Part shown: positions 1 to 64,000 of the stretch, piece after piece
Position numbering within the stretch: position 1 is the first letter of the stretch
Layout of the letters: every line of letters starts with the position of its first letter
Source of the DNA: Bdellovibrio bacteriovorus HD100
GTDB lineage: Bacteria > Bdellovibrionota > Bdellovibrionia > Bdellovibrionales > Bdellovibrionaceae
Direction: 5' to 3'
Length of the DNA: 64,000 nt
Assembly: GCF_000196175.1 (NCBI RefSeq)
Contig: NC_005363.1
Location: 620,001-684,000, forward strand
The notes under the pieces: model-generated
What the model saw: only the letters and a program-made list of their open reading frames with translations
Databases searched by the model: none
Told to the model about the DNA's origin: nothing
Translations under genes and position numbers: made by a program

Positions 1-98
1 GCATAAGTGCCGGAATTCAGAGTGCCTTCACATTTGAGAGTGTCAGCGAATGCCGGGCCAGAGATCAAAAGAGCGAAAAGGGTGATCAGGTGTTTCAT
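1..98 (-). CDS. Small exported protein, 3' end outside the window
   Basis: Reading the complement from 98, the product begins MKHLITLFALLISGPAFA, a clear Sec signal peptide with an AFA cleavage site, followed by a mature part starting DTLKCEGTLNSG. An AGAGGA ribosome-binding site lies just upstream of the ATG. Only 32 codons are inside the window and the gene runs off the left edge, so length and function are unknown. Bdellovibrio genomes hold many short exported proteins of this style with paired cysteines. I am confident in the start and export signal but can say nothing about role. Confidence 0.75.
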   Translation of the reverse strand, partial: MKHLITLFALLISGPAFADTLKCEGTLNSGTY

Positions 99-238
99 AA
101 AAAATCCTCTTTGGGTTAAAGTGTGTTTTGCACAGATCTTGTAACCTGAAAGAGGACATTTGAGTGTTTGGATCCCGTTAAGACCCCCGGTTTTGTTCCA
201 GGATCTTACGCTTAAAAAAACTTTTATTGACAGGCTTC

Positions 239-739
239 TTATTCTTCAAAGTCTTCGATGGCGTTTTCGTCACGCAGGTGGAATTTGAAGTCCGGACTGA
301 CATAGATCCCGCTGGAGATATAGCCGGCAACGCAGTTTTCTTTCATGTATTCCTGAATTGTGGCGTCGTCCTCTTCATAAGGAATGTCGCAGCTGCCGGT
401 GTCGTAAGCTTCGTGCTGAATCTGACCTTTGTAGGCCACGAATTCACCTGCTGCAGAATAGATTTTAGTCAAAGAGCCGAACTCAACACTCGCGCCGTCT
501 TTTAGCTGATAGTCACCCTCAAGAATCGTGTCATACCAGATGTTGGATTCATATTCGGCGGCCTTTAAAAGAGCGGCCTGATCCGGAGCGCTCAGGCTGT
601 CGAAGTCGATTTCCTGAGTCACTTCGCTGCCAGCTTCAATCACAGAGTAAAGTTTTTTAAGGAAGGTTTGTTCCGCCTTGGAGGAAGCAAAAGCATTTAC
701 AGAGAAAACAGAAAGCATCAGTGCCAGTAGGATTTTCAT
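239..739 (-). CDS. Exported hypothetical protein, 166 aa
   Basis: The protein opens with a Sec signal peptide (MKILLALMLSVFSVNAFA, cut near residue 18). The mature chain is acidic, with two cysteines near residues 117 and 135 that could form a disulfide in the periplasm. A GGAG motif precedes the ATG at suitable spacing. I recognise no family. It is transcribed in the same direction as the fragment at 1-98 and divergently from the cytochrome-like gene at 1064. No clear intrinsic terminator is seen between 99 and 238. Confidence 0.8.
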   Translation of the reverse strand: MKILLALMLSVFSVNAFASSKAEQTFLKKLYSVIEAGSEVTQEIDFDSLSAPDQAALLKAAEYESNIWYDTILEGDYQLKDGASVEFGSLTKIYSAAGEFVAYKGQIQHEAYDTGSCDIPYEEDDATIQEYMKENCVAGYISSGIYVSPDFKFHLRDENAIEDFEE

Positions 740-1063
740 GGGGACTCCAGTTCGTTTGATGCGGTTGTTTTAGTGCCGCCACATGCAGAAGTAAATTGCA
801 TAGACTGAAAGAATATATGCTTTGAAAGAATAATAAGGCTCCAGACGGGTCTGGGGAGGCTGTTTTTGTGCTGCAAATTGAAACGGACATTTGCCCAAAT
901 GTATCCAGAGAAACTTGGTAATGCCTTGAAATTAGCCGCTTTTTCTTAAGTTCCAGCAAGCAAAGGACGAAGAAGTGTCGAAGCTGCAAACAAGCGGCGC
1001 TTTGAGGACTTATGAACGTCAATTGTCAGCCAAAAAGCCACGGTTACAAAGTAAACTTATCTT
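740..1063. other. Divergent intergenic region without a gene
   Basis: This 324-bp gap separates the minus gene at 239-739 from the plus gene at 1064. The only open frame crossing it on the minus strand overlaps the start of the 239-739 gene, lacks a ribosome-binding site and looks like noise. It must hold both promoters. The one distinct element is a TTAC-AAA-GTAA palindrome at its right end, listed separately. I see no RNA gene here. Confidence 0.6.
1044..1054. promoter_or_regulatory. Possible LexA-type box TTAC-AAA-GTAA
   Basis: A perfect TTAC-N3-GTAA palindrome ends 9 bp before the ATG at 1064. From memory, TTACN3GTAA is the LexA-binding motif reported for B. bacteriovorus. About one such match is expected by chance in 64 kb, so position rather than sequence carries the weight. 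If real, it would place the DUF1592/DUF1552 pair under LexA control. Confidence 0.35.
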
Positions 1064-3031
1064 ATGGATAAAAAGACAGCTTCCAGGCTTTGTGCCTTCT
1101 TTGTTGTTACTTTGCCATTGATGCTGGGGTTTCAGAACTGCAGCGCCCTTTATATGGGCGAGCCGCAAGGGCGCTCGGAATCTGTTCCCCTCACTGAAGA
1201 TCTGCAACTGGGACAGAAACTGTACACTCAAAACTGCGCCAACTGTCATGGCTCGGTGAAGTCCTCGGCGAAACGTTCGCGAACGGCAGAGCAGATATCC
1301 ATCGCCATCAAAACTGAATCGCAAATGAGAATGATCAGTTTGACGCAGAAAGAACTTGATCTGATTGCGCAGGCTTTGTCGCCGGAGGCCTACAATCCGC
1401 CACCAGTGGTGAATGAAGACAACCGGCAGGTGTTTGCGTGCACGCCCGGGCAGATGCAGAAAACCCCGATGGTCCGGTTGACGAATCGCGAATACAGAGG
1501 TGCTCTGTTTGGCCTGCTGGATGACTTTGCCACCACTTTGAAAACTGATGCCACACTGCTGGAAAAGATTGAAGCCATACCTACGGACATCGCCACCGAA
1601 AATCGCGACACGCTGAAAGAACAGTCCCTGTTGATGACGGCGCCGATTTCCAATGCCTTGTTTGAATCCGCGTTCCGTGCCTCAGAGCTTGTGGCGGGGG
1701 CCACGACGGGTTTAAGGAATTATCCCAACACCGGTCAGTGTCTGAACGCCGCGACAATCACGCAATCCTGCCATCAACAGTTTGTGCGTGAACTGGGCAG
1801 TCGGGCCTTTCGTCGCCCTTTGAGCGTGACGGAAGCCAACGAGGTTGCGGCCCGTTTTTGGGATGCTGGTCTGGCCAAGTCAGATCTTTTGAAGGTCACC
1901 TTCACAGGACTGGTGACGATGCCGGATTCTCTTTACAAGGTTTATGATCGCGGCAGTGCGGTTGTGGGAAGTTCCACAGTGCTCAGTCTTTCGGCCCATG
2001 AACTGGCGACCAAGATGGCATTCTTCTTAACCGGAGCGCCCCCGGACAGCGCTTTGAAGGCTTTGGCGGATAACGGCCAGATTCTGGATGAAACAGTGCT
2101 GGATCAGCAAGCAGATCGACTGTTGTCCTTGCCGGGGGCCCAGGACATGGTTCGTCGGTTGTTCCGTGAATCTTACGGGTATGATGTCTATGATCGCCTT
2201 CAGTATGATTCTGCCTATATCGGCGGGGTCAGTACCGCAGGCCTGGACGATGTCATGACGGCAGAGCTTGACAGTTACTTTGTCGAAGTCGTTTTGAATC
2301 GCAAGGGCAGCTTTCTGGATATCATGACCTCCCGTTATACCAATGCGACCGACGGTCGAATGGGAGTGATCTATAACGTCAATGCAGTGACCTCCACTTT
2401 GCCGGAAGAGCGTTCCGGTTTCTTGAGTCGGGCGGCCATGCTGACGAAACGCTCGGGCTACACGGCTTCACCGATCAAACGGGGCTTGAGCATTATTGAA
2501 CACGTGCTTTGCCAGGATATTGGCTTGCCGCCACCCAGTGCGCCGACGTCACTCCCGGTCCTGACCGAAGACCTTATCACCACCAGGTACAGAACCGTGC
2601 ATTCTACGGAAGCGTCCGGGACGACCTGCATGGGATGCCATTCCCGATTCAATAATCTGGGGTATGCCTTTGAAAGTTTCGACAGCTTCGGGCGCTATCG
2701 AACTTCGGAAACAGTTTATAAGAACTCTCAGGCGATCGGATCTCTTCCGGTGGACACTTCGTTCACAACTTCTGAAATCACCGGGAAGTCAGTTTCAGGA
2801 AATGGTGCCCGTCAAATGTCAGAACAACTGGGTATGAGTGACCGGGCTTTGATGTGTTTTACAAAACATCTGAAGCGGTTTGAAGCCCGCATCCCTGCAG
2901 ATGCAAACGCCAATTGTCAGATGAATCGAAGCTTGGCGTCGATGTACGGGGATAACACGACTCAGGGTTCTGTTGTGGGTGCCATCAAAGCTTTGGTTCT
3001 TTCACCTGAATTCAGACGCTGGAAATACTAA
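1064..3031 (+). CDS. DUF1592/DUF1588/DUF1585-type cytochrome-like protein, 655 aa
   Basis: The N-terminus is a hydrophobic export signal ending near Cys26 (LGFQNC), which may be lipidated although the lipobox is not canonical. A c-type heme site CANCH lies at 58-62. The centre (RAFRRPLSVTEANEV and following) matches the DUF1595/DUF1592 family, and a second heme-type site CMGCH at 522-526 sits in the DUF1588 segment (NNLGYAFESFDSFGRYR), followed by a DUF1585-like tail. Such proteins are typically encoded next to DUF1552 proteins, as here with a 9-bp gap. The substrate is unknown; an envelope redox role is inferred. No Shine-Dalgarno precedes the ATG, so the start is less certain than the frame. 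Confidence 0.85.
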   Translation: MDKKTASRLCAFFVVTLPLMLGFQNCSALYMGEPQGRSESVPLTEDLQLGQKLYTQNCANCHGSVKSSAKRSRTAEQISIAIKTESQMRMISLTQKELDLIAQALSPEAYNPPPVVNEDNRQVFACTPGQMQKTPMVRLTNREYRGALFGLLDDFATTLKTDATLLEKIEAIPTDIATENRDTLKEQSLLMTAPISNALFESAFRASELVAGATTGLRNYPNTGQCLNAATITQSCHQQFVRELGSRAFRRPLSVTEANEVAARFWDAGLAKSDLLKVTFTGLVTMPDSLYKVYDRGSAVVGSSTVLSLSAHELATKMAFFLTGAPPDSALKALADNGQILDETVLDQQADRLLSLPGAQDMVRRLFRESYGYDVYDRLQYDSAYIGGVSTAGLDDVMTAELDSYFVEVVLNRKGSFLDIMTSRYTNATDGRMGVIYNVNAVTSTLPEERSGFLSRAAMLTKRSGYTASPIKRGLSIIEHVLCQDIGLPPPSAPTSLPVLTEDLITTRYRTVHSTEASGTTCMGCHSRFNNLGYAFESFDSFGRYRTSETVYKNSQAIGSLPVDTSFTTSEITGKSVSGNGARQMSEQLGMSDRALMCFTKHLKRFEARIPADANANCQMNRSLASMYGDNTTQGSVVGAIKALVLSPEFRRWKY

Positions 3032-3040
3032 GGGGACGTT

Positions 3041-4495
3041 ATGTCGATGTACTATTGCAAAAAAACCCGTCGTCAGTTTTTGGTCGGATCCGGGAAAACT
3101 CTTCTGGCTCTGCCGCTTTTGCCAAGTCTGATGCCAGTGGAAGCTTTCGCCCAGGCCGCGACACCCCCAAAGCGTCTGATGATGTTCTGGTTTGATCATG
3201 GAAATTTAAATGCCATGTGGCCGGCACGAAGTCTTGCGACCACCGCGGTGGGTTCCAGCGGGTCTAAAGAGGTTTTATTGCGCAGTTTGGGGTCGACATC
3301 TTCGTTCAGCTCGGTTTTGAACAATCCTTTGTATGATACGCTGAAGAACAGCGACCAACTGACGATCGTGCGCGGTTTGGATGCTTCGGTTCGGTGGGGT
3401 TCAGCCCATGGGAACTTTCCGGTGGCATCAGCGCAGGATCGAAATTCCGAGGGCGGATTCCCTTCTATTGAATCCGTGCTGGAATCTTCCAAGACGCTTT
3501 ATCCGGATTCAACACCGGCCTATGTGCGGAAAGCCATCCGGGTGGGCCTTCTGGGAGCCGGATTGTTTTATCAAAAGGTGGGCAGTGGAGTTCAGGTGAT
3601 TCCACATTACGAAGACTGGACGATTCGAAACTTCTATAACGAAGTCTTTGGCAGTCTGACGGCGGGCACAACGGCACCGGCAGATAACACCAATGAACTG
3701 AAATCCAATATCTTGAATCGTGTTTTTGGTGCTTACACAGGCTTTAAAAACAGCCGTAAAATTTCTGCTGAAGACAAAGCCCGCCTTGAACAGCACATGG
3801 GTTACATCTCTGACTTGCAAAAGTCCCTGGGCCAAGTGGCGCCAACACCGACGTGTTCCAAGCCTGCGGACCCGGGCAGTGTTTCTGATCCGGCTTTGTG
3901 CAACCGAATTTATCTGGATCTATTGGCCGTGGCCTTTAAATGCGGCCTTACTAAAGTGGGAGTCATGGCCTTTGAGGGACAAGATCCCCAGTGGATTCCG
4001 GGCTTGAGCGGCCTGGGCACCAATGTTCACGATGCCATGCACGGCAGTGCGGGAAATGCCATTCAGAAAACGGCCTATGAGGTTTGGTGGAGGTACTTTA
4101 CAAATCTTATTGCGGACCGGTTCCTGGCACCTTTGAATGTTGAAGAGGGTGTCACGGGCCGTACCTATCTGGAAAACATGGTGACGGCGATGTTGTGTGC
4201 CGGTGGTATGCAGGATTTGGGCGGGGATAATGGCCATAGCGGTTATGATTCCCAGCAGGTTCTGATTGGAAACATGGGCGGGGCCCTGCGGTCGGGTCGT
4301 TATGTGACGATGCCGTCGGCGGGTCTGCCTTACAACTGTTTCCTGATCACACTGTTGCAGCTGATGGGGGTGCCACCTTCTGATTACGCCTTTGCGACGC
4401 CGAACGGGCAGGGGTTTGGGTATTACGGGGAGTTCCCGGCCAATCACGTGCTGAAGGGCAGATTCTATCAGCCGATCAGCGAGATTCTGACCTAG
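3041..4495 (+). CDS. Tat-exported DUF1552 protein, 484 aa
   Basis: The protein starts with a twin-arginine signal (KTRRQFLVG at about 8-16, then a hydrophobic stretch ending AFAQA), so it is probably exported folded by Tat. The body has the DUF1552 look (MMFWFDHGNLNAMWP near 48-62 and a C-terminal NGHSGYDSQQVLIG segment), a family distantly related to the alkaline-phosphatase-like DUF1501 proteins. An AAGGGGA ribosome-binding site precedes the ATG. It follows the DUF1592 gene with a 9-bp gap and likely forms a two-gene operon ending at the hairpin at 4525. The pair is common in myxobacteria and planctomycetes; its function is not established. Confidence 0.87.
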   Translation: MSMYYCKKTRRQFLVGSGKTLLALPLLPSLMPVEAFAQAATPPKRLMMFWFDHGNLNAMWPARSLATTAVGSSGSKEVLLRSLGSTSSFSSVLNNPLYDTLKNSDQLTIVRGLDASVRWGSAHGNFPVASAQDRNSEGGFPSIESVLESSKTLYPDSTPAYVRKAIRVGLLGAGLFYQKVGSGVQVIPHYEDWTIRNFYNEVFGSLTAGTTAPADNTNELKSNILNRVFGAYTGFKNSRKISAEDKARLEQHMGYISDLQKSLGQVAPTPTCSKPADPGSVSDPALCNRIYLDLLAVAFKCGLTKVGVMAFEGQDPQWIPGLSGLGTNVHDAMHGSAGNAIQKTAYEVWWRYFTNLIADRFLAPLNVEEGVTGRTYLENMVTAMLCAGGMQDLGGDNGHSGYDSQQVLIGNMGGALRSGRYVTMPSAGLPYNCFLITLLQLMGVPPSDYAFATPNGQGFGYYGEFPANHVLKGRFYQPISEILT

Positions 4496-4524
4496 GCTTG
4501 AAAAGCGTGTGAACCAGAAAATAA

Positions 4525-4551
4525 AAAAGCCGACTTTGCAGTCGGCTTTTT
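4525..4551. terminator. Bidirectional intrinsic terminator
   Basis: AAAAAGCCGACT and AGTCGGCTTTTT form a 12-bp stem with a three-base loop, flanked by A and T runs on both sides. It sits between the convergent genes ending at 4495 (+) and 4580 (-) and can serve both. Confidence 0.9.
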
Positions 4552-4579
4552 GTTTTTGGAATGTATCAACAACTAAGAA

Positions 4580-5413
4580 TTAGAAGTTGAAACGACCTGC
4601 TACAGACAGAACGATAACATTGTATTTATCAGCTTCGCTGTTAGAGAAGTCGTAGTCCAAACGAGGGATCAGCGCGAACGTGCCCATTGGCATTACAGAG
4701 TAAGCAGACAGGCCCAAAGTGTTGTAAGAGTCAGTAGCTGTGCTGCCATCTTCGTTTTCAGATTCTGCGAAGCTTACGTAGTTCAAAGCACCACCGAAAG
4801 TGATGTCAGTGACTTTTGTTTCGTAGAAAGCAGACAGGCCCATTGCGTTCCCGCCTTTTACTTTTGCATCCCCGATGCCTACAACTTCAATAGTACGCTC
4901 CATGTTGATCGTGTAGTTCAAGCGACCACCGATAACGCCGCCAGCTGCTTCAGTGTCCATACCTACATACGGATTGAAAGAGAAGCCACCAGATGCCGGG
5001 GAAGCCTCATTACCATCGATTTTACCTTTTTGTAGAGCCAATTCAACGCCCAAGCCGTAACGAAGAGTGGAAGCTCCCATTGCGGAATTGCCTTTCAAAG
5101 TGACTGTGGGATCTTGAAGACCGTTGATTTTGCTTTTTGGAGAAGAATCGCTTTCGATGGAAGTGAAAGCCAATGCGCCTTCGATAGAGAACTGATCGTT
5201 GATACCGTACTCGTAAGAAGCACCTGTGTTAATAAGACCAGAGAACTTGGAGTCTTCGGTATCATCTTTGTCTTTAGTGTTTGTGGAAAGAAGACCCAAA
5301 CGTGCAGTCACGTCAGACTGACCCGCTTTGGATTGGAAGAAGAATTCATTGTCTGCTGCGTTTGCAGATACGGAAGCCAATACGATGGCGGCTGCGATAA
5401 CTTTTGAAAACAT
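4580..5413 (-). CDS. Outer-membrane beta-barrel protein, 277 aa
   Basis: A Sec signal peptide (MFSKVIAAAIVLASVSANA) is followed by alternating polar/hydrophobic segments rich in Gly, Tyr and Asn, and the chain ends in Phe (AGRFNF). Terminal Phe and the strand pattern are hallmarks of outer-membrane barrels inserted by Bam. No cysteines are visible. About 12 strands would fit the length. AAGGAG precedes the ATG. The upstream region contains a small palindrome ACTCA-GT-TGAGT at 5437-5448 of unknown meaning. Pore or adhesion function cannot be told from sequence. Confidence 0.75.
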   Translation of the reverse strand: MFSKVIAAAIVLASVSANAADNEFFFQSKAGQSDVTARLGLLSTNTKDKDDTEDSKFSGLINTGASYEYGINDQFSIEGALAFTSIESDSSPKSKINGLQDPTVTLKGNSAMGASTLRYGLGVELALQKGKIDGNEASPASGGFSFNPYVGMDTEAAGGVIGGRLNYTINMERTIEVVGIGDAKVKGGNAMGLSAFYETKVTDITFGGALNYVSFAESENEDGSTATDSYNTLGLSAYSVMPMGTFALIPRLDYDFSNSEADKYNVIVLSVAGRFNF

Positions 5414-5711
5414 TTGTAGCTCCTTAAGCTGTTAATACTCAGTTGAGTCCAAATATTCCAAGCCTGTTTAACCAAATAGTCAACAATCGACGTTCTTTTG
5501 AAGCTGCCAAATTACCTAAAATACCGAGTATTTTCGCAAATGGGACACTTCCGCTTAAGCGGGGAACCTTGGGGTGAGGCTCCTGTCGAAGCCTAAGCCA
5601 TTGGAAGGCAGTTTTTTCATGGTGCGGTTGTCAGTTCGAATAGGATGGCACCGGGGGCCGTTTTTGGCTGGCACAGGATTTGGAGTAAAGGGCACAAAAC
5701 AAGGAAACACT

Positions 5712-6182
5712 ATGAAAAATATGTTTGGAAAAATTCTGGCTTCGACTCTTCTTTTGTCTTCCATTTCCGCTTCTGCTGGTGGCAATGACTTTGTGAGCCG
5801 CCTCAAGGCACTTGATGGCCGTGAAGGTAAAATCGTGTCTTCTTATGATGACGAAAATACCGGCCGTTGCCGTCTTGAGCTGCAAAAATATGAACTTGAA
5901 GATGGCAGCCAGGGCCTAGCAGTTTATCTGCAAGACACCGGTATGTACTTCACTCCAAGTGCAGGTCTTGATAAAGAAACAAAACTGAAAGATGCCAACA
6001 CAGCTGTTGTTAGCACCAGCTCCGAGCGTCCGGGTGGCGATGCGTGCGGTGATTTCGGTGGTGCGCTTGGTTACAAAAAAGTTCTTGTCCTGAAAGACAA
6101 TCAAGTGACCATTCGTGAGACCTTCCGTTGTGTGATGGATGGCTTTAAGAAATACGATCTTTCCACGACTTGCCAGTTCTAA
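5712..6182 (+). CDS. Exported hypothetical protein, 156 aa
   Basis: I chose the ATG at 5712 because it follows an AAGGAAACAC ribosome-binding site and begins a good signal peptide (MKNMFGKILASTLLLSSISASA). An upstream in-frame extension of 46 codons has no signal peptide logic and is discarded. The mature part carries four cysteines, probably two disulfides, and a C-terminal DLSTTCQF. I recognise no family. It is monocistronic, ending at the hairpin at 6211. Confidence 0.82.
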   Translation: MKNMFGKILASTLLLSSISASAGGNDFVSRLKALDGREGKIVSSYDDENTGRCRLELQKYELEDGSQGLAVYLQDTGMYFTPSAGLDKETKLKDANTAVVSTSSERPGGDACGDFGGALGYKKVLVLKDNQVTIRETFRCVMDGFKKYDLSTTCQF

Positions 6183-6210
6183 TCTGAACTGAACAAGATA
6201 GTGAAAACTG

Positions 6211-6241
6211 AACCCACACTGAAAAGGTGTGGGTTTTTTAT
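6211..6241 (+). terminator. Intrinsic terminator
   Basis: AACCCACAC pairs with GTGTGGGTT around a short loop and is followed by TTTTTTATTTT. It lies 28 bp after the stop of the exported protein ending at 6182. Confidence 0.9.
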
Positions 6242-6255
6242 TTTCAGAGGGCGAA

Positions 6256-6270
6256 GTCTCAATCTGAGAC
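6256..6270. promoter_or_regulatory. Palindrome GTCTCA-ATC-TGAGAC
   Basis: Perfect 6-bp arms with a 3-bp spacer, centred at 6263, exactly 65 bp before the ATG at 6328. The same sequence recurs at 11453-11467 at the identical distance from another gene. There is no T-tract, so it is more likely a protein-binding site than a terminator. Confidence 0.6.
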
Positions 6271-6313
6271 AACAATCTTCACAAAAGTCCGGTCAGTTTA
6301 CGGCTGCAGATCA

Positions 6314-6321
6314 CCGATAAG
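6314..6321 (+). promoter_or_regulatory. FliA-like -10 box CCGATAAG, leaderless spacing
   Basis: ACCGATAAG resembles the sigma28 -10 consensus GCCGATAA. It ends 6 nt before the ATG at 6328, so transcription would begin at or next to the start codon. The -35 match (CAGTTTAC region) is weak. The same box sits at nearly the same place at 8717 and 40415. Confidence 0.55.
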
Positions 6322-6327
6322 TTCGGA

Positions 6328-7881
6328 ATGCACGTCCCTGCTTTTGTGATGCTATTTCTGCTTGTCCTGTGTTCGCCGATTCTGGCGACGGCTGAATCCA
6401 ATTTGGAATTGCTGTACACAAAGCAGATTGCCTGGACAGCAGCAAACCTGGAAGACCCCAAGGTTGTCAGTGCTTTCCGCACTTCATTTCAGGATCTGGT
6501 CGCTGATAAATCCAAAATCGCCCAGCTACAGACATCCGAGGGCAAAAAGATTCTGCAACAGGGACAAAGCCTGCTGTCAGTCATTCAGCTGAAAGAGAAC
6601 CTGCAAAAGTGTCTGCTGTCCCACGCGGCCGCCAAGGGTGTTTCCGAGGCCTTGGCCAAGGCTTTGGATTCCCAAGTCTTAAATGGCGCTGTGTGTGCCG
6701 AGGTTGTGGCAGAAGAAAAGAAGATGCAGGCCTTTGGCAAAGACATGGAAAAGGCATTCAAAGAAGATGCTCGTAATAAGATCCTGAATACGGCAAAAAA
6801 GCAGCTGAATGTCACTCGAGCCTACTGGAAAGAAGCCGCCAAACAAGACGCCCTGGATATCGCGGTGGAGCTGACGGATCGCGAACGTGAAATGAAGGTC
6901 AAGCCTCCGCAATCCGGAACTGAACTCCTGCTTTATACCAAAGCCATTCGCGAACGAAGAAACAAAAACGTGATCGTTCAAAACGATGTGAAGAAAGCCT
7001 TCGCCGAAGTTCAGACCGAGCTAAAAAATCACGAGGACTATTTAAACGAAGCGGCCAAGGGCAGTGTTGACGAGACTTTGCAAAGTCTGCTGGTAACGAA
7101 CCCAGCGGCCAGTGCGCAGTTCCTGATGGAAAATCCGGGGGCTTCAGATCTGATCTGTAAGATCCTGCAGGGTTACGACAAGAAAGCCCAGAAAAACGAA
7201 ATCCTGGATAAAGCCATGTTCTGGGGTGGACTTGTTGTTGGCGGTGTTTTGCTGGCGACAGGTATTGGAGCCGGGGTCGGCGCGATGGTTCTTTCCGGAA
7301 CTGCCGCCGCGGGAACCTTGACCACAGTTGCGGCCGGGGCTGCCTTGGCGGGCACTATCGCTGCGGGTGGGGAAACAGTCTATGCCTCTTCAAAAGCCCA
7401 TGAATCCTTTATCGAGGCCCGAAATCTGAGGGCCTCGGCATTTGCTGAAGGGTCTTCCAAAGAATCCTTCAGCAAGGCAGACGCGGCAAAAGATCAGGCT
7501 TATTCTGATCTGGCAGAGGCGGGCTTTTCTGCTGCTTCCATCATCCCATTTGGGGCGGGTTTGAAGGTTATGAAAAATGCCGCTCAGGCTTCGCGCCTGG
7601 GATCTTACGCGAAAGTGGCCAAAGAAGGTGCCAAGGTCGAAACGGACGCGGTGAAGTCCATGGCGACGTCTTTAAAAGAAATCTCTTCCGACAAAGATGT
7701 TTTAAAGGTTCTGGAAACCAGCCAGAAGCAGGTGAATTCCGAAGAGATGGGGATGTTCCTGGGGTATTTGTCTGATTTGCCTAAAGATCAGCGCAAGGAA
7801 GTTCTGGCGCTATTAAAGAAGAAACCGGAAAAAGCTGCGGATGCCATTCGCGAATCTTCCAAATCTGGGGTGTGCAAATGA
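6328..7881 (+). CDS. Exported helical protein with a glycine-rich membrane segment, 517 aa
   Basis: An N-terminal signal peptide (MHVPAFVMLFLLVLCSPILATA) leads a largely alpha-helical, Lys/Glu/Ala-rich chain. Around residues 295-345 there is a long hydrophobic stretch full of Gly and Ala with GxxxG spacing (GGLVVGGVLLATGIGAG and following), likely a membrane hairpin. The C-terminus ends SGVCK. No known family is recognised. No Shine-Dalgarno is present; a FliA-like box lies 6 nt upstream instead. The stop overlaps the ATG of the exported J-domain gene (ATGA), so the two are translationally coupled and probably act together in the periplasm. Confidence 0.8.
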   Translation: MHVPAFVMLFLLVLCSPILATAESNLELLYTKQIAWTAANLEDPKVVSAFRTSFQDLVADKSKIAQLQTSEGKKILQQGQSLLSVIQLKENLQKCLLSHAAAKGVSEALAKALDSQVLNGAVCAEVVAEEKKMQAFGKDMEKAFKEDARNKILNTAKKQLNVTRAYWKEAAKQDALDIAVELTDREREMKVKPPQSGTELLLYTKAIRERRNKNVIVQNDVKKAFAEVQTELKNHEDYLNEAAKGSVDETLQSLLVTNPAASAQFLMENPGASDLICKILQGYDKKAQKNEILDKAMFWGGLVVGGVLLATGIGAGVGAMVLSGTAAAGTLTTVAAGAALAGTIAAGGETVYASSKAHESFIEARNLRASAFAEGSSKESFSKADAAKDQAYSDLAEAGFSAASIIPFGAGLKVMKNAAQASRLGSYAKVAKEGAKVETDAVKSMATSLKEISSDKDVLKVLETSQKQVNSEEMGMFLGYLSDLPKDQRKEVLALLKKKPEKAADAIRESSKSGVCK

Positions 7882-8660
7882 AGAATCTGATTCTGTTGGT
7901 ATTGCTGCCCTTGGTTTTGCCAATTGTAACCTTCGCCCAAACAGCGGATGAAGTCCGTCGCATCATGAATTCGCAAAGCAGCCATTACGATATTCTGAAT
8001 GTCAGTAAAAACGCTTCTGTGGACGAGATCCGCACGGCCTATCGTCGCTTGATGAAAACCTACCACCCGGATCGCTATCAAAACGACCCGCAAAAGCTGC
8101 GAGCCGCCACTGAAGTGATGAAAAAGCTGAACGTGTCCCGCGACACCCTGATGGACCCGATGGCCCGTCAAAGATACGACGCCACGGTGAAGTCAGCACC
8201 CAAAACGACTGCCAAGCCGGCATCGGCGGCGCAGCCTTCAGCAAAACCAGAATCAGTGAATCCAAAACCGGAACCAAAAAAGTGGTCAGGGCCGGATTTC
8301 GAAGCTGAAGCCAAAGCCAAGGCCGAAGCCACAGCAAAAGCCGAAGCTGCCGCCAAGGCAGAGGCGGCTGCGAAAGCGAAAGCCGACGCTGCGGCGAAAG
8401 CCAGTGCCAAAACTGCCGAGCCACCAAAGCAAGAAACTAGGTTCTCAGCCAAGGAGGCTCCAAAGGCAGCTACCGAATCAAAGGTTTCCAGTAGCAGGAC
8501 AGAATCTTCGAAGCCTGCGACAGTCGATACAGCGAAAGACGCCGCCGTGCGATCCGAACAGCCGATGAACCACCGAACCAAGCAGGCGGTGAAGTTCTAT
8601 GAAGACACCGCCAAGTGTGGTGCGGGTTTCTATAAGTCCTTCGTGGATATGATGCTGTAG
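7878..8660 (+). CDS. Exported J-domain (DnaJ-like) protein, 260 aa
   Basis: The ATG at 7878 overlaps the upstream TGA and starts a signal peptide (MKNLILLVLLPLVLPIVTFA). Residues 36-90 form a J-domain: HYDILNVSKNASVDEI, the diagnostic HPD at 63-65, and a helix ending ARQRYD. A long Ala/Lys/Glu low-complexity stretch of AEAxAKA repeats follows at about 140-180, resembling TolA linkers, and then a short C-terminal segment with one Cys. J-domains normally stimulate cytoplasmic Hsp70, so an exported one is unexpected. A GTG two codons earlier (7872) is an alternative start. Confidence 0.85.
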   Translation: MKNLILLVLLPLVLPIVTFAQTADEVRRIMNSQSSHYDILNVSKNASVDEIRTAYRRLMKTYHPDRYQNDPQKLRAATEVMKKLNVSRDTLMDPMARQRYDATVKSAPKTTAKPASAAQPSAKPESVNPKPEPKKWSGPDFEAEAKAKAEATAKAEAAAKAEAAAKAKADAAAKASAKTAEPPKQETRFSAKEAPKAATESKVSSSRTESSKPATVDTAKDAAVRSEQPMNHRTKQAVKFYEDTAKCGAGFYKSFVDMML

Positions 8661-8716
8661 AAACTGATTCCCATTCTGAGTCATTCGCGACCTGGCTAAT
8701 GGTCCAGCTGGTTTCG

Positions 8717-8724
8717 CCGATAAG
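8717..8724 (+). promoter_or_regulatory. FliA-like -10 box CCGATAAG, leaderless spacing
   Basis: GCCGATAAG is an exact match to the sigma28 -10 consensus GCCGATAA. Eleven bases upstream is TAATGGTC, sharing TAA and G with the -35 consensus TAAAGTTT. The box ends 6 nt before the ATG at 8731, which itself lacks a Shine-Dalgarno. Confidence 0.65.
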
Positions 8725-8730
8725 TCCGTC

Positions 8731-9156
8731 ATGAGATCTCGAAGACGACGCCTTAGCCTCATTCGATTTATCTGGTTTGTCGCAAGCCTTCCGGTCAAAT
8801 TGATCTTTCTGCCGTTATCGTGGCTTCTGTCTTCAAAAAACCGAGATGGTTATGTTCTTAGAAAATCAACCTATGGAAGACCTCGGTACGAGCATCGCGT
8901 GGTCGCTGAAAGAATCCTAGGGCGACGATTGAAGCCGTGGGAAGTCGTCCATCACATCAACGGCCGTCGCAGTGACAACAGGCCTTCAAACTTGTGTGTT
9001 ATGTCGCGAAACGATCACGATCGATATCATCGGTGGTACGACCGAATCCGCGCAAACTATGGCCGATATCCGAAAAAGGAAACTCAGCTGGTCAAACTCA
9101 AAGACCGATTCAACGGAATACTGCTGGGTGAGTCTGTAAATAGAAAAGCAGGATAA
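8731..9156 (+). CDS. HNH endonuclease-type protein with an N-terminal hydrophobic segment, 141 aa
   Basis: Residues 1-35 are a basic start followed by hydrophobic sequence (IRFIWFVASLPVKLIFLP), which looks like a membrane anchor or signal. Residues 40-100 contain an HNH core: DGYVLRKSTYGRPRYEHRVV, then WEVVHHINGRRSDNRPSNL and a late His-rich NDHDRYHRWY. This matches the HNH_3-like fold found in free-standing and phage-encoded nucleases. A nuclease held at the membrane is odd. There is no adjacent methylase or toxin partner. A FliA-like promoter lies directly upstream. Confidence 0.75.
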   Translation: MRSRRRRLSLIRFIWFVASLPVKLIFLPLSWLLSSKNRDGYVLRKSTYGRPRYEHRVVAERILGRRLKPWEVVHHINGRRSDNRPSNLCVMSRNDHDRYHRWYDRIRANYGRYPKKETQLVKLKDRFNGILLGESVNRKAG

Positions 9157-9157
9157 G

Positions 9158-9191
9158 AAAAAGGCACTGATTTTTAAGTCAGGGCCTTTTT
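9158..9191. terminator. Bidirectional intrinsic terminator
   Basis: AAAAAGGC-A-CTGA pairs with TCAG-G-GCCTTTTT around TTTTTAAG, a stem with one mismatch. It lies between convergent genes ending at 9156 and 9212. Confidence 0.85.
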
Positions 9192-9211
9192 GATCTTGAA
9201 TAAGTCAGACT

Positions 9212-9745
9212 TTATTCGTGATTGTACAAAAGATCACAGGTCGCGAAATATTTAGCGCCGTTACTAAACACTGCAACTGCACGACCAACTCTTGAAACTT
9301 CATTTTCGTGACGGCTATCCATCGCAACACTTTTTGGCACGGCAATTTTCAATCTGACCGGACCATAAGCCAAAGAGTAAACTCCGGAATTCAAGTTGTA
9401 ATACCCAAATGTCATCTCATTGTTAGAATCCAAATGCATATTACCATGGGTGTACTTTTTCAGGTTCGGATCGTTCAATGGAAAACTTGGTAAAGCCTTA
9501 GGGCCGGTGTTCGCGACGCTGATGTGATTTTCACCATTGAAAGGAAGGTTCTTGTCAAACAAGTCGACTTTATATTCAGACAACTTATCTTTATCCAGAT
9601 ATGCAATATCTCCTTCCAGAGGAATATTCATCGACAGGAAAACTCCATTTCCATTGTCCCAGCTGCAGATCAGATCCACCGGTGAACTGGCAAATAAGGG
9701 CAAAGAAACTAAATTCACAAGACCCATTAGTATTAGTTTACGCAT
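9212..9745 (-). CDS. Exported hypothetical protein, 177 aa
   Basis: The signal peptide is MRKLILMGLVNLVSLPLFA, cut before SSPVDLICSW. The mature part has two Cys (LICSW near 27 and ATCDLLY near 170) likely bridged, and reads as a small beta-rich fold. It is first from the terminator side in a run of three minus-strand exported genes (9212, 9767, 10102), each with its own short spacing. I recognise no family. Base composition looks a little more AT-rich than the neighbouring metabolic genes. Confidence 0.75.
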   Translation of the reverse strand: MRKLILMGLVNLVSLPLFASSPVDLICSWDNGNGVFLSMNIPLEGDIAYLDKDKLSEYKVDLFDKNLPFNGENHISVANTGPKALPSFPLNDPNLKKYTHGNMHLDSNNEMTFGYYNLNSGVYSLAYGPVRLKIAVPKSVAMDSRHENEVSRVGRAVAVFSNGAKYFATCDLLYNHE

Positions 9746-9766
9746 GCTATTTTCCTTTCTTCCGGA

Positions 9767-10051
9767 TTACTGGCAAGTGGCGATGTTTTCTACTTTGTAG
9801 CCAACAACCACGTCGTTGGAAATGACATAGGTCAGGCCCACGATTGTCTGGCAGCTGCCGGAAGTGATTTGAACATCAAGATTGTCATCACCGCCAATTT
9901 CCACTTTTTGAACGGCTTCGCCTTTCAGGGCAGAGGCAACACTCGCATCAGTCAGTGCAGCACTAATTTTTTGCAAAGAATCATTGTAGTTAGAAAATGC
10001 AGAAGAGGTGGTCATTACTGTGAATAGAGATACCAAGATCATGTTTTTCAT
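9767..10051 (-). CDS. Small exported protein, 94 aa
   Basis: MKNMILVSLFTVMTTSSAFS is a signal peptide. The mature part, about 74 residues, has one internal Cys (SGSCQT) and ends ENIATCQ, so a single disulfide is likely. An AAAGGAG Shine-Dalgarno lies upstream of the ATG. It sits 21 bp upstream of the 9212-9745 gene and about 50 bp downstream of the 10102-10491 gene. No family is recognised; the pattern fits the many small disulfide-bearing exported proteins of Bdellovibrio. Confidence 0.75.
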   Translation of the reverse strand: MKNMILVSLFTVMTTSSAFSNYNDSLQKISAALTDASVASALKGEAVQKVEIGGDDNLDVQITSGSCQTIVGLTYVISNDVVVGYKVENIATCQ

Positions 10052-10101
10052 AAAAACTCCTTTAATTTTTTTTAACGTTTATTTTTGTTTTTAAATTTCA
10101 A

Positions 10102-10491
10102 TTATTTGCAGGTGTATCTAGCCCAGATGCCGCCGATTCTGACATCAGCAAGGTCGACGGTTGCATTCGGACTGATGGAGGCATAGCCTTCACTGGTAGA
10201 GAGCCACTGGATATTGTTGTAGGTGGTGCAGTTCGTGTTGGTTCTGCCATCGTGTTCGAAATAGGCGGCATAGTGACCTTCGCTGCCCATGAACTTTACG
10301 TCACCAAAACATGTGCCGGTTGTGCCAGTGCCCTTGACTGCCACTTTGCCGTTTTTGAATTGAATTAGAACTTCAGAATCCGCTTGTACTGAGTTACCTG
10401 CGTAATTCAGGCTGCAGGTATAGTATGGCTTAGCGGCGAAGGATGTAGAAGCCAGACCCAGGATCATAAGTGCACAGAATGCTTGTTTCAC
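10102..10491 (-). CDS. Small exported protein with GTG start, 129 aa
   Basis: I choose the GTG at 10491 because TAAAGGAG lies at 10499-10506 and the frame then opens with a clean signal peptide (VKQAFCALMILGLASTSFA). An ATG 24 codons upstream gives no signal sequence at the N-terminus and has no ribosome-binding site. The mature chain has four cysteines (YTCSL, GTCFG, TNCTT, YTCK) and strongly predicted beta strands. No family is recognised. It is divergent from the TIGR02147 regulator at 10649, which could control it. Confidence 0.78.
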   Translation of the reverse strand: MKQAFCALMILGLASTSFAAKPYYTCSLNYAGNSVQADSEVLIQFKNGKVAVKGTGTTGTCFGDVKFMGSEGHYAAYFEHDGRTNTNCTTYNNIQWLSTSEGYASISPNATVDLADVRIGGIWARYTCK

Positions 10492-10648
10492 TGAAAACTC
10501 CTTTAAGGTTTGTTTTTCGTTATTCGTAAACTCAAATGCAAGATACCCGAGGCCTTGTCTCAAAAAAATATAGATGTTATTAATTAGTAAACGTTATGTT
10601 CAGTAATAGTGTACAATTGTCTAAACTTTAGCGGGTGGGTATTGGCTG

Positions 10649-11446
10649 ATGAATATATTTGATTTCAAGTCTTATAAGACGTTCTTAAGAGCCTATTGCG
10701 ACTCTGAAAGGGGTGCTCTGACCCGGTTGTCAGAGGCCGCCAATACCCAAAAGTCTTATTTGTCTGCCTGCCTGAATGGAAAGGGTCAGCTGAGCCTGGA
10801 TCAGGCCTTCGGAGTTGCTGAGTATCTGAATATGTCTGACTATGAGCAAGACTATTTCTATTTGCTGATTGATAAAGAAAAGGCAGTCACTCCGGCGCTT
10901 CGTCGCCGCCTTGAATCCAAGGCCAAGGACATGAGCCGCGAGGCTTTCAGGCTTAAGAATCAGCAGAAGGACTCTGTGATCGTTACGGAGCAGGATTCAA
11001 ACATCGGCTTCTATTATGCCACCTGGCTTGCGACGGCCATCCATACCCTGACGTCGGTGCCGCAGTTTCAAAGTATAGCGAGCCTTGAAAAGCGGCTGAA
11101 TCTAAATCAAGCCAGTGTTGCCACGATTATCGGCTATCTTGAGAAAATGGAACTTATCAAAAAAAGTGGTGATAAATATCGTTGGAACTCATCGAACATT
11201 CATCTGGAAGACAGCAGTGTCTGGATCAGCAGTCATCATACGAACTGGCGTGCGCGTGCCATGGACAATGTTCAGAAGAATGACCGGGAAGCGACTCACT
11301 ATAGTTCTATTCAGTCCTTCTCTGAAGAGGACTTTGAAAAGTTGAAGAAAAAGATCGCCTACTTTATCAGTGATTTTAACAAAGTCGCTGATCCGTCAGA
11401 GCCCGAAGACGCTTATTGCTTTAATATCGATCTTTTCCGGGTTTAA
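10649..11446 (+). CDS. TIGR02147-family regulator with helix-turn-helix, 265 aa
   Basis: The N-terminus (MNIFDFKSYKTFLRAYCDSE) is typical of TIGR02147 proteins. An XRE-like helix-turn-helix follows (ALTRLSEAANTQKSYLSACL, then LSLDQAFGVAEYLNM at about 24-60). The middle holds a second winged-helix-like region (LNLNQASVATIIGYLEKMELI near 150-170) and the usual C-terminal alpha/beta domain. The family is frequent in Bdellovibrio and Fibrobacter, and most members are uncharacterised. It lies upstream of an exported protein gene (11525) with 78 bp between them that carry a palindrome and a hairpin. A homologous regulator and partner occur at 61196. Confidence 0.85.
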   Translation: MNIFDFKSYKTFLRAYCDSERGALTRLSEAANTQKSYLSACLNGKGQLSLDQAFGVAEYLNMSDYEQDYFYLLIDKEKAVTPALRRRLESKAKDMSREAFRLKNQQKDSVIVTEQDSNIGFYYATWLATAIHTLTSVPQFQSIASLEKRLNLNQASVATIIGYLEKMELIKKSGDKYRWNSSNIHLEDSSVWISSHHTNWRARAMDNVQKNDREATHYSSIQSFSEEDFEKLKKKIAYFISDFNKVADPSEPEDAYCFNIDLFRV

Positions 11447-11452
11447 GCGGCT

Positions 11453-11467
11453 GTCTCATTTTGAGAC
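11453..11467. promoter_or_regulatory. Palindrome GTCTCA-TTT-TGAGAC
   Basis: The perfect arms extend to TGTCTCA/TGAGACA, with a 3-bp spacer. The palindrome begins 6 bp after the stop of the TIGR02147 gene and is centred at 11460, exactly 65 bp before the ATG at 11525. It has the same core and distance as the copy at 6256-6270. No T-tract follows, arguing against a terminator. Confidence 0.6.
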
Positions 11468-11480
11468 ATGGCCGTGGTAT

Positions 11481-11518
11481 GTCCTTTGCTTTCTTAAAAA
11501 CTAAAGAATGCAAAGGAC
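11481..11518 (+). promoter_or_regulatory. Hairpin that buries the Shine-Dalgarno of the 11525 gene
   Basis: GTCCTTTGC at 11481-11489 pairs perfectly with GCAAAGGAC at 11510-11518. After one T/T mismatch a further five pairs form (TTCTT with AAGAA), leaving an 8-base loop. The only Shine-Dalgarno for the ATG at 11525 is the AAAGGA inside the right arm. Folding of the mRNA would therefore block translation, suggesting an RNA switch, a thermometer or a protein-controlled leader. Confidence 0.65.
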
Positions 11519-11524
11519 ACTTCA

Positions 11525-12508
11525 ATGATCTGCACGAAATTTTGCGAAAAAATTTTGATCACCTGTGTGACGCTTTTTGCGTTGAATGCCTTTGCATTGG
11601 ATGCTGGTGCCGAAAAGTTAAAGCTGCCTCAGCTGCCGCAGATCAAGGCGCCTGAAGCCGTTCGTATTGAAGTTAAGCCCGTGGCTCGACCGGAAGGATC
11701 TTTGATCCTGGACAATGCCCTGGGTAAAAATCTTAAGGACTTTCAGACTTTTTTGAAAACTCAGGGGCCTCGTACTGGAGGCGGTGGAAATTCCTGTGCT
11801 CTTTCCATTCACCAGAACACAGAGAAGCTTGTCAGTTTGCTTTCTGAGATGCCCACGCTGTTGAGCGAGGGGCAAAGAGCTTTCTTGCTGCACAAGATAT
11901 CCGTGGCTAAGTTTTACCTAAGTGAAGATCTGACTCTGGATGGGCAGACAAAGGACGCCATTAACTATCCGAACACCAATGAGATTTATTTATCCAATAA
12001 GCTATGCGGGCTGGACCTGCTGGATGTGCAGAGCCGTGCGATGGCTATCCTTCTGCATGAATATCTGGGGCTTGCTAACATTGATGATCGTCGGTACCAG
12101 ATATCCGGTGCCTTCCTGCAAAACTATTCAACCTTCAATGCCCGTGGATATACCTTCACCGCTGATAATTCATATAAAGCACATACCGGACAATGTGTTC
12201 AGTCTGTTCTTCAGATGCAGCAAATCGGAAACAATTTAATTATTTCAACTTCGTCGAAACCTGGCGCGAGGATCATCCCATTAACGCGCCAACATGTTGA
12301 AGAGTTCCAGGCCTTGGGTGAACGAATTTGGGGAGCTGAAAAGACGGTCACCGTAGCCGACAGGGAAATGGGTGTGGACTATGTGTTTTCCAGCGAAAGT
12401 TGCGGCACCGTAAGTTGTGAATACTTAAGAATTAAAAAGGGCGATGTAACCATAAAGACTATTAAGAATGCCACCAATGGGCTGTCGACTATTGATTGCA
12501 AACGCTAG
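11525..12508 (+). CDS. Exported protein with LTLDG/LHE core, partner of TIGR02147 regulator, 327 aa
   Basis: The N-terminus (MICTKFCEKILITCVTLFALNAFALDAGA) is an export signal with extra cysteines. A Gly-rich TGGGGNSCA lies near residue 84. The central SEDLTLDGQTKDAINYP and AILLHEYLGLANIDDRRYQISG (about 135-200) resemble positions in the protein at 60354 (LTLDGREVAAVN, LVLHELLPIVGIFDEDY). The HE pair hints at a metal site but there is no full HExxH. The last 120 residues are unrelated to that protein and contain four Cys. Its Shine-Dalgarno is in a hairpin. Function is unknown; a periplasmic or surface role controlled by the upstream regulator is inferred. Confidence 0.82.
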   Translation: MICTKFCEKILITCVTLFALNAFALDAGAEKLKLPQLPQIKAPEAVRIEVKPVARPEGSLILDNALGKNLKDFQTFLKTQGPRTGGGGNSCALSIHQNTEKLVSLLSEMPTLLSEGQRAFLLHKISVAKFYLSEDLTLDGQTKDAINYPNTNEIYLSNKLCGLDLLDVQSRAMAILLHEYLGLANIDDRRYQISGAFLQNYSTFNARGYTFTADNSYKAHTGQCVQSVLQMQQIGNNLIISTSSKPGARIIPLTRQHVEEFQALGERIWGAEKTVTVADREMGVDYVFSSESCGTVSCEYLRIKKGDVTIKTIKNATNGLSTIDCKR

Positions 12509-12528
12509 TGGGCCCAGATTTTGGACAT

Positions 12529-12560
12529 AAAAAAAGCCGACTTATTCAGTCAGCTTTCTT
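12529..12560 (+). terminator. Probable intrinsic terminator
   Basis: AAGC-C-GACT and AGTC-A-GCTT pair with one mismatch around a five-base loop, preceded by an A run and followed by TTCTTT. It lies 20 bp after the stop at 12508 and before the convergent tRNA. Confidence 0.65.
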
Positions 12561-12585
12561 TGCGGATCTTTCCAGAGGAAAGATT

Positions 12586-12668
12586 TGGTGCCCCGCGAGG
12601 GACTTGAACCCCCACGCTTGCGCACTAGATCCTAAGTCTAGCGTGTCTGCCAATTTCACCAGCGGGGC
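12586..12668 (-). tRNA. tRNA-Leu(UAG)
   Basis: On the complement, acceptor arms GCCCCGC and GCGGGGC pair perfectly, followed by discriminator A and an encoded CCA. The D-arm region reads TGGTGAAATTGGCAGACAC. The anticodon stem CTAGA/TCTAG encloses CTTAGGA, giving anticodon UAG at 12632-12634. A long variable arm (TGCGCAAGCG) and the T-loop GGTTCAAGTCC complete a class II leucine tRNA. It is a single gene with no integrase or duplicated 3' end nearby. Confidence 0.96.
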
Positions 12669-12724
12669 ACACCTTAAATTCGAAGAACATTGATAGCCTA
12701 GTTGCCTAGGCTAATGCAAGAAAA

Positions 12725-13114
12725 TTACTTCTCGCTGATCAATTTTTTGTAATCTGGAGCTCTCATCAGGTTTGCGAGCTCTTTTTCAGTATCCATTTCG
12801 ATACGAACCAACCAGCCTTCATTTACTGGATCGTCGTTCAAAACAGAAGGATCGTCGCCCAGGGACGCGTTTACTTCGATTACAGTGCCGGAAACAGGAG
12901 CGTAAAGGTCGCTCACGGCTTTAACGGACTCAATAACACCGAAAGTTTGGCCTTGAGTGATTTTTTGACCTTCTTCTGGAAGTTCCACGTAAACCACTTC
13001 ACCCAATTGGTCTTGAGCGAACTCAGTGATGCCTACGGTTACGATGTTCTCGTCAACTTGAGCCCATTCGTGTTCTTTTGTGTAGTAGTAATCTTCAGGA
13101 ATATGAAATCCCAT
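12725..13114 (-). CDS. gcvH: Glycine cleavage system H protein
   Basis: This is the lipoyl carrier of the glycine cleavage complex, shuttling the aminomethyl group between GcvP, GcvT and the lipoamide dehydrogenase. At 129 residues it has the usual length. The lipoylated lysine is Lys65 in IESVKAVSDLY, and the N-terminal YTKEHEWA and the GWLVRIE segment are typical. It lies 10 bp downstream of gcvT on the same strand, forming a gcvT-gcvH operon. gcvP is not adjacent but 8.4 kb away. Confidence 0.97.
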   Translation of the reverse strand: MGFHIPEDYYYTKEHEWAQVDENIVTVGITEFAQDQLGEVVYVELPEEGQKITQGQTFGVIESVKAVSDLYAPVSGTVIEVNASLGDDPSVLNDDPVNEGWLVRIEMDTEKELANLMRAPDYKKLISEK

Positions 13115-13124
13115 GTCTGGCTCC

Positions 13125-14207
13125 TTATTTCGTTACAAACGGTGTTTTGCAAACCACGGCTTTCACTTTACGGCCGCGGATATCCAGAAGGAATTCAGTT
13201 CCTTCTTTCGCGTAAGCCACATCGATAAAAGCAATACCGATAGGCTCGTCCAGGGTCGGTGAGTGTGTACCACTAGTTACCTTGCCGATTTCTTTGTTGT
13301 CAAAAGAAAACAGGCTGTATCCCTGACGGGGGATGCCCTTCTCAAGCATCTTAAATCCCACAAGATTTCTGGTTAGGCCGGCTTCTTTTTTGCCCACGAT
13401 TTGGGCTTTGTTCATGAAGTCCTTTTTAGCCGGTTTAATAACCCAGCCAAGGCCCGCTTCGTATGGATTCGTCGTGTCATCGATTTCGTGGCCATACAGG
13501 GAGTACTTCATTTCGGTTCTTAGGGTGTCACGAGCGCCCAAACCGATGCCCATGCAGCCCAGGTCCTTGCCTTTTTCCAGCAAAGTCATCCACAGGTCCG
13601 CCGTGCCCGCCGCCTCGACAAAGACTTCACAGCCTTTTTCGCCGGTGTAGCCGGTGGTGGCGATCATGATCTTGTGGCCCTTGAACGTGCCGGATTTGAC
13701 CGTGAAGGACTTCATTTCGCTGACTTTGATGTCAAAGACGCGGTCACACAGTTCCAGGGCTTTCGGGCCTTGGATGGCGATCTGACCCCAAAGGTCGGAT
13801 TCGTCGGTGATGTCGGCACCCTTGTTGTGTTTGGTCATCCAGGCAAAGTCTTTGTCTTTGTTAGAGGCGTTCACACACACCAGATAGTCGGAATCTTTAG
13901 ACAGGCAGTAAACGATGATATCGTCAACCAGACCGCCCTGATCATTCGGCAGCAGAGAATACTGAGCTTCGCCGTCGTTCAGCTTGGAAACGTCGTTGGT
14001 GGTCAGCCACTCCAGAGTCTCCAGGGCTTTAGGTCCCTTGACGCGAACTTCGCCCATGTGGGAGACGTCGAATAGGCCCACGTTCGTGCGCACGTTGTTG
14101 TGCTCTTCACGAAGACCGATGTATTGAACGGGCATATACCAACCGGCAAAGTCGACCATGCGGGCGCCCAGCTTTTCATGTGTGTCTGCTAAAGGTGTCT
14201 TTTTCAT
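13125..14207 (-). CDS. gcvT: Aminomethyltransferase (glycine cleavage T protein)
   Basis: GcvT transfers the methylene group from H-protein-bound aminomethyl lipoate to tetrahydrofolate, releasing ammonia. The 360-residue chain has the family landmarks: VDFAGWYMPVQY at the N-terminus, LFDVSHMGEV near 46-55, GYTGEKGCEVFVE in the folate-binding middle, and a C-terminal barrel with VTSGTHSPTLDEPIGIAF. It starts 36 bp from the divergent TrmK-like gene, leaving very little room for a promoter and none for a glycine riboswitch. Confidence 0.97.
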   Translation of the reverse strand: MKKTPLADTHEKLGARMVDFAGWYMPVQYIGLREEHNNVRTNVGLFDVSHMGEVRVKGPKALETLEWLTTNDVSKLNDGEAQYSLLPNDQGGLVDDIIVYCLSKDSDYLVCVNASNKDKDFAWMTKHNKGADITDESDLWGQIAIQGPKALELCDRVFDIKVSEMKSFTVKSGTFKGHKIMIATTGYTGEKGCEVFVEAAGTADLWMTLLEKGKDLGCMGIGLGARDTLRTEMKYSLYGHEIDDTTNPYEAGLGWVIKPAKKDFMNKAQIVGKKEAGLTRNLVGFKMLEKGIPRQGYSLFSFDNKEIGKVTSGTHSPTLDEPIGIAFIDVAYAKEGTEFLLDIRGRKVKAVVCKTPFVTK

Positions 14208-14243
14208 GCGGTTGCATAATCCTTTCCCCGTGACATTCAGTCA

Positions 14244-14774
14244 ATGAGGATTCTATCTTGCGGCTCCATGTTCAAACTCTCGCGCCGCATGCAGCTTATT
14301 TACGATCATCTTCTGCCCGGAAAGCCCGTCTGGGACTTCTGTTGCGACCACGGCTATATGGGTTTAAACGCCTATGAAAGCGGTTTGTTCACCGAGGTTC
14401 ACTTTGTCGACCAGGTCCCGCACATCATCGAGCGCCTGGAGCAGCGCTTTCAGAATGAGTACTTCCGCGAAGATTCAGCCTGTCAGGCGTTTTTCCACCC
14501 GCAGCCGGGAGGAGCTCTTGAGCTGTCCATCCAAGGCAGCGTGGTGATCGCCGGAGTGGGGGCTCACTCTATTCTGGAAATTATCAGATCTTTGACGGAA
14601 AAAGGTGTTCTGAGTGCGGACCGATTGATATTGGGTCCACAGCGTGACGAAGAAAAACTGTTTGTGTGGCTGCAAAATCTGCCGCATTTTTCGTACAAAA
14701 GTGATTCCGAAATCCTTGCGATCGACGAAAGAGGTCGAAACCGTAAGTTGTTGATATTCGATAAAATTCTGTAA
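14244..14774 (+). CDS. TrmK-like SAM-dependent methyltransferase, 176 aa
   Basis: The segment LSRRMQLIYDHLL followed by VWDFCCDHGYMGLNAYESG resembles the N-terminus and SAM-binding motif I of the tRNA (adenine-22-N1) methyltransferase family (TrmK/DUF633), where DxGxDHxxL is normal. Here Cys replaces the usual Gly-rich positions. FVDQVP fits motif II, and GVGAHSILEII fits the family's GMGG-type motif. It is shorter than TrmK (about 225 residues), lacking part of the C-terminal helical domain. A second ATG at 14268 gives MFKLSRRM and may be the true start. The target RNA is inferred only from family. Confidence 0.65.
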   Translation: MRILSCGSMFKLSRRMQLIYDHLLPGKPVWDFCCDHGYMGLNAYESGLFTEVHFVDQVPHIIERLEQRFQNEYFREDSACQAFFHPQPGGALELSIQGSVVIAGVGAHSILEIIRSLTEKGVLSADRLILGPQRDEEKLFVWLQNLPHFSYKSDSEILAIDERGRNRKLLIFDKIL

Positions 14775-14877
14775 TGTTCGGCGAGTTTTTGACGCGCTCC
14801 GAATAGCTATATTAAATGTCTGTAAGACTGTGAACAAAATATTGATTATCAGAGGACCTGCACATAATTGTGTCCTC

Positions 14878-15354
14878 ATGCAGGATGTAAATAAAAACTC
14901 AGATTTTAGACAATTTCTTGAAGATGAATTGGCTCGTCGTAGCCAAAACTATCCCCGTTACTCTTTGCGTGCGTTCGCCCGTCACCTGGAAGTGGACTCG
15001 TCTTTCTTGTCCAAAATCCTCAACGGCAAACGTACCGTGACGATGAGAACGATTCGTATGTTCGGGGAGCGTTTGAACCTGAATTCGGAAGAGCTTCAGC
15101 GTTTTGGTGAAATCAGCCGAGAGAAAAAAATGAAGCGCAAACTGGAGCGTCTATTGGAAAAGATGCCTAGTGAAGAGCGCGAGCATTCCACAATCACTAT
15201 CAATGTGGATGAGGCCCGTTTGGACGAGGCGAAAGAGAAAATCAAAGGTTTCCGTCGTGAACTGGCTCAGTTCCTTGATAATGGCGTGGTTCAGGGCAAG
15301 ACTTACCAGATTTCTGTCTCTTTGATTCCTGTAGCCAGCTACGCAGCTGAATAA
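14878..15354 (+). CDS. Short TIGR02147-type regulator lacking the central domain, 158 aa
   Basis: Residues 1-80 match the N-terminus of the regulator at 61196 (YSLRAFARHLEVDSSFLSKI against FSLRSFARLLKTDPSSLSKV), an XRE-like helix-turn-helix. The C-terminal half (MPSEEREHSTITINVDEARL) aligns with the C-terminal domain of the same protein (VPMEKRDNSTLTVAIHTDDI). About 90-100 central residues, including the winged-helix-like region, are missing. I use the ATG at 14878; a GTG at 14830 would add 16 residues unlike the family. It stands alone and ends at the terminator at 15383. Confidence 0.78.
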   Translation: MQDVNKNSDFRQFLEDELARRSQNYPRYSLRAFARHLEVDSSFLSKILNGKRTVTMRTIRMFGERLNLNSEELQRFGEISREKKMKRKLERLLEKMPSEEREHSTITINVDEARLDEAKEKIKGFRRELAQFLDNGVVQGKTYQISVSLIPVASYAAE

Positions 15355-15382
15355 GCGGCGTCTAAAAAATCAACTCGACACC

Positions 15383-15412
15383 AAAACCGAGGGAAGCCCC
15401 CTCGGTTTTTTT
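15383..15412. terminator. Intrinsic terminator
   Basis: AAAACCGAGGG pairs with CCCTCGGTTTT and is followed by further T residues on the plus strand. It lies 28 bp after the regulator stop and could also serve the convergent gene ending at 15439. Confidence 0.92.
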
Positions 15413-15438
15413 ATTGCTCCAGCTCTGCCCCTGGCGGG

Positions 15439-18400
15439 CTATTGCACATCGAAGATGGGGTTCGGCACCATCAGGCGTGGATAAGGCACGACATTGTTTA
15501 ATCGCGTGTCGTATTTGAACACCAGATTGCCGACGGCGAACAGGGCCCAGGGTGAAATCACCGAGCCGCGGAATTCTCCATAATAGCGACTGTGAACATT
15601 TTGCGCGTTGATGCGCACGTGATCGAAGATTGTGGAATGGCGGGTGGCATTGACCGAAGCTGCACCCACACGTTCAGGTTGTTCACCCCAGTAACCTGAC
15701 CAAGCCCAGCTGTGACCGGCATAATTAGACATCTGATAGGCGCCATTCCAGCGGCACATTGTTTCGTAGGCCACCACCGGATTTACCAGGGTGCCGCTGC
15801 GGTTGATGACTCTTTCATCCAGGACGTGATCATAGTTGGAAACGACCCCCACCCAGTTGTTGAAAAGCTCTTTGGCAAAAGCACACTTCCAAGGATCCAC
15901 GGAAGCGTCACAAGCCCCGTAATTTCCGTTTGAGATGTATTTGCCTTCCAAATACAACGCATGTTCAGGGCGCAGCGGACAGCGCATCCATTCCCAGGCG
16001 CCGGCATCATTGTTGGACTTGATCGTCAGGGCACCCTCGGCGGCGTCGCGAAGGCCGGCGGGATTGGCGGGGTTCACGATTTTCTGAGCATCTTCATAGT
16101 TATTCAAAGAGCGGCGAACAAAACGGATGTCATACAAACCAACACCCATATGCAGGTTGCGAGAGCTGGTGATCTGCAAAGTCGGCGAGGCGGCTCCGCC
16201 GACATACTGGATGGCGGTGCCGCGGTTGGTTTCAATGAACACGTTACCAGCGACATAGATGGAGCAGCCCACATCGTCTGTCTGGATGTCTGGATTATTC
16301 AGGTAAAGTGTCCCACTGATGATAATACTTCCGTGGCAAACAATGGTTCCGTTGTTACGCACGAACTGGCCATAGCCGAAATCATGAATCTGCAGACCGC
16401 TGAAGGCGGGTTTGGAATTAGGTCCCTTGTACACAAAAGCTGTGGTGCCGGCAGAAAGCGAGCTGTCCAAGGCCAGAACTTCAGCATCGGAAGGCGCGCG
16501 GATCTTGATGGCGGTTCGTAACTGCAATCCCCCTTGAACATTCGGAGCCACCAGTTGCGGGGCTTTGGCAATGGGAGTTGGATCCACCTGCATGAATCCA
16601 TCACCATCCATCAGGATCGTGCCCTGGCTGTCGGTGATCGGAGAATACTGGTTCCAGCTATTTTGCAGGAAGGATCTTAAATTCACCGGGGCCGAGTTCG
16701 GATTTCCGGTGGTCTGTTTGATAAAGTTTTTATCCGTCACAGTGATGTCGGGCATATAGATAGAGCCGGTCACTGAAAAAGCAATCGCCGAGTTGTCGTT
16801 GTGATACATGTGGGATCCGGCCAGATTGGCGACGCCCAGAATGTTGTTCGCGTTGCTGTAGTTGGCTTGTGCGATTCCAAAGTCTGTCACGATATCGGCC
16901 TGAATATTCGCATGGCACAAAATACAGGACAACTGACGACTGACCGCCAGGGCGGGGTACATGCTCATCACATAGTTATCCACATGCAGACTGAACGTGT
17001 CTGAGTCACTGCCGACGCCATCATTCACCGTCAGGCTGATTGCGGTGCCATCAGTGGACGAGCCGTGCGCACTTCCCATCTGCACAGACAGGGTGCCGGT
17101 GTTTCCTGAAAGTGAACAACTGGCGATGTCCACATAGTAGGCGTCCGCCGTGATTGCCGAGCAGGTCACCGTTTGTGGGTCTGGATAGGTGGCGTTTCCT
17201 CCCGGAGACACCGTGAAGTTTAAATCAAAGATCGAATTGGCAAAACACTTGTTACCGCATTTTTCCAGAGCTGTCCCGCTGGTTCCGGGCCACACTGTCA
17301 GTTGCACCGGCTCATTCACAAAGTGGACCGTCACTGCCACATCAGAAGTCACTGCGTGGGCCGCGGGCTGAACCCGGTCGGCGAACTGCACTTTGATATT
17401 GCAAGGTCCCCCATGGTGATCTGCACCGCTATAGCGGTTGAAATAGTGGGCTGCCGGAGCAAAAGTGACAGCCCCGTTGCTGGCGTTGATGGAAACACTG
17501 CCGTGATCAGAACAAGCGGGCGCATCGGCCGCCAGCAAAGAGTAAGTGCCCAGGCCTTCTTCGTCAGAGTCCACCAGGGCGTCAGACAAAATCACTGTGC
17601 TGCCACTGTTGCGATTCAAGCTGGCGGTGGCCGGAATTGAAAGGCTGGGTGTTGTTGAGTCCAGTGTGACAGTGATCTGATTGCTGGAAGAAATATTTCC
17701 GGCTTCATCACGGGCCCACATCACAAGGGTGTGGTCGCCGTCAGCCCCAGTCAGGGGTACACTGTTGGTGCCAGCGGCACAGCTGATCCAGTCCGGGTTG
17801 TCCAGTGTTGGGGGCGCCGAGCTGTCCTGCACGAAAATCACCTGATAAAAAGAATCCGGTGTCTGGTTGTCATCGTCACAGGACGTGACATCAACTCCGA
17901 CGGGATTGTCCTGAACGGCACCGTGAGCCGTCGCAATGGATGGCAGGGAGGGTTGGGTCTGATCCAGAGTGTAAGCCAGCGGGAACGGATAGCAGTGAAT
18001 GTTGCCAGCGGCGTCGCGGGCTTGCACGCTCCAGGCATAAGCGCCTTCTGCGGTCAGGGCGTTTCCAAGAGGGAATTCGAAGCTTCCAGTCACGGCGTCG
18101 GCAGTGGCATCAGCCAGTTTATCTCCGGTGCACGCCAGGGAATTAAACAAGGTCACGATGGCTTTGGGTTCAGTCGTTCCCCCCACTGACGGTAGAGGGT
18201 TGGGACTGACGGCGGCAGGCAGGATAGTTGCGGCGCCGATGGTCGGAAGAATGCTGTCATAGTGGACCTTGAAGACATCAGACTCTGTGTTTTCTTCTCC
18301 CCGGTTGCCAATGGCCGTGCCCTTCGGAAGATTCATTTGAACCGCGCCTTGGGATGAGGGGATCAACTGCACCCGGTAGGTGGTTTTATCAACCTGCTCG

Positions 18401-18642
18401 ATGGCTCCCATTGTCGCATTTTGCAGCGCAAATTGTTCGGGATAGAATTTATCGGGAGGTCGGTTGAAAGTGATCAGGACTTCGATCGGGTTCTTGTTCG
18501 TGTAATAGGATGAGCCACTTTCAGAGGCCAGCTCGGCCTTTAACTCTCCATTGTGAACGCTTGCTTTAATACAACCGGTCAGTCCCAAATAAGACATAGC
18601 CAGCAATACAATGAATGTTTCAGTAACGTACCGTGTATTCAA
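15439..18642 (-). CDS. Large Ig-like-repeat lipoprotein with a CxxCH site, 1067 aa
   Basis: An N-terminal signal ends in the lipobox LTGC (Cys24), so the protein is probably outer-membrane anchored. Residues 30-440 are bacterial Ig-like or cadherin-like beta domains (repeated patterns such as TLDQTQPSLPSI, ARDEAGNISSSNQITVTLD, and a longer domain beginning near 335). A single c-type heme-like site CILCH sits at 573-577. The C-terminal 400 residues, with repeated secreted beta-structure, contain ISGTLYLNNPDI and NVFIETNRG and resemble a beta-helix-like polymer-associated region. No enzyme motif was found. It is the only gene on its strand between the terminator at 15383 and the divergent 18797 gene. 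Confidence 0.82.
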   Translation of the reverse strand: MNTRYVTETFIVLLAMSYLGLTGCIKASVHNGELKAELASESGSSYYTNKNPIEVLITFNRPPDKFYPEQFALQNATMGAIEQVDKTTYRVQLIPSSQGAVQMNLPKGTAIGNRGEENTESDVFKVHYDSILPTIGAATILPAAVSPNPLPSVGGTTEPKAIVTLFNSLACTGDKLADATADAVTGSFEFPLGNALTAEGAYAWSVQARDAAGNIHCYPFPLAYTLDQTQPSLPSIATAHGAVQDNPVGVDVTSCDDDNQTPDSFYQVIFVQDSSAPPTLDNPDWISCAAGTNSVPLTGADGDHTLVMWARDEAGNISSSNQITVTLDSTTPSLSIPATASLNRNSGSTVILSDALVDSDEEGLGTYSLLAADAPACSDHGSVSINASNGAVTFAPAAHYFNRYSGADHHGGPCNIKVQFADRVQPAAHAVTSDVAVTVHFVNEPVQLTVWPGTSGTALEKCGNKCFANSIFDLNFTVSPGGNATYPDPQTVTCSAITADAYYVDIASCSLSGNTGTLSVQMGSAHGSSTDGTAISLTVNDGVGSDSDTFSLHVDNYVMSMYPALAVSRQLSCILCHANIQADIVTDFGIAQANYSNANNILGVANLAGSHMYHNDNSAIAFSVTGSIYMPDITVTDKNFIKQTTGNPNSAPVNLRSFLQNSWNQYSPITDSQGTILMDGDGFMQVDPTPIAKAPQLVAPNVQGGLQLRTAIKIRAPSDAEVLALDSSLSAGTTAFVYKGPNSKPAFSGLQIHDFGYGQFVRNNGTIVCHGSIIISGTLYLNNPDIQTDDVGCSIYVAGNVFIETNRGTAIQYVGGAASPTLQITSSRNLHMGVGLYDIRFVRRSLNNYEDAQKIVNPANPAGLRDAAEGALTIKSNNDAGAWEWMRCPLRPEHALYLEGKYISNGNYGACDASVDPWKCAFAKELFNNWVGVVSNYDHVLDERVINRSGTLVNPVVAYETMCRWNGAYQMSNYAGHSWAWSGYWGEQPERVGAASVNATRHSTIFDHVRINAQNVHSRYYGEFRGSVISPWALFAVGNLVFKYDTRLNNVVPYPRLMVPNPIFDVQ

Positions 18643-18796
18643 TTGTGTGTTCCTCGTGCTCTCTATATCGGAATGTTTATGCCGGAATTAAAGTGTTTTT
18701 TGCTGAATGGCAGTCGGGTAATGGGCTTGTCTCAACTTTGCCCACTCGCGGAACATGCGATGTGGTAGAATGACAGTACAGACCAAGGGGAATACT

Positions 18797-19579
18797 ATGC
18801 GTCTGCTCTGGATCGTATTGGCACTGCTTTGCTATTCCATCGTCACTTCCGCGGCGCAAGTGATTGAGATGATTTCGCCTTATGACAATCCTCCATTTGT
18901 GGTTGATCAAAAAAAAGAGCAGGGTCTTGTCTATGATCTGGCATCGTTGCTGTCGGTGCGTTCCCAAGGGAAGTATCAATTCAAAGTTGTTGTCGTACCG
19001 CGGGCTCGGTTGCAGAAAATGCTTCTGCGCAGTGGGGTCTATGTGGTGCCTTTGGTTTCTCCGAAGTGGTTTGGGGATGAAAATGAGAAAAAATATCTGT
19101 GGACCTCCGCTTTGATGGAGGATGAAAATCTGGTGCTGTCACCGCGCAAGAGGGCTTTGGAGTACGAGAACTCGGCGTCGCTCCAGGGAAAACGGACCTC
19201 CATTGTGCTGGGACATGCCATTGAGCCTCTTGACCAGCTGGAAAAGGGAGGCACGGTCAAAACTGAATCCACTCAATCACTGAACAATGGTCTGCGTATG
19301 CTGGCGCGAGGTCGCATTGACTTTATGGTGATGGGCCGGATGGTGGCCATTTATCTGATCCGGGATCTGAGGCTGGAGGACGAGATTCATATCTCTGATA
19401 AATCGCTGGAGCGATTTGACCGGAAGATCATGGTGTCACCGCAGTCCCAAAAAGAACTGCACAAGTGGCTGGAAGGTGAAATCCAGCGCCTGCGCAGGTC
19501 TGGTCAGTGGAAGAAGTATTTGCGTGTGGAAGTGTCTTTACAGAACCACGATGTCGCGACCGACCCGCAATTCATTTGA
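18797..19579 (+). CDS. Periplasmic solute-binding family 3-like protein, 260 aa
   Basis: The ATG at 18797 follows AAGGGGAA and begins MRLLWIVLALLCYSIVTSAA, a signal peptide. An upstream in-frame ATG is rejected for that reason. The mature part has the two-lobed SBP_bac_3 feel: EMISPYDNPPFVV, GLVYDLASLLS near 47, VVVPRARLQKML, and GRIDFMVMGRMVAIYLI at about 180. There is no ABC permease nearby, so it may be a stand-alone sensor or binding protein. Its 3' end overlaps the convergent Rsm22-like gene by 42 bp, unusual in this otherwise tidy window. Confidence 0.72.
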   Translation: MRLLWIVLALLCYSIVTSAAQVIEMISPYDNPPFVVDQKKEQGLVYDLASLLSVRSQGKYQFKVVVVPRARLQKMLLRSGVYVVPLVSPKWFGDENEKKYLWTSALMEDENLVLSPRKRALEYENSASLQGKRTSIVLGHAIEPLDQLEKGGTVKTESTQSLNNGLRMLARGRIDFMVMGRMVAIYLIRDLRLEDEIHISDKSLERFDRKIMVSPQSQKELHKWLEGEIQRLRRSGQWKKYLRVEVSLQNHDVATDPQFI

Positions 19580-20554
19580 AACTTTTTGAATGTCATCAGG
19601 AATATCGACCAGAACTCCACGCGGGATGTCCTGTTCGATTTTTGTTTTATGTAGCCACGCCAAAAACTCACGCTCAGGACCCCGGCAGATCATCTGACGG
19701 TCCTTGCCTTTTTCTTTCAGGCGATCGCCCACCACACGCGCCGCCTTAATGGCTTCGGGTTTGGTTTTTCTCATCAGCACATAGCTCATGGTCAACGTGC
19801 GGTTTTTCATTGGCAGTTCGGCTTCCAGGGCCGTGAACCAGGACGGTGCTTTGAAATGTACCCGGTCATGGCACCAGTCGGTTTTAGACTGGGTTAATAG
19901 AGGACAAGTCTGTTCGTGCGTGCACGGGGCCCACACGTGATAGCCTTTTTCCAGAAGCTTCTGGCGCAGCTGTAAAAGCTTTCGACCATCCTGCTGGGTG
20001 GAGGGTTCGACCAGCATCAGGGCTTCGCATTGATAGGCCCAGTCTGGAAGGTCTGTCAGTTCCGTCAAAGAATAAGAAAACAGCGCCAGGGTTTTTGCGC
20101 CGTCTTTCAGGCGGGCCCCGCTGAAGGTGCGCAGCCATTCCTGAGGCGGGAACTGCGGGAAATGTTTTTCAATCAGGTTCTGTGGTTCGGCCGCGCGTTC
20201 GATCAGCTGATAGCTGAACTTGTGTTTTTCATTCAAGGTCATTGAAGCCGTCGCCAAGCCCGCACCGAAATCAATTACATGTGAAAGGCCGTTGAAGAAT
20301 CCACGCTTGTCGGCCTCTTCAATCAGTCCGGTCAGGCGGGTGGAATTCAGCGGCAGGTAATAACAAAGATACGCCACCTGCGCCCAAGATTCGTTCCATG
20401 GGGTGGGGCTATCCGGTTTCGCAATAAAGAAGTCCGACAAAGCCAGCACACATTTGGCCAGGGCTTTGGAATCCTTCAACGACAACTTGTAAGTCGCCAG
20501 GGCACGGTTGATGGATTCTTCAAAAGAAGCGGGACAGGTGAATTCTCTTTGCAT
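19538..20554 (-). CDS. Rsm22-family SAM methyltransferase, 338 aa
   Basis: A Rossmann motif I DFGAGLATAS lies at 95-104 and a late cysteine cluster CTHEQTCPLLTQSKTDWC at 211-228, with Cys211, Cys217 and Cys228 spaced as in the Rsm22 family of mitochondrial and bacterial ribosome-associated proteins, where the cysteines bind an iron-sulfur cluster. SLTELTD at 162-168 fits the family. The likely role is in small-subunit ribosome assembly or rRNA modification; the substrate is not known. It starts 9 bp after the glycosyltransferase gene and is last in the gcvP-GT9-Rsm22 run. Confidence 0.8.
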   Translation of the reverse strand: MQREFTCPASFEESINRALATYKLSLKDSKALAKCVLALSDFFIAKPDSPTPWNESWAQVAYLCYYLPLNSTRLTGLIEEADKRGFFNGLSHVIDFGAGLATASMTLNEKHKFSYQLIERAAEPQNLIEKHFPQFPPQEWLRTFSGARLKDGAKTLALFSYSLTELTDLPDWAYQCEALMLVEPSTQQDGRKLLQLRQKLLEKGYHVWAPCTHEQTCPLLTQSKTDWCHDRVHFKAPSWFTALEAELPMKNRTLTMSYVLMRKTKPEAIKAARVVGDRLKEKGKDRQMICRGPEREFLAWLHKTKIEQDIPRGVLVDIPDDIQKVSNELRVGRDIVVL

Positions 20555-20563
20555 GGGGATATT

Positions 20564-21565
20564 CTAAAGGGAGGACAGGGTCTGAAGCAAATCTTCGACC
20601 TTAATTTTTGCCATACAGTGAAATTCTTCACAGTGGGTGCCGTCGCAGACACTGCCGTCGGCATTTTGGGGCGGGGCTTCGAAAATATGCACCTGAGGTC
20701 CACGGGCCGCCCAGCGCAGGGGTTTTTGCACGCGCACGTGCGGGTAAATACCCAGAACCGGAGTGCTCAGCGACGCCGCCATGTGAGCGACTCCTGTGCT
20801 TGGCACCACAACCGCTTTGGCGTTCTTAAGCACGGTGAAAAGCTCGGTGGCTGAAAGCAGGCTTTGCAGGCTTAAGACGTTCTTGTGGTCTTTGAAAGTG
20901 GCTTTGATCTCCGTCAGCCATTTTTCATCAGCCGGGGTGCCGGTCAGAACCACTTGCGTGGTTTCAGACACCTTTCGGATCAGTTCGATGTAATTGCCAA
21001 TCGGCCAGTTCAGGGCGGACCCTGCCATACCGGGGTGAACCACGACATAGTTTTGGGCGGTCAGGTGGTATTTGGAAAGAAGCGCCGGGTTTTCCGGGGC
21101 CGTCAGTTTCAAAACCGGGGTTTTTACATTTTCGCTGATATTCAGGGCGTGCTTCAGGACATCCAGATTGTAATCAGCCTCGTGTTGAACCGCGAGACTG
21201 CGGCGCTGGCGCAGGCCTTTATTCAAAAACAAAAAGCTGTGCCACTGCGAACGCACACCCGCGCGAACGGGCACGCCTTCTGCCCACAGTGCATAGCTGA
21301 CCCACCACGGGGCCTGCAGACTGACGGCGACATCAGGGCGGTATTCACGCAAGAAGGCTCTGAGTTTTGGCAGAGATTCCTTGGCGTCGTCTTTTTTCAG
21401 TTCCAGAAATTTTCTTTGAGGGTCGGCGTTTTCAGGGACGAATCCCAATCCTTTGGCGATCACCCAGTGCTTATCCCAGCCCTCTAAAAAAGAAACCTGA
21501 TCTACAGGCATGCTGCAGATCAGGTCACCGATTTTATCTAAGCGGATAAGAAGGATGCGCTTCAT
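20564..21565 (-). CDS. Glycosyltransferase family 9 (heptosyltransferase-like), 333 aa
   Basis: The start at 21565 overlaps the gcvP stop by one base (TAATG), and the chain begins [20 protein letters not shown], the classic GT9 N-terminus (xRxDxIGDxxxxxP). The C-terminal donor site reads VVVPSTGVAHMAASLSTPVLG, also typical. GT9 enzymes add heptose to lipopolysaccharide inner core at the cytoplasmic face. The final residues contain CDGTHCEEFHC, a short Cys/His cluster also seen in other heptosyltransferases. Substrate is inferred from family; a heptose kinase gene is at 58221. Confidence 0.88.
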   Translation of the reverse strand: MKRILLIRLDKIGDLICSMPVDQVSFLEGWDKHWVIAKGLGFVPENADPQRKFLELKKDDAKESLPKLRAFLREYRPDVAVSLQAPWWVSYALWAEGVPVRAGVRSQWHSFLFLNKGLRQRRSLAVQHEADYNLDVLKHALNISENVKTPVLKLTAPENPALLSKYHLTAQNYVVVHPGMAGSALNWPIGNYIELIRKVSETTQVVLTGTPADEKWLTEIKATFKDHKNVLSLQSLLSATELFTVLKNAKAVVVPSTGVAHMAASLSTPVLGIYPHVRVQKPLRWAARGPQVHIFEAPPQNADGSVCDGTHCEEFHCMAKIKVEDLLQTLSSL

Positions 21566-24441
21566 TACGCCTGATAGTCTTCGATCGAAGGGCAGGAGCA
21601 AATCAGGTTTCTGTCACCGTAAGCGTTGTCGACACGGCCAACAACCGGCCAGAACTTGTTACCACGCAACCATTCCACCGGGTACACGGCCTCTTCACGG
21701 CTGTACGGATGATTCCATTCAGGTTTCATCAGCATCTGCGCTGTGTGAGGAGCGTTTTTAAGCGCATTGTTTTCTTTGTCCATCTTGCCGGTTTCAACCG
21801 CAGCGATTTCTTTGCGGATGGTCACCATGGATTCAATGAAACGATCCAGTTCTTTTTTGGATTCAGATTCAGTTGGCTCGATCATCAAAGTGCCCGCTAC
21901 CGGGAAGCTCATGGTCGGAGCATGGAAACCAAAGTCCATCAGACGTTTTGCAACGTCAGTCACGTCAATGCCAGAGGTCTTTTTGATCTCGCGAACATCC
22001 ACGATACACTCGTGCGCCACCAGACCGTTTTTACCTTTGTAAAGAACAGGGTAATGAGCTTCCAGTTTCTTTGCGATGTAGTTCGCACTCAGGATGCTGA
22101 CCAAAGTGGCTTTGCGCAGACCTTGAGCGCCCATCATGGTGATGTAAGCCCAAGAGATTGGCAGGATGCTGGCGCTGCCCCAAGGAGCCGAAGTCGTTGC
22201 AGAGATCCCGTTGGCAGGACCCGCTTCAGGCACCAAAGAGTGTTTCGGCAGGAATTCTGCCAAGTGTGCGCCCACACCGATAGGACCGACACCCGGACCG
22301 CCACCACCGTGAGGGATCGAGAAGGTCTTGTGCAGATTCATGTGGGAAACGTCCGGACCGAACACGCCTGGGCGGCACATGCCAACCAAAGCATTCATGT
22401 TCGCGCCGTCCATGTAAACCTGACCGCCGTTGTCGTGGATGATCTTGCAGATTTCCACGATACCTTCCTCGAACACGCCGTGTGTGGAAGGGTAAGTGAT
22501 CATCAATGCTGCCAGATTGTCTTTGTGCTGTTCGGCTTTGGCTTTCAGATCCGCCACATCGACGTTACCCTGATCGTCACACGCCACTACCACAACCTGC
22601 ATGTTCACCAGTGCTGCTGACGCCGGATTGGTTCCGTGCGCAGAAGACGGGATCAAGCAGATGTTACGATGACCCTGACCGCGGGATTGGTGGTACTTGC
22701 GGATCACCAAAAGGCCCGCGTATTCACCTTGAGAACCCGCGTTCGGCTGCAGGCTGACTGCTGCAAAACCAGTGATGTCGCAAAGTTTTTTCTCAAGATC
22801 ATGGATCATTTCAATCAGGCCCACGGCTTGCGCAGTTGGCGCAAACGGGTGCAGCTTGCTGATTTCAGGCCATGAAACCGGCACAAGCTCTGTTGTCGCA
22901 TTCAGTTTCATCGTACAAGAACCCAGCGGAATCATGGAATGAGTCAGCGTCAGATCCTTGTTTTGCAGATGGTGAATGTAGCGAAGCATTTCTGTTTCGC
23001 TGTGGTGAGAGTTAAACACCTGATGAGTCATGTAAGCTGTAGAGCGAGTCAAATTCGCTGGCAAAGTGACATCGGCCAAAGACTCATCCACAGACAAGGC
23101 TGTGAAGCCTGCGGCTTTGCCAAGGTTGAAGGCAGCCCAGATTTGTTCAACGTCTTCCAAAGTCGTTGCTTCGTTCAGGGAAACACCCAGCTTGCCACCA
23201 CCGTAGTTGCGGAAGTTCATTTGCATCTTTTCAGCCTGAGCGATGATCTCTGCCGCTTTGTCAGTTTTCACTGTCACGGTGTCAAACACGTGACCCGCAC
23301 CAACTTCAAGATTCAATTTTTTAAGACCCGCAGAAAGGATCGCCGTCAGACGCTGAACGCGCAGAGCGATTTTCTTCAAGCCTGCAGGGCCGTGGTAAAC
23401 CGCGTACATGGAAGCCATGTTCGCCAGAAGCACCTGAGCCGTACAGATATTGGAAGTCGCTTTTTCACGACGGATGTGTTGTTCGCGAGTTTGCAAAGCC
23501 AGACGCAAAGCGGACTTGCCTTGAGAATCCACGCTGACACCCACCAGACGGCCCGGCATCAAACGCTTGAAAGCGTCTTTCGTTGCCAGGAAACCGGCGT
23601 GAGGACCACCGAAGCCCAGTGGCACACCAAAGCGCTGGGAATTACCCACCACCATGTCTGCACCCCATTCACCCGGAGGAGTCAGCAATGTCATCGCCAG
23701 AAGATCCGTGGAAGCCGTCACCAGCGCGCCATGGTCTTTGTATTTTTTTGCGATGGCAGCATAGTCTTCAACCGTGCCGTTGGTGTTTGGATACTGGAAG
23801 AACACACCGAACACAGGTTTTGCGAAATCATATTTCGCCGGATCCATCACGATCATCTCAAAGCCCAGCGGCTCTGCACGAGTGCCGATAACCTCGATCA
23901 CATGCGGGTGCATGTCCGGGGATACGACAAAGGCGTTTGCTTTGTTTTTGCAAAGAGAGTGCGCCATGAACATCGCTTCAGCCGCGGCCGTGCCTTCATC
24001 AAGCAAAGAGGCGTTGGCGATTTCCATGCCGTTCAGATCAGCGATCATCGTTTGGAAGTTCAACAGAGCTTCCAGACGGCCTTGAGAGATCTCTGGCTGA
24101 TAAGGAGTGTAGGCTGTGTACCACACTGGATTTTCAAAGATGTTTCTTTGAATCACCGTCGGAGTGATGGTGTCGTGGTAACCCATGCCGATATAGTTTT
24201 TGTAAACTTTGTTTTTGGAAACCATCTGTTTCAGATGATTCAAAAGACCGTGCTCAGAAATGCCGTTGCCCACATCTGCGTAAGCGTGGGTTGTGCGGAT
24301 TTGTGCCGGGATCACTTTGTCAGCCATTTGATCCAGGGAATTAAAACCCAGAGTTTTCAGCATCTCGTGGATGTCTGAATCTGTGGGACCAATGTGACGG
24401 GGGATAAACTCATTCGTAGGAGAAAGATCAGCGATTTTCAT
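21565..24441 (-). CDS. gcvP: Glycine dehydrogenase (decarboxylating), P protein
   Basis: This is a single-chain P protein of 958 residues, matching the usual length of the fused form. It decarboxylates glycine with pyridoxal phosphate and passes the aminomethyl group to GcvH. The PLP lysine is Lys705 in [18 protein letters not shown]-terminal [17 protein letters not shown] and [13 protein letters not shown] are family signatures. It is transcribed with a GT9 gene and an Rsm22-like gene rather than with gcvT-gcvH, which lie more than 7 kb away on the same strand. No glycine riboswitch is visible in the 100 bp upstream. Confidence 0.98.
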
Positions 24442-24542
24442 TCACACCTCTATAAACGCCCCGAGACTAACATAACCACCCTCATGGATGAAAGTTCTGC
24501 AACGAGAGCGCTTGAGCTAATGCGAGGCGAAATGGGTATAGA

Positions 24543-25727
24543 TTAGGCTATTTTGGCGGCAGCCGCTCGGTTTTTCTGCCCCCGGCGGAAAATGAGGGTC
24601 GCGATAAGGCAAAAGCCGAGCCCACCCAGGCTGACGGCAGGCCATTGGCCCCAACTCCAAAGAGTCGAACCCACGTAAGACCCGAGACTTCCTCCGGTAA
24701 AGTAGGCAAAGATGTATATCGTGTTCAGGCGGGAGTGGTACTCGGGTGGATGGCTAAACACGCGGGACTGATTGGAGATATGGGCCACCTGAATGCCCAG
24801 ATCCAGCACCAAAACACCCAGGATGATTCCTGCTACGAAGGTGGAGGAAAGCGCCAGCAGGGCAAAGGCCCCCATGGAGCAGTAAAGACCCATACGGATG
24901 GTCGCCGCAGCGCCTTTTTTGTCGGCATAACGCCCGGCCAAAGGAGCCGCCAAAGCACCAATCATTCCCAAGGCCCCAAACAGACCGATGGTTTTCGGAT
25001 CATAGTTGAACGGAGCGGCCTCCAGCAGGAAGGTCAGCGTCGTCCAGAAGGCCGAGAACGTTCCAAACAAGATTGCGCCCATCAAAGCCGCTTCACGCAT
25101 GGTGGGAAGTTCGCGGAAAAGCTTGGCCGTGGAAAGCAGCAACGCTTTGTAGGTCCCTTTGAAGTTTGGCTCGGACATCGGCAGCACGAACTGCGACACG
25201 ATGGAAAGAATCAGGCTGACCGCGCCGGCAAAAATGAACACCGTCTTCCAGCCGAAGTACTGCGCGATAAAGCCAGCCAGGGTTCGTGCCATCAATGAAC
25301 CAATCAGAATTCCCGACAGGACAATGCCCACGACTTTACCGCGCTCTTCAGGTTTGGCCAGGTTGGCGGCAAAAGGGATCAGCACGGACTGGGAGATGTT
25401 GAAGAAACCCATCACGCAGCTGATCGCACAGAACACGCCCAGTGTAGGACTGAACGGAAGTGCGATGGCCAAAAGCCCCGCCATGGTCATGGAACCTTGA
25501 ATCAGCTTGCGGCGTTCGATCATGTCACCCAGTGGAACCAGGAACAGAATCCCCAACGCATAGCCGATCAATGTGAAGGCAGGGACCAAAGACACCTTGC
25601 TTTCCGTCACACCAAATTCACGCGCCAGAATCCCTAGCAGCGGTTGGTTGTAGTACATATTGCCCACAACCAGAATGCAGGTCAGGGTCATGAAGAAAAC
25701 TTGAGTGCGAGAGAGGCCTTTTCCCAT
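24543..25727 (-). CDS. MFS transporter, drug/sugar efflux type, 394 aa
   Basis: Twelve hydrophobic segments can be counted, with an MFS motif A-like loop after the second segment (PLGDMIERRKLIQ) and a central basic loop near residue 200. The shape is that of the DHA1 and arabinose-efflux groups. It would export small compounds with proton influx at the inner membrane. The 57 bp upstream carry a palindrome TTGAAT-GTGAT-ATTCAA that may be an operator. The gene is separate from gcvP (101-bp gap) and from the membrane protein upstream. Confidence 0.88.
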   Translation of the reverse strand: MGKGLSRTQVFFMTLTCILVVGNMYYNQPLLGILAREFGVTESKVSLVPAFTLIGYALGILFLVPLGDMIERRKLIQGSMTMAGLLAIALPFSPTLGVFCAISCVMGFFNISQSVLIPFAANLAKPEERGKVVGIVLSGILIGSLMARTLAGFIAQYFGWKTVFIFAGAVSLILSIVSQFVLPMSEPNFKGTYKALLLSTAKLFRELPTMREAALMGAILFGTFSAFWTTLTFLLEAAPFNYDPKTIGLFGALGMIGALAAPLAGRYADKKGAAATIRMGLYCSMGAFALLALSSTFVAGIILGVLVLDLGIQVAHISNQSRVFSHPPEYHSRLNTIYIFAYFTGGSLGSYVGSTLWSWGQWPAVSLGGLGFCLIATLIFRRGQKNRAAAAKIA

Positions 25728-25748
25728 AGGATCCTATAGGTAGTTCAT

Positions 25749-25765
25749 TTGAATGTGATATTCAA
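25749..25765. promoter_or_regulatory. Candidate operator TTGAAT-GTGAT-ATTCAA
   Basis: Perfect 6-bp arms with a 5-bp spacer, ending 21 bp before the MFS start. A wider imperfect symmetry (GTTCA at 25743, TGAAC near 25784) surrounds it. The position suits a repressor site; the regulator is not adjacent and is unknown. Confidence 0.4.
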
Positions 25766-25785
25766 TCAATAGATGCGAATGTGAA

Positions 25786-26565
25786 CTATTGCTGCGACAC
25801 TACTGAGTCGCACTCTGAAATAATCTGTTTTACGGGTTTGCCTTTGTGGCAGGATTTACGCAGATCACGAATCAACTTCATTTTCTTGTCTTCGGATTTC
25901 AATGCTTCTACGTCGTGAACAAATCCATAGAAGTCACTCAGTACGGCGCCTTGAATTTCAGCGGTGATGACTAGTTTGTCGGTGGTGCTGACGCCGTCCG
26001 GATTCTGCTGCCGTTCTTTCAGGCGATCAATCTTGCTCATGATCTTATGCGCTGGAACCATCAGACGGTGAATGCGGCTGATGTCATCGGTGATCAGGCG
26101 GAACTCGGGATCTTGCAGCGCACGGGTGCCTTGTTGCTGATAATATTTTTCCAGATAAGCGACTTTATTTTCTTTCAATTGTTCGCGGTCCATGTGGCTG
26201 GCATCACACAAAGACGGGCACAGGGGTGGCATATTGGCTTTTTCAAGCTTGCGTACCAGATCACCGATTTCAGCACTCATCATCACAAAGGACCGGGAAG
26301 TGTCGAAGGCTTTGCGGAAATTTTCTTTGGAGGATGCCGGAATCAGCTCTTGCGCCGGAGCCTGATCAGCGGTTTTCAAATCCGGAGTCAAAGTGGCTTT
26401 GGCCACGGGGTAAGGTTTCTTCTGAACAGAGGTGGTGGTCGCAGGATTTTGAATCAGATAGTCGACCGTGTAGTAAGTGATGACAGCCAATCCGACGAAA
26501 GCGCAGGTCACGATCCCCAACGTGAAAAACATCAGATACTTCAATGTGCTGCGCAGAAACTTCAT
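25786..26565 (-). CDS. Membrane-anchored periplasmic protein, 259 aa
   Basis: One N-terminal transmembrane segment (about residues 10-38, FTLGIVTCAFVGLAVITYYTV) anchors a helical domain. The domain contains a CPSLC pair at about 113-117 and late cysteines (RKSCHKG, SECDS) that may be disulfide-bonded in the periplasm. No family is recognised. It lies 38 bp downstream of the exported PLD-like gene on the same strand, so the two may be co-transcribed. Confidence 0.7.
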   Translation of the reverse strand: MKFLRSTLKYLMFFTLGIVTCAFVGLAVITYYTVDYLIQNPATTTSVQKKPYPVAKATLTPDLKTADQAPAQELIPASSKENFRKAFDTSRSFVMMSAEIGDLVRKLEKANMPPLCPSLCDASHMDREQLKENKVAYLEKYYQQQGTRALQDPEFRLITDDISRIHRLMVPAHKIMSKIDRLKERQQNPDGVSTTDKLVITAEIQGAVLSDFYGFVHDVEALKSEDKKMKLIRDLRKSCHKGKPVKQIISECDSVVSQQ

Positions 26566-26603
26566 GAACAGAAAGCTAGCAGAAGCGGTGGAATCTGTCA
26601 GCC

Positions 26604-28358
26604 TTATTGATCTCTTTCCAGGGATTCATCGCCCACAGTCTCGTCCGGGGAAGGCAGTGCCTTCAAATTGCGTTTATTTGCTTCCTGGGTCACGGACCGG
26701 GCTGACTGTTGGTACAGATATCCGAACAGACCTCGGGCTTGTTCCACAATCGCGGCATCTTTCACGATCACGATCTGTTCGTTGTTGTTTTCGGCGTTTT
26801 CACTCGGATTAAAGGATGTTCCCAAAACAGCCGTCGAATCCTCTGGGAAGATAAACACCTTGTGGTGAATTTTGGACGTGGTCTTCACCGCCGTGCCATC
26901 TTCCAGGCGGAAGTGGCGTTCTCCGTAAATCGCAGGCGCTGTACGGATCTTGTTCTGAAGGTCCGTCACACCCGCAGCACCCAGGGCCTGCAGAATCGGA
27001 GCTTCTCCATCGGTCAGATATTTGCCGGAAGGCAGATCTTTCTTCAAACCTGACAACAACAGGAACGCACTCCATTCACGCATGGCAAACGGGGTGTCAC
27101 CGACAGAGCGGAAATCAAACTGACCTTTTTCACTCATGTCACGGGCCGCACGTTCAATCAGCGCGCTTTGAATTTGCTTGGAAGAAAACGCAAAATGCAC
27201 CGCCTCGATCGGGCCTTTGGAGTTTTGAATCAAAGGCACGAAGATGCTTTTGTTCACATCACCTTCCCCGCCGTTGGGCGAGAATGACAGGACGATGTAA
27301 GAGGCTTCCTCATTCGGGCCTTTCTTTTCACCCATGATTTTGTAACTGCCACTGATCGGGTACTGGCTTTGGCCACGGATTTTGTATTCCAGGGTTTTCT
27401 TAAGCTCGGCCTTGGTGGCTTGCGCTGGCAAAGTGCCCAGAATCATCAAAGCATGATTGGCGTTGGGGATGGAAAATTCATTGCGTTTTTCCGGTGGCAG
27501 ATTCACCAGATCCCCTTCAGGACCGATGCAGCTTTGCGTGAAGTTGCCGGACAGAAACAGCACCGCCGCCTTTGGGCCAAACGGGTCCCGCAGAATGATC
27601 TTCTGATGATTCAGGCCCACGGATTTTACTGCGACCGTTTTAAAACTTTCACCTTCCAAAGTGGCAAGATCATCAAAGATGGCTTTCACTTCAGGACGGG
27701 TGTTGATCGTGCCGGCATCAATGCCTCCTGTGACCTTCACACCTTTTTTCGTGTGCTGGTTTTTCAAAGCATCGGCGATCACTTTCAGATCGAAATCAAA
27801 AACATTGTACCAGATTTCCTGCTCGGCCCCAGTGATGAAGTCCACGACGACTTTGCGCAGGTCATCGCCCGGTAAGGTGCGGGTTTTGCCGTTGATGGTT
27901 TTTAGATGCGGGTGATTGATGAATAAACGCATGCCACGGAATCCCGGAGACCCACCCGGCAGATCCATTGTCAGGGGCTGGGACGGGCTTTCGTATTTAG
28001 CCAGTTGTTCGGCAAAGCGCGGGGTTTGCACCACGGTCTTCAGTTGGGTTTTAACTTCTTTTAAATAGGCGGCGTAGGCCTCGGGTGATTCACTTTGGGT
28101 TTTGGCCAACTTTGCCGTCGTGTCTTCAAGGATCGCGATGTATTCAGGATTTTTCTTCAGCAAGAACACCAACTGACTTTGAGTCAGGGGATTTTTCTGC
28201 TGAACGATGGATTCGTTCAGGGCCTTATAGAGGTCCTTTTGGGTCATGGTTTTGAAAGCCACATCAAAGATCCGGGCATAGTCATAGCTGTCGGCCAGGG
28301 CCGGGGCGACCAGGATCTGAAGAACGAATAAGCTAAAGAATAATAACTTCTTAACCAT
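26604..28358 (-). CDS. Exported phospholipase D-family protein, 584 aa
   Basis: The start at 28358 gives a signal peptide (MVKKLLFFSLFVLQILVAPALA); 21 codons upstream in frame are discarded. Two HxK motifs are present: His251-x-Lys253 in LNHQKIILRD followed by SGNFTQS, and His498-x-Lys500 in IHHKVFIFPED followed by GTSFNPSENAENNNEQ. The N-rich tail of the second is typical of the PLD superfamily, which includes phospholipases and Nuc-type endonucleases. The Asp of the HxKxxxxD motif is clear in the first copy (Asp258) and shifted in the second. It likely cleaves a phosphodiester in the periplasm or in prey; substrate unknown. Confidence 0.88.
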   Translation of the reverse strand: MVKKLLFFSLFVLQILVAPALADSYDYARIFDVAFKTMTQKDLYKALNESIVQQKNPLTQSQLVFLLKKNPEYIAILEDTTAKLAKTQSESPEAYAAYLKEVKTQLKTVVQTPRFAEQLAKYESPSQPLTMDLPGGSPGFRGMRLFINHPHLKTINGKTRTLPGDDLRKVVVDFITGAEQEIWYNVFDFDLKVIADALKNQHTKKGVKVTGGIDAGTINTRPEVKAIFDDLATLEGESFKTVAVKSVGLNHQKIILRDPFGPKAAVLFLSGNFTQSCIGPEGDLVNLPPEKRNEFSIPNANHALMILGTLPAQATKAELKKTLEYKIRGQSQYPISGSYKIMGEKKGPNEEASYIVLSFSPNGGEGDVNKSIFVPLIQNSKGPIEAVHFAFSSKQIQSALIERAARDMSEKGQFDFRSVGDTPFAMREWSAFLLLSGLKKDLPSGKYLTDGEAPILQALGAAGVTDLQNKIRTAPAIYGERHFRLEDGTAVKTTSKIHHKVFIFPEDSTAVLGTSFNPSENAENNNEQIVIVKDAAIVEQARGLFGYLYQQSARSVTQEANKRNLKALPSPDETVGDESLERDQ

Positions 28359-28474
28359 TCCCTGAAATACAGCAATTCCCCCGCCATTCGGAGGAAAGCT
28401 TATATTTGATATGGAACCCATAGGCCGGGGTCTGAGGGCCCAAAACCGTCACCGGGGGGCCTTTTAGGGAATAA

Positions 28475-28506
28475 AAAAACGGACCGAAGGTGGTTCGGTC
28501 CGTTTT
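28475..28506 (-). terminator. Intrinsic terminator of the 28532 gene
   Basis: AAAACGGACCGAA pairs with TTCGGTCCGTTTT, and on the complement a further T run follows. It lies 26 bp beyond the stop of the minus gene at 28532. Confidence 0.92.
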
Positions 28507-28531
28507 AGGTTTTGGGTTTAGCGGATGAAAA

Positions 28532-28864
28532 CTAGATCGCCAGACGGCAGGAAGCTTCCATCAGAATTTCACGACTCCACAGGGTCCATTTCATTTCGTC
28601 CTCTTCCGTGCGCAAAACGCCGTCAGCGTATGAACGGGACACGTTGGTTTCGTAAACTTCAATATAGAATTTGCCAGCGCTCTGGTTGCGCACGCTGATC
28701 TGATAGTTGTCATAAGTGCCGATGGCAGCATTTTTACCGACAACAGTGGACACTTTCGTGTCGACCATCACTTCATTGTTCACAGAAATTTTGCAGAAAA
28801 GATCCTGTGCCTGAGCCGCAGCGCCAGACAACAAAACTGTGAGTGAAAGAAGCAGGTGTTTCAT
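28532..28864 (-). CDS. Small exported protein, 110 aa
   Basis: The signal peptide MKHLLLSLTVLLSGAAAQA is preceded by a strong GGAGGGAC ribosome-binding site. The mature chain starts QDLFCKISVNNE, a second Cys lies near the end (EASCRLAI), and the pattern of alternating residues suggests a small beta fold closed by a disulfide. I recognise no family. It is monocistronic with its own terminator. Confidence 0.8.
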   Translation of the reverse strand: MKHLLLSLTVLLSGAAAQAQDLFCKISVNNEVMVDTKVSTVVGKNAAIGTYDNYQISVRNQSAGKFYIEVYETNVSRSYADGVLRTEEDEMKWTLWSREILMEASCRLAI

Positions 28865-29067
28865 AGTAGTCCCTCCATGGATGTCTATTCATGCTGTCAG
28901 CGGCAAACACAAAGTGTCCACAGTTTATCGCGGAACAAGACAAAAGGTCCCCAAGCCACAAGATCAAGGACCGGGAAAAAAAAGGTACCTGCTTACTTTT
29001 GCATAAACATCGCGTTGGGAGCGCCGCTTCTGCAAAAGTAAGCAGGTACCTTTTGGGGGTTGGGAAT
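28865..29067. other. Intergenic region carrying a long inverted repeat
   Basis: This gap between two minus-strand genes holds the promoter of the 28532 gene near its left side and the 24-bp inverted repeat at 28980-29054, listed separately. Open frames here lack ribosome-binding sites. The A and T runs on both sides of the repeat are notable. Confidence 0.6.
28980..29054. repeat. 24-bp perfect inverted repeat with 27-nt loop
   Basis: The left arm at 28980-29003 begins AAAAGGTACCTGCTTAC and its exact complement lies at 29031-29054. Each arm contains the palindrome GGTACC. The loop contains GCGTTGGGAGCGCC. On the complement the structure is followed by at least eight T residues, so it can act as a terminator, but the stem is far longer than those elsewhere in the window. 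It may be a copy of a dispersed intergenic repeat or a structured small RNA. Confidence 0.85.
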
Positions 29068-29099
29068 AAAAAAAGGAAGGCTTGGGGCCTTCCTTTTTT
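29068..29099 (-). terminator. Intrinsic terminator of the 29125 gene
   Basis: AAAAAAGGAAGGC pairs with GCCTTCCTTTTTT, with a T run on the complement. It lies 26 bp past the stop at 29125, between that gene and the inverted repeat. Confidence 0.92.
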
Positions 29100-29124
29100 G
29101 TGACTTAAGTTTTTTCGAGAGGAA

Positions 29125-29598
29125 TTACTTCTTCTTGGAAACTTTTTTGGTCGTTTTTTTAACGGCAGCTTTTTTTACTGTCGCTTTTTTCTTTGTTGTT
29201 GCAGCTGGTTTAGCAGCGGCTTTTTTGGAAGAAGCTTTTTTAGTCGTTTGTTTTTTGAACAAGGACTTTTCTAGCTTGGTCTTTTGAACGATGGCTTTCT
29301 TTTTGTAAGCCTGGATGTTTTTTTCCAGATCGTCCGCAGACTTTTTGATTTTGGAAATAGTGCTGTTCACTTCTTTTTCCAATTTAGCTTCGGAAGTGGA
29401 CAGAACTTTTACGATCTCCTGATATTTCTTCCAAGCCAGTTCGATCTTGTCTTCTTTTTCCTGATCAAAACGGCCTTTAAGCTCAGACTCTTTCTTTTTG
29501 ATCTCGTCGCTCAGCTTCTGAAAGCTTTCAAGAAGGTTTTGGACGTTTTTGTTGCCAGAAAGATTTTCTAGAATTTTTTGGAAAGCTGCAGTTGCCAC
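29125..29598 (-). CDS. Coiled-coil protein with a histone-H1-like basic tail, 157 aa
   Basis: I choose the GTG at 29598, preceded by AAAGGAGACC; the 13 extra codons upstream have no support. Residues 1-105 are helical with heptad-like spacing and charged clusters (SDEIKKKESELKGRFDQEKE). The last 45 residues are almost only Lys, Ala, Thr and Ser with KKA and TTKK units, ending KKVSKKK, like the C-terminal tail of eukaryotic H1 and of bacterial H1-like proteins (Hc1, AlgP, BpH1). Such tails bind DNA nonspecifically. A role in nucleoid compaction is plausible for a predator with a condensed attack-phase nucleoid, but this is inference. Confidence 0.82.
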   Translation of the reverse strand: MATAAFQKILENLSGNKNVQNLLESFQKLSDEIKKKESELKGRFDQEKEDKIELAWKKYQEIVKVLSTSEAKLEKEVNSTISKIKKSADDLEKNIQAYKKKAIVQKTKLEKSLFKKQTTKKASSKKAAAKPAATTKKKATVKKAAVKKTTKKVSKKK

Positions 29599-29662
29599 AA
29601 GGTCTCCTTTGTTTACATTCCCAACATACACCCGCAAGAGGGGAATTCATAGCCCCTTAGGG

Positions 29663-29986
29663 CTATTTTGACGTAAAATTAATAGTTTCAAGCCATACTT
29701 CGCGTTGGGCAGAAAACTGACCAGAGAACTTCTCCAGCCCCTTTTCGCGCATTTGCATCGCGTACTCAGACATATAGGTCTTGATCGCGTCTTCATCCTT
29801 GAGGGTGTAAATGATCTTCACATCTTTACTGGAAGCCTCCATGGCGCCGCCTTTACGCAAGCAAAGCTCCGCTTTGATAAAGCCGGGTAGAGCAAGTACT
29901 TCAGCGATGTGTTCGTTTTTAAGCCATTCGACGTACTCAGGGTATGTTTCCCAACGAACTGCCAGTTGAACGATATAGGTAACCAT
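29663..29986 (-). CDS. DUF4286-family protein, 107 aa
   Basis: The chain MVTYIVQLAVRWETYPEYVE followed by HIAEVLALPGFIKAELCLR fits the DUF4286 family of small ferredoxin-like (dimeric alpha-beta barrel) proteins. Its molecular role is unknown. It follows the TldE-like gene by 8 bp on the same strand, making a three-gene set with tldD. It is probably cytoplasmic; no signal peptide is seen. Confidence 0.8.
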   Translation of the reverse strand: MVTYIVQLAVRWETYPEYVEWLKNEHIAEVLALPGFIKAELCLRKGGAMEASSKDVKIIYTLKDEDAIKTYMSEYAMQMREKGLEKFSGQFSAQREVWLETINFTSK

Positions 29987-29994
29987 GACGCTCC

Positions 29995-31335
29995 TTAAAG
30001 AGTGAATTTAAAGTCCTTGATTAGCATGCCCGGCACTTTTTTGCCACCTAAAGCGCGGCTTTCATAAGTGGAAACCATCGGGTCCACCTCTTGGAAGTCC
30101 GTCACGGCCAGCAGGTTTTCACCCAGGCAGTCAAACAGGCTTTCGTCAAAACGCAGATCCGCGATCGGCGCCACGATTTCACCGTTTTCAACCCAGAAAC
30201 AAGCATAGCGGGTCATCCCGGTGATACGCGCATTCAGACGGTCCGACCAGTTCAGGTAATGCAAGTTCGACAAATAGAGTCCGGTGCCTAGTTCTTTCAA
30301 AATGTCGTCTTTTTTCAAGGACCCAGGCAGGATCTCCATCGCACGAGGACCTTCGTGGGAATCCCCGGCGTTGCCTTCCACACCGTATTCCTTGGCTGAA
30401 CGGCTGCTGATCACATAGCTGTCCAACTGGCCGTTGGAGATCAGCTTCAGCGTTTCCGGAGCCAGTTCCCCCAACGAGTTATAACGATGGGTCAGACCCA
30501 TGGCATAGTTTTCACGCACACTGAAAAGCGGAGACAGGGACTTTTCCTTGTCCGCCAGTTTCATCAAAGCGCTGCCCCCTTGTTTGTAGGCGTTAAAACT
30601 CAACGCCCCCCAAGAGAACATCGAAGCCAACTCCGCCACGGCGCCCGGAGCCAGATAAGTGCGGTAAGCACCTGGCTGCAGGACTTTCTTCGGGCGGTCC
30701 ATCAGACTCAGCTGATTTTTACTTTGGGCAATATTCGCCTCAAACTCTTTTTGGTCCCAGTGAGTCCCGGCATAGATCGACTTCACGGCTTTTTCACCCA
30801 TGTACAGGGAATAGTCCACGAAGAAGTTTTCCGTCGCAAACCAGTGGCTTTGACCGGCCGAGTTTTTGTTCGCAGAAATGATCGGACCCGCACAGTAAAG
30901 ACCGGCGAAGTCAGCACCCGTTGCCGGAGTGGTGATGGCCTTGATCACCTCTTCGTCTTTCAACAAAGAGCCTTTAAACGTGCTGTCGCTGGTGCCGTTG
31001 TTGACGATGGCCACCTGGTACGGATCTTCCGGCAGCAGGGCGCATTCCTGGCGGGCTTGATCCAGCCAGAACTCGACACGCTGTTTGTCTTCATCGATTT
31101 CGCCCGTGATCGAGAAGTTGATATTCGCGGTCTTGCCGTCTTTTTGCAGGGTCAAAGTCAGAGAGCGCTGTTCAACGTGCGTGTTCTGACGGACTTTGTT
31201 GGCGTTGAAACGCACGAACAGGGATTCTTCTGCGTGCAGATTCACGTTGGCAGCCTCATCTTTTTTCAGAAGTGCCAAGAGGTGATCGGCAACGATGTTG
31301 AAGGACTGTTTTGTTTTCTCTGTAAAATTAAGCAC
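29995..31335 (-). CDS. pmbA: TldE/PmbA-type metalloprotease subunit, 446 aa
   Basis: This is the non-catalytic partner of TldD in the heterodimeric TldD/TldE protease, which trims peptides such as microcin B17 precursors or unfolded peptides. The sequence shows the family N-terminus (AEESLFVRFNANKVRQN) and SHEGPRAMEILPGSLKKDDI, with no HExxGH zinc motif, as expected. I choose the GTG at 31335, with GAGGT five bases upstream, which overlaps the tldD stop; an ATG at 31350 is also possible. The tldD-pmbA overlap supports stoichiometric expression. Confidence 0.88.
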   Translation of the reverse strand: MLNFTEKTKQSFNIVADHLLALLKKDEAANVNLHAEESLFVRFNANKVRQNTHVEQRSLTLTLQKDGKTANINFSITGEIDEDKQRVEFWLDQARQECALLPEDPYQVAIVNNGTSDSTFKGSLLKDEEVIKAITTPATGADFAGLYCAGPIISANKNSAGQSHWFATENFFVDYSLYMGEKAVKSIYAGTHWDQKEFEANIAQSKNQLSLMDRPKKVLQPGAYRTYLAPGAVAELASMFSWGALSFNAYKQGGSALMKLADKEKSLSPLFSVRENYAMGLTHRYNSLGELAPETLKLISNGQLDSYVISSRSAKEYGVEGNAGDSHEGPRAMEILPGSLKKDDILKELGTGLYLSNLHYLNWSDRLNARITGMTRYACFWVENGEIVAPIADLRFDESLFDCLGENLLAVTDFQEVDPMVSTYESRALGGKKVPGMLIKDFKFTL

Positions 31336-32749
31336 CGAACACCTCGACATCAGCAAATAGACAGTACGGTGTGGTGTGGCCCACACGGATCACCTGATTT
31401 GGTTCACCTTTACCGCAGTAAGGGGAGCCAAAGGTCTCGCGATTTTCGCTGACGGCCTTCAGGTTGTTCCAGAACTTCACGGTGGTGCCGCGATAGTTTG
31501 GATTTTTCACAGTCTTGGTCAGTTTGCCGTTTTCAATCAGCTTCCCGTATTCGCAGCCGAACTGGAATTTGTTGCGATAGTCATCAATCGACCAGGACTT
31601 GTTCGCCAGCATGAACACGCCACGCTCGACAGAGGCGATCATGTCTTCCAGTTTGGAAGTGCCCGGCTCCAGGTTGATGTTCGCCATGCGATCAATCGGC
31701 GCACGATTCCAGGATGAGGATCTGGAATTCGCCACACCCGGCAGGTTCAGACGGCTTTGTGATTCGAGTCCGCCCAGACCGCGCACCAACAACCCGTTGT
31801 GAATCAGGAATTCTTTGGTCGCGGGATGACCGGAATCATCAAACGCGTAAGACGCCAAGGCATCTTCGATGGTCGGATCGAAAGTCACGTTCATCAGTTT
31901 GGAGCCGTATTGCAGGTGTCCGAAGTCTTCAGGTTTTACGAAGCTCCAGCCGGCATAGTTTCTTTCATCACCTAAAATTCTGTCATATTCCAGCGGGTGA
32001 CCGATGGATTCATGCACTTGCAAAGTCATCTGGTCCGGGGCCAGCAACAAATCCATGGAAGTGTCCGGGCAGTTGTCGGCAGAAAGCAGCTCAACCGCTT
32101 CTTCCGCCAGTTTTTTGGAACGCTCCAGGATGGAAGCGCGGTCAAAGACCTCGGCACCCACCTGAAGACAGCGGGCCAAGCCGCCGCTGTCAGAACGGGT
32201 CTGGGTTTCACCGCCGGCAGCAGCTGTTGCCGAGAAGTCCGTGTTCACGATCGAGAAGCTTTGTTCGAAATCGGAACCAGAAGATGTCACCGTATGGAAG
32301 TGAGTTTCCACGATCATCGCTGTGGCTGAACGGCTGACGATTTTATCGGAAACTTTCATGGCGCGAGTTGCGTCCACGAAAATGTCCGAGATCTCTTTGG
32401 CTGAGAAAGAATCCAGAGGTTTTACCACCGGGGATTTGTAAGTTCCTTTTGCAATCGGGCGCTGGTCCACAGAGAAGTTGTGAACTTTGTGCGAGCTGGC
32501 CGCCTTGGCCATCAGAATGGCTTTGTCCAAAGCGCGTTTGATCCCCGCACTGCTCAGGTCACTGGTGCCGGAAAAGCCAAAATGGCCCTCGACCAAAACC
32601 TCGACCATGACCCCTTGATCGAAACTGATCACGTTACGGTCCGGCTTTTCATCGCGAACCATGCGGTAGGTGGTTTTTTCAGTCACGTGACGCAAACTGA
32701 CCCAGTCAGCGGATCCTTTGAGTGTGTGGAGGGTTCTTTGCAAATCCAT
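31328..32749 (-). CDS. tldD: TldD-type metalloprotease, catalytic subunit, 473 aa
   Basis: The zinc-binding HExxGH is HESIGHPLEYD at residues 246-256 (His246, Glu247, His251), with the third ligand Cys expected in the C-terminal domain. N-terminal DQGVMVEVLVEGHFGFSGT fits the TldD fold. TldD/TldE act in the cytoplasm on short or unfolded peptides by threading them into a closed cavity. No RiPP precursor is obvious next door, apart from the small exported protein at 32968 divergently transcribed. The start has a clear ATG with AAAGAGG upstream. Confidence 0.92.
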   Translation of the reverse strand: MDLQRTLHTLKGSADWVSLRHVTEKTTYRMVRDEKPDRNVISFDQGVMVEVLVEGHFGFSGTSDLSSAGIKRALDKAILMAKAASSHKVHNFSVDQRPIAKGTYKSPVVKPLDSFSAKEISDIFVDATRAMKVSDKIVSRSATAMIVETHFHTVTSSGSDFEQSFSIVNTDFSATAAAGGETQTRSDSGGLARCLQVGAEVFDRASILERSKKLAEEAVELLSADNCPDTSMDLLLAPDQMTLQVHESIGHPLEYDRILGDERNYAGWSFVKPEDFGHLQYGSKLMNVTFDPTIEDALASYAFDDSGHPATKEFLIHNGLLVRGLGGLESQSRLNLPGVANSRSSSWNRAPIDRMANINLEPGTSKLEDMIASVERGVFMLANKSWSIDDYRNKFQFGCEYGKLIENGKLTKTVKNPNYRGTTVKFWNNLKAVSENRETFGSPYCGKGEPNQVIRVGHTTPYCLFADVEVFGA

Positions 32750-32967
32750 TAAAGACCTCTTTTCCGAGTAGAATTAAGCACTTCCAATAACCAATCATGC
32801 CCCAAAAGACAACCTCGAAGGGCCGTTTGTGAAAAGTCTTATCGACCGATACCCGACGGGGCGAGGGTGGGGAGGGAGTGCCAGAATGGGTTGGCAAGGG
32901 CTTTGCTTTATACATTCTCAGGGAGGTTGCTGGTGTCATAAGGAACCAGCACATAAAGGGGATGGAT

Positions 32968-33207
32968 ATGAGAGTTCTTCTGGCACTTCTAGCAACAGGT
33001 TTCATGGTGATGGTGACTTACTTGGGTCCGGCGAATGCTTCGACTCTGGCGACTCCAAGCTGCAAGATGACTTCCGAAGGTATCTTCGAGGGCTCTTGGG
33101 TGAAGCACCGTATCGTGGTGAACGAAGATGTTGTTTACGGTGCGAATGACATGGATTCCATCCTGTCCCAGCTTGATTCCTTGCGTGATCAGGGCCTTTG
33201 CCATTAA
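32968..33207 (+). CDS. Small exported protein, 79 aa
   Basis: The ATG at 32968 lies six bases after AAAGGGG and starts the signal peptide MRVLLALLATGFMVMVTYL. An ATG at 32962 is too close to the ribosome-binding site. The mature part is about 55 residues with two Cys (PSCKMT and the terminal GLCH), so one disulfide is likely. It sits 12 bp before the EpmA-like gene and is divergent from tldD across a 218-bp gap. No family is recognised. Confidence 0.75.
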   Translation: MRVLLALLATGFMVMVTYLGPANASTLATPSCKMTSEGIFEGSWVKHRIVVNEDVVYGANDMDSILSQLDSLRDQGLCH

Positions 33208-33219
33208 AGTGGCAGGGCT

Positions 33220-34437
33220 TTGAGCCGAAATGACTTTTTAACCCAGATTTGGAAGCCCTATCCCGCAATGCCTGAAAATGCTCAGGCGGCCGGGCGTATT
33301 TATCAGATCGAACGCGAAGGCGACGCTTTAAAGCTGGTCCTGCACCGCGATTCCGAAACTCACAAAATCCATTTTGAAAAAGCCCCGAAGCACTCTGAAT
33401 TTTTGATTGAGGGTGACATCGTTGCCGTTGTCTCGGCCTCTGAAGTGGTGCTGCTGGCGCCGCAAAAGCAATCCCTGCCGAATCGTTCCTATAACAAGGA
33501 ATTGACTCAAAATTGGGGCACCTATCTGCAATCTTTACGTGAATTCTTTGTTTCTAAAGGCTTTGTGGAATTGAAGACGCCGTCGCTGGTGGTCTGTCCG
33601 GGGACGGAGCCCAGTCTGGATGTTTTTTCCACGAACTTGAAGATCGGTTCGCGCCAGCAGAAATTGTTTTTACCCACAAGCCCTGAACTGCATTTGAAAA
33701 AGGCTTTGGCATTGGGGGCAGAAAAAATCTTTGAGCTGGCTCCGTGTTTCCGTAACGGCGAAGTTACTGAAAGACATCAGCCTGAATTTTTGATGCTGGA
33801 GTGGTATCGTGCGTATGCCTCTTTAAAGTTGATTAAAGAAGACACCGTCAAACTGGTCAGCCATCTGGCGCAAGCGATGAAAGTCGCAGGCCCAGTGAAG
33901 GTGACTTCATATTCCGTGGCCGAGCTTTTCAAAATTCACTGTGGTTTTGAATTGAAGCCGGACACGTCCAAAGAGGAGCTGAAAACGCTGGCGGAAAAAA
34001 TCGGTGTCGATGTTCGCAGCGCTGAAAGCATTGATGACTATTTCTTTCTGATCTTCATGGATAAAATTGAAAGCCAACTGCCTGCCGATGAGCTGGTGTT
34101 TGTCGAAAAGTACCCTCCGTATCAAGCCGCTCTGGCGCGTTTGACATCGGATGGCTGGGGCGACCGCTTTGAGGCTTATTGGAAAGGCATGGAGCTTTGC
34201 AATGCCTTCCATGAGCTGAACGACCCCACGGTGCAGCGTCTGCGTTCCCAGGAAGACCTGCAGAAGAAATCTGAAATGCACAAGGAGCCCGTCAGTCTGG
34301 ATGATGAGTTCTTCCAGTGCCTGGAGGCTGGACTTCCACCTAGTGGTGGCATCGCCTTGGGCGTCGAACGTTTGTTTATGGCCTTGCTGGGGCTGCAAAA
34401 TATCTCGGACCTTCGTTTGTTTCCTCAACAGAATTAA
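33220..34437 (+). CDS. epmA: EpmA-like class II lysyl-tRNA synthetase paralog, 405 aa
   Basis: From about residue 85 the chain follows EpmA, the ligase that attaches (R)-beta-lysine to elongation factor P: LREFFVSKGFVELKTPSLV, LPTSPELHLKKAL, motif 2 FRNGEVTERHQPEFLMLEWY, and motif 3 GIALGVERLFMALLG. It lacks the tRNA anticodon-binding domain of LysRS. Unlike E. coli EpmA it has about 80 extra N-terminal residues that look like a shortened OB-fold. The start TTG at 33220 has only a weak AGGG upstream and could move. No EF-P gene is nearby. Confidence 0.85.
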   Translation: MSRNDFLTQIWKPYPAMPENAQAAGRIYQIEREGDALKLVLHRDSETHKIHFEKAPKHSEFLIEGDIVAVVSASEVVLLAPQKQSLPNRSYNKELTQNWGTYLQSLREFFVSKGFVELKTPSLVVCPGTEPSLDVFSTNLKIGSRQQKLFLPTSPELHLKKALALGAEKIFELAPCFRNGEVTERHQPEFLMLEWYRAYASLKLIKEDTVKLVSHLAQAMKVAGPVKVTSYSVAELFKIHCGFELKPDTSKEELKTLAEKIGVDVRSAESIDDYFFLIFMDKIESQLPADELVFVEKYPPYQAALARLTSDGWGDRFEAYWKGMELCNAFHELNDPTVQRLRSQEDLQKKSEMHKEPVSLDDEFFQCLEAGLPPSGGIALGVERLFMALLGLQNISDLRLFPQQN

Positions 34438-34582
34438 GTTCAGTTTTATTATTTCTAATTAAGCTCAGTCTAGTTCGGACCCCAAAGGACTGCCCATCTT
34501 TACTGTTCTTTGTCAGTCTTTCAGAGCGATTAATGTGGATTAACTTCCAACAGAAAACTCAATACGAAGGAAAGGACAGAGA

Positions 34583-36169
34583 ATGTTTTCCAAAAATTCT
34601 CGAGTGAAAATGGTCGCCGGAATGGTGACGGCAGTGACAGGGACAGCACTTTTAATTTCAGCTTGCAGTGGCGGGGGATCTAGCAGTCCTTCGGAAGACT
34701 CTGCATTGGTGATCAGCGGTGGTTTTTCAGGCGTCAGCTTGCAGTCTATGCAAAAGCCGATGGCAAAAGCCGGTGATCTGACGACCTTTGCGGCTTCGGA
34801 TTACACCGTGATCTGCGCGATGATGGTGGAACCTTTTACTGCGGGGCACAGTGCTCTTTCTGATGATGGAACTTTCTCTTTGTCCATCACGGGCGGTGCG
34901 GGTCAGCCGATTGGCTGTATGATTGTTAAATCAGGCAAGCGTGTTGCTGACTTCGAGTTCACTGCGGAAGAAGCCGGGATGACGGGTGCGACCGGTGGTT
35001 CCGGCCTTGCCGTCAATCAAGGTGCGACGACCATTCAACTTCCGACGGATTTGTCCATCTCAGATGCCAAGGTGTCTGTGCCGGTGGCAAATATCACGCA
35101 GAACTCTTCAGTGGCTCCGTCCGTTGTTTGGGCCGATCCTACGGGGACCTGGAGCATCACCGGTGCTTGTGAAACATCTTTGAATCAAAACGGTATTCCA
35201 GTGACAAGCTGTAACGGGGCCCAGAGCGCCGAAGACATTCCAACATCGGTTTATCTGAAGCAGTTGCAGGCGACCAAAGCAGGTGCCACTAAAACGGGTC
35301 TTTCTGTTTGGAAAGATGCCGCGGCTCGCACGGCGTGCGGTGATAAAGAGGGCATCACTCTTGATGGCGGCTGGACAGCGACAGGCGGCTGGGCTGGTGC
35401 AATGACCGGCGGTGTGTCCATGGATATCAGTGACACCACGAAACTTGGCACACTGACGACAAAGGCCAAGGCCCGAATGCATCCTGATCATACCAACACC
35501 ATGACTGCAGTTTGCGGTAAAACCACAAAAACGGGCGGCGGTGCGATCGTTTCCGGTACCACACTTTGCAGCGAAGTTGACTTCTCTGGCGGTGGCTGGG
35601 GCATGAGCGAAGACGCCTGCAAACTTTATTGTGTGATGGGCGCATTGAGCAACGGCGGCGACAATCCAGACTTCGACTGGGGTGCTGCAACTTGCAAAAA
35701 ACGCTACAGAGTCTTCTGGGAAAACAACAACGAACTGTCTTCGGATAAAGACTACAACAATGGCAACGGCAATCAGGCCGGTGTTTTCGCTACAGGCACT
35801 TGTTCTGACACGTCCTTCGACGGATGCCGTGACACGGGTTCCGGCAAGGTTTTGTTCCAGATGGAAAAAGCCCAGGACCAGTTCATGCTGGGTGAATTGT
35901 TCATCATCGGCAACGTGGGCACTGTGATGGAAAATCATCACTTCAATTCCACTTTCCCGAATGCAGACCGCACCGGCACGATCACTTGCGGTGGTACTTA
36001 CATCGACAAGATGACCATGACCCAAATCAGTGCGACAACAGCGTCTGTGACAGTTGAGAATAACTTTGTAGCTGATCTTTCAAATCCGGCAGAGTGTGCG
36101 ACTAACGAACACTTCTCCAAAAACTCGGATGAAGAGCGCAGCATGACTTTGAAGCTGGTAAAACAGTAA
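34583..36169 (+). CDS. Large lipoprotein of unknown function, 528 aa
   Basis: The signal peptide ends in the lipobox LISAC (Cys28), followed by a GGGSSS linker, so the protein is probably anchored in a membrane and exposed on its far side. The rest is rich in Gly, Thr, Ser and Asp with about twenty cysteines, pointing to an extracytoplasmic disulfide-stabilised fold. Repeated motifs are weak. An AAGGAAAGGACAG ribosome-binding site precedes the ATG. The gene is monocistronic with a terminator at 36195. I do not recognise the family. Confidence 0.82.
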   Translation: MFSKNSRVKMVAGMVTAVTGTALLISACSGGGSSSPSEDSALVISGGFSGVSLQSMQKPMAKAGDLTTFAASDYTVICAMMVEPFTAGHSALSDDGTFSLSITGGAGQPIGCMIVKSGKRVADFEFTAEEAGMTGATGGSGLAVNQGATTIQLPTDLSISDAKVSVPVANITQNSSVAPSVVWADPTGTWSITGACETSLNQNGIPVTSCNGAQSAEDIPTSVYLKQLQATKAGATKTGLSVWKDAAARTACGDKEGITLDGGWTATGGWAGAMTGGVSMDISDTTKLGTLTTKAKARMHPDHTNTMTAVCGKTTKTGGGAIVSGTTLCSEVDFSGGGWGMSEDACKLYCVMGALSNGGDNPDFDWGAATCKKRYRVFWENNNELSSDKDYNNGNGNQAGVFATGTCSDTSFDGCRDTGSGKVLFQMEKAQDQFMLGELFIIGNVGTVMENHHFNSTFPNADRTGTITCGGTYIDKMTMTQISATTASVTVENNFVADLSNPAECATNEHFSKNSDEERSMTLKLVKQ

Positions 36170-36194
36170 TCTGCACAATAGAAGGAAACTTCCT

Positions 36195-36228
36195 AAAAGC
36201 CCCCGCAGAAATGTCGGGGGCTTTTTTT
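36195..36228 (+). terminator. Intrinsic terminator
   Basis: AAAGCCCCCG pairs with CGGGGGCTTT, followed by TTTTTATT. It is 26 bp after the lipoprotein stop at 36169 and separates it from the fibre-like genes. Confidence 0.93.
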
Positions 36229-36248
36229 ATTCCATACATAAGTCTTGA

Positions 36249-36269
36249 AGTGCTTCACTTTGAAGCACT
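36249..36269. promoter_or_regulatory. Palindrome AGTGCTTCA-CTT-TGAAGCACT
   Basis: Perfect 9-bp arms with a 3-bp spacer, centred at 36259, 114 bp before the ATG at 36373. The inner part GCTTCA-N3-TGAAGC has the layout of the GTCTCA-N3-TGAGAC palindromes found before other genes in the window. It may be an operator or a hairpin. Confidence 0.5.
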
Positions 36270-36358
36270 GGTGGGCAGTTTAAGTGAGTTGGTGGAACAC
36301 CTGTTGGAAAACTTGAATTACCGTCACGTAACTCGGTTAAGGCCTTGCGAAGATAATG

Positions 36359-36366
36359 CCGAAAAG
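36359..36366 (+). promoter_or_regulatory. Variant FliA-like box CCGAAAAG, leaderless spacing
   Basis: GCCGAAAAG differs from GCCGATAAG by one base and ends 6 nt before the ATG at 36373, the same place as the boxes at 6314 and 8717. TAAGG lies upstream as a possible -35. The ATG has no Shine-Dalgarno. Confidence 0.45.
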
Positions 36367-36372
36367 TACCCT

Positions 36373-39300
36373 ATGAAAATACGCAAGATGGTACGTAACG
36401 GAATGTTTCTGTGGTTGTTCTTATTTGGGCTGAAGGCCGTGGCTTCGCCAACGACATTGAACTATCAGGGACGTATTCTTAAAACTGACGGAACGGCGCT
36501 GGAATACAACAATGTCAGTTTCGCTTTTGAACTTACCAACGTCAGTGGTTCTTGCATTTTCTATCGTGAACAGCGAAATGCCGTCAATATGCAGGGATCC
36601 AAAGGGGTCTTCGACATTCCGATCGGCGAAGGCACCAAGCTGTACCCAAGCACTCCCGGTTACAGTCTGCGCGATGTTTTTAATAACTCCATTGAACATG
36701 ATTGTGATGGCGGAGCCAAGTACACTCCATCCCTGGATGAGGTGCGTATCTTGCGCGTGCAATTCCATGATGGTGTTGGCTGGAAGGCCATCACACCGAA
36801 TAACACCATTCGCTCAGTTCCTTTTGCGAACTATGCATATTCAGCCGCCAAACTGGGCGATAAAAGTGATATTGATTTTGTCCTGAAGTCCGCTGTCAGT
36901 ACCTGTGCCGCCGGTCAGTATCTGACCTTTAACGGAACAGCTTTTGTCTGTCAGAACGATGCGGGTGGGGCCGGGATGGTTTCTGATGTGAACGTCAGTG
37001 CGCCACTGGTCAAGGGCGGGACCGCCAGCATCCCTGTGATTTCCCTGAACGTGGGCACAGCTGCAGGCACTGTGGCGGCTGGTAATGATGTACGTTTTTT
37101 AAATGCAGAAAAAATCCGCGGGCTGGATGTCAGTGCGACAGCGCCGACGATGGGTCAGGTTTTGAAGCTGGATGGCGCCAACACCTGGGTGCCTTCGACT
37201 TTGGGGACAGGCGATGTTTCCGGCTTGAGCGCGGCTTTGAGCAATAAAGTTGATGCGACAATGTTCCCTGCGTCCTGTACGGCGGGGCAGTCGTTGGTGT
37301 TTGTAACACCGGCAAATAAGTTTGATTGCTATAACATTTCCATCACCGAGGCCCAGATCACAGGCACGATTGCCGGGGCAAAAATTTCCGGCGACATAAG
37401 TGGCAAAGCCAGCGGTCTGACCGCGACCCTGCCTGTGGCCCAAGGGGGCACGAACAGCAGCACGGCTTTGAACGACAACCGCATCATGATTTCCAGTGCG
37501 GGTAAAATTGTGGAAGCTCCGGTGATGACTGACGGTCAGCTTTTGATCGGTAAAACCGGAGACGCTCCGCAGGTGGCGAATTTGGTGGCGGGTTCGGGTG
37601 TGACGATTGCCAATAGTCCTGGCGGCATCACAATCAGTGCCACGGGCGCGGGTGGCACTATCACTAGTGTCACCGCGGGCACCGGGCTTTCTGGTGGTGG
37701 CAGCTCCGGGGGAGTGACTTTGAATCTGGCCAACACTGGTGTGGGCGCCGGGACCTATGGAACGGCGACGAAAGTTCCGCAGTTGGCGGTGGATGCTCAA
37801 GGGCGCCTGACCTCGGTGTCTGAAGTGACTATTTCCGGAGTGGCTCCGGCGGGTACTGCGGGGGGCGATCTGGGGGGAACTTATCCCAATCCGGATGTCG
37901 TAAAGTTACGTGGCAAAACTATTTCTGCGACGGCGCCGACTGCCGCAGGCCAAGTCCTGCGCTATGATGGCACCGGGTATGTTCCCAATTTCCTAAGTCT
38001 GGCGGACATTCGTTCGACGGTGACTCCGGCCAATACCATCTTTCCTTCCACCGCTTGTACGGCCGCGCAAACTTTGACTTGGTCTTCGCTGACGGATTCT
38101 TTCACCTGTCAGTCGATTTCGATCACGGAATCAAATATCACCGGAACGATTGCGGCAGCAAAAGTGGACTTTGGTTCCCAGTCGGCCGGTACTTTCTTTG
38201 CGGCACCAGCAGGGGGGGGCGGGGCTCCTGCGTTCAGAGCTTTGGCTTCCACGGATCTTCCGGCGGGGGCATACGACAGTTCTTATTTCAAACAAGGTGG
38301 CAACAGCTTTGGAACAACGGCTGTTTTGGGTACCAACGACGCCAACAGCCTTGGATTTGAAACCAATGGTACAACTCGCATGACGGTGAGCTCAGCCGGA
38401 AACGTGGGGATCGGCATGACTCCTGTCCATGTTTTGGATGTGAGCGGTTCCACCATCAACATGGGGCGCTTCACCTCCAGTGATACCGGCGGTTCGCGTC
38501 TGGCATTGGCATCGTCAAGTGCTGGAGGCAAGACCTGGAATTTGGTTTCGACGGGGTCTGGCAGTGCTGGGGGCGCTGGTTCTTTGGTCTTTGCAGACTT
38601 TTCCACGAGTGGTACGGGTCAGTTTATTTTCAAGTCCGACTCCTCGGTGGGGATAGGGACTGTCAGTCCTGCAAGCACGGTGCATGTTCTGAAAGCTCAG
38701 AACGCCACGACCGAATTGCGTGTGGAAAACAACATGGCTGCCGGGAACACCTCGGCGCAGGCAACCGTGCAATTGGTCGGAACGGGGGTTAGCGGGCAGC
38801 TGTCCGTATATCCGAATGATCACACTTCGGCGCAATATCAGGACCGTTTGGTTTTAGCTTCAAACAGTTCCGCTACAAATGGTTTGCTTTTGACTACCAA
38901 CACCGTGGCACCTATTGACTTTGCTGCCAACGGCAGCACGACTCCGCATATGCGTGTAAATTCCGACGGGAATGTGGGAATTGGTGTCACGACCCCAACA
39001 AAAATATTGCACCTGCAAAAGGATCAAGGCGCTGACACGGCCTTGTTAATTAAAAATACAAGCACCGCGGATCTGGCCATGGCCGCTGTGGATCTGGAGT
39101 CTGACGGCAACGGAGCGCAGCTGATCAGTTATGGTACGGGAGTGACTGGGAACTGGGGGGGCGGCACTATTCCCAAAGCGGATTCTGTGATGCTTCGTAC
39201 TTACACGACCAATCCCGCGGCAAACTTCGGTGTCGGGACGGGCAGTGCGCATCCATTGCATTTGGTAACCAGTGATATTCCCCGCGTGACGGTCACGGCG

Positions 39301-40308
39301 ACAGGAAGTGTCGGGGTTGGATCAGTCTCGCCGATCACCAGACTCTCGGTGGCGGATGCTTATCTGGGGGGGACGGACAACTCCGGAATGGGGATTTCAG
39401 TTCTCGGTGCGGCAAATGACTTTGCCGGGATCACGGTGTGGGACCGCGACGAGGACAGCGGCACCATCAACGACGGCGACGCCACAATATATTTTGGTGA
39501 CGATATACAGGACAGCCTGCGTTTTGCTTACAAAGGTTCAGGTTTGGCGATGTCAGAGAAAATGCGAATTACCAGCTCGGGCTATGTCGGGATTGGAACG
39601 ACATCACCGTCTTATCCCTTGGATGTCACAGGCTCCCTGCGTGGAACCACGGTGATCAACGGGGGATTTGATTTTGTATTGGGAACAAATAACCAAGTGG
39701 ATCGCGGCAATACCGGCAGCTCCCGTGCACTGGTGAAAGACACCGGGGCGACTTTGCATTTGAATTATCAGGGAGATTTCACGGGAGGTGTTCAGGTGGG
39801 TAGTCTGCTGCGACCTCGCACGGACAACGCCTTTGATTTGGGTACCACCACTTATCGCTGGAAAGCCGTCTATGCCGTGAACGGAACCATTCAGACTTCA
39901 GATCAGCGTTTGAAGGCCGAAGTTCAGGATCTTTCGCAAGGGCTGGATTTTGTGATGGCCCTTCAGCCAAAGTCCTATAAGTGGAAGTCTGATCAAAACG
40001 ATCCCGCAGCCAAAACCCATTGGGGTTTTATGGCCCAGGAGCTGGAAGCACAAGTCAAACGCAGCACTGCCAGCGCTGCGCCGGTGGGACTGATTCATCA
40101 CGAAACCAATTCAGACTATTATGGTGTGAACTATTCAGAACTGATTGCGCCGGTTGTGAAGGCTTTGCAGGAACTTTATCTGAAAGTCCTTGGCGTCAGC
40201 GACCGTATGGATCAGCTTGAAAAGGAAAACCAGAACCTGAAGAACGAAAATCAGGAAATCAAAGCCTACCTGTGTGAGAAGGATCCTCAGGCCCGGATCT
40301 GTAAATAG
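36373..40308 (+). CDS. Giant exported fibre-like protein with S74 chaperone domain, 1311 aa
   Basis: I use the ATG at 36373, which starts a signal peptide ending KAVASP, and discard 54 upstream codons that run through the terminator. Residues 20-180 begin PTTLNYQGRILKTDG, shared with the next gene. The middle is phage-tail-fibre-like repeats (VAQGGTNSSTALNDN, GGDLGGTYPNPDVVKL, later SAGNVGIGMTP units). The C-terminus holds a Peptidase_S74 intramolecular chaperone domain starting at SDQRLK (Ser1176), which trimerises and may self-cleave, then a coiled coil ending ARICK. A secreted trimeric surface fibre is inferred. No phage head or terminase genes are near. Confidence 0.88.
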   Translation: MKIRKMVRNGMFLWLFLFGLKAVASPTTLNYQGRILKTDGTALEYNNVSFAFELTNVSGSCIFYREQRNAVNMQGSKGVFDIPIGEGTKLYPSTPGYSLRDVFNNSIEHDCDGGAKYTPSLDEVRILRVQFHDGVGWKAITPNNTIRSVPFANYAYSAAKLGDKSDIDFVLKSAVSTCAAGQYLTFNGTAFVCQNDAGGAGMVSDVNVSAPLVKGGTASIPVISLNVGTAAGTVAAGNDVRFLNAEKIRGLDVSATAPTMGQVLKLDGANTWVPSTLGTGDVSGLSAALSNKVDATMFPASCTAGQSLVFVTPANKFDCYNISITEAQITGTIAGAKISGDISGKASGLTATLPVAQGGTNSSTALNDNRIMISSAGKIVEAPVMTDGQLLIGKTGDAPQVANLVAGSGVTIANSPGGITISATGAGGTITSVTAGTGLSGGGSSGGVTLNLANTGVGAGTYGTATKVPQLAVDAQGRLTSVSEVTISGVAPAGTAGGDLGGTYPNPDVVKLRGKTISATAPTAAGQVLRYDGTGYVPNFLSLADIRSTVTPANTIFPSTACTAAQTLTWSSLTDSFTCQSISITESNITGTIAAAKVDFGSQSAGTFFAAPAGGGGAPAFRALASTDLPAGAYDSSYFKQGGNSFGTTAVLGTNDANSLGFETNGTTRMTVSSAGNVGIGMTPVHVLDVSGSTINMGRFTSSDTGGSRLALASSSAGGKTWNLVSTGSGSAGGAGSLVFADFSTSGTGQFIFKSDSSVGIGTVSPASTVHVLKAQNATTELRVENNMAAGNTSAQATVQLVGTGVSGQLSVYPNDHTSAQYQDRLVLASNSSATNGLLLTTNTVAPIDFAANGSTTPHMRVNSDGNVGIGVTTPTKILHLQKDQGADTALLIKNTSTADLAMAAVDLESDGNGAQLISYGTGVTGNWGGGTIPKADSVMLRTYTTNPAANFGVGTGSAHPLHLVTSDIPRVTVTATGSVGVGSVSPITRLSVADAYLGGTDNSGMGISVLGAANDFAGITVWDRDEDSGTINDGDATIYFGDDIQDSLRFAYKGSGLAMSEKMRITSSGYVGIGTTSPSYPLDVTGSLRGTTVINGGFDFVLGTNNQVDRGNTGSSRALVKDTGATLHLNYQGDFTGGVQVGSLLRPRTDNAFDLGTTTYRWKAVYAVNGTIQTSDQRLKAEVQDLSQGLDFVMALQPKSYKWKSDQNDPAAKTHWGFMAQELEAQVKRSTASAAPVGLIHHETNSDYYGVNYSELIAPVVKALQELYLKVLGVSDRMDQLEKENQNLKNENQEIKAYLCEKDPQARICK

Positions 40309-40316
40309 AGCTGAGG

Positions 40317-40331
40317 GTCTCATTTAGAGAC
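40317..40331. promoter_or_regulatory. Palindrome GTCTC-ATTTA-GAGAC
   Basis: Centred at 40324, nine bp after the stop of the first fibre gene and 104 bp before the next ATG. It differs from the exact GTCTCA-N3-TGAGAC copies by one base in the right half. Confidence 0.55.
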
Positions 40332-40414
40332 TTACATTTGAGAAAGTAAATGCGAAATGACTTGGAATGCGAGTAATTACCAAGCGTTGGACCTTTCGTT
40401 CCGAGACAGAACTG

Positions 40415-40422
40415 CCGATAAG
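40415..40422 (+). promoter_or_regulatory. FliA-like -10 box CCGATAAG, leaderless spacing
   Basis: GCCGATAAG matches the sigma28 -10 exactly and ends 5 nt before the ATG at 40428, which has no Shine-Dalgarno. The -35 region is poor (TTCGTTCC at 11-nt spacing). Confidence 0.6.
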
Positions 40423-40427
40423 ACAGT

Positions 40428-43400
40428 ATGGAAAAAACGGCACGTCTTGGAATATTTCTTGGGATCCTATTGTTGGCTCAAAGTCTTTTTGCGTCGCCCA
40501 AAACCCTGAACTATCAAGGTCGCATCCTGCGCAGTGATGGAACTGCATTAGAGTACAACAACGTCAGCTTTGCTTTTGAGTTCACCAACGAAACGGGCAC
40601 GTGTGTACTTTACCGAGAACAAAGAAACACCATCAATATGCAGGGATCCAAAGGGGTGTTCGATATTCCTATTGGAGAAGGCACAAAACTTTATCCTTCC
40701 ACCATCGGCTATTCCCTGCAGGATGTCTTTAATAATTCCATCACTCATACCTGTGATGGTGGTGCCACTTACACTCCCGCTGTGGATGCGCTCAGAGTCT
40801 TAAGAGTGCAGTTTCATGACGGCAGCGGTTGGAAGGCGATCACTCCCAACAATATCATTCGCTCTGTTCCCTTTTCCAACTATGCTCACTCGGCGACTCT
40901 TTTGGGTGACAAACTGCCGACGGATTTCGTTCTTAAGAATTCCATTTCAACTTGTGCAAGCGGCCAGTATCTGACCTATGATGGCGCTGATTTCGTCTGT
41001 CAAAACGATGCCGGTGGAGCTGGCATGGTGTCGGATGTAAATGTCACCGCGCCGTATTTGGCGAAGTCCGGAACCGCCAGCATCCCGGTGATTTCTGTCA
41101 ACGTGGGTACAGGTGCAGGCACTTTGGCTGCCGGGAACGATGCGCGCTTTCTGAACGCAGAAAAAATCCGGGGACAGGATGTCAGTGCGACTCTTGCAAC
41201 ATCCGGCCAGGTTTTGAAGATGAATGGTTCCAGCACCTGGGTGCCGGCGACCTTGACCTCTGCTGATATTTCCGGATTGACGACATCTTTGAATAACAAA
41301 ATTGATGCGACAATGTTCCCGGCGTCCTGTACGGCGGGGCAGTCCCTGGTTTTTGTGACTCCGGCGAACAAGTTTGACTGTTATAGTATTTCTATCACCG
41401 AAGCCCAGATCACCGGATCCATTTCCGGGGCCAAGATTTCTGGGAATATTTCCGGAAAAGCTTCTGGGATCAACGGCATTTTGCCGGTCAGCGAAGGCGG
41501 TACCGGAAGTGGTGTGACCCTGAACAACAACCGCCTGATGGTTTCATCAGCGGGTAAAATTGTTGAAGCCACAGCTTTGACTGATGGACAGATTCTGATT
41601 GGAAAAACCGGCGATGCCCCACAAGCTGCCAACATTCAGGCGGGTTCCGGGGTCAGCATCACCAATGGGGCTGGCGGGATCACCATCAGCGCCACAGGCA
41701 CCGGAGGCACCATCACAGGAGTCACGGCCGGAACCGGTTTAAGCGGTGGTGGCGGCTCGGGCAATGTGACCTTGAATCTGGCCAACACGACTGTCACGGC
41801 AGGCACCTATGGAACGGCCACGAAAGTGCCGCAAGTGGTGGTGGATGCGCAAGGGCGTCTGACTGCCGTGACCGAAGTCACGGTTTCCGGTGTGGCCCCG
41901 GCGGGAACAGCCGGGGGCGACCTGGGTGGAGCTTATCCGAATCCGGATGTGGTCAAACTTCGTGGCAAAGCCATTTCAGCAACGGCGCCGACAACGGCCG
42001 GTCAGTTGCTTCGCTATGATGGAACGAACTATGTTCCCAACTTCCTAAGTCTTGCAGATATCCGTTCGACGGTGACTCCGGCCAACACTATTTTCCCGGC
42101 AGCGGGTTGTGGTGCGGATAAAACTTTGAACTGGTCCGTATTGACTGACACCTTCACCTGTCAAAACATTTCGATCACAGAAAGCGGGATCTCAGGCACG
42201 ATTGCTTCAGGGAAACTGAACTTCGGAACTCCGGCAGCTAAGACCTTCTGGGCGGCTCCGACGGGGGCGGCGGGAGCTCCGACGTTTAGAACTCTGGCGG
42301 CAGCGGATCTGCCGACCAGCGGAGTTTCAGCGGGTACTTATTCTTCCGTGACGGTGGATATCTATGGGCGTGTGACCGCGGCGACAAATCCAACCACGGC
42401 TGCGGGCTATGGAATCACCGATGCGTTTATTCAGAATGGAAATTCGTTTGGGGCCACTGCGGTGTTGGGAACGAATGATGCGCAAAGCCTGCAGTTTGAA
42501 ACAAACGGAGCGGCTCGCATGACTTTGCTATCGACCGGTGCTGTGGGCATTGGTACGACGGCACCGACTTCCAAATTGCACGTCGTAGAGCAGGGAAATA
42601 CAACTGTCCAGGCTGATGCTTACGGGGCCGCTTCGCCTTATTTCTTCGGAAGGCAGGCCGGTGGTACCGTCGGAGCACCTACAAACAGCACCATCAATCG
42701 CTGGTTGGTCGGGATGGCTGGGGCAGGATATGGAGCCAGTCAATTTGCGAGTTCTTCCACGGGTGTCGTGGCGGTGTTTGCGGAAGAGGACTTTACAAAC
42801 ACTTCGATGAAAACAGGAATTCAATTCTGGACAACGCCAAGTGGAAGTGTCAACAAAGCGGAACGCGTGCGTATTACTGGTGATGGAAATGTGGGGATTG
42901 GAACCACCAATCCGACGGCGGACCTGGTGGTGACCGACGGAGGAACCGCGGCACCGTATGTCTCTGTCGACAAGCTGGCCGTGATCGGTAACTCCAATAC
43001 TGTGCTGCAGGTGACGGCGCCCAACACGGCAGCTTCAGCGCTTTACTTCTCGGATCCTGACAGCCGCGATCCAGGCGGGATTTCTTATTCACACACCAAT
43101 GATCAGATGTCATTCAGAGCAGGTAACGCCTTCCATATGTTCCTGGGAAACACGGGGTATTTGGGAATTGGAACGTCCAGTCCCGAAACCGACCTGCATG
43201 TTTATAGCTCTGGTAACAGCGGGGCTTTGCATCCTCAGCGTGCGGGTGTCATAGCGGAGGCCGAAGGTGCCGATGTGGGCGCTCGATTCGCGGCCCGTCA
43301 CTATGGACCGACTGAAGTTCCGATGTTTATCGCATACAAAGCAAAAGGTACAAAGGCCGCACCGACTGCTGTGACGACAGGAATGGGGCTGATGGCGCTG

Positions 43401-44231
43401 GTGCCAGCGGCTTATGATGGTACAAACTGGGTGAACAGCAGTGGCTCGACGGATTCAATGACAGTTCTTTCCACTGAAGACTGGTCCGCGACCGCACGTG
43501 GAAATAAGATTAATTTTGCCACCGTGGCCAATGGGACCACTCAAGGCTTGGTTCGCATGACAGTGGATAACAACGGTCGAGTGGGTGTCGGAACCTCGGC
43601 TCCGGCGACCCACCTGCATGTGAATTCCGGTGATGCCTACACGACGATTACCAATCAGAGCACAGCCGCCGGGGGCCAGGCTTGGAGATGGTACTCATCT
43701 TCGACGGGAGCTCCGCTGGGTGCCAATGCCATGTGCTTCGGTGTGGGCACATGCTTGTTTACTTTGAAAACGGATGGGACAGCGGTTCTGGCCGGGACTT
43801 TGACTCAAGGATCAGACCGTCGTTTGAAGCGTGATATTGCGACGATCAACAGCGCGTTGGATTCTATTCTGCAAATCAACGGGGTGACTTATAACTGGAT
43901 CGATCCGTCCAAGGGTGACCAGCGTGAAGTGGGTTTGATTGCCCAGGAAGTTGAAAAGGTCTTCCCTGAAGTGGTCAAGACGGATGCGAAGGGCCTGAAG
44001 TCCGTGGCCTATCAGAATCTGGTGTCGCCCATTATCCAGGCGATCAAAGAGTTTTATTCTGAATGGCAAAGCGATTCGCAGACTTTGCACGCAAAAGTGA
44101 ATCAGCAGGAAAAAGAGATCAGCGCGTTGAAGGAAGAAAACAAAGCCCTGAAATCGCGCGTGGATCAAATCGATGTGATGAAAAAAGCACTTTGTGACAA
44201 GGACGCTTCGTTGGAATTCTGCTCGAAATAG
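40428..44231 (+). CDS. Second tandem fibre-like protein with S74 chaperone domain, 1267 aa
   Basis: The signal peptide ends near LFASP. Up to about residue 700 it is closely similar to the preceding gene (same TLNYQGRIL, GIGIT-type blocks, and identical or nearly identical DNA patches such as 41305-41350 against 37255-37300). Beyond that the fibre body differs, with GNVGIGTTNPT and YLGIGTSSPET units. A canonical S74 domain begins at SDRRLKRDI (Ser1129), includes VGLIAQEVEKVFPEVV and ends in a coiled coil (QEKEISALKEENKALK). It is probably a trimeric surface or secreted fibre with a different tip. The gene ends 6 bp from a convergent protease gene. Confidence 0.9.
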   Translation: MEKTARLGIFLGILLLAQSLFASPKTLNYQGRILRSDGTALEYNNVSFAFEFTNETGTCVLYREQRNTINMQGSKGVFDIPIGEGTKLYPSTIGYSLQDVFNNSITHTCDGGATYTPAVDALRVLRVQFHDGSGWKAITPNNIIRSVPFSNYAHSATLLGDKLPTDFVLKNSISTCASGQYLTYDGADFVCQNDAGGAGMVSDVNVTAPYLAKSGTASIPVISVNVGTGAGTLAAGNDARFLNAEKIRGQDVSATLATSGQVLKMNGSSTWVPATLTSADISGLTTSLNNKIDATMFPASCTAGQSLVFVTPANKFDCYSISITEAQITGSISGAKISGNISGKASGINGILPVSEGGTGSGVTLNNNRLMVSSAGKIVEATALTDGQILIGKTGDAPQAANIQAGSGVSITNGAGGITISATGTGGTITGVTAGTGLSGGGGSGNVTLNLANTTVTAGTYGTATKVPQVVVDAQGRLTAVTEVTVSGVAPAGTAGGDLGGAYPNPDVVKLRGKAISATAPTTAGQLLRYDGTNYVPNFLSLADIRSTVTPANTIFPAAGCGADKTLNWSVLTDTFTCQNISITESGISGTIASGKLNFGTPAAKTFWAAPTGAAGAPTFRTLAAADLPTSGVSAGTYSSVTVDIYGRVTAATNPTTAAGYGITDAFIQNGNSFGATAVLGTNDAQSLQFETNGAARMTLLSTGAVGIGTTAPTSKLHVVEQGNTTVQADAYGAASPYFFGRQAGGTVGAPTNSTINRWLVGMAGAGYGASQFASSSTGVVAVFAEEDFTNTSMKTGIQFWTTPSGSVNKAERVRITGDGNVGIGTTNPTADLVVTDGGTAAPYVSVDKLAVIGNSNTVLQVTAPNTAASALYFSDPDSRDPGGISYSHTNDQMSFRAGNAFHMFLGNTGYLGIGTSSPETDLHVYSSGNSGALHPQRAGVIAEAEGADVGARFAARHYGPTEVPMFIAYKAKGTKAAPTAVTTGMGLMALVPAAYDGTNWVNSSGSTDSMTVLSTEDWSATARGNKINFATVANGTTQGLVRMTVDNNGRVGVGTSAPATHLHVNSGDAYTTITNQSTAAGGQAWRWYSSSTGAPLGANAMCFGVGTCLFTLKTDGTAVLAGTLTQGSDRRLKRDIATINSALDSILQINGVTYNWIDPSKGDQREVGLIAQEVEKVFPEVVKTDAKGLKSVAYQNLVSPIIQAIKEFYSEWQSDSQTLHAKVNQQEKEISALKEENKALKSRVDQIDVMKKALCDKDASLEFCSK

Positions 44232-44237
44232 GTTTTG

Positions 44238-45098
44238 CTATTTGCTGCCGCTCAGGATCTTTTGAATCCACGGAAGGGCGTGGGATACGGCAGCATATCC
44301 ACCGACCGAGGATCCCTTGGCGCGGAATCCAGAACAAGCCGAACCCCAACTGACCACACCAACTTGTATTGCATGACCATTTTGCTGAAGGACTACAGGT
44401 CCTCCGCTGTCACCTGGGCACGAGGACTGTTGATGCTTGAAAGTGTCAATGCAGAGTGTTTCCGGCCCCAGCTCGTAGTCTCTCTTTTTCGGGAAGTCAT
44501 CCAAAGCACACTGGCTGCGGGGAAGCAAAGGTGCTTCCAGTTTTTTCAGCCGGGGGCTTTCTTTAAGTCCTTCGTTGTCCGTAAGACCCCATCCGGCGAT
44601 CAAAACCCTTTGGGTTGAAGTGCCTAAATCAACAGCGTTCAATTCAATGGGCTTGATGTTGGTGACCGCTTCGGAAAGTTCGATCAGAGCAATATCAGAT
44701 TTTGGCCAGCTAAAATCAGGATGAACTTGGATAGAGCGAATTTTTAAGGAACGACCATCCTGCCCCGACTGGGCAATGCCACCAATAAACAGCATCAATT
44801 TGCCGGGGGCCACGATGCGCTGGCGAGTTTCGGATTCATCCTCAAGCACGCAGTGAGCCGCCGTCAGCACCCAGCGGGAAGCGATCAGGCTGCCTCCGCA
44901 GTGGTGAGAGATGTAATTTTCCTTGGGGTCATTAAACCAGATATTGACCATAAATGGGAATTCACCCGCAGAAGCGATTTCCCCGCCAATAATGGCCGGG
45001 GAGTCGGTCCCCGTTTGTGTCAAAGGTTGTTGCACGGGCTGGCAAGACACCAGCATCAGGACTGAAAGAATCATAAAGGGAAGCTCAAGACGGAACAT
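44238..45098 (-). CDS. Trypsin-fold (S1) serine protease lipoprotein, 286 aa
   Basis: The start at 45098 gives a signal peptide with lipobox LVSC (Cys19). The mature protease starts IIGGEIASAGEFPFMV at 36. The triad is His82 (TAAHC), Asp135 (SDIALIEL) and Ser231 (GDSGGP). The residue at the chymotrypsin 189 position is Ser225, not Asp, so trypsin-like Lys/Arg preference is not expected. Three disulfides can be formed from the visible cysteines. No Shine-Dalgarno is clear. It is divergent from the efflux operon. A role in prey digestion or envelope processing is inference. Confidence 0.92.
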   Translation of the reverse strand: MFRLELPFMILSVLMLVSCQPVQQPLTQTGTDSPAIIGGEIASAGEFPFMVNIWFNDPKENYISHHCGGSLIASRWVLTAAHCVLEDESETRQRIVAPGKLMLFIGGIAQSGQDGRSLKIRSIQVHPDFSWPKSDIALIELSEAVTNIKPIELNAVDLGTSTQRVLIAGWGLTDNEGLKESPRLKKLEAPLLPRSQCALDDFPKKRDYELGPETLCIDTFKHQQSSCPGDSGGPVVLQQNGHAIQVGVVSWGSACSGFRAKGSSVGGYAAVSHALPWIQKILSGSK

Positions 45099-45312
45099 GG
45101 ATTTGTCATATTCGAGTCTTGCTTGGACTTCACATGAAATAGTTGGGACGGCGTAGGACTTGTATATTTTTCCCAATTCAATTCAGCGTGCCACGCACCT
45201 AAGTCTTAAATTGAGAGTCTGGCATTCCACAATCTCCCATCAGTCGTTCCTTATCCTTAGGGTGTTGACTCGCTTGTGAGTGAACGCTGCAATAAAGCTG
45301 ATGAGATTTAGA

Positions 45313-46560
45313 ATGATAAAACAACATGCCTTAATTTTACTTATGACTCTGTCATCCGCTCCTGTGCTGGCGGCGAATGTCTATACATTTGCCGACTGTC
45401 TGGATCTGGTGAAGAAAAACAATGCCGAACTTGTCGCTGCCGAGCAGAGCCTGGATTCGGCCCGCTACAACCTGAACGCTGCTTACAGCAACTATCTGCC
45501 GCAGATTTCCGCGAACCTGGGATATCAAAAAGGCGAGACCGATCAGGTGGAAAGCGAAGGCTATACGGCGACTTTGAATGCCACTCAGAATGTCTTTAAT
45601 GGATTTTCCGATATGGCCAAGGTGTCAGAAAATGAGGGCAAGCTGAAGGTGGCCGAAGCCAGCCTGCGCACGGTAAAGGCAAAAATCAGCTATGATCTGA
45701 AATCCGCTTTCGCCAATGTCATTTATGCCCAGGAATCCCTGAAGCTGACCAAAAGTATTCAGAAACGCCGGGCAGACAATTTGAACATGGTTGAACTGCG
45801 TTTTCAAAGCGGGCGCGAGAACAAAGGTTCGGTGCTTCTGTCCAAAGCCTACCTGAAACAAGCCCAGTTGGATGTGCTGAAAGCCGAAAACTTCTTTAAC
45901 ACCTCTCGCAGCTCCCTGATTCGTGTGACGGGTTTAAGTCCCGATGCAGAATTTGAAGTTCAAGGCAGAGCCCCGGAAAGCAATCCTCCCTCTGTGACTC
46001 CATCCTTTGCAAAGCTTGCAGAGCAAACCCCGGAACGCCAACAGGCCCAAGGGCAGATTCAAAGTGCCGAAGCGGGTTTAAGCAGTTCCCGATCTGAATT
46101 TTTACCGTCTTTGGATTTAAGTGGCTCTGTGGGTAACACGGGGGAAAGCTGGTATCCGGACCGTGATCGCTGGAGTGTTGGAGCCACCTTGTCCTGGTCT
46201 CTCTTTTCAGGCGGTAAAGACTATTTCACCAACAAGAGCGCCTTCGCTCAAAAGCTGGTCGCCGAAAACACCTGGAAGAATTCAGAACTTGAAATCATCG
46301 TGAAGCTTCGCCAGGCTTTCGCGGAATTCACTGAAGCGGTAGAACAGGTCAAAGTCAGCGATGCCTTTGTCGAAGCGGGCAGCGTGCGTGCCGAAATCGG
46401 GCGCAGCAAATACAACAATGGTCTGACGACCTTTGACGACTGGGACAAGATTGAAAATGATCTGATTTCCTATCAAAAGGATCAGACCTTAAAACGCCGT
46501 GATCGGGTGGTGGCGGAAGCCAACTGGGAAAAAACACAAGGTGTAGGAGTGCTGCCATGA
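45313..46560 (+). CDS. TolC-family outer-membrane efflux protein, about 415 aa
   Basis: The chosen ATG at 45313 begins a clean signal peptide (MIKQHALILLMTLSSAPVLA); an ATG at 45301 and a GTG at 45280 are alternatives. The chain has the duplicated TolC pattern: FADCLDLVKKNNAELVAAEQ near the N-terminus, long helices with AxAxLxxA spacing, and beta segments such as FLPSLDLSGSVGN and SVGATLSWSLFSGG. It forms the outer-membrane tunnel for the adaptor and ABC genes that follow with ATGA overlaps. Confidence 0.9.
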   Translation: MIKQHALILLMTLSSAPVLAANVYTFADCLDLVKKNNAELVAAEQSLDSARYNLNAAYSNYLPQISANLGYQKGETDQVESEGYTATLNATQNVFNGFSDMAKVSENEGKLKVAEASLRTVKAKISYDLKSAFANVIYAQESLKLTKSIQKRRADNLNMVELRFQSGRENKGSVLLSKAYLKQAQLDVLKAENFFNTSRSSLIRVTGLSPDAEFEVQGRAPESNPPSVTPSFAKLAEQTPERQQAQGQIQSAEAGLSSSRSEFLPSLDLSGSVGNTGESWYPDRDRWSVGATLSWSLFSGGKDYFTNKSAFAQKLVAENTWKNSELEIIVKLRQAFAEFTEAVEQVKVSDAFVEAGSVRAEIGRSKYNNGLTTFDDWDKIENDLISYQKDQTLKRRDRVVAEANWEKTQGVGVLP

Positions 46561-47522
46561 AATCATCAACCAAGAAACTAAGCTGGATCCTGGGGGGCCT
46601 TGTCGTCGTTGTCGCTGCGGGCTTTTACCTTTGGAAAAAGGAAGATGGCAATGCGCCGGCCTTTCGTGAAATCCCGGTCACCGCAGGTGATTTGGACGTG
46701 ACGATTCTTTCCACGGGCACGGTGCAACCGAAAAACCGCCTTGAAATCAAAGCTCCGGTTGCGGGCCGCATTGAACAGATTCTGGCCAAAGAGGGCCAGC
46801 AGATCCGCAAGGGTCAGATCCTGGCCTGGATGAGTTCCACCGAACGAGCCGCCATGTTGGACGCCGCCCGCGCACAAGGGGCGGCAGAGTACAAAAAATG
46901 GTCGGAACTTTATCTGGCAACGCCGGTGATTGCGCCGATTGCAGGAACTTTGATTCTGAAAAACGTCGAACCCGGCCAGACCTTCACCAACACCGATGCC
47001 ATTTTTGTGATGTCCGACCGTTTGACGGTGAAAGCACAGGTGGATGAAACGGATATCGCACAAATCAAGCTGAAGGAAAAGGCGACCATCGTTCTGGATG
47101 CGTATCCGCAAAGCCCATTGCCCGCGACCGTGGATCAGATCGCCTTTGATGCGACCACGGTTAATAACGTCACCACTTATCTGGTGGATGTGATCCCGGA
47201 CAAAACCCCGGACTTCATGCGAAGCGGGATGACGGCGAATGTGACTTTTACGATCGCTTCAAAGAAGGGTATTTTGCTGGTGCCAAGTGAAGCCTTGCGT
47301 GTCAGTCAGGGGCGCACCGAAGTTCTGGTGAAAGTACCAGGCTCCAAGCCTGCTCTGCGTGAAGTTCGCACGGGCATCACCGATGGTCGCAATACCGAAG
47401 TGGTGGAAGGCTTGGATGAAGGTGATGTGGTTTTGGTGACTCAGTTCAAGCTGGGCGAAAAATCTGCCGGTGGTTCCAATCCATTTGGTCCGCCGTCAAC
47501 TCCACGCCGGGGCCGCCAATGA
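46557..47522 (+). CDS. Periplasmic adaptor (HlyD/MacA family) with very short hairpin, 321 aa
   Basis: One N-terminal membrane helix (about 9-26, ILGGLVVVVAAGFYLW) is followed by a biotinyl-lipoyl domain (EIKAPVAGRIEQILAKEGQQI ... TPVIAPIAGTLI), a beta-barrel domain and a membrane-proximal domain. The helical hairpin between the two lipoyl halves is only about 30 residues, against roughly 80 or more in MacA, so it may not reach TolC in the usual way. It overlaps the TolC-like gene by ATGA and the MacB-like gene by ATGA. Confidence 0.88.
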   Translation: MKSSTKKLSWILGGLVVVVAAGFYLWKKEDGNAPAFREIPVTAGDLDVTILSTGTVQPKNRLEIKAPVAGRIEQILAKEGQQIRKGQILAWMSSTERAAMLDAARAQGAAEYKKWSELYLATPVIAPIAGTLILKNVEPGQTFTNTDAIFVMSDRLTVKAQVDETDIAQIKLKEKATIVLDAYPQSPLPATVDQIAFDATTVNNVTTYLVDVIPDKTPDFMRSGMTANVTFTIASKKGILLVPSEALRVSQGRTEVLVKVPGSKPALREVRTGITDGRNTEVVEGLDEGDVVLVTQFKLGEKSAGGSNPFGPPSTPRRGRQ

Positions 47523-49471
47523 TCGATATCAAAGGCATACGTAAATCCTATCAGATGGGCGACACGAAAGTGGACGTTCTGAAGGGCATCAGTCTGAAGA
47601 TTGAGCGGGGGGATTTCGTGGCCATCATGGGCCCCTCAGGTTCCGGCAAATCCACGCTGATGCACATTCTGGGGCTGTTGGATGTTCCCAGTGAAGGCAG
47701 TTACAACCTCAATGGCCGTGAAGTGGCGGATCTCAGTGAAGACGAGCTGGCCATTGTTCGCCGGGAAGAAATCGGTTTTATTTTTCAGCAGTTCAATCTG
47801 CTTCCGCGCATGGAAGCCTGGCAAAACGTGTCCCTGCCGCTGATTTACAGCGAGGATGGGTTTAGCTATGACAAGGCTCAAGCGCTTTTGGATAAGGTCG
47901 GCCTGGCGGAAAGAATCCATCATAAGTCCAACGAACTTTCCGGGGGCCAGCAACAGCGTATCGCCATTGCCAGATCGCTGATCAACAATCCCCGTATTAT
48001 TTTCGCCGATGAACCCACGGGAAATCTGGATTCAAAGAGCGAAAAAGAAATCATTCAGATCCTGCACAAGCTGAACGATCAGGGGATCACCGTCATCGTC
48101 GTCACCCACGAAGAAGAAATCGGCCAGCAGGCCAAGCGTTTGATCCGTCTGCGTGACGGTGTGATTCAATCCGACGAGCGCCTTCAGGCATTGCCCGCGG
48201 CGCCCACAACCGCGCAGGAAAAACGACAGGAAAAGACGGCAAAATGGCCGGTGCGCGAGATGATTGAGCATCTTCATCAGGGATTCCAAACCCTGGCGGC
48301 AAACAAAGTCCGCTCTGGACTTTCCATGCTGGGGATCTTAATCGGAGTCGCCGCCGTTGTGGGAATGCTGGCGCTGGGGACGGGTGCTCGTCAAAGCATT
48401 GAAAAACAATTGTCCTCTTTGGGTTCGAATCTTCTGGTCCTGCGCGCAGGCAATGTGCGTGTGGGCGGGGTGATGCAGGAATCCGGTGTGCGCATTCGGA
48501 TTTCTTTGGATGATGTCAGCACGATTAAAAATCAAATCAGCGGAATCAAGGATGTGTCGCCATCGTCTTCAGGACGCGGGCAGATCACTTACCTGAATAA
48601 AAACTGGAATACACAGGTCATGGGTGTGGCGCCAGCCTATGAACAAATGCGCGCAAGCACGCCGATTTTTGGCCGCTTCTTTTCCGAGGAAGAAAATCAG
48701 CGCCGCACTCTTGTGGCGGTGATAGGAACCACAGTGGCCCGCGAGCTTTTCGGAGAAAAGTCCCCGATTGGCGAGATGATTAAAATCAACAAAGTGAATT
48801 TTCGAGTGATCGGGGTTCTGCCGGAAAAAGGAGCCGCAGGTCCGCAGGATCAGGATGACCGGATTCTGGTTCCCGTAGTGACGGCGATGTACCGCCTGTT
48901 TGGAAGAAACTATGTGGACTCGGTGGATATCGAAGTTCGCGATGCCGCTGACATTCCGGAGGTGCAGGATTCACTGCAGGAGCTGATGAACAAACGCCAT
49001 CGGGTGCCAGTGTCATCGCAAGGCGATGCGTTTAATGTTTTCAATATGGCCGATATTCAACAGGCGCTGAATTCCACCAGTCAGACCTTGTCGATGCTGC
49101 TGGCGTCGATTGCGGCAATTTCTTTGGTGGTGGGTGGTATCGGGATCATGAACATCATGCTGGTGTCCGTGACGGAACGAACCAAAGAAATCGGCCTGCG
49201 CAAAGCCATCGGTGCCCGCCGCCGGGATATTCTTTTGCAGTTCCTGGCAGAATCCATTGTGGTCAGTGTGTGTGGGGGGCTTTTGGGCATAGCTCTGGGG
49301 GTTGGATTCTCGCTGTTGATTTCCAAGGTTCTGGGGTGGTCGACGGTGGTTTCTGCGGGCTCCGTGATACTTTCTTTTGGATTTTCTGCCCTGATTGGGA
49401 TCGTTTTCGGCAGTTATCCAGCCAGCAAGGCGTCAAAACTGCACCCAATTGAAGCGCTTCGATATGAATAA
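47519..49471 (+). CDS. macB: MacB-type ABC exporter, ATPase fused to permease, 650 aa
   Basis: Residues 1-225 are an ABC ATPase: Walker [10 protein letters not shown] at 38-46, Q-loop [10 protein letters not shown], signature [14 protein letters not shown], Walker [14 protein letters not shown] linker leads to a first membrane helix (about 265-290), a large periplasmic domain of the MacB_PCD type and three C-terminal helices of the FtsX type ([27 protein letters not shown]). This is a tripartite exporter with mechanotransmission by ATP hydrolysis in the inner membrane. Possible substrates include macrolide-like compounds, peptides or lipoproteins; nothing in the operon tells which. Confidence 0.95.
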
Positions 49472-49563
49472 CCGGAAAAAATGACAGAAAAGGCAATCTT
49501 GACTGTCTTTAGGGGCCTTCATCCGTTAGAACTTCCGCATTAAATAAACCACCGGAGGTTCCT

Positions 49564-49848
49564 ATGAAGGCTTTATTGATCGCCGCTTTGATGTTTGTTT
49601 CCGCACCTGCATTTGCTGGAAAAATGAAAGAAATCTATATCATGACGACGGATAGCATTCTTGAAAACTTCGGTTTCGATGATTCTCAAGTTCAGATTGA
49701 TGACTACAAATTCGTGACTGTTGAAGGTGAAGATCTGGCAGTTCAAACGACTGTTCGTGTTTACTACACTCGTGCAGTTTACACTTGCGTGACCACTTTC
49801 AAAAAAACTGAACACTTCTACGACGTAAAAAATCTGCGTTGCAAATAG
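49564..49848 (+). CDS. Small exported protein, 94 aa
   Basis: A strong GGAGG ribosome-binding site and the signal peptide MKALLIAALMFVSAPAFA mark the start. The mature part (75 residues) has two Cys (YTCVT and the terminal LRCK) likely bridged and the look of a small beta-rich domain. It is monocistronic with a terminator at 49874. No family is recognised. Confidence 0.8.
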   Translation: MKALLIAALMFVSAPAFAGKMKEIYIMTTDSILENFGFDDSQVQIDDYKFVTVEGEDLAVQTTVRVYYTRAVYTCVTTFKKTEHFYDVKNLRCK

Positions 49849-49873
49849 TAGTTCCGCAGCACATTTAGAAAAT

Positions 49874-49901
49874 AAAAAAGGGGCTGAGAAGCCCCTTTTT
49901 T
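49874..49901 (+). terminator. Intrinsic terminator
   Basis: AAAAAAGGGGC pairs with GCCCCTTTTTT around a short loop. It serves the gene ending at 49848 and may also stop minus-strand readthrough. Confidence 0.92.
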
Positions 49902-49908
49902 CATTCTT

Positions 49909-49930
49909 AAAGACCCCGAAAGGTCTTTTG
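49909..49930 (-). terminator. Probable terminator of the HU-family gene
   Basis: AAAGACC and GGTCTTT form a short stem around CCGAA. It lies 4 bp downstream of the minus-strand stop at 49934. The T-tract on the complement is short, so it may work together with the hairpin at 49874. Confidence 0.55.
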
Positions 49931-49933
49931 AAT

Positions 49934-50227
49934 TTAGCCCTTTTCTTCCGGGCCGCCGTTGATGTCTTCTTTCAGTTCTTTACCAACTTTGAAGAACGGA
50001 AGTTTCTTTTCATCGACGTTGATGATTTCGCCAGTGCGTGGATTACGACCCTTGTAGGCACCGTACTGACGGTTCACAAATGAACCGAAGCCACGGATTT
50101 CAATACGGTCATCGCGCATCAAAGCTTCCACCATAGAATCGAAAATAGTGTTTACTACAGTTTCTGCTTTTACACGGGTGATACCCGCTTTTTCAGAAAT
50201 CAAATTTATCAAATCTGCTTTTGTCAT
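49934..50227 (-). CDS. HU/IHF-family DNA-bending protein, 97 aa
   Basis: The N-terminus MTKADLINLISEKAGITRVK and the DNA-contact arm (GFGSFVNRQYGAYKGRNPRTGEIINV at about 46-72) are typical of the HU/IHF fold, with the intercalating Pro inside GRNPRTG. The tail EDINGGPEEKG is acidic. It cannot be split between HU and IHF subunits from sequence alone, though the RGFGSF arm leans to IHF. It acts as a dimer on the nucleoid. It is expressed on its own and lies downstream of the glycosyltransferase operon on the same strand. Confidence 0.92.
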   Translation of the reverse strand: MTKADLINLISEKAGITRVKAETVVNTIFDSMVEALMRDDRIEIRGFGSFVNRQYGAYKGRNPRTGEIINVDEKKLPFFKVGKELKEDINGGPEEKG

Positions 50228-50308
50228 TCTGACCTACTTAAAGTATTGATAACACTCTCGATTATACAGAAGAGAAGGGGGCTGACTACCACTTTTCAAT
50301 GATTTAAC

Positions 50309-51568
50309 TCAATGCTTCTTATACAGACCCGTGTTGAGCAGGATTTTACGGTAAGCATCAAGCACGGACTGGACCATTTTGGCCGTATCAAACAGGTCAA
50401 CGACCTTCTGGCGGGCCCGATCGCCGATCTCATCCGCCGGCATGGTCCCTGAGAAGATCTCGACCAATAGGTTCGACATAGAGTCCACATCCGCCGGGCG
50501 AAGCAGGAATCCATCCCGTCCGTCCTCGATAATATTGGCGATTGGGGACACTTCCGAGCCCAAAACGACCTTCTTTTGGGCCATTGCTTCCAGGGTGGAG
50601 GGCTCAAAACCCGTGGTTCGGGAGCCCATATTCACAAAGGCATCGCCCAAAACGATATAATCTTCCAGCTCTCCGGCCGGAATCGCTCCGGTCAGAATCA
50701 CGCGGTTCCCCAGGGCCAGGTTCAAAACCTGGAATTCAATGTCTTTGAATTTCGGGCCGTTGCCGACCAACAACAGGTAACTGCCTGGTTTTTTGATGGC
50801 GACTTTTTCAAAGGCCCGCAGCAAAGGGATCACTTCCTGCACATCGGTCATGTCGGTGATTGAAACGGCGACGTGGGCATTTTCAGGAATTCCCAGTTTC
50901 TTACGCAATTCCAGGGACTTTTCTTTCGGCGTCAGGTCTCCAAGTTCAATCCCATAAGGCACCGTGTAGGTGTGGAAATCCGGATAAAGATAATATCTTT
51001 CCAGAATAATGCGCTGCTGGGGATTGGTGACAAAGATGCCGTCGGCGGTGGAAAGCAACTGACGGTCCCCACCATAGTAAGTGGTCAGAAATTTATACGC
51101 CGTTGCGACCGCCGTGGTCAGCATGCTTCCCAGTGTGTCTTGCTTCATCGCCAAAATGGCAAAAAGCTGGGACATCTGAGTCGCTTCAACGTCATAGGCC
51201 ACCGCCACTTTGAAATCATCTTTGCGGGTGGCGATGCGATAGCCGGACTTATCAATGCTGTGGACGATGTGAAACGGGTCTTCCTTGTGCAGTTGTGCAA
51301 ACTTCTGACGAACAGCCATTTGGAAGTTCAGATGCGAAAGATTTTTCGCACCTTCGTGAAGATAAAACACCTTCACGCCATCACGGGTGACTTCCGGTTT
51401 TTTCAGTGCAGAACTGGCGGCAAGAACTGTGACTTTGTGGCCTTCGCGGGCCAAACCACGGGCGATCGGCCACAAGAAACCATGATCGGTGGCACGACTG
51501 AGAATCGGAAAACGTTGGGACGTCAGACAGATATTGAGTGTTTCCGGCAGTCGGGACTTTTTGGCCAT
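50309..51568 (-). CDS. GT4-type glycosyltransferase, 419 aa
   Basis: A GT-B fold is suggested by N-terminal LTSQRFPILSRATDHGFLWP and the C-terminal nucleotide-sugar site GFEPSTLEAMAQKKVVLGSE, an E-x7-E type pattern (Glu in GFEPS and Glu in TLEAM) followed by EDGRDGFLLRPADVD. It would move a sugar onto an envelope polymer or lipid in the cytoplasm. It is the last gene of the run starting at gdhA and follows the second GT-like protein with a 4-bp gap. Confidence 0.85.
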   Translation of the reverse strand: MAKKSRLPETLNICLTSQRFPILSRATDHGFLWPIARGLAREGHKVTVLAASSALKKPEVTRDGVKVFYLHEGAKNLSHLNFQMAVRQKFAQLHKEDPFHIVHSIDKSGYRIATRKDDFKVAVAYDVEATQMSQLFAILAMKQDTLGSMLTTAVATAYKFLTTYYGGDRQLLSTADGIFVTNPQQRIILERYYLYPDFHTYTVPYGIELGDLTPKEKSLELRKKLGIPENAHVAVSITDMTDVQEVIPLLRAFEKVAIKKPGSYLLLVGNGPKFKDIEFQVLNLALGNRVILTGAIPAGELEDYIVLGDAFVNMGSRTTGFEPSTLEAMAQKKVVLGSEVSPIANIIEDGRDGFLLRPADVDSMSNLLVEIFSGTMPADEIGDRARQKVVDLFDTAKMVQSVLDAYRKILLNTGLYKKH

Positions 51569-51572
51569 GAAA

Positions 51573-52682
51573 CTATCTTAGATGATTCAAGGCCTTGTTG
51601 TACAGACGATTGAGTTCATTCATCGAGGAGTCGATCAGATGGCGGTCTTCGGCCAGTTTTTCAGACAGGGACTCCGGCAGACGCAGATGGCTTTTGGCCA
51701 GCAGTTTGATCAGATCTTTTTGCAGTTGAGAATGATTCAGCACCCAGCAGTTGACGGTGTTTTTCCAAAGATCGGAATGAACGCTGGTCTGGCGCGTGTC
51801 CAGGATCAGCACGGCGTGGGATTGAATCGCACGCAGATAATATTCCGTCATTTCAACGGGTGTAAAATTCTGTCCCGCCAGCATCAAAGCGGTACTGCCA
51901 CTTAGAAGTTGCTGAGTCACCGGGGCAGACAGAGGTCCAGTCAGAACCCAGCGGTCGGCACACTGGAATTCCGCCATCCACGCCGCAAATCTTTTACGAT
52001 CACGCAGGGTCCAGTGGGCGTAAGTTCCCCACAAAGCCACTTTGTATTTTTGCGCAACCGCCCGCAGGCGCAGGAAATAATCCGAGTCCGGATTGAAGCG
52101 TGTTTCGTTGAAGGGCATCACCACGTAGGGGGATTTTTTCAAGTTCACGATCAGTGGCAGTTCGCTGCTGTCGATGGCCTCGTCGTTTTGCTCTGTTTTT
52201 AAATCCAGCACCGGCGGCAAAATTCCGCGGCCCTGACGGTTGGATCGGACATCCAAACCACGCAGCTGTCCCAGTGTTTCCACAGTCGGGCAGGTGATGA
52301 TGTCACTTTCTTCAACCAGATAACGAACCGGGTTTCGGCGCGACAGACCGTTTTTGATATTCAGCAAAGAGGTCGTCAGAACACAGGTGGGGTGGGATTT
52401 TGCAAAGGTGGAAAGCACCATTTGCGCGGCATTCATTTTATCATCGTCCAAAAGCACATGCAGAATCTGGGGTTGCAGGCCGAATAAACCTGGGATGATA
52501 CGAACGCCTTCCAGGAAGCTCCATTTTTTGAAATAGCCCATGAACTCGATGCCGCTGGTGTCGCGGGGAGTTTCGCCATAACTGGTCAGCAGAACCACCT
52601 CGTGCTGCTGGGCTTTTAAAGCTTGCGCCAGCTGCCACGAAGTCGCGTTCACATGTTTGCTAACCAGGATTATTTTCGCCAT
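51573..52682 (-). CDS. GT-B-like glycosyltransferase homologue, 369 aa
   Basis: MAKIILVSKHVNATSWQLAQ opens like a GT4 N-terminal Rossmann domain, but the C-terminal donor motif is weak (MLAGQNFTPVEMTEYYLRAI in place of the usual E-x7-E). It may be an inactive partner or a divergent enzyme working with the neighbour. It overlaps the 3' end of the NUDIX gene by 13 bp. Confidence 0.6.
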   Translation of the reverse strand: MAKIILVSKHVNATSWQLAQALKAQQHEVVLLTSYGETPRDTSGIEFMGYFKKWSFLEGVRIIPGLFGLQPQILHVLLDDDKMNAAQMVLSTFAKSHPTCVLTTSLLNIKNGLSRRNPVRYLVEESDIITCPTVETLGQLRGLDVRSNRQGRGILPPVLDLKTEQNDEAIDSSELPLIVNLKKSPYVVMPFNETRFNPDSDYFLRLRAVAQKYKVALWGTYAHWTLRDRKRFAAWMAEFQCADRWVLTGPLSAPVTQQLLSGSTALMLAGQNFTPVEMTEYYLRAIQSHAVLILDTRQTSVHSDLWKNTVNCWVLNHSQLQKDLIKLLAKSHLRLPESLSEKLAEDRHLIDSSMNELNRLYNKALNHLR

Positions 52683-53131
52683 TCCAGTCCCAACGCTTTA
52701 TAGATCTTGTGAAGGATTTTGCGGTTGGCTTCGGGGATATTGCGGTGTTTGAGTTCTTCCGGATGGATCCATTCCAGCATCATGTGATGCTTGGCCCGAG
52801 GCTCGCCCTTCCAATACAGGATTTCATAGAACAATATGAGAATCCCTACATCTCCGTAGGAATGCGTGCAGGCCAGCTTCAATTCACCGACCTCGGCCTC
52901 AATACCGAGCTCTTCATTCAGTTCGCGGGCCAAAGCTTCTTCAGGGGTTTCGCCGTTTTCAATCTTGCCGCCCGGGAATTCCCATTGGCCGGCCAAAGAG
53001 TTGTTTTCAGGACGCTGGCCCACCAGGATCTTGCCGTCTTTACGCAGAAATCCAGCCACCACCGGGATCCAATGACCCTTGCGGATTTTAGATTTTTTTT
53101 GCTTTGATTCAACTGCGCTATCGTCCGTCAT
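52670..53131 (-). CDS. NUDIX hydrolase (MutT-like), 153 aa
   Basis: I choose the ATG at 53131 because of the GAAGG ribosome-binding site five bases upstream; 34 codons further upstream lack support and overlap pyrD more deeply. The NUDIX box is at 55-77 (GGKIENGETPEEALARELNEE, with the REx2EExG core), and the preceding WEFPGG is typical of MutT-type pyrophosphatases that remove oxidised nucleotides. The N-terminal 20 residues are Lys-rich. Substrate is not certain. It overlaps pyrD by 14 bp. Confidence 0.9.
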   Translation of the reverse strand: MTDDSAVESKQKKSKIRKGHWIPVVAGFLRKDGKILVGQRPENNSLAGQWEFPGGKIENGETPEEALARELNEELGIEAEVGELKLACTHSYGDVGILILFYEILYWKGEPRAKHHMMLEWIHPEELKHRNIPEANRKILHKIYKALGLEWRK

Positions 53132-54101
53132 TATACCTTCTAGCAACGTCATGGAAGAAACCGGGTCCATGAAACACAAGTGCAGAATAAATTTGAACAA
53201 GATCGGCGCCCATTTGCAATCTTTCAAAGACATCTTCTGGGCTCATAATGCCCCCAACACTGACTAAAAGCAGGCCTTCGCGTTTTTTGCCCAAAGTTTG
53301 AACAGCAATCTGAAGGGCGCGCTGCGAAAGTTGCTTTAAAGGAGCGCCAGAAAGGCCTCCTTCAGCTGGGAAATGGCATCCTGCGGGACGGGACAATGTG
53401 GTGTTCGTCAAAACAAAACCATCCACACCCAGTTCCTGGCAGTTGGACACGGCTTCGGCCAGTCCTTCTTCACCCATGTCGGGGGAAAGCTTTACCAGCA
53501 CCGGCGTGGGCTCGAAGTGAGAAACACGGTCCACGATAGGGCCAATCAAGGCGCGCAGATTCTCTTTTTTCTGAAGATCTCGAAGGCCCGCTGTGTTGGG
53601 GCTTGAGATATTCACAACAAAGGCATCTGCAAACGGGCGGAACTGGTCCACCAAAGTCAAATAGTCCGCCACGGCATCATTGTTCGGAGTGTGACGGTTC
53701 TTTCCGATGTTTACAAAAATCGGGGTGCGGTAGTTCGGCGCATAGGACGCCAGATTGTGAAAAACTTCATCGCCACCGTCAGAAGGAAAACCCATCTTGT
53801 TCCACATGGCCTGAAGTTCCAGGTCGCGGTCCATGATTTTTCCAGGATTCGGAGTTTGCGCGCGGGGAGTGATGGTGCCGACTTCAACAAAGCCGCAACC
53901 CAACGCCCACCATTCTTTCAGATGTTCCGCATTTTTATCAACACCGCCGGCAATACCCATGGGATTGGCGAATTCAAGACCTCGCCAGGTAAAGCTCTTC
54001 CAGTGCGGAGTTTTTCGTCCGTGAATCAGAGAGTAGAGAGGAAGACCCAGTGAGCTCAGATCGTGAGCCCACTGGGGTGGTAAAAGCAACCAAGGGCGCA
54101 T
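53118..54101 (-). CDS. pyrD: Dihydroorotate dehydrogenase (quinone), class 2
   Basis: This FMN enzyme oxidises dihydroorotate to orotate in pyrimidine synthesis, passing electrons to quinone at the inner membrane. The N-terminal helical part (LGLPLYSLIHGRKTP) is the membrane-binding element of class 2. NPMGIAGGVDKNAEHLKEWW, the NISSPNT loop with the catalytic Ser of class 2, and SVGGIMSPEDVFERLQMGADLVQIY are all present. The start overlaps the gdhA stop by one base (TAATG), so translation is coupled. Confidence 0.96.
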   Translation of the reverse strand: MRPWLLLPPQWAHDLSSLGLPLYSLIHGRKTPHWKSFTWRGLEFANPMGIAGGVDKNAEHLKEWWALGCGFVEVGTITPRAQTPNPGKIMDRDLELQAMWNKMGFPSDGGDEVFHNLASYAPNYRTPIFVNIGKNRHTPNNDAVADYLTLVDQFRPFADAFVVNISSPNTAGLRDLQKKENLRALIGPIVDRVSHFEPTPVLVKLSPDMGEEGLAEAVSNCQELGVDGFVLTNTTLSRPAGCHFPAEGGLSGAPLKQLSQRALQIAVQTLGKKREGLLLVSVGGIMSPEDVFERLQMGADLVQIYSALVFHGPGFFHDVARRYNDGR

Positions 54102-55375
54102 TAGCGAGGGTACAAGCCTCTGAGCAGCATCGCGCGCTCAAGACGTTGAACAGAAACCGCCATTGCAGCAGATCTCATATCAATGTTCTTTTCTTTGGCC
54201 AAAGAATAACCCTTGTCGAAGGCTTTGGTGATGATGCCTTTCAGGCGGCCATTCACTTCGTCTTCGTCCCAGAAGTAAGACATGGTGTCTTGAACCCACT
54301 CGAAGTAGGAAACGATCACACCACCGCCGTTGGCGATAACGTCCGGAGCAATAAAGACACCGCGTTTATGAAGGATTTTTGTCGCCGCATTGGTGATAGG
54401 ACCGTTGGCGCCTTCCACGATGATCTTTGCCTGGATTTTTTCTGCATTGTGCGTGTCGATCTGATTTTCCAGAGCGCACGGGAACAAAGCATCACACTTC
54501 ACTTCAAGCAGCTCTTCATTGCTGATCGGCTGAGCTTTTGGATAACCCTTCAGGAACTTGTGAGCCTTGATGTATTCGTTCACTTCGTTGATGTCCAGAC
54601 CGTCGCCGTTGAAGATACCACCGGAAACGTCACTGACAGCCACGATGCGGGCACCGCGCTCATGCGCAAATTTCGCCGCGAAAGAACCCACGTTACCGAA
54701 GCCCTGGATCGCGATGGAAGCGCCCTTCATGCTCATGTTGCAAACTTCGAAAGCTTTTTCTGCAACATAAACAACACCCAAACCGGTCGCATGGTTACGA
54801 CCCAAAGAACCACCGATTTCCACCGGCTTGCCAGTCACCACGCCCGGTTGAGCGAAGCCACCTTGTTCTTGAGAATAAGTGTCCATGAACCAAGCCATCG
54901 TCTGTGGATCAGTGCCCACGTCCGGAGCTGGAATATCTTTTGTCGGGCCCACGAAAGGACCGATTTCAGAAGCATAACGACGAGTCAGATTTTGTTTTTC
55001 AGTGCGGGAAAGTTTGGTCGGATCAACAGTGATACCGCCTTTTGCGCCGCCCAAAGGAAGACCCAAAACAGAGTTCTTGAAGGTCATCAAAGCCGCAAGG
55101 CCGACAACTTCGGAAAGGTCCACGTTCTGGTGATAACGGATGCCACCTTTGTAGGGGCCCAACGTTGGAGAGTATTGAACACGGTAGCCCGTGAATACTT
55201 TCACACTGTGGTCGTCCATACGAACAGGGACAGAAACTGTGATGCAACGACGAGGTCTTTTTAGACGCTCAAGGATGTTGGGATCGCAGTTGATAATTTT
55301 AGCAGCTTCATCGAGAGTTTGAATGGCGTTTCTGAAAAGAGGCCCGTCATAGAGAGGCTCTATCTTGTGTTCCAT
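54101..55375 (-). CDS. gdhA: Glutamate dehydrogenase (Glu/Leu/Phe/Val family), 424 aa
   Basis: The chain has the family's catalytic lysine region (YKGGIRYHQNVDLSEVVGL then LGLPLGGAKGGITVDP) and a nucleotide-binding GFGNVGS at about 230. It reversibly converts glutamate to 2-oxoglutarate and ammonia. An AAGGAG lies nine bases before the ATG. Predators gain amino acids from prey, so a catabolic role is plausible. It heads the minus run gdhA-pyrD-NUDIX-GT-GT. Coenzyme preference cannot be told by eye. Confidence 0.93.
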   Translation of the reverse strand: MEHKIEPLYDGPLFRNAIQTLDEAAKIINCDPNILERLKRPRRCITVSVPVRMDDHSVKVFTGYRVQYSPTLGPYKGGIRYHQNVDLSEVVGLAALMTFKNSVLGLPLGGAKGGITVDPTKLSRTEKQNLTRRYASEIGPFVGPTKDIPAPDVGTDPQTMAWFMDTYSQEQGGFAQPGVVTGKPVEIGGSLGRNHATGLGVVYVAEKAFEVCNMSMKGASIAIQGFGNVGSFAAKFAHERGARIVAVSDVSGGIFNGDGLDINEVNEYIKAHKFLKGYPKAQPISNEELLEVKCDALFPCALENQIDTHNAEKIQAKIIVEGANGPITNAATKILHKRGVFIAPDVIANGGGVIVSYFEWVQDTMSYFWDEDEVNGRLKGIITKAFDKGYSLAKEKNIDMRSAAMAVSVQRLERAMLLRGLYPR

Positions 55376-55482
55376 GGTATGTGTCTCCTTAAGTACACGG
55401 TGAAATTTTAGTGAAGTAAATACTCAAAGTCACTCCGGAAAAAGGTGATGACTCAGTGGTTCTTTTTGACCACAATGGGCCT

Positions 55483-57192
55483 ATGCTTCAGTCGTGGTTT
55501 AGCCTATTTAGCGTCCTATTATTCAGTCCCCAACTTTATGCCGAAAGCCCGCAAAGAGCTTTTATGGAGCAGTTCCAAAGCTCCCGAATCAGCTTCCCGG
55601 CGGAGGACTCTCCGTTACTGGGTGACAGCCCGGGGCGTTATCCAGAGCCTTTGAATTTTATCATGACCAATCTCATCAGCTGGATTCCCACCGGTGAACC
55701 CAAGCTGATGTCCTCAGGCTGTGCCCCGGAAGTTTGGGCGGCACGCATGCAAGACACGCGGGTTCAGAAGTCCGCCCAGTTGCAGGGGGCCTTGGTGCAG
55801 AAATACTTCCAGGACTGCCGGTCCGAACTTGAAACCGGAGACAACGGTTCGTTAGTCAATCTGCGCCGGATGATGACAATGAAGTACGACCCACAGGGGC
55901 ATCCGTTCCTGCGCCGGGTGGTGGTCAATCTGCCAGGCAACGTAAAACTGAAAGGTCTGCTGGGCTTGAAGGGCGACATGAAACGCCGTCCGCTGGTGAT
56001 TGTGCGTCTGGGGATTTTTTCCAACGTTGAGGACTTCAAACCAGAGCGTGCGTGGCTGATGATGTTATTTGAACAGTCGCCGTTTAATGTTTTGATGCTT
56101 GAAAACATGTCCAGCCCGGACTTTGTTGCCAATAACAGCCGCTTCTCTTTCGGGGGGTATGACGAAGGCATTCAGAATATTCTGGTGGCGCGACTGCTGC
56201 AGGACCCGATTGAACCTCTGTCGCAGATGGTGGACAGTGTACACGTGTTTGGCATCAGTCTGGGGGGGCATGGGGTGCTCTATTCCTCCCTTCTGAACAA
56301 ATACAATTCACCGAAGCGCGGCCCGTTGATCAACAGTTTCACGGCACTGTGTCCGGTGGTGAACCTGCGCTCGACGATGCAGTCCCTGACCCACAGTGGG
56401 GTGAAGTCCGCGTTTGTGGATCTGTGGAGCCGCCAGCGCCTGAAAGGCCTTGAGCAGAAAATCCCTTCGCTGGTCACGTATGACAACTTTGCTTTCCTGA
56501 GCAAGGCCATCTCTGAAATCGCCCGCACCTATCATGGCGGTCTTTCGTACGTGAAAGCCGTGAATCTGCCACCGGGGCAGGAGGACAGCATTCATTTTTG
56601 GGATCTGAATGATTTCTGGCGCCACTACAAGCAGGTCGAAGAGCCGGTGATGATCTATGCAACCGAGCAGGATCCGGCGGTGCCTTATGATCTGAATGCC
56701 CAGATGCTTTTGAATAAAGACCTGAAGGTGGACAGCAAAAATATCCGCGTGGTGGAGTTGCCTCAGGGGATGCACTGCACTTTGCCGATTCCTTACGACT
56801 GGAGTGCTTTGACCTCGTTGTTCCAGTCTTATATTTTGTCTCATTCCCCGAACTTTAAAATGACCGAACAAAAACTGGAGATGGATCTTTCCGACGAGGA
56901 GTGGACCGGGTTCTTTGACTCCGGCTCTCGCGTGAAGTTTGAAGTCGAAGAGCCAGGCAAAAAACAGGGCTTCGTGACGGTCGGTTTGGAAGTGGAAAAT
57001 GCCAAGGGCAAAACCAAGTCCATGAGTCTGAGTCTGCCGCTGTCGCAGTTTGATTTCCGTTTCTTCAACAAAGACATGACCGGATCTGAGCAGGAAATGA
57101 TCGTGCGCTGGCTGAATCAAAATTTGAAAGTGCGCATTGACCAAAGCAAAGGCAAAGCATTGCTCGTGGCCTCATGGCCGGTGGCCCTTTGA
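55483..57192 (+). CDS. Exported alpha/beta-hydrolase-fold protein, 569 aa
   Basis: The ATG at 55483 starts MLQSWFSLFSVLLFSPQLYA, a signal peptide; a GTG nine codons upstream is less likely. The nucleophile elbow GISLGGHGVLYSS (Ser in GxSxG at about 264) and MIYATEQDPAVPYDLN, with the later GMHCTLP holding a possible catalytic His, fit the alpha/beta-hydrolase fold. About 120 extra C-terminal residues form a separate domain. A lipase, esterase or peptidase of the periplasm or prey is possible. It ends directly against the convergent AlkB-like gene with no gap and no visible terminator. Confidence 0.72.
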   Translation: MLQSWFSLFSVLLFSPQLYAESPQRAFMEQFQSSRISFPAEDSPLLGDSPGRYPEPLNFIMTNLISWIPTGEPKLMSSGCAPEVWAARMQDTRVQKSAQLQGALVQKYFQDCRSELETGDNGSLVNLRRMMTMKYDPQGHPFLRRVVVNLPGNVKLKGLLGLKGDMKRRPLVIVRLGIFSNVEDFKPERAWLMMLFEQSPFNVLMLENMSSPDFVANNSRFSFGGYDEGIQNILVARLLQDPIEPLSQMVDSVHVFGISLGGHGVLYSSLLNKYNSPKRGPLINSFTALCPVVNLRSTMQSLTHSGVKSAFVDLWSRQRLKGLEQKIPSLVTYDNFAFLSKAISEIARTYHGGLSYVKAVNLPPGQEDSIHFWDLNDFWRHYKQVEEPVMIYATEQDPAVPYDLNAQMLLNKDLKVDSKNIRVVELPQGMHCTLPIPYDWSALTSLFQSYILSHSPNFKMTEQKLEMDLSDEEWTGFFDSGSRVKFEVEEPGKKQGFVTVGLEVENAKGKTKSMSLSLPLSQFDFRFFNKDMTGSEQEMIVRWLNQNLKVRIDQSKGKALLVASWPVAL

Positions 57193-58104
57193 TTATTTCG
57201 ACAGTTCTTCTTTGAAGAAGTCGGAATGCTCCGCCAGCTTTTCCATATAGCCCTGCACATCCTCTTTTGCCTCTGCGGACAGGCGGTGGAAGGGAGTGAT
57301 GTGCTCATCCGGGACATAGCGGAAGGTGAAGTTGATCCGCCGGGTTTCAAAGTTTGAAATCTCGTTCAGCGGGAAAGAATCCCCGGACTTGCGATCCACG
57401 CGCTGAACGCGGTGGAACAGATGTTTCTTGAATTTATCCCCGCCAAAAATCTGCAGCGAACTGTCTTCCAGCCATTGTTGGAAGACGGCATTGGATTTGG
57501 ATTCCGTACCCTGGCTTGAAACGAACTGGAAGAACGCACGTTCCCCGAAAGAAATCGACGCCACCGGGCCTGGTTCAAAATCCTTGTGCTCGCCCACGCG
57601 GGCGCAGTCATTCTTTTTGCCGTCTTCACCAATCTGATCGCCGTAATAGTTGATCAGGCAGGTGTTCAAATGCCAGCCGCGGGGGATATCCCGGGGCGCA
57701 TAGGTGTCATGCACCAGGGCTTCGATCTTTTGGATCAGATACTCCAAAATCGGCGGATATCCTTCAGCAGTGACACAGCGGTTGTAGATGCCTTTGGGCG
57801 GATGATAATAGTTCAGACAGGCAAACTGCCAGTTCCCCAGCCAGTACACCGGGCGCAGCAGCGGACGCTGTTTCTGGTTTTCCGGTGGTGGGTTGTTTTT
57901 GGAATAACGCATTTCCCAGATCGGATAGAGCGTTTTCAGATAGGCCATAATCTCGGCCTTTTCGCGGGCAGAGATGTAGTTCTGCTTGTAAATCAAACCA
58001 TAGGGCAGGGACTTTTCGCCGCCGTCATTGCCGCCTTTTTTCGGGCCAGTGCTCGCGGAACGCGGGGCCGGTTTGGATGGGAATCTGCCTTTGGGTTTGA
58101 ACAT
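57193..58104 (-). CDS. AlkB-like 2OG-Fe(II) dioxygenase, 303 aa
   Basis: The metal triad can be seen: His173-x-Asp175 in GEHKDFEPG, and a distal His231 in KKHLFHRVQR (His228 is an alternative). The 2-oxoglutarate Arg is in RINFTFR at 256-262, a strong match to the AlkB RxNxTFR motif, and VASISFGERAFFQF is typical. AlkB enzymes remove alkyl groups from DNA or RNA. This protein is longer than E. coli AlkB (216 residues), with a basic N-terminal extension of 30 residues. The substrate is not known. Confidence 0.9.
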   Translation of the reverse strand: MFKPKGRFPSKPAPRSASTGPKKGGNDGGEKSLPYGLIYKQNYISAREKAEIMAYLKTLYPIWEMRYSKNNPPPENQKQRPLLRPVYWLGNWQFACLNYYHPPKGIYNRCVTAEGYPPILEYLIQKIEALVHDTYAPRDIPRGWHLNTCLINYYGDQIGEDGKKNDCARVGEHKDFEPGPVASISFGERAFFQFVSSQGTESKSNAVFQQWLEDSSLQIFGGDKFKKHLFHRVQRVDRKSGDSFPLNEISNFETRRINFTFRYVPDEHITPFHRLSAEAKEDVQGYMEKLAEHSDFFKEELSK

Positions 58105-58220
58105 AGGCCAAGGGTTCTATCATGAGGCCCCCGGGGCCGCCAAGTGCGGGGTTTTGGGGGTGACAGGCCGGGCCTTTTTGGGCTACAAGGGAAGCTCAAT
58201 TGCTCCGGGAGAATGAAAAA

Positions 58221-59249
58221 ATGACAACACCCGTAAAGGCCTCCGTGGGTCCTCAGGAAAAAGAACTTCTTCTAAATCAGATTCCTTTCCTAAAAGGCAA
58301 AAAAATCCTGATTATCGGCGATGTGGGCCTGGATGAGTATGTCATGGGCCAGGTTCGCCGCATCAGCCCCGAAGCACCAGTCCCGGTTCTGGAAGTGGAA
58401 GAAGAAGACATGCGCCTGGGGCTTGCTGCCAACGTGGCTCAAAACGTGGCCAGCCTTGGTGGGGAAGCCATGCTGGTTTCTGTTGTGGGCGATGACACCG
58501 GTGCCAACCTGCTGCGTGAACTGTTCGCCAAAAGTGGTGTCAGCTGGGATTACATGATCGTCGACAAGGCTCGTCCCACCACACGCAAAACCCGCGTGAT
58601 GGCCAAACACCATCACCTGGTGCGTGTGGACTATGAATTGCGCAAGTATCTTTCTGCCGAAGCCGAAGCCCGCCTGATTGAGACTGTTGAAAAGAATGTG
58701 GCTAAAGCCGATTGCGTGGTGATCGAGGATTACGCCAAGGGTGTGATTTCCCGCAACGTCGTGGAAAAGGTTGCTGCTATTTGCAAAAAGCACGGAAAAA
58801 AACTGATGGTTGATCCCCATCGCAACAACCACGGTTCATTCTATCAGGGCGTGGACTTGATCAAGCCAAACTATGATGAAGCGGTTGTATTGACGGGCAT
58901 GGATTTCGATGATCTGCGTGACAACCCGAACAAGGTTGTGGATGTGGCGCGTGCTCTGCAAAAACTGACAGGTGCCAAAGATGTCGTTCTGACTCGTGGT
59001 AAAGACGGCATGACCATCGTTTCTGGTGATGAGATCACCGAAGTTCCAACCTATGCCCGTAAGGTCTTTGACGTGACGGGTGCGGGGGACACGGTCATTG
59101 CTGCTCTTTCCTTGGGGCTGGTTTCGGGCTTGTCTTTGGTTCATTCCTGCATGCTGGCGAACTATGCCGCCGGTGTGGTGGTGGGTAAAGTGGGCTGCGT
59201 GCCTTGCGAAATCCCGGAACTGAAGGAATACATCCAAACTGCGCACTAA
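58221..59249 (+). CDS. rfaE1: D-glycero-beta-D-manno-heptose-7-phosphate kinase (RfaE1-type)
   Basis: This PfkB-family sugar kinase of 342 residues has KILIIGDVGLDEYVMGQVRR at the N-terminus, ISPEAPVPVLEVEEE, and the ATP-binding VTGAGDTVIAALSLG with the catalytic Asp. It phosphorylates heptose 7-phosphate in the ADP-heptose pathway for lipopolysaccharide core. The adenylyltransferase half of E. coli HldE is absent, so it must be encoded elsewhere. GGGAG precedes the ATG at 58221; the upstream TTG at 58200 is a less good start. The following gene begins 11 bp after the stop. Confidence 0.93.
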   Translation: MTTPVKASVGPQEKELLLNQIPFLKGKKILIIGDVGLDEYVMGQVRRISPEAPVPVLEVEEEDMRLGLAANVAQNVASLGGEAMLVSVVGDDTGANLLRELFAKSGVSWDYMIVDKARPTTRKTRVMAKHHHLVRVDYELRKYLSAEAEARLIETVEKNVAKADCVVIEDYAKGVISRNVVEKVAAICKKHGKKLMVDPHRNNHGSFYQGVDLIKPNYDEAVVLTGMDFDDLRDNPNKVVDVARALQKLTGAKDVVLTRGKDGMTIVSGDEITEVPTYARKVFDVTGAGDTVIAALSLGLVSGLSLVHSCMLANYAAGVVVGKVGCVPCEIPELKEYIQTAH

Positions 59250-59260
59250 CGGAGCCTGCC

Positions 59261-59638
59261 ATGCAAAAGACTTATACTGTGAACAGCAAGCTTTTGCCGG
59301 CGGGTTTTCCTCGCGAGTTTGATGCCCATATTTACTTTGAAAGTGCCAGCCTCACCAAAGCGGAGCATCTTCGCGACGAGGCCATTCGCATGTTTGAAGG
59401 CAAAAAAGTCTTCGTCGGCGAAATGATTCCGGAAGCCATCGGGCCGCATCCGGTCCCTATGTTTGAAATCAATTTTCCCAAAGAGCATTTTACGGAAGTG
59501 GTCCTGTGGCTTATGCATGAGCGCGGGGATCTTTCGGTCCTGGTCCATGAATTGACCGGGGATGACTTGTATGACCATACCCAGGCTGCCATGTGGCTGG
59601 GTCCGGCTGTTGAGCTCAAATACGACAGATTTAAGTGA
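59261..59638 (+). CDS. DOPA 4,5-dioxygenase-family protein, 125 aa
   Basis: The ATG at 59261 follows GGAG. The sequence shows the family's His motifs: FDAHIYFES, IGPHPVPMFEI, LMHERGDLSVLVHELTGDDL and YDHTQAAMWLGP. In fungi and plants this family opens catechol rings such as DOPA to make pigment precursors; bacterial members are mostly uncharacterised. It lies 11 bp after the heptose kinase and is likely co-transcribed, though no shared pathway is evident. Confidence 0.87.
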   Translation: MQKTYTVNSKLLPAGFPREFDAHIYFESASLTKAEHLRDEAIRMFEGKKVFVGEMIPEAIGPHPVPMFEINFPKEHFTEVVLWLMHERGDLSVLVHELTGDDLYDHTQAAMWLGPAVELKYDRFK

Positions 59639-59846
59639 TCTTCTGTTTTTTTTTTGATTTTCGGACTGGTACTGGGGCCTCATGATGTTATACTGGGGTT
59701 CAGGCAGCACGGAAGTCTTTGGCTGCTCGTCTTAAAATGATACTCGATTCTGTACGCTGATACTCGATATTCGTTTCCCGGTAACTACCGATACTGAACC
59801 ACAGGTGATTGCGTCCCAACAATGTTTCGCCAACAAAGGACATGCT
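59639..59846 (+). promoter_or_regulatory. Upstream region of slyD with a direct repeat
   Basis: TGATACTCGAT occurs at 59738-59748 and again at 59758-59768, with starts exactly 20 bp apart, about two helical turns. A related CCGATACTG follows at 59788. The region has no gene. The repeat may be an activator or repressor site for the downstream slyD, and CCGATAC could be a weak FliA-like -10. Confidence 0.45.
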
Positions 59847-60326
59847 ATGAACGTTCAGATTGTATCGTTTCACTGTGTTCTTAAAAACAAGCTGGGTAAG
59901 GTCATCAGTTCGACCTACAATCGTGATGTGCTGACTTCTTTGAATGGAGCCGAAGATCAGCTTCAGGCTCTTTCCAAGGGTTTGACGAACATCCGCAAGG
60001 GTGAAAAACGACAGATCGCTGTCAGGGCCGAAGAGGCCTACGGTTACTATGACACTTCCAAGGTTTTAGAGATCTCCCGTGATTCCCTGGTGGGCGGCCG
60101 CAAGCTGCGTCTTGGGGAAAGTGTGATCTTCGCCAGAGAAGGTCATAAGGCTGAAAAATTCCGAGTCACAAAGCTGTCGCCGGATCAAATCACCCTGGAT
60201 GGCAATCATCCCTTGGCCGGGCAGGATCTGATTTTCGAAATTGAAGCTTTGGAAGTTCGGGAAGCGACACCGGAGGAAATCCGTGAATCGCTGCCGGACG
60301 TGGAAGATGGCATGACTCTTCACTGA
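59847..60326 (+). CDS. slyD: SlyD-like FKBP-type peptidyl-prolyl isomerase, 159 aa
   Basis: The ATG at 59847 follows AAAGGA; 14 upstream codons lack support. The FKBP core (NGAEDQLQALSKGLTNIRKGEKRQI, then EEAYGYYDTSKV) is interrupted by an IF-type insert (SRDSLVGGRKLRLGESVIF) and closes with LDGNHPLAGQDLIFEIEALEVREA, a very close match to SlyD. The His-rich nickel-binding tail of E. coli SlyD is absent. It acts as a chaperone and prolyl isomerase in the cytoplasm. Confidence 0.93.
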   Translation: MNVQIVSFHCVLKNKLGKVISSTYNRDVLTSLNGAEDQLQALSKGLTNIRKGEKRQIAVRAEEAYGYYDTSKVLEISRDSLVGGRKLRLGESVIFAREGHKAEKFRVTKLSPDQITLDGNHPLAGQDLIFEIEALEVREATPEEIRESLPDVEDGMTLH

Positions 60327-60327
60327 T

Positions 60328-60355
60328 AAGAAAGGGCGCTGTGCGCCCTTTCTTT
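60328..60355. terminator. Bidirectional intrinsic terminator
   Basis: AAGAAAGGGCGC pairs with GCGCCCTTTCTT. The hairpin begins one base after the slyD stop and its far end overlaps the stop codon of the convergent gene at 60354. Confidence 0.88.
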
Positions 60356-61199
60356 ATTCGCAGCCCATGGCTGGGCCCAATTCGGTCTGGTAGGGAGGGC
60401 CCATTTTCCTGACCTGCTCGCAGCTGTTGTTGACCTTGTGAGCGCAGACTTTGAAGGTGGGCACACCTTGAGAACGCAGCGTTTTCAGGATTTCAACAGC
60501 GGCAGGGACACTTCGAATGTGACTTCTTAAGAACCAGTTGGTCAGACTGAGCGAACCAATGCACAGATCCATGCTGATCTTCCAGTCGTTCATCTTTTCA
60601 ATGAAGGCCGGACACTCATGATCCAAAGACTTTAGGATCAGGGCGTCGATTTCAGGTCTGGCGATCATTCTTTTGAAGCGTGATTCTGAAACTGACCCGA
60701 TCATCTCGCGATCACAGCGGACAATAGCTGTCTCCATGGCTGAAACCGTAATGGGATTTTCTGGTTGAAGCAGCTGCCAAAGGGCGGTGGAGTTTCTATA
60801 GTCTTCGTCAAAGATTCCCACGATTGGCAGCAGTTCGTGCAGGACCAGCAAAGTCCTTTGTTTTTCGTTCAACTTTTTCCAGGCCGTTCGCGACATGACG
60901 ATCTTTGGAGGAATGGCCAGAGGCTGGTTGACGGCGGCGACTTCGCGCCCATCCAGTGTCAGGGACTCGACGGAAGAAAACACCACTGACAGTCTTGCCT
61001 GATCCAGAACTTCACGTTTGATCGCAGCACCGTTTTCCAACGGCAGATTCAAAGGCAGCCGTTCCAGAGCCGAATCCAGGGCAATCAAAAACTCTGCAAC
61101 AAAAGGGTCACCGCCGTTGGTTTCCTGACCGTCGTTCAGCGGCGAGGCCCACACCGGGGAAAGCATTCCGATCAGCAGGAAAGACAAAATCAGTTTCAT
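60354..61199 (-). CDS. Exported protein with LTLDG/LHE core, partner of TIGR02147 regulator, 281 aa
   Basis: The signal peptide is MKLILSFLLIGMLSPVWA. A TNGGDP near 28 is followed by VESLTLDGREVAAVNQP and LLVLHELLPIVGIFDEDYRNS at about 80-155, which resemble the core of the exported protein at 11525. The last 120 residues carry Cys pairs (CDREM, HECPA, DLCIG, KVCAHKV) and end AMGCE. Function is unknown. The ATG overlaps the regulator stop (ATGA), so the two are one unit. Confidence 0.82.
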   Translation of the reverse strand: MKLILSFLLIGMLSPVWASPLNDGQETNGGDPFVAEFLIALDSALERLPLNLPLENGAAIKREVLDQARLSVVFSSVESLTLDGREVAAVNQPLAIPPKIVMSRTAWKKLNEKQRTLLVLHELLPIVGIFDEDYRNSTALWQLLQPENPITVSAMETAIVRCDREMIGSVSESRFKRMIARPEIDALILKSLDHECPAFIEKMNDWKISMDLCIGSLSLTNWFLRSHIRSVPAAVEILKTLRSQGVPTFKVCAHKVNNSCEQVRKMGPPYQTELGPAMGCE

Positions 61200-61930
61200 A
61201 GAATCTCCTCTTTAACAGGATACAGGGCGCTGCTGAAGTTATAGACGGCATTCAGTTGATGTCTTCTTTTTTCAGCCAGGCGGTGAATGCGGTGGCGGGC
61301 TTCGCGGATGATGTCTTTAATGGCGGGAATATCGTCGGTATGAATGGCGACGGTCAGAGTGCTGTTGTCGCGTTTTTCCATGGGCACTTCTTCCAGGGCT
61401 TTTTGTGCCATCTCCAGATATTTTTTCTGCAGGCCCCGGCGCAGTTCGGTGGTGTAGGGAATGGTGACAGTGGTCAGATTTGAAGGCAGGTAGTTTCCGT
61501 TATCAGTGCTTCTGTGCAGAATTTTATGACTTTCCAGATACTCGATGGTCTTTTGGATCTGTTCTTCTGTCATGCCGAAAAGATCCGCCAGCGCCGACAT
61601 GTTGCGGGTGGCATTCGGCAACTTCAGCGTTTCCAGCAGAATCGGGTGAACCCAGCTGTAAGTGGATTCAAAGAACTCTGAATTCAGCGGGTTGAACGAA
61701 TTGGCGCCATTCACGACGCCCTTAAGCTGTTCAGTTTCTTCCGGCGTGAGCTTCATGCAGTCCACCCACTTTTCGACGGTTTCATCTGAAGGGATGCGCA
61801 GACCGTTTAACACTTTGGATAAAGAGCTGGGGTCCGTCTTTAGCAAGCGGGCAAAGGATCTCAGAGAGAATTTGGGATTCTTCTCCTGACGTTTTTTTAA
61901 CTGTAACTGCATAAACTGTTGGACTGTCAT
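61196..61930 (-). CDS. TIGR02147-family regulator, 244 aa
   Basis: FSLRSFARLLKTDPSSLSKVLNGLRIPSDE at about 21-50 is an XRE-like helix-turn-helix. A second winged-helix-like region (MSALADLFGMTEEQIQKTIEYLESHKIL) and the C-terminal domain with STLTVAIHTDDIPAIKD follow, as in TIGR02147 proteins. It overlaps the downstream exported gene by four bases, tighter than at the 10649 locus. It may sense a metabolite or envelope signal, but no ligand is known. Confidence 0.84.
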   Translation of the reverse strand: MTVQQFMQLQLKKRQEKNPKFSLRSFARLLKTDPSSLSKVLNGLRIPSDETVEKWVDCMKLTPEETEQLKGVVNGANSFNPLNSEFFESTYSWVHPILLETLKLPNATRNMSALADLFGMTEEQIQKTIEYLESHKILHRSTDNGNYLPSNLTTVTIPYTTELRRGLQKKYLEMAQKALEEVPMEKRDNSTLTVAIHTDDIPAIKDIIREARHRIHRLAEKRRHQLNAVYNFSSALYPVKEEIL

Positions 61931-62198
61931 GGAGCAATTAATTCATGACTATGATTCGCTTTAAAACAAAAAAGTGAAATGAAGCGTGTAATTGTGGCTT
62001 TAACGCGAGCCACATTGCGCGTTGCGATGCGCTTGGGGAGCGGATTTGAGGGCTGGACGAAAGGCTTCTCAGTTCGTTCTCAGCTCCGTTTTAAATGCAT
62101 TTCTACAACATAATGTGGCGACGAAATAGAGCAACACTGAGAAAAACCCGAACCTTTCTATAGATTTGAATGCAGTACGTTTTACGACGGAGTCAGGG
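61931..62198. other. Divergent intergenic region with a small hairpin
   Basis: This 268-bp gap separates the regulator gene (minus) from the lipoprotein gene (plus). It contains GTGGCT-TTAACGCG-AGCCAC at 61994-62013, a perfect 6-bp inverted repeat with no T-tract, followed by GCGC repeats. I see no gene. Both promoters must lie here. Confidence 0.5.
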
Positions 62199-62450
62199 AT
62201 GTTTTGGGTTGTGACTTTAACAATGTCAGTTCTGATGTTTTCTGCCAGTGGATGTTCGCTGGAGGCCAACATCAGTGACTTGAACCAGCAGGTGCTGCCG
62301 GCGCCCGCAGCTGTCCGTCACGACAAAGATTATCAAAATACAGAATTGGCCGTATCAGGCCATTATCAAGTTCAAGGTCAAATTGCAGAAACAACGGAAA
62401 GACGGAATAGCGGGAACTACGTTGTAGAAGGAGTTATCGCTTATGAATAG
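62199..62450 (+). CDS. Small lipoprotein, 83 aa
   Basis: The ATG at 62199 follows GGAG by six bases and begins a signal with lipobox SASGC (Cys19). A TTG 11 codons upstream is less likely. The mature 65 residues contain TELAVSGHYQVQGQI and RRNSGNYVVEGVIAYE, two similar short beta units. It overlaps the start of the following fibre-like gene by 8 bp, suggesting it assists export or anchoring of that protein. Confidence 0.8.
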   Translation: MFWVVTLTMSVLMFSASGCSLEANISDLNQQVLPAPAAVRHDKDYQNTELAVSGHYQVQGQIAETTERRNSGNYVVEGVIAYE

Positions 62451-64000
62451 ATCCAAAATTCTGATTTTGAATCTGTTGTTGTTTTCGTCCGTGGCTTTGG
62501 CACAAACCAATGGCAACAAAGGGATCACCTTTCAGGGGGTGATCAAGGACAACTCCAATCCCTCCAGTCCCGCGTTTCCCACTGTGACCTCCAATGTGGT
62601 GGTGCAGATCCTGGGTGTTCGCAGCGATGGCAATTCCTGCATTCTGTGGGAAGAAATGCACTCGGGTGTGCAAATTGAAAAGGGTTATCTTTATCTTGTC
62701 GTCGGGCGCGGGAGTAAAACCGCTCAGCCGACTTTAAGCTTTAAAGACGTCTTTAACGACAAGCCTAAAACCAGTCTGACGTGTTCAAATGGATTTACCG
62801 ATTACACGCCGCTGGCGACTGACAGTCGCAAACTGCGCGTCGTGGTCAGCAGCCTGGGTATCACTGCTGACTTTAATATGCGGTCGGCTCCGTTGGCTGT
62901 GCATTCTGAAACTGCAGGAAGTGCGGAAGCTCTGAATGGCAAAGCCAGTGCCGACTTTATTAACGTGAATACGCCAGGCGGGTTGACTCAAGCAGCGGCA
63001 GAGTCCTGGTTTGGCAGCACCATGATGGCCGATATTCTGGCGGGGACTTACGTGGCCCCCACGGCAACCACCGCCGGCAATGTGACCGGAGTTGTGGCTG
63101 TGGCTAACGGCGGAACCGGAGCCAGCACCGCCGCGGGTGCTCGGACAAACCTGGGACTGGGACCTTTGGCAGTGATGAATCCCACAGGGACTGCGGATGC
63201 CACGACTTATCTGCGTGGTGATGGGACGTGGGCGGGATTGCCGTCAGCACCCACATTGGCGGGTGACGTCAGTGGGTCCGTGGGCGCAAACACCGTTGAT
63301 AAGATCAAAGGCACGGCGGTGAATACCACGGCTTTGGCTGACGGCCACTTCCTGCGCTTTGAGAGCGGGGCATGGATCAACGGCGCCCTGGTGGCGGCGG
63401 ATGTCCCGGCTTTGGATTGGGCCAAGATCACCACGGGGAAACCTACGAACTTGGCAGGGTACGGGATCACTGATGCCGTCAGTAAAAACGGCGACACCAT
63501 GGCCGGCGCCTTGAACATGGGTTCTAACGACGTGACTGCAACAGGCTATGTTTTGATGAGCCCGCAGCGCGCGTTGGGTTTGGGAACATACACGAATGCG
63601 CAAGAAGCCACTTTGACAGGCGGACTTTCAGCCGCTCACAAAGGTTACACCTGGTACAACAGTGAAGCTCATCAGGTGAAATTCTGGAATGGAACGACTG
63701 TGCAGGCTTTGGGTGTTGCAGGTTCCGGGATCACCAGCATTGGTGGTCAGACGGGTGGTGCGCAAGCGTTTGCGACCGGCACCGTGGGCACGGCTCCTGC
63801 CTGGTCTTCGGGTTCTGACACTCACACTTTGAATATTCCAATGGCCGCGACGGGTTCGGTGACGGCGGGTTTACTGAGCAACGCCGACTATGCGGCTTTC
63901 GCGGCGAAGCTGGGAACAGCGACCAACTTTGGCGGCGATGTCACCGGGACTTATAACGCCATCACTCTGAATACGGTGCCGATTGCAAAAGGTGGTACGG
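62443..64000 (+). CDS. Third exported fibre-like protein, 3' end outside the window
   Basis: AAGGAG lies nine bases before the ATG. The signal peptide (MNRSKILILNLLLFSSVALA) is followed by GNKGITFQGVIKDN, an N-terminal domain related in layout to the TLNYQGRI part of the two giant proteins. It then has tail-fibre-like repeats: VANGGTGASTAAGARTNLG, YLRGDGTWAGL, LAGDVSGSVG, YGITDAVSKNGDTMAGALNM. I translated the whole stretch to the window end without a stop (519 codons). An S74 domain would be expected beyond the edge but cannot be seen. Confidence 0.88.
   Translation, partial: MNRSKILILNLLLFSSVALAQTNGNKGITFQGVIKDNSNPSSPAFPTVTSNVVVQILGVRSDGNSCILWEEMHSGVQIEKGYLYLVVGRGSKTAQPTLSFKDVFNDKPKTSLTCSNGFTDYTPLATDSRKLRVVVSSLGITADFNMRSAPLAVHSETAGSAEALNGKASADFINVNTPGGLTQAAAESWFGSTMMADILAGTYVAPTATTAGNVTGVVAVANGGTGASTAAGARTNLGLGPLAVMNPTGTADATTYLRGDGTWAGLPSAPTLAGDVSGSVGANTVDKIKGTAVNTTALADGHFLRFESGAWINGALVAADVPALDWAKITTGKPTNLAGYGITDAVSKNGDTMAGALNMGSNDVTATGYVLMSPQRALGLGTYTNAQEATLTGGLSAAHKGYTWYNSEAHQVKFWNGTTVQALGVAGSGITSIGGQTGGAQAFATGTVGTAPAWSSGSDTHTLNIPMAATGSVTAGLLSNADYAAFAAKLGTATNFGGDVTGTYNAITLNTVPIAKGGT

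What the first reader, a model, noticed from the sequence alone, without database searches (positions are those of the whole stretch)
10649..12508. TIGR02147 regulator plus exported LTLDG/LHE protein: a repeated two-gene module
At 10649-12508 and again at 60354-61930 a TIGR02147 regulator is followed by an exported protein. The two exported proteins share, in order, a Gly-rich TGGGG/TNGGD motif, LTLDG followed by AIN/AVN, and LLHEYLGLANIDD/VLHELLPIVGIFDE, with different C-terminal halves. Two unlinked copies of the same pairing imply a functional unit: a cytoplasmic regulator controlling, or informed by, a secreted protein with a conserved acidic/His core. I know of no description of this module.
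Basis: partly seen in the sequence, partly recalled or inferred. Interest (0 to 1): 0.82.

Follow-up and report, generated by a model that had tools for sequence, protein, structure and literature searches.

The report
Regulator coupled to exported zincin-like protein
Predatory bacteria of the Bdellovibrio phylum carry many copies of a two-gene unit, a DNA-binding regulator translationally joined to a secreted protein that looks like a metal-dependent protease missing one of its metal-binding histidines, and no description of this unit was found in the literature searched.

Summary
The genome (3,782,950 bp, the length I recall for B. bacteriovorus HD100) has ten such exported proteins, not two, and every one is linked to a TIGR02147/DUF4423 regulator. 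Across Bdellovibrionota the pairing is near-universal: of 75 exported-family loci found by protein motif alone, 52 lie directly behind a regulator and 18 more have one gene between; a 4-bp ATGA overlap is the commonest junction. The two window proteins belong to one subfamily of a superfamily absent from Pfam and NCBIfam. The commonest subfamily folds confidently (pLDDT 91) and its best structural neighbours are almost all zincin metallopeptidases, though weakly. In the same slot, homologous proteins keep an intact HExxHxxG zinc motif; the window type reads HExxGxxxxDD or HExxPxxGxxD, and the main type HExxY. The second zinc histidine is absent in all 145 scored. One class has a private palindromic operator at its own promoter, a single exact copy in the genome. 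Best explanation: self-regulated operons that each express one exported zincin-like effector, mostly without the canonical metal site. Regulation, activity and any feedback from exported protein to regulator are untested.

The parts
10649..11446 (+). TIGR02147/DUF4423 regulator, module 1 (N-terminal helix-turn-helix plus DUF4423)
   Evidence: PF14394 144.9 bits, cut-off 30; TIGR02147 60.4 bits, cut-off 50
11525..12508 (+). exported zincin-like protein, module 1, subfamily II: signal peptide, TGGGG, LTLDG..DAINYP, HEYLGLANIDD
   Evidence: sequence; subfamily II profile E 1.1e-43; significant relatives in 13 of 94 Bdellovibrionota genomes
12056..12088 (+). HEYLGLANIDD: HExxHxxGxxD-like active-site helix of module 1, second zinc His replaced by Gly
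   Evidence: sequence; alignment with intact HExxHxxG relatives; +4 position never His in 145 scored
61196..61930 (-). TIGR02147/DUF4423 regulator, module 2
   Evidence: PF14394 163.2 bits; TIGR02147 84.2 bits; HTH_3 E 3e-6
60354..61199 (-). exported zincin-like protein, module 2, subfamily II: signal peptide, TNGGD, LTLDG..AAVNQP, HELLPIVGIFDE
   Evidence: sequence; profile E 1.1e-48; relatives in 18 of 94 genomes
60807..60839 (-). HELLPIVGIFD: HExxHxxGxxD-like active-site helix of module 2, second zinc His replaced by Pro
   Evidence: sequence; the strand-and-helix stretch around it is the only confident part of the AF2 model apart from the signal peptide
61196..61199 (-). ATGA overlap of regulator stop and exported-gene start (translational coupling)
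   Evidence: sequence; exactly 4 bp in 58 of 140 regulator/exported pairs
61993..62014 (.). candidate operator, palindrome TGTGGCT-N8-AGCCACA upstream of the module 2 regulator
   Evidence: perfectly kept upstream of the ortholog in G055, but the flanking sequence is conserved too; weak evidence on its own

Best explanation
Each module is a small self-regulated operon: a cytoplasmic HTH + DUF4423 protein binds a private operator at its own promoter and sets expression of the exported protein translated directly after it. The exported protein carries a zincin-like domain. A subfamily with intact HExxHxxG exists in the same slot; the window's subfamily II (HExx[G/P]xxGxxD-like) and the main subfamily I (HExxY) keep the first His and the Glu but have lost the second zinc His, so they are either non-catalytic binding or receptor domains or use an altered site. 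Variable C-terminal parts give each copy its own role in the envelope or outside the cell. SHOWN: co-location, gene overlap, export signals, joint inheritance, homology of the three subfamilies, absence of the second His, a conserved single-copy palindrome for one class. INFERRED: DNA binding, autoregulation, pseudo-enzyme nature, place of action.
For: Genome-wide profile search of the window's genome finds no family member away from a DUF4423 gene. Adjacency: subfamily I, 44 of 60 immediately downstream on the same strand plus 5 with one gene between; subfamily II, 17 of 20; independent motif scan of the GTDB r220 species genomes, 52 of 75 immediate plus 18 with one gene between; HExxH subfamily, 18 of 25 immediate, 3 with one gene between, 3 divergent within 160 bp. 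Gap exactly -4 bp in 58 of 140 pairs. Regulator and exported trees correlate beyond within-genome shuffles (0 of 1000; in this genome r = 0.70, p = 0.002). Signal peptides by heuristic in 132 of 150 exported proteins against 0 of 140 regulators; one exported protein is fused to an outer-membrane beta-barrel over Pfam's cut-off. AF2 pLDDT 90.9 for subfamily I; nearly all top structural neighbours are zincins; weak Pfam hits at the HE helix are to metallopeptidases. Operator TGTTTCA-N5-TGAAACA-N-TGTTTCA upstream of the three-gene class: core pattern in 9 of 16 against 5 of 686 control upstreams, one exact copy in this genome. In the window each module is its own two-gene unit, flanked by genes on the other strand.
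Against: Structural matches are weak (best Foldseek E 0.036, best Z 4.2), so the zincin fold rests on consistency of hits plus homology to HExxHxxG proteins rather than one strong match. The window protein's own model is poor (pLDDT 53). The clear operator belongs to the three-gene class; module 1 shows no clear palindrome and the one at module 2 lies in generally conserved sequence. Co-inheritance shows the pair moves together, not that it interacts. No expression or binding data were available. Eight of 59 sampled DUF4423 genes have no same-strand gene close downstream, so the regulator family is not tied to this partner alone.
Confidence: 0.62

Rival explanations
1. The pair is a feedback sensor: the regulator, co-translated with the exported protein, binds the unexported precursor (or a returned fragment), so that export status or an envelope or prey signal sets transcription.
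For: ATGA overlap in 58 of 140 pairs, strict gene order, one private regulator per exported protein and correlated trees fit a direct partner. HTH-plus-peptidase and HTH-plus-secreted-peptide circuits are established elsewhere (prior knowledge: ImmR/ImmA, RRNPP systems).
Against: No test of interaction was possible. The exported cores are 150-200 aa folded domains, not propeptides, and the same regulator family also couples to unrelated lipoproteins, which argues against one conserved interface. Coupling alone is explained by co-expression.
Confidence: 0.2
2. The HExxY and HExxG proteins are active enzymes with a changed metal site or a non-metal mechanism (conserved N25, D40, E43, D103, H155, E156, Y159, S170, R174 in L232 numbering), i.e. 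a new hydrolase class.
For: H and E are invariant in the 70-sequence alignment, and with them G24, N25, G27, D40, D103 and two cysteines; such constancy is unusual for a dead enzyme.
Confidence: 0.3
3. The association is only linked duplication of a neutral gene pair in one lineage, without functional coupling.
For: The pair duplicates as a unit.
Against: It persists in 39 of 64 sampled genera for subfamily I and through divergence to 20-30 % identity, in three subfamilies, with the overlap kept. Copies separated from a regulator are rare. Selection on the pairing is the simpler reading.
Confidence: 0.04
4. The exported core is not a zincin; the HE helix resemblance is convergent.
For: Weak fold-search scores; no Pfam or NCBIfam family over cut-off.
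Against: Profile homology to proteins with intact HExxHxxG in the same genomic slot: subfamily II against III E 2.5e-7 over 116 columns; with signal peptides removed the score is 34.9 against a shuffled maximum of 16.0. Hits across methods name metallopeptidases again and again.
Confidence: 0.12

Closest known systems
TIGR02147 (Fsuc_second) / DUF4423 (PF14394) regulator family
   Same: The regulators are members by curated cut-off.
   Different: The family models carry no function. TIGR02147 was found in 0 papers and DUF4423 in 1 (as a table entry) of the held library; the systematic exported partner is not described there.
Minigluzincins (selecase, jannalysin, abylysin)
   Same: Top Foldseek neighbours of the subfamily I model; small soluble zincin cores.
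   Different: They carry HExxH (prior knowledge), which subfamilies I and II lack, and are not known as partners of a regulator. Scores are weak.
Metzincin-type zincins (HExxHxxGxxH/D), e.g. archaemetzincins, astacins
   Same: Subfamily III in the same slot reads HELGHxxGxxxH; subfamily II keeps the HExx.xx(G)xxD spacing.
   Different: No curated family reaches its cut-off clearly (best E 0.00067, Zincin_1); subfamilies I and II lack the second His.
ImmR/ImmA and IrrE/DdrO (HTH repressor plus metallopeptidase)
   Same: An HTH regulator gene next to a zincin-type gene; IrrE appears low in the structure list.
   Different: Those peptidases are cytoplasmic, carry HExxH and cut the repressor (prior knowledge); here the partner has a signal peptide and so leaves the compartment of the regulator.
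RRNPP systems (e.g. PlcR/PapR, Rgg/SHP)
   Same: An HTH regulator followed by a secreted product.
   Different: Those are short propeptides read by a TPR regulator (prior knowledge); here the products are proteins of about 200 aa or more and the window regulators show no TPR match.

Membership tests
TIGR02147 / DUF4423 regulators | score over curated cut-off, HTH N-terminus plus DUF4423 C-terminus | tested here: met
Zincin metallopeptidases | HExxH zinc motif | tested here: not met
   second His absent in 145 of 145 scored subfamily I and II proteins, including both window proteins; present in the related subfamily III
Zincin metallopeptidases | zincin fold | tested here: inconclusive
   confident AF2 model of subfamily I; zincins dominate the neighbour list but best Z is 4.2 and Foldseek E 0.036; window protein model poor
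Zincin metallopeptidases | zinc binding and proteolysis | not testable with these tools
   needs purified protein
ImmA/ImmR-type modules | cytoplasmic HExxH peptidase that cleaves the adjacent repressor | tested here: not met
   partners carry signal peptides (132 of 150 by heuristic) and lack HExxH in the window type
RRNPP peptide circuits | TPR-containing regulator and short secreted propeptide | tested here: not met
   no TPR match in either window regulator; exported partners are about 200 aa or longer
Autoregulated operons | regulator binds its own promoter | tested here: inconclusive
   conserved single-copy palindrome for the three-gene class; no clear site for module 1; binding not tested

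The most novel reading that the evidence does not exclude
A phylum-wide family of dedicated sensing circuits in bacterial predators, in which each exported pseudo-protease (or its precursor) reports envelope or prey state back to its own co-translated DUF4423 regulator; a new kind of export-coupled transcriptional control, built by loss of the zinc site from an exported protease.
Probability: 0.18. Interest if true: 0.88.

Novelty: new variant of a known kind. Interest (0 to 1): 0.72.

Why it matters
It gives a functional context to TIGR02147/DUF4423, a regulator family without known function, and names a large exported protein superfamily that has no Pfam or NCBIfam model although a member lies beside about half of the DUF4423 genes sampled in eight genomes. 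Ten private regulator/exported-protein pairs in one predator genome suggest a combinatorial way to deploy envelope or prey-directed proteins. The co-existence of intact HExxH and second-His-less relatives in the same genomic slot makes the evolution of pseudo-proteases directly testable, and the palindrome found here gives an immediate DNA-binding assay.

Tried and rejected
Phage or mobile origin: two scans of viral contigs found no relative. PDB relatives by sequence: none for the exported core or the regulator. Second AF2 job on the window protein with a mixed alignment gave pLDDT 53 and was not used for a fold search. NCBIfam weak hits (LIC13305 lipoprotein, UBact) judged chance. A single shared operator for all modules: rejected; two-gene modules show varied palindromes (31 % of regulator upstreams against 12 % of control upstreams at score 8 or more; not significant at the highest scores). 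Some 'other exported' calls (L275, L299, L306, L320) look like spurious ORFs or unrelated genes and were not counted in the text.

Full report
CHECK. The regulators pass the curated cut-offs of PF14394 and TIGR02147. The exported proteins have no family over cut-off; the only hint for the second was a sub-threshold match to a phage metallopeptidase at the HE helix. They match each other at E 1e-5. In both places the two genes stand alone: the neighbours on either side lie on the other strand, so each pair is probably its own transcription unit.

HOW MANY. The window lies in a complete 3,782,950-bp genome. It has about 19 DUF4423 genes. Reading the next gene behind each of them gave ten exported proteins with a GNGG-like motif just after the signal peptide and a buried HE motif. 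A profile of the seven commonest then found only those seven in the whole genome, plus two of the window's subfamily weakly; single-protein searches add only the known three of the window's subfamily. So in this genome all ten are linked to a regulator: nine directly behind it, one with a lipoprotein gene between.

ACROSS THE PHYLUM. Subfamily I is in 52 of 94 sampled genomes, 39 of 64 genera; the window's subfamily II was detected with single proteins in 18 and 13 of 94. For 60 subfamily I and 20 subfamily II members the flanks were fetched: 44 and 17 are immediately downstream, same strand; 5 more of subfamily I have one gene between. Of the 75, 52 are directly behind a regulator, 18 have one gene between (a lipoprotein gene in the ~680-bp class, or another copy of the family), 2 are just upstream of one, 2 have none in reach and 1 is at a contig end. 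With about 19 regulators among roughly 3,600 genes, chance would place under one of 75 there (my estimate). The gap is exactly -4 bp in 58 of 140 pairs. In reverse, of 59 DUF4423 genes sampled from eight genomes 28 are followed at once by a recognised family member and, by my count, 12 more by another signal-peptide protein within -8 to +1 bp.

ONE SUPERFAMILY. Subfamilies I and II align at hhalign E 1.8e-12 and by direct BLAST. Looking at what else sits in the slot showed exported proteins with intact zinc-protease motifs. A profile search found this subfamily III in 28 of 94 genomes. Its motif is HELGHxxGxxxH; of 25 loci, 18 are immediately behind a regulator, 3 have one gene between, 3 are divergent within 160 bp and 1 has none. 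It aligns with the window's subfamily over 116 columns from GNGG through HE to the following acidic residues. After removal of the signal peptides the scores are 50.0, 35.8 and 34.9 for the three comparisons, against at most 17.3 in reversed or shuffled controls. In that alignment HELGHQVGEENH sits on HEYLGLANIDDR- and HELLPIVGIFDE-type stretches: first His and Glu kept, second His replaced, an acidic pair near the third-ligand position. In subfamily I the place of the second His is usually Tyr (108 of 145 scored proteins of I and II together) and it is His in none. The 70-sequence alignment has G24, N25, G27, C32, D40, D103, C115, H155, E156 invariant.

FOLD. AF2 on subfamily I (206 aa, 70 sequences) gives pLDDT 90.9, pTM 0.86. 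Foldseek has no match under 0.001, but its nine best rows are all minigluzincins, and the second-look list is dominated by zincins with Z up to 4.2. This is suggestive, not proof; the homology to HExxHxxG proteins is the stronger leg. The window protein itself could not be modelled confidently (pLDDT 53); the strand and helix around HE are the confident part besides the signal peptide.

EXPORT AND C-TERMINI. A simple heuristic finds a signal peptide in 132 of 150 exported proteins and in none of 140 regulators; many of the remaining 18 look signal-bearing by eye. Lipobox forms occur. C-terminal parts differ: an outer-membrane beta-barrel over Pfam's cut-off in L177, MORN-like repeats (below cut-off) in L032.

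REGULATION. Regulator and exported trees agree more than within-genome shuffles allow (0 of 1000 reach it; 107 pairs) and in this genome alone r = 0.70, p = 0.002. This shows joint inheritance. Upstream of regulators palindromes are enriched (31 % against 12 %). For the three-gene class the site is explicit: TGTTTCA-N5-TGAAACA-N-TGTTTCA, with the core GTTTCA..TGAAAC in 9 of 16 against 5 of 686 controls; the best form has one exact copy in the genome, 48 bp before its regulator. The motif was noticed in the same data in which it was counted, so the size of the enrichment is optimistic, but its recurrence in Bdellovibrio, Halobacteriovorax and other Bacteriovoracaceae is hard to explain by chance. 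For window module 2 a palindrome at 61993-62014 is kept in a second species, in generally conserved sequence; module 1 shows none.

READING. The simplest account is a set of private, self-regulated operons that each deploy one exported zincin-like protein, most with the classical zinc site dismantled. What the exported proteins do, and whether they talk back to the regulators, is open. A proteome study lists one DUF4423 protein, Bd3700, as raised during growth in prey (PMC12546842), which at least places the regulator family in the predatory cycle.

NOVELTY. No paper in the held library names TIGR02147, and DUF4423 appears once, as a table entry; that library lacks most subscription journals. 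The general idea of a regulator co-transcribed with its target is old, so I rate this a new variant of a known kind; a proven feedback would make it categorically new.

Noticed in passing
window 14830-15354 (+): A short TIGR02147 protein (174 aa) with the HTH and only the last third of DUF4423, without an exported partner behind it; an equivalent short match is also in genome G055.
   Followed up: partly
window 7872-8660 (+): A protein with a signal peptide followed by a J-domain-like stretch (YHPDRY) and an Ala/Lys-rich tail: an apparently exported J-domain protein.
   Followed up: no
window 8731-9156 (+): Small HNH-endonuclease-like protein (VVHHINGRRSDNRPSNL), isolated.
   Followed up: no
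L034, L119, L122, L128, L130, L212, L231, L232, L234, L240, L249, L255, L262: A conserved three-gene form: regulator, about 225-aa lipoprotein (Ser-Cys-Ala-Ser/Thr lipobox), then a short exported LHEIIYEHF-type protein, with the TGTTTCA-N5-TGAAACA-N-TGTTTCA palindrome in most.
   Followed up: yes
L309, L312, G000:C1:3596177: A second partner class of DUF4423 regulators: lipoproteins with a TSTGNPxV or TTIGNPxI motif shortly after the lipobox cysteine, overlapping the regulator gene in the same way.
   Followed up: no
L195 2959-6696 (+): One operon holding several exported family members in tandem, with subfamily I and subfamily II proteins sharing a near-identical signal peptide and GNGG region, which suggests N-terminal exchange between subfamilies.
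   Followed up: no
L281, L283, L284, L311, L342: Further exported HExxH proteins (HERLH, HELAH, HEALH, HEHLH, HEAAH) behind DUF4423 regulators that the subfamily I and II profiles do not join; perhaps further subfamilies or independent zincin recruitments.
   Followed up: partly
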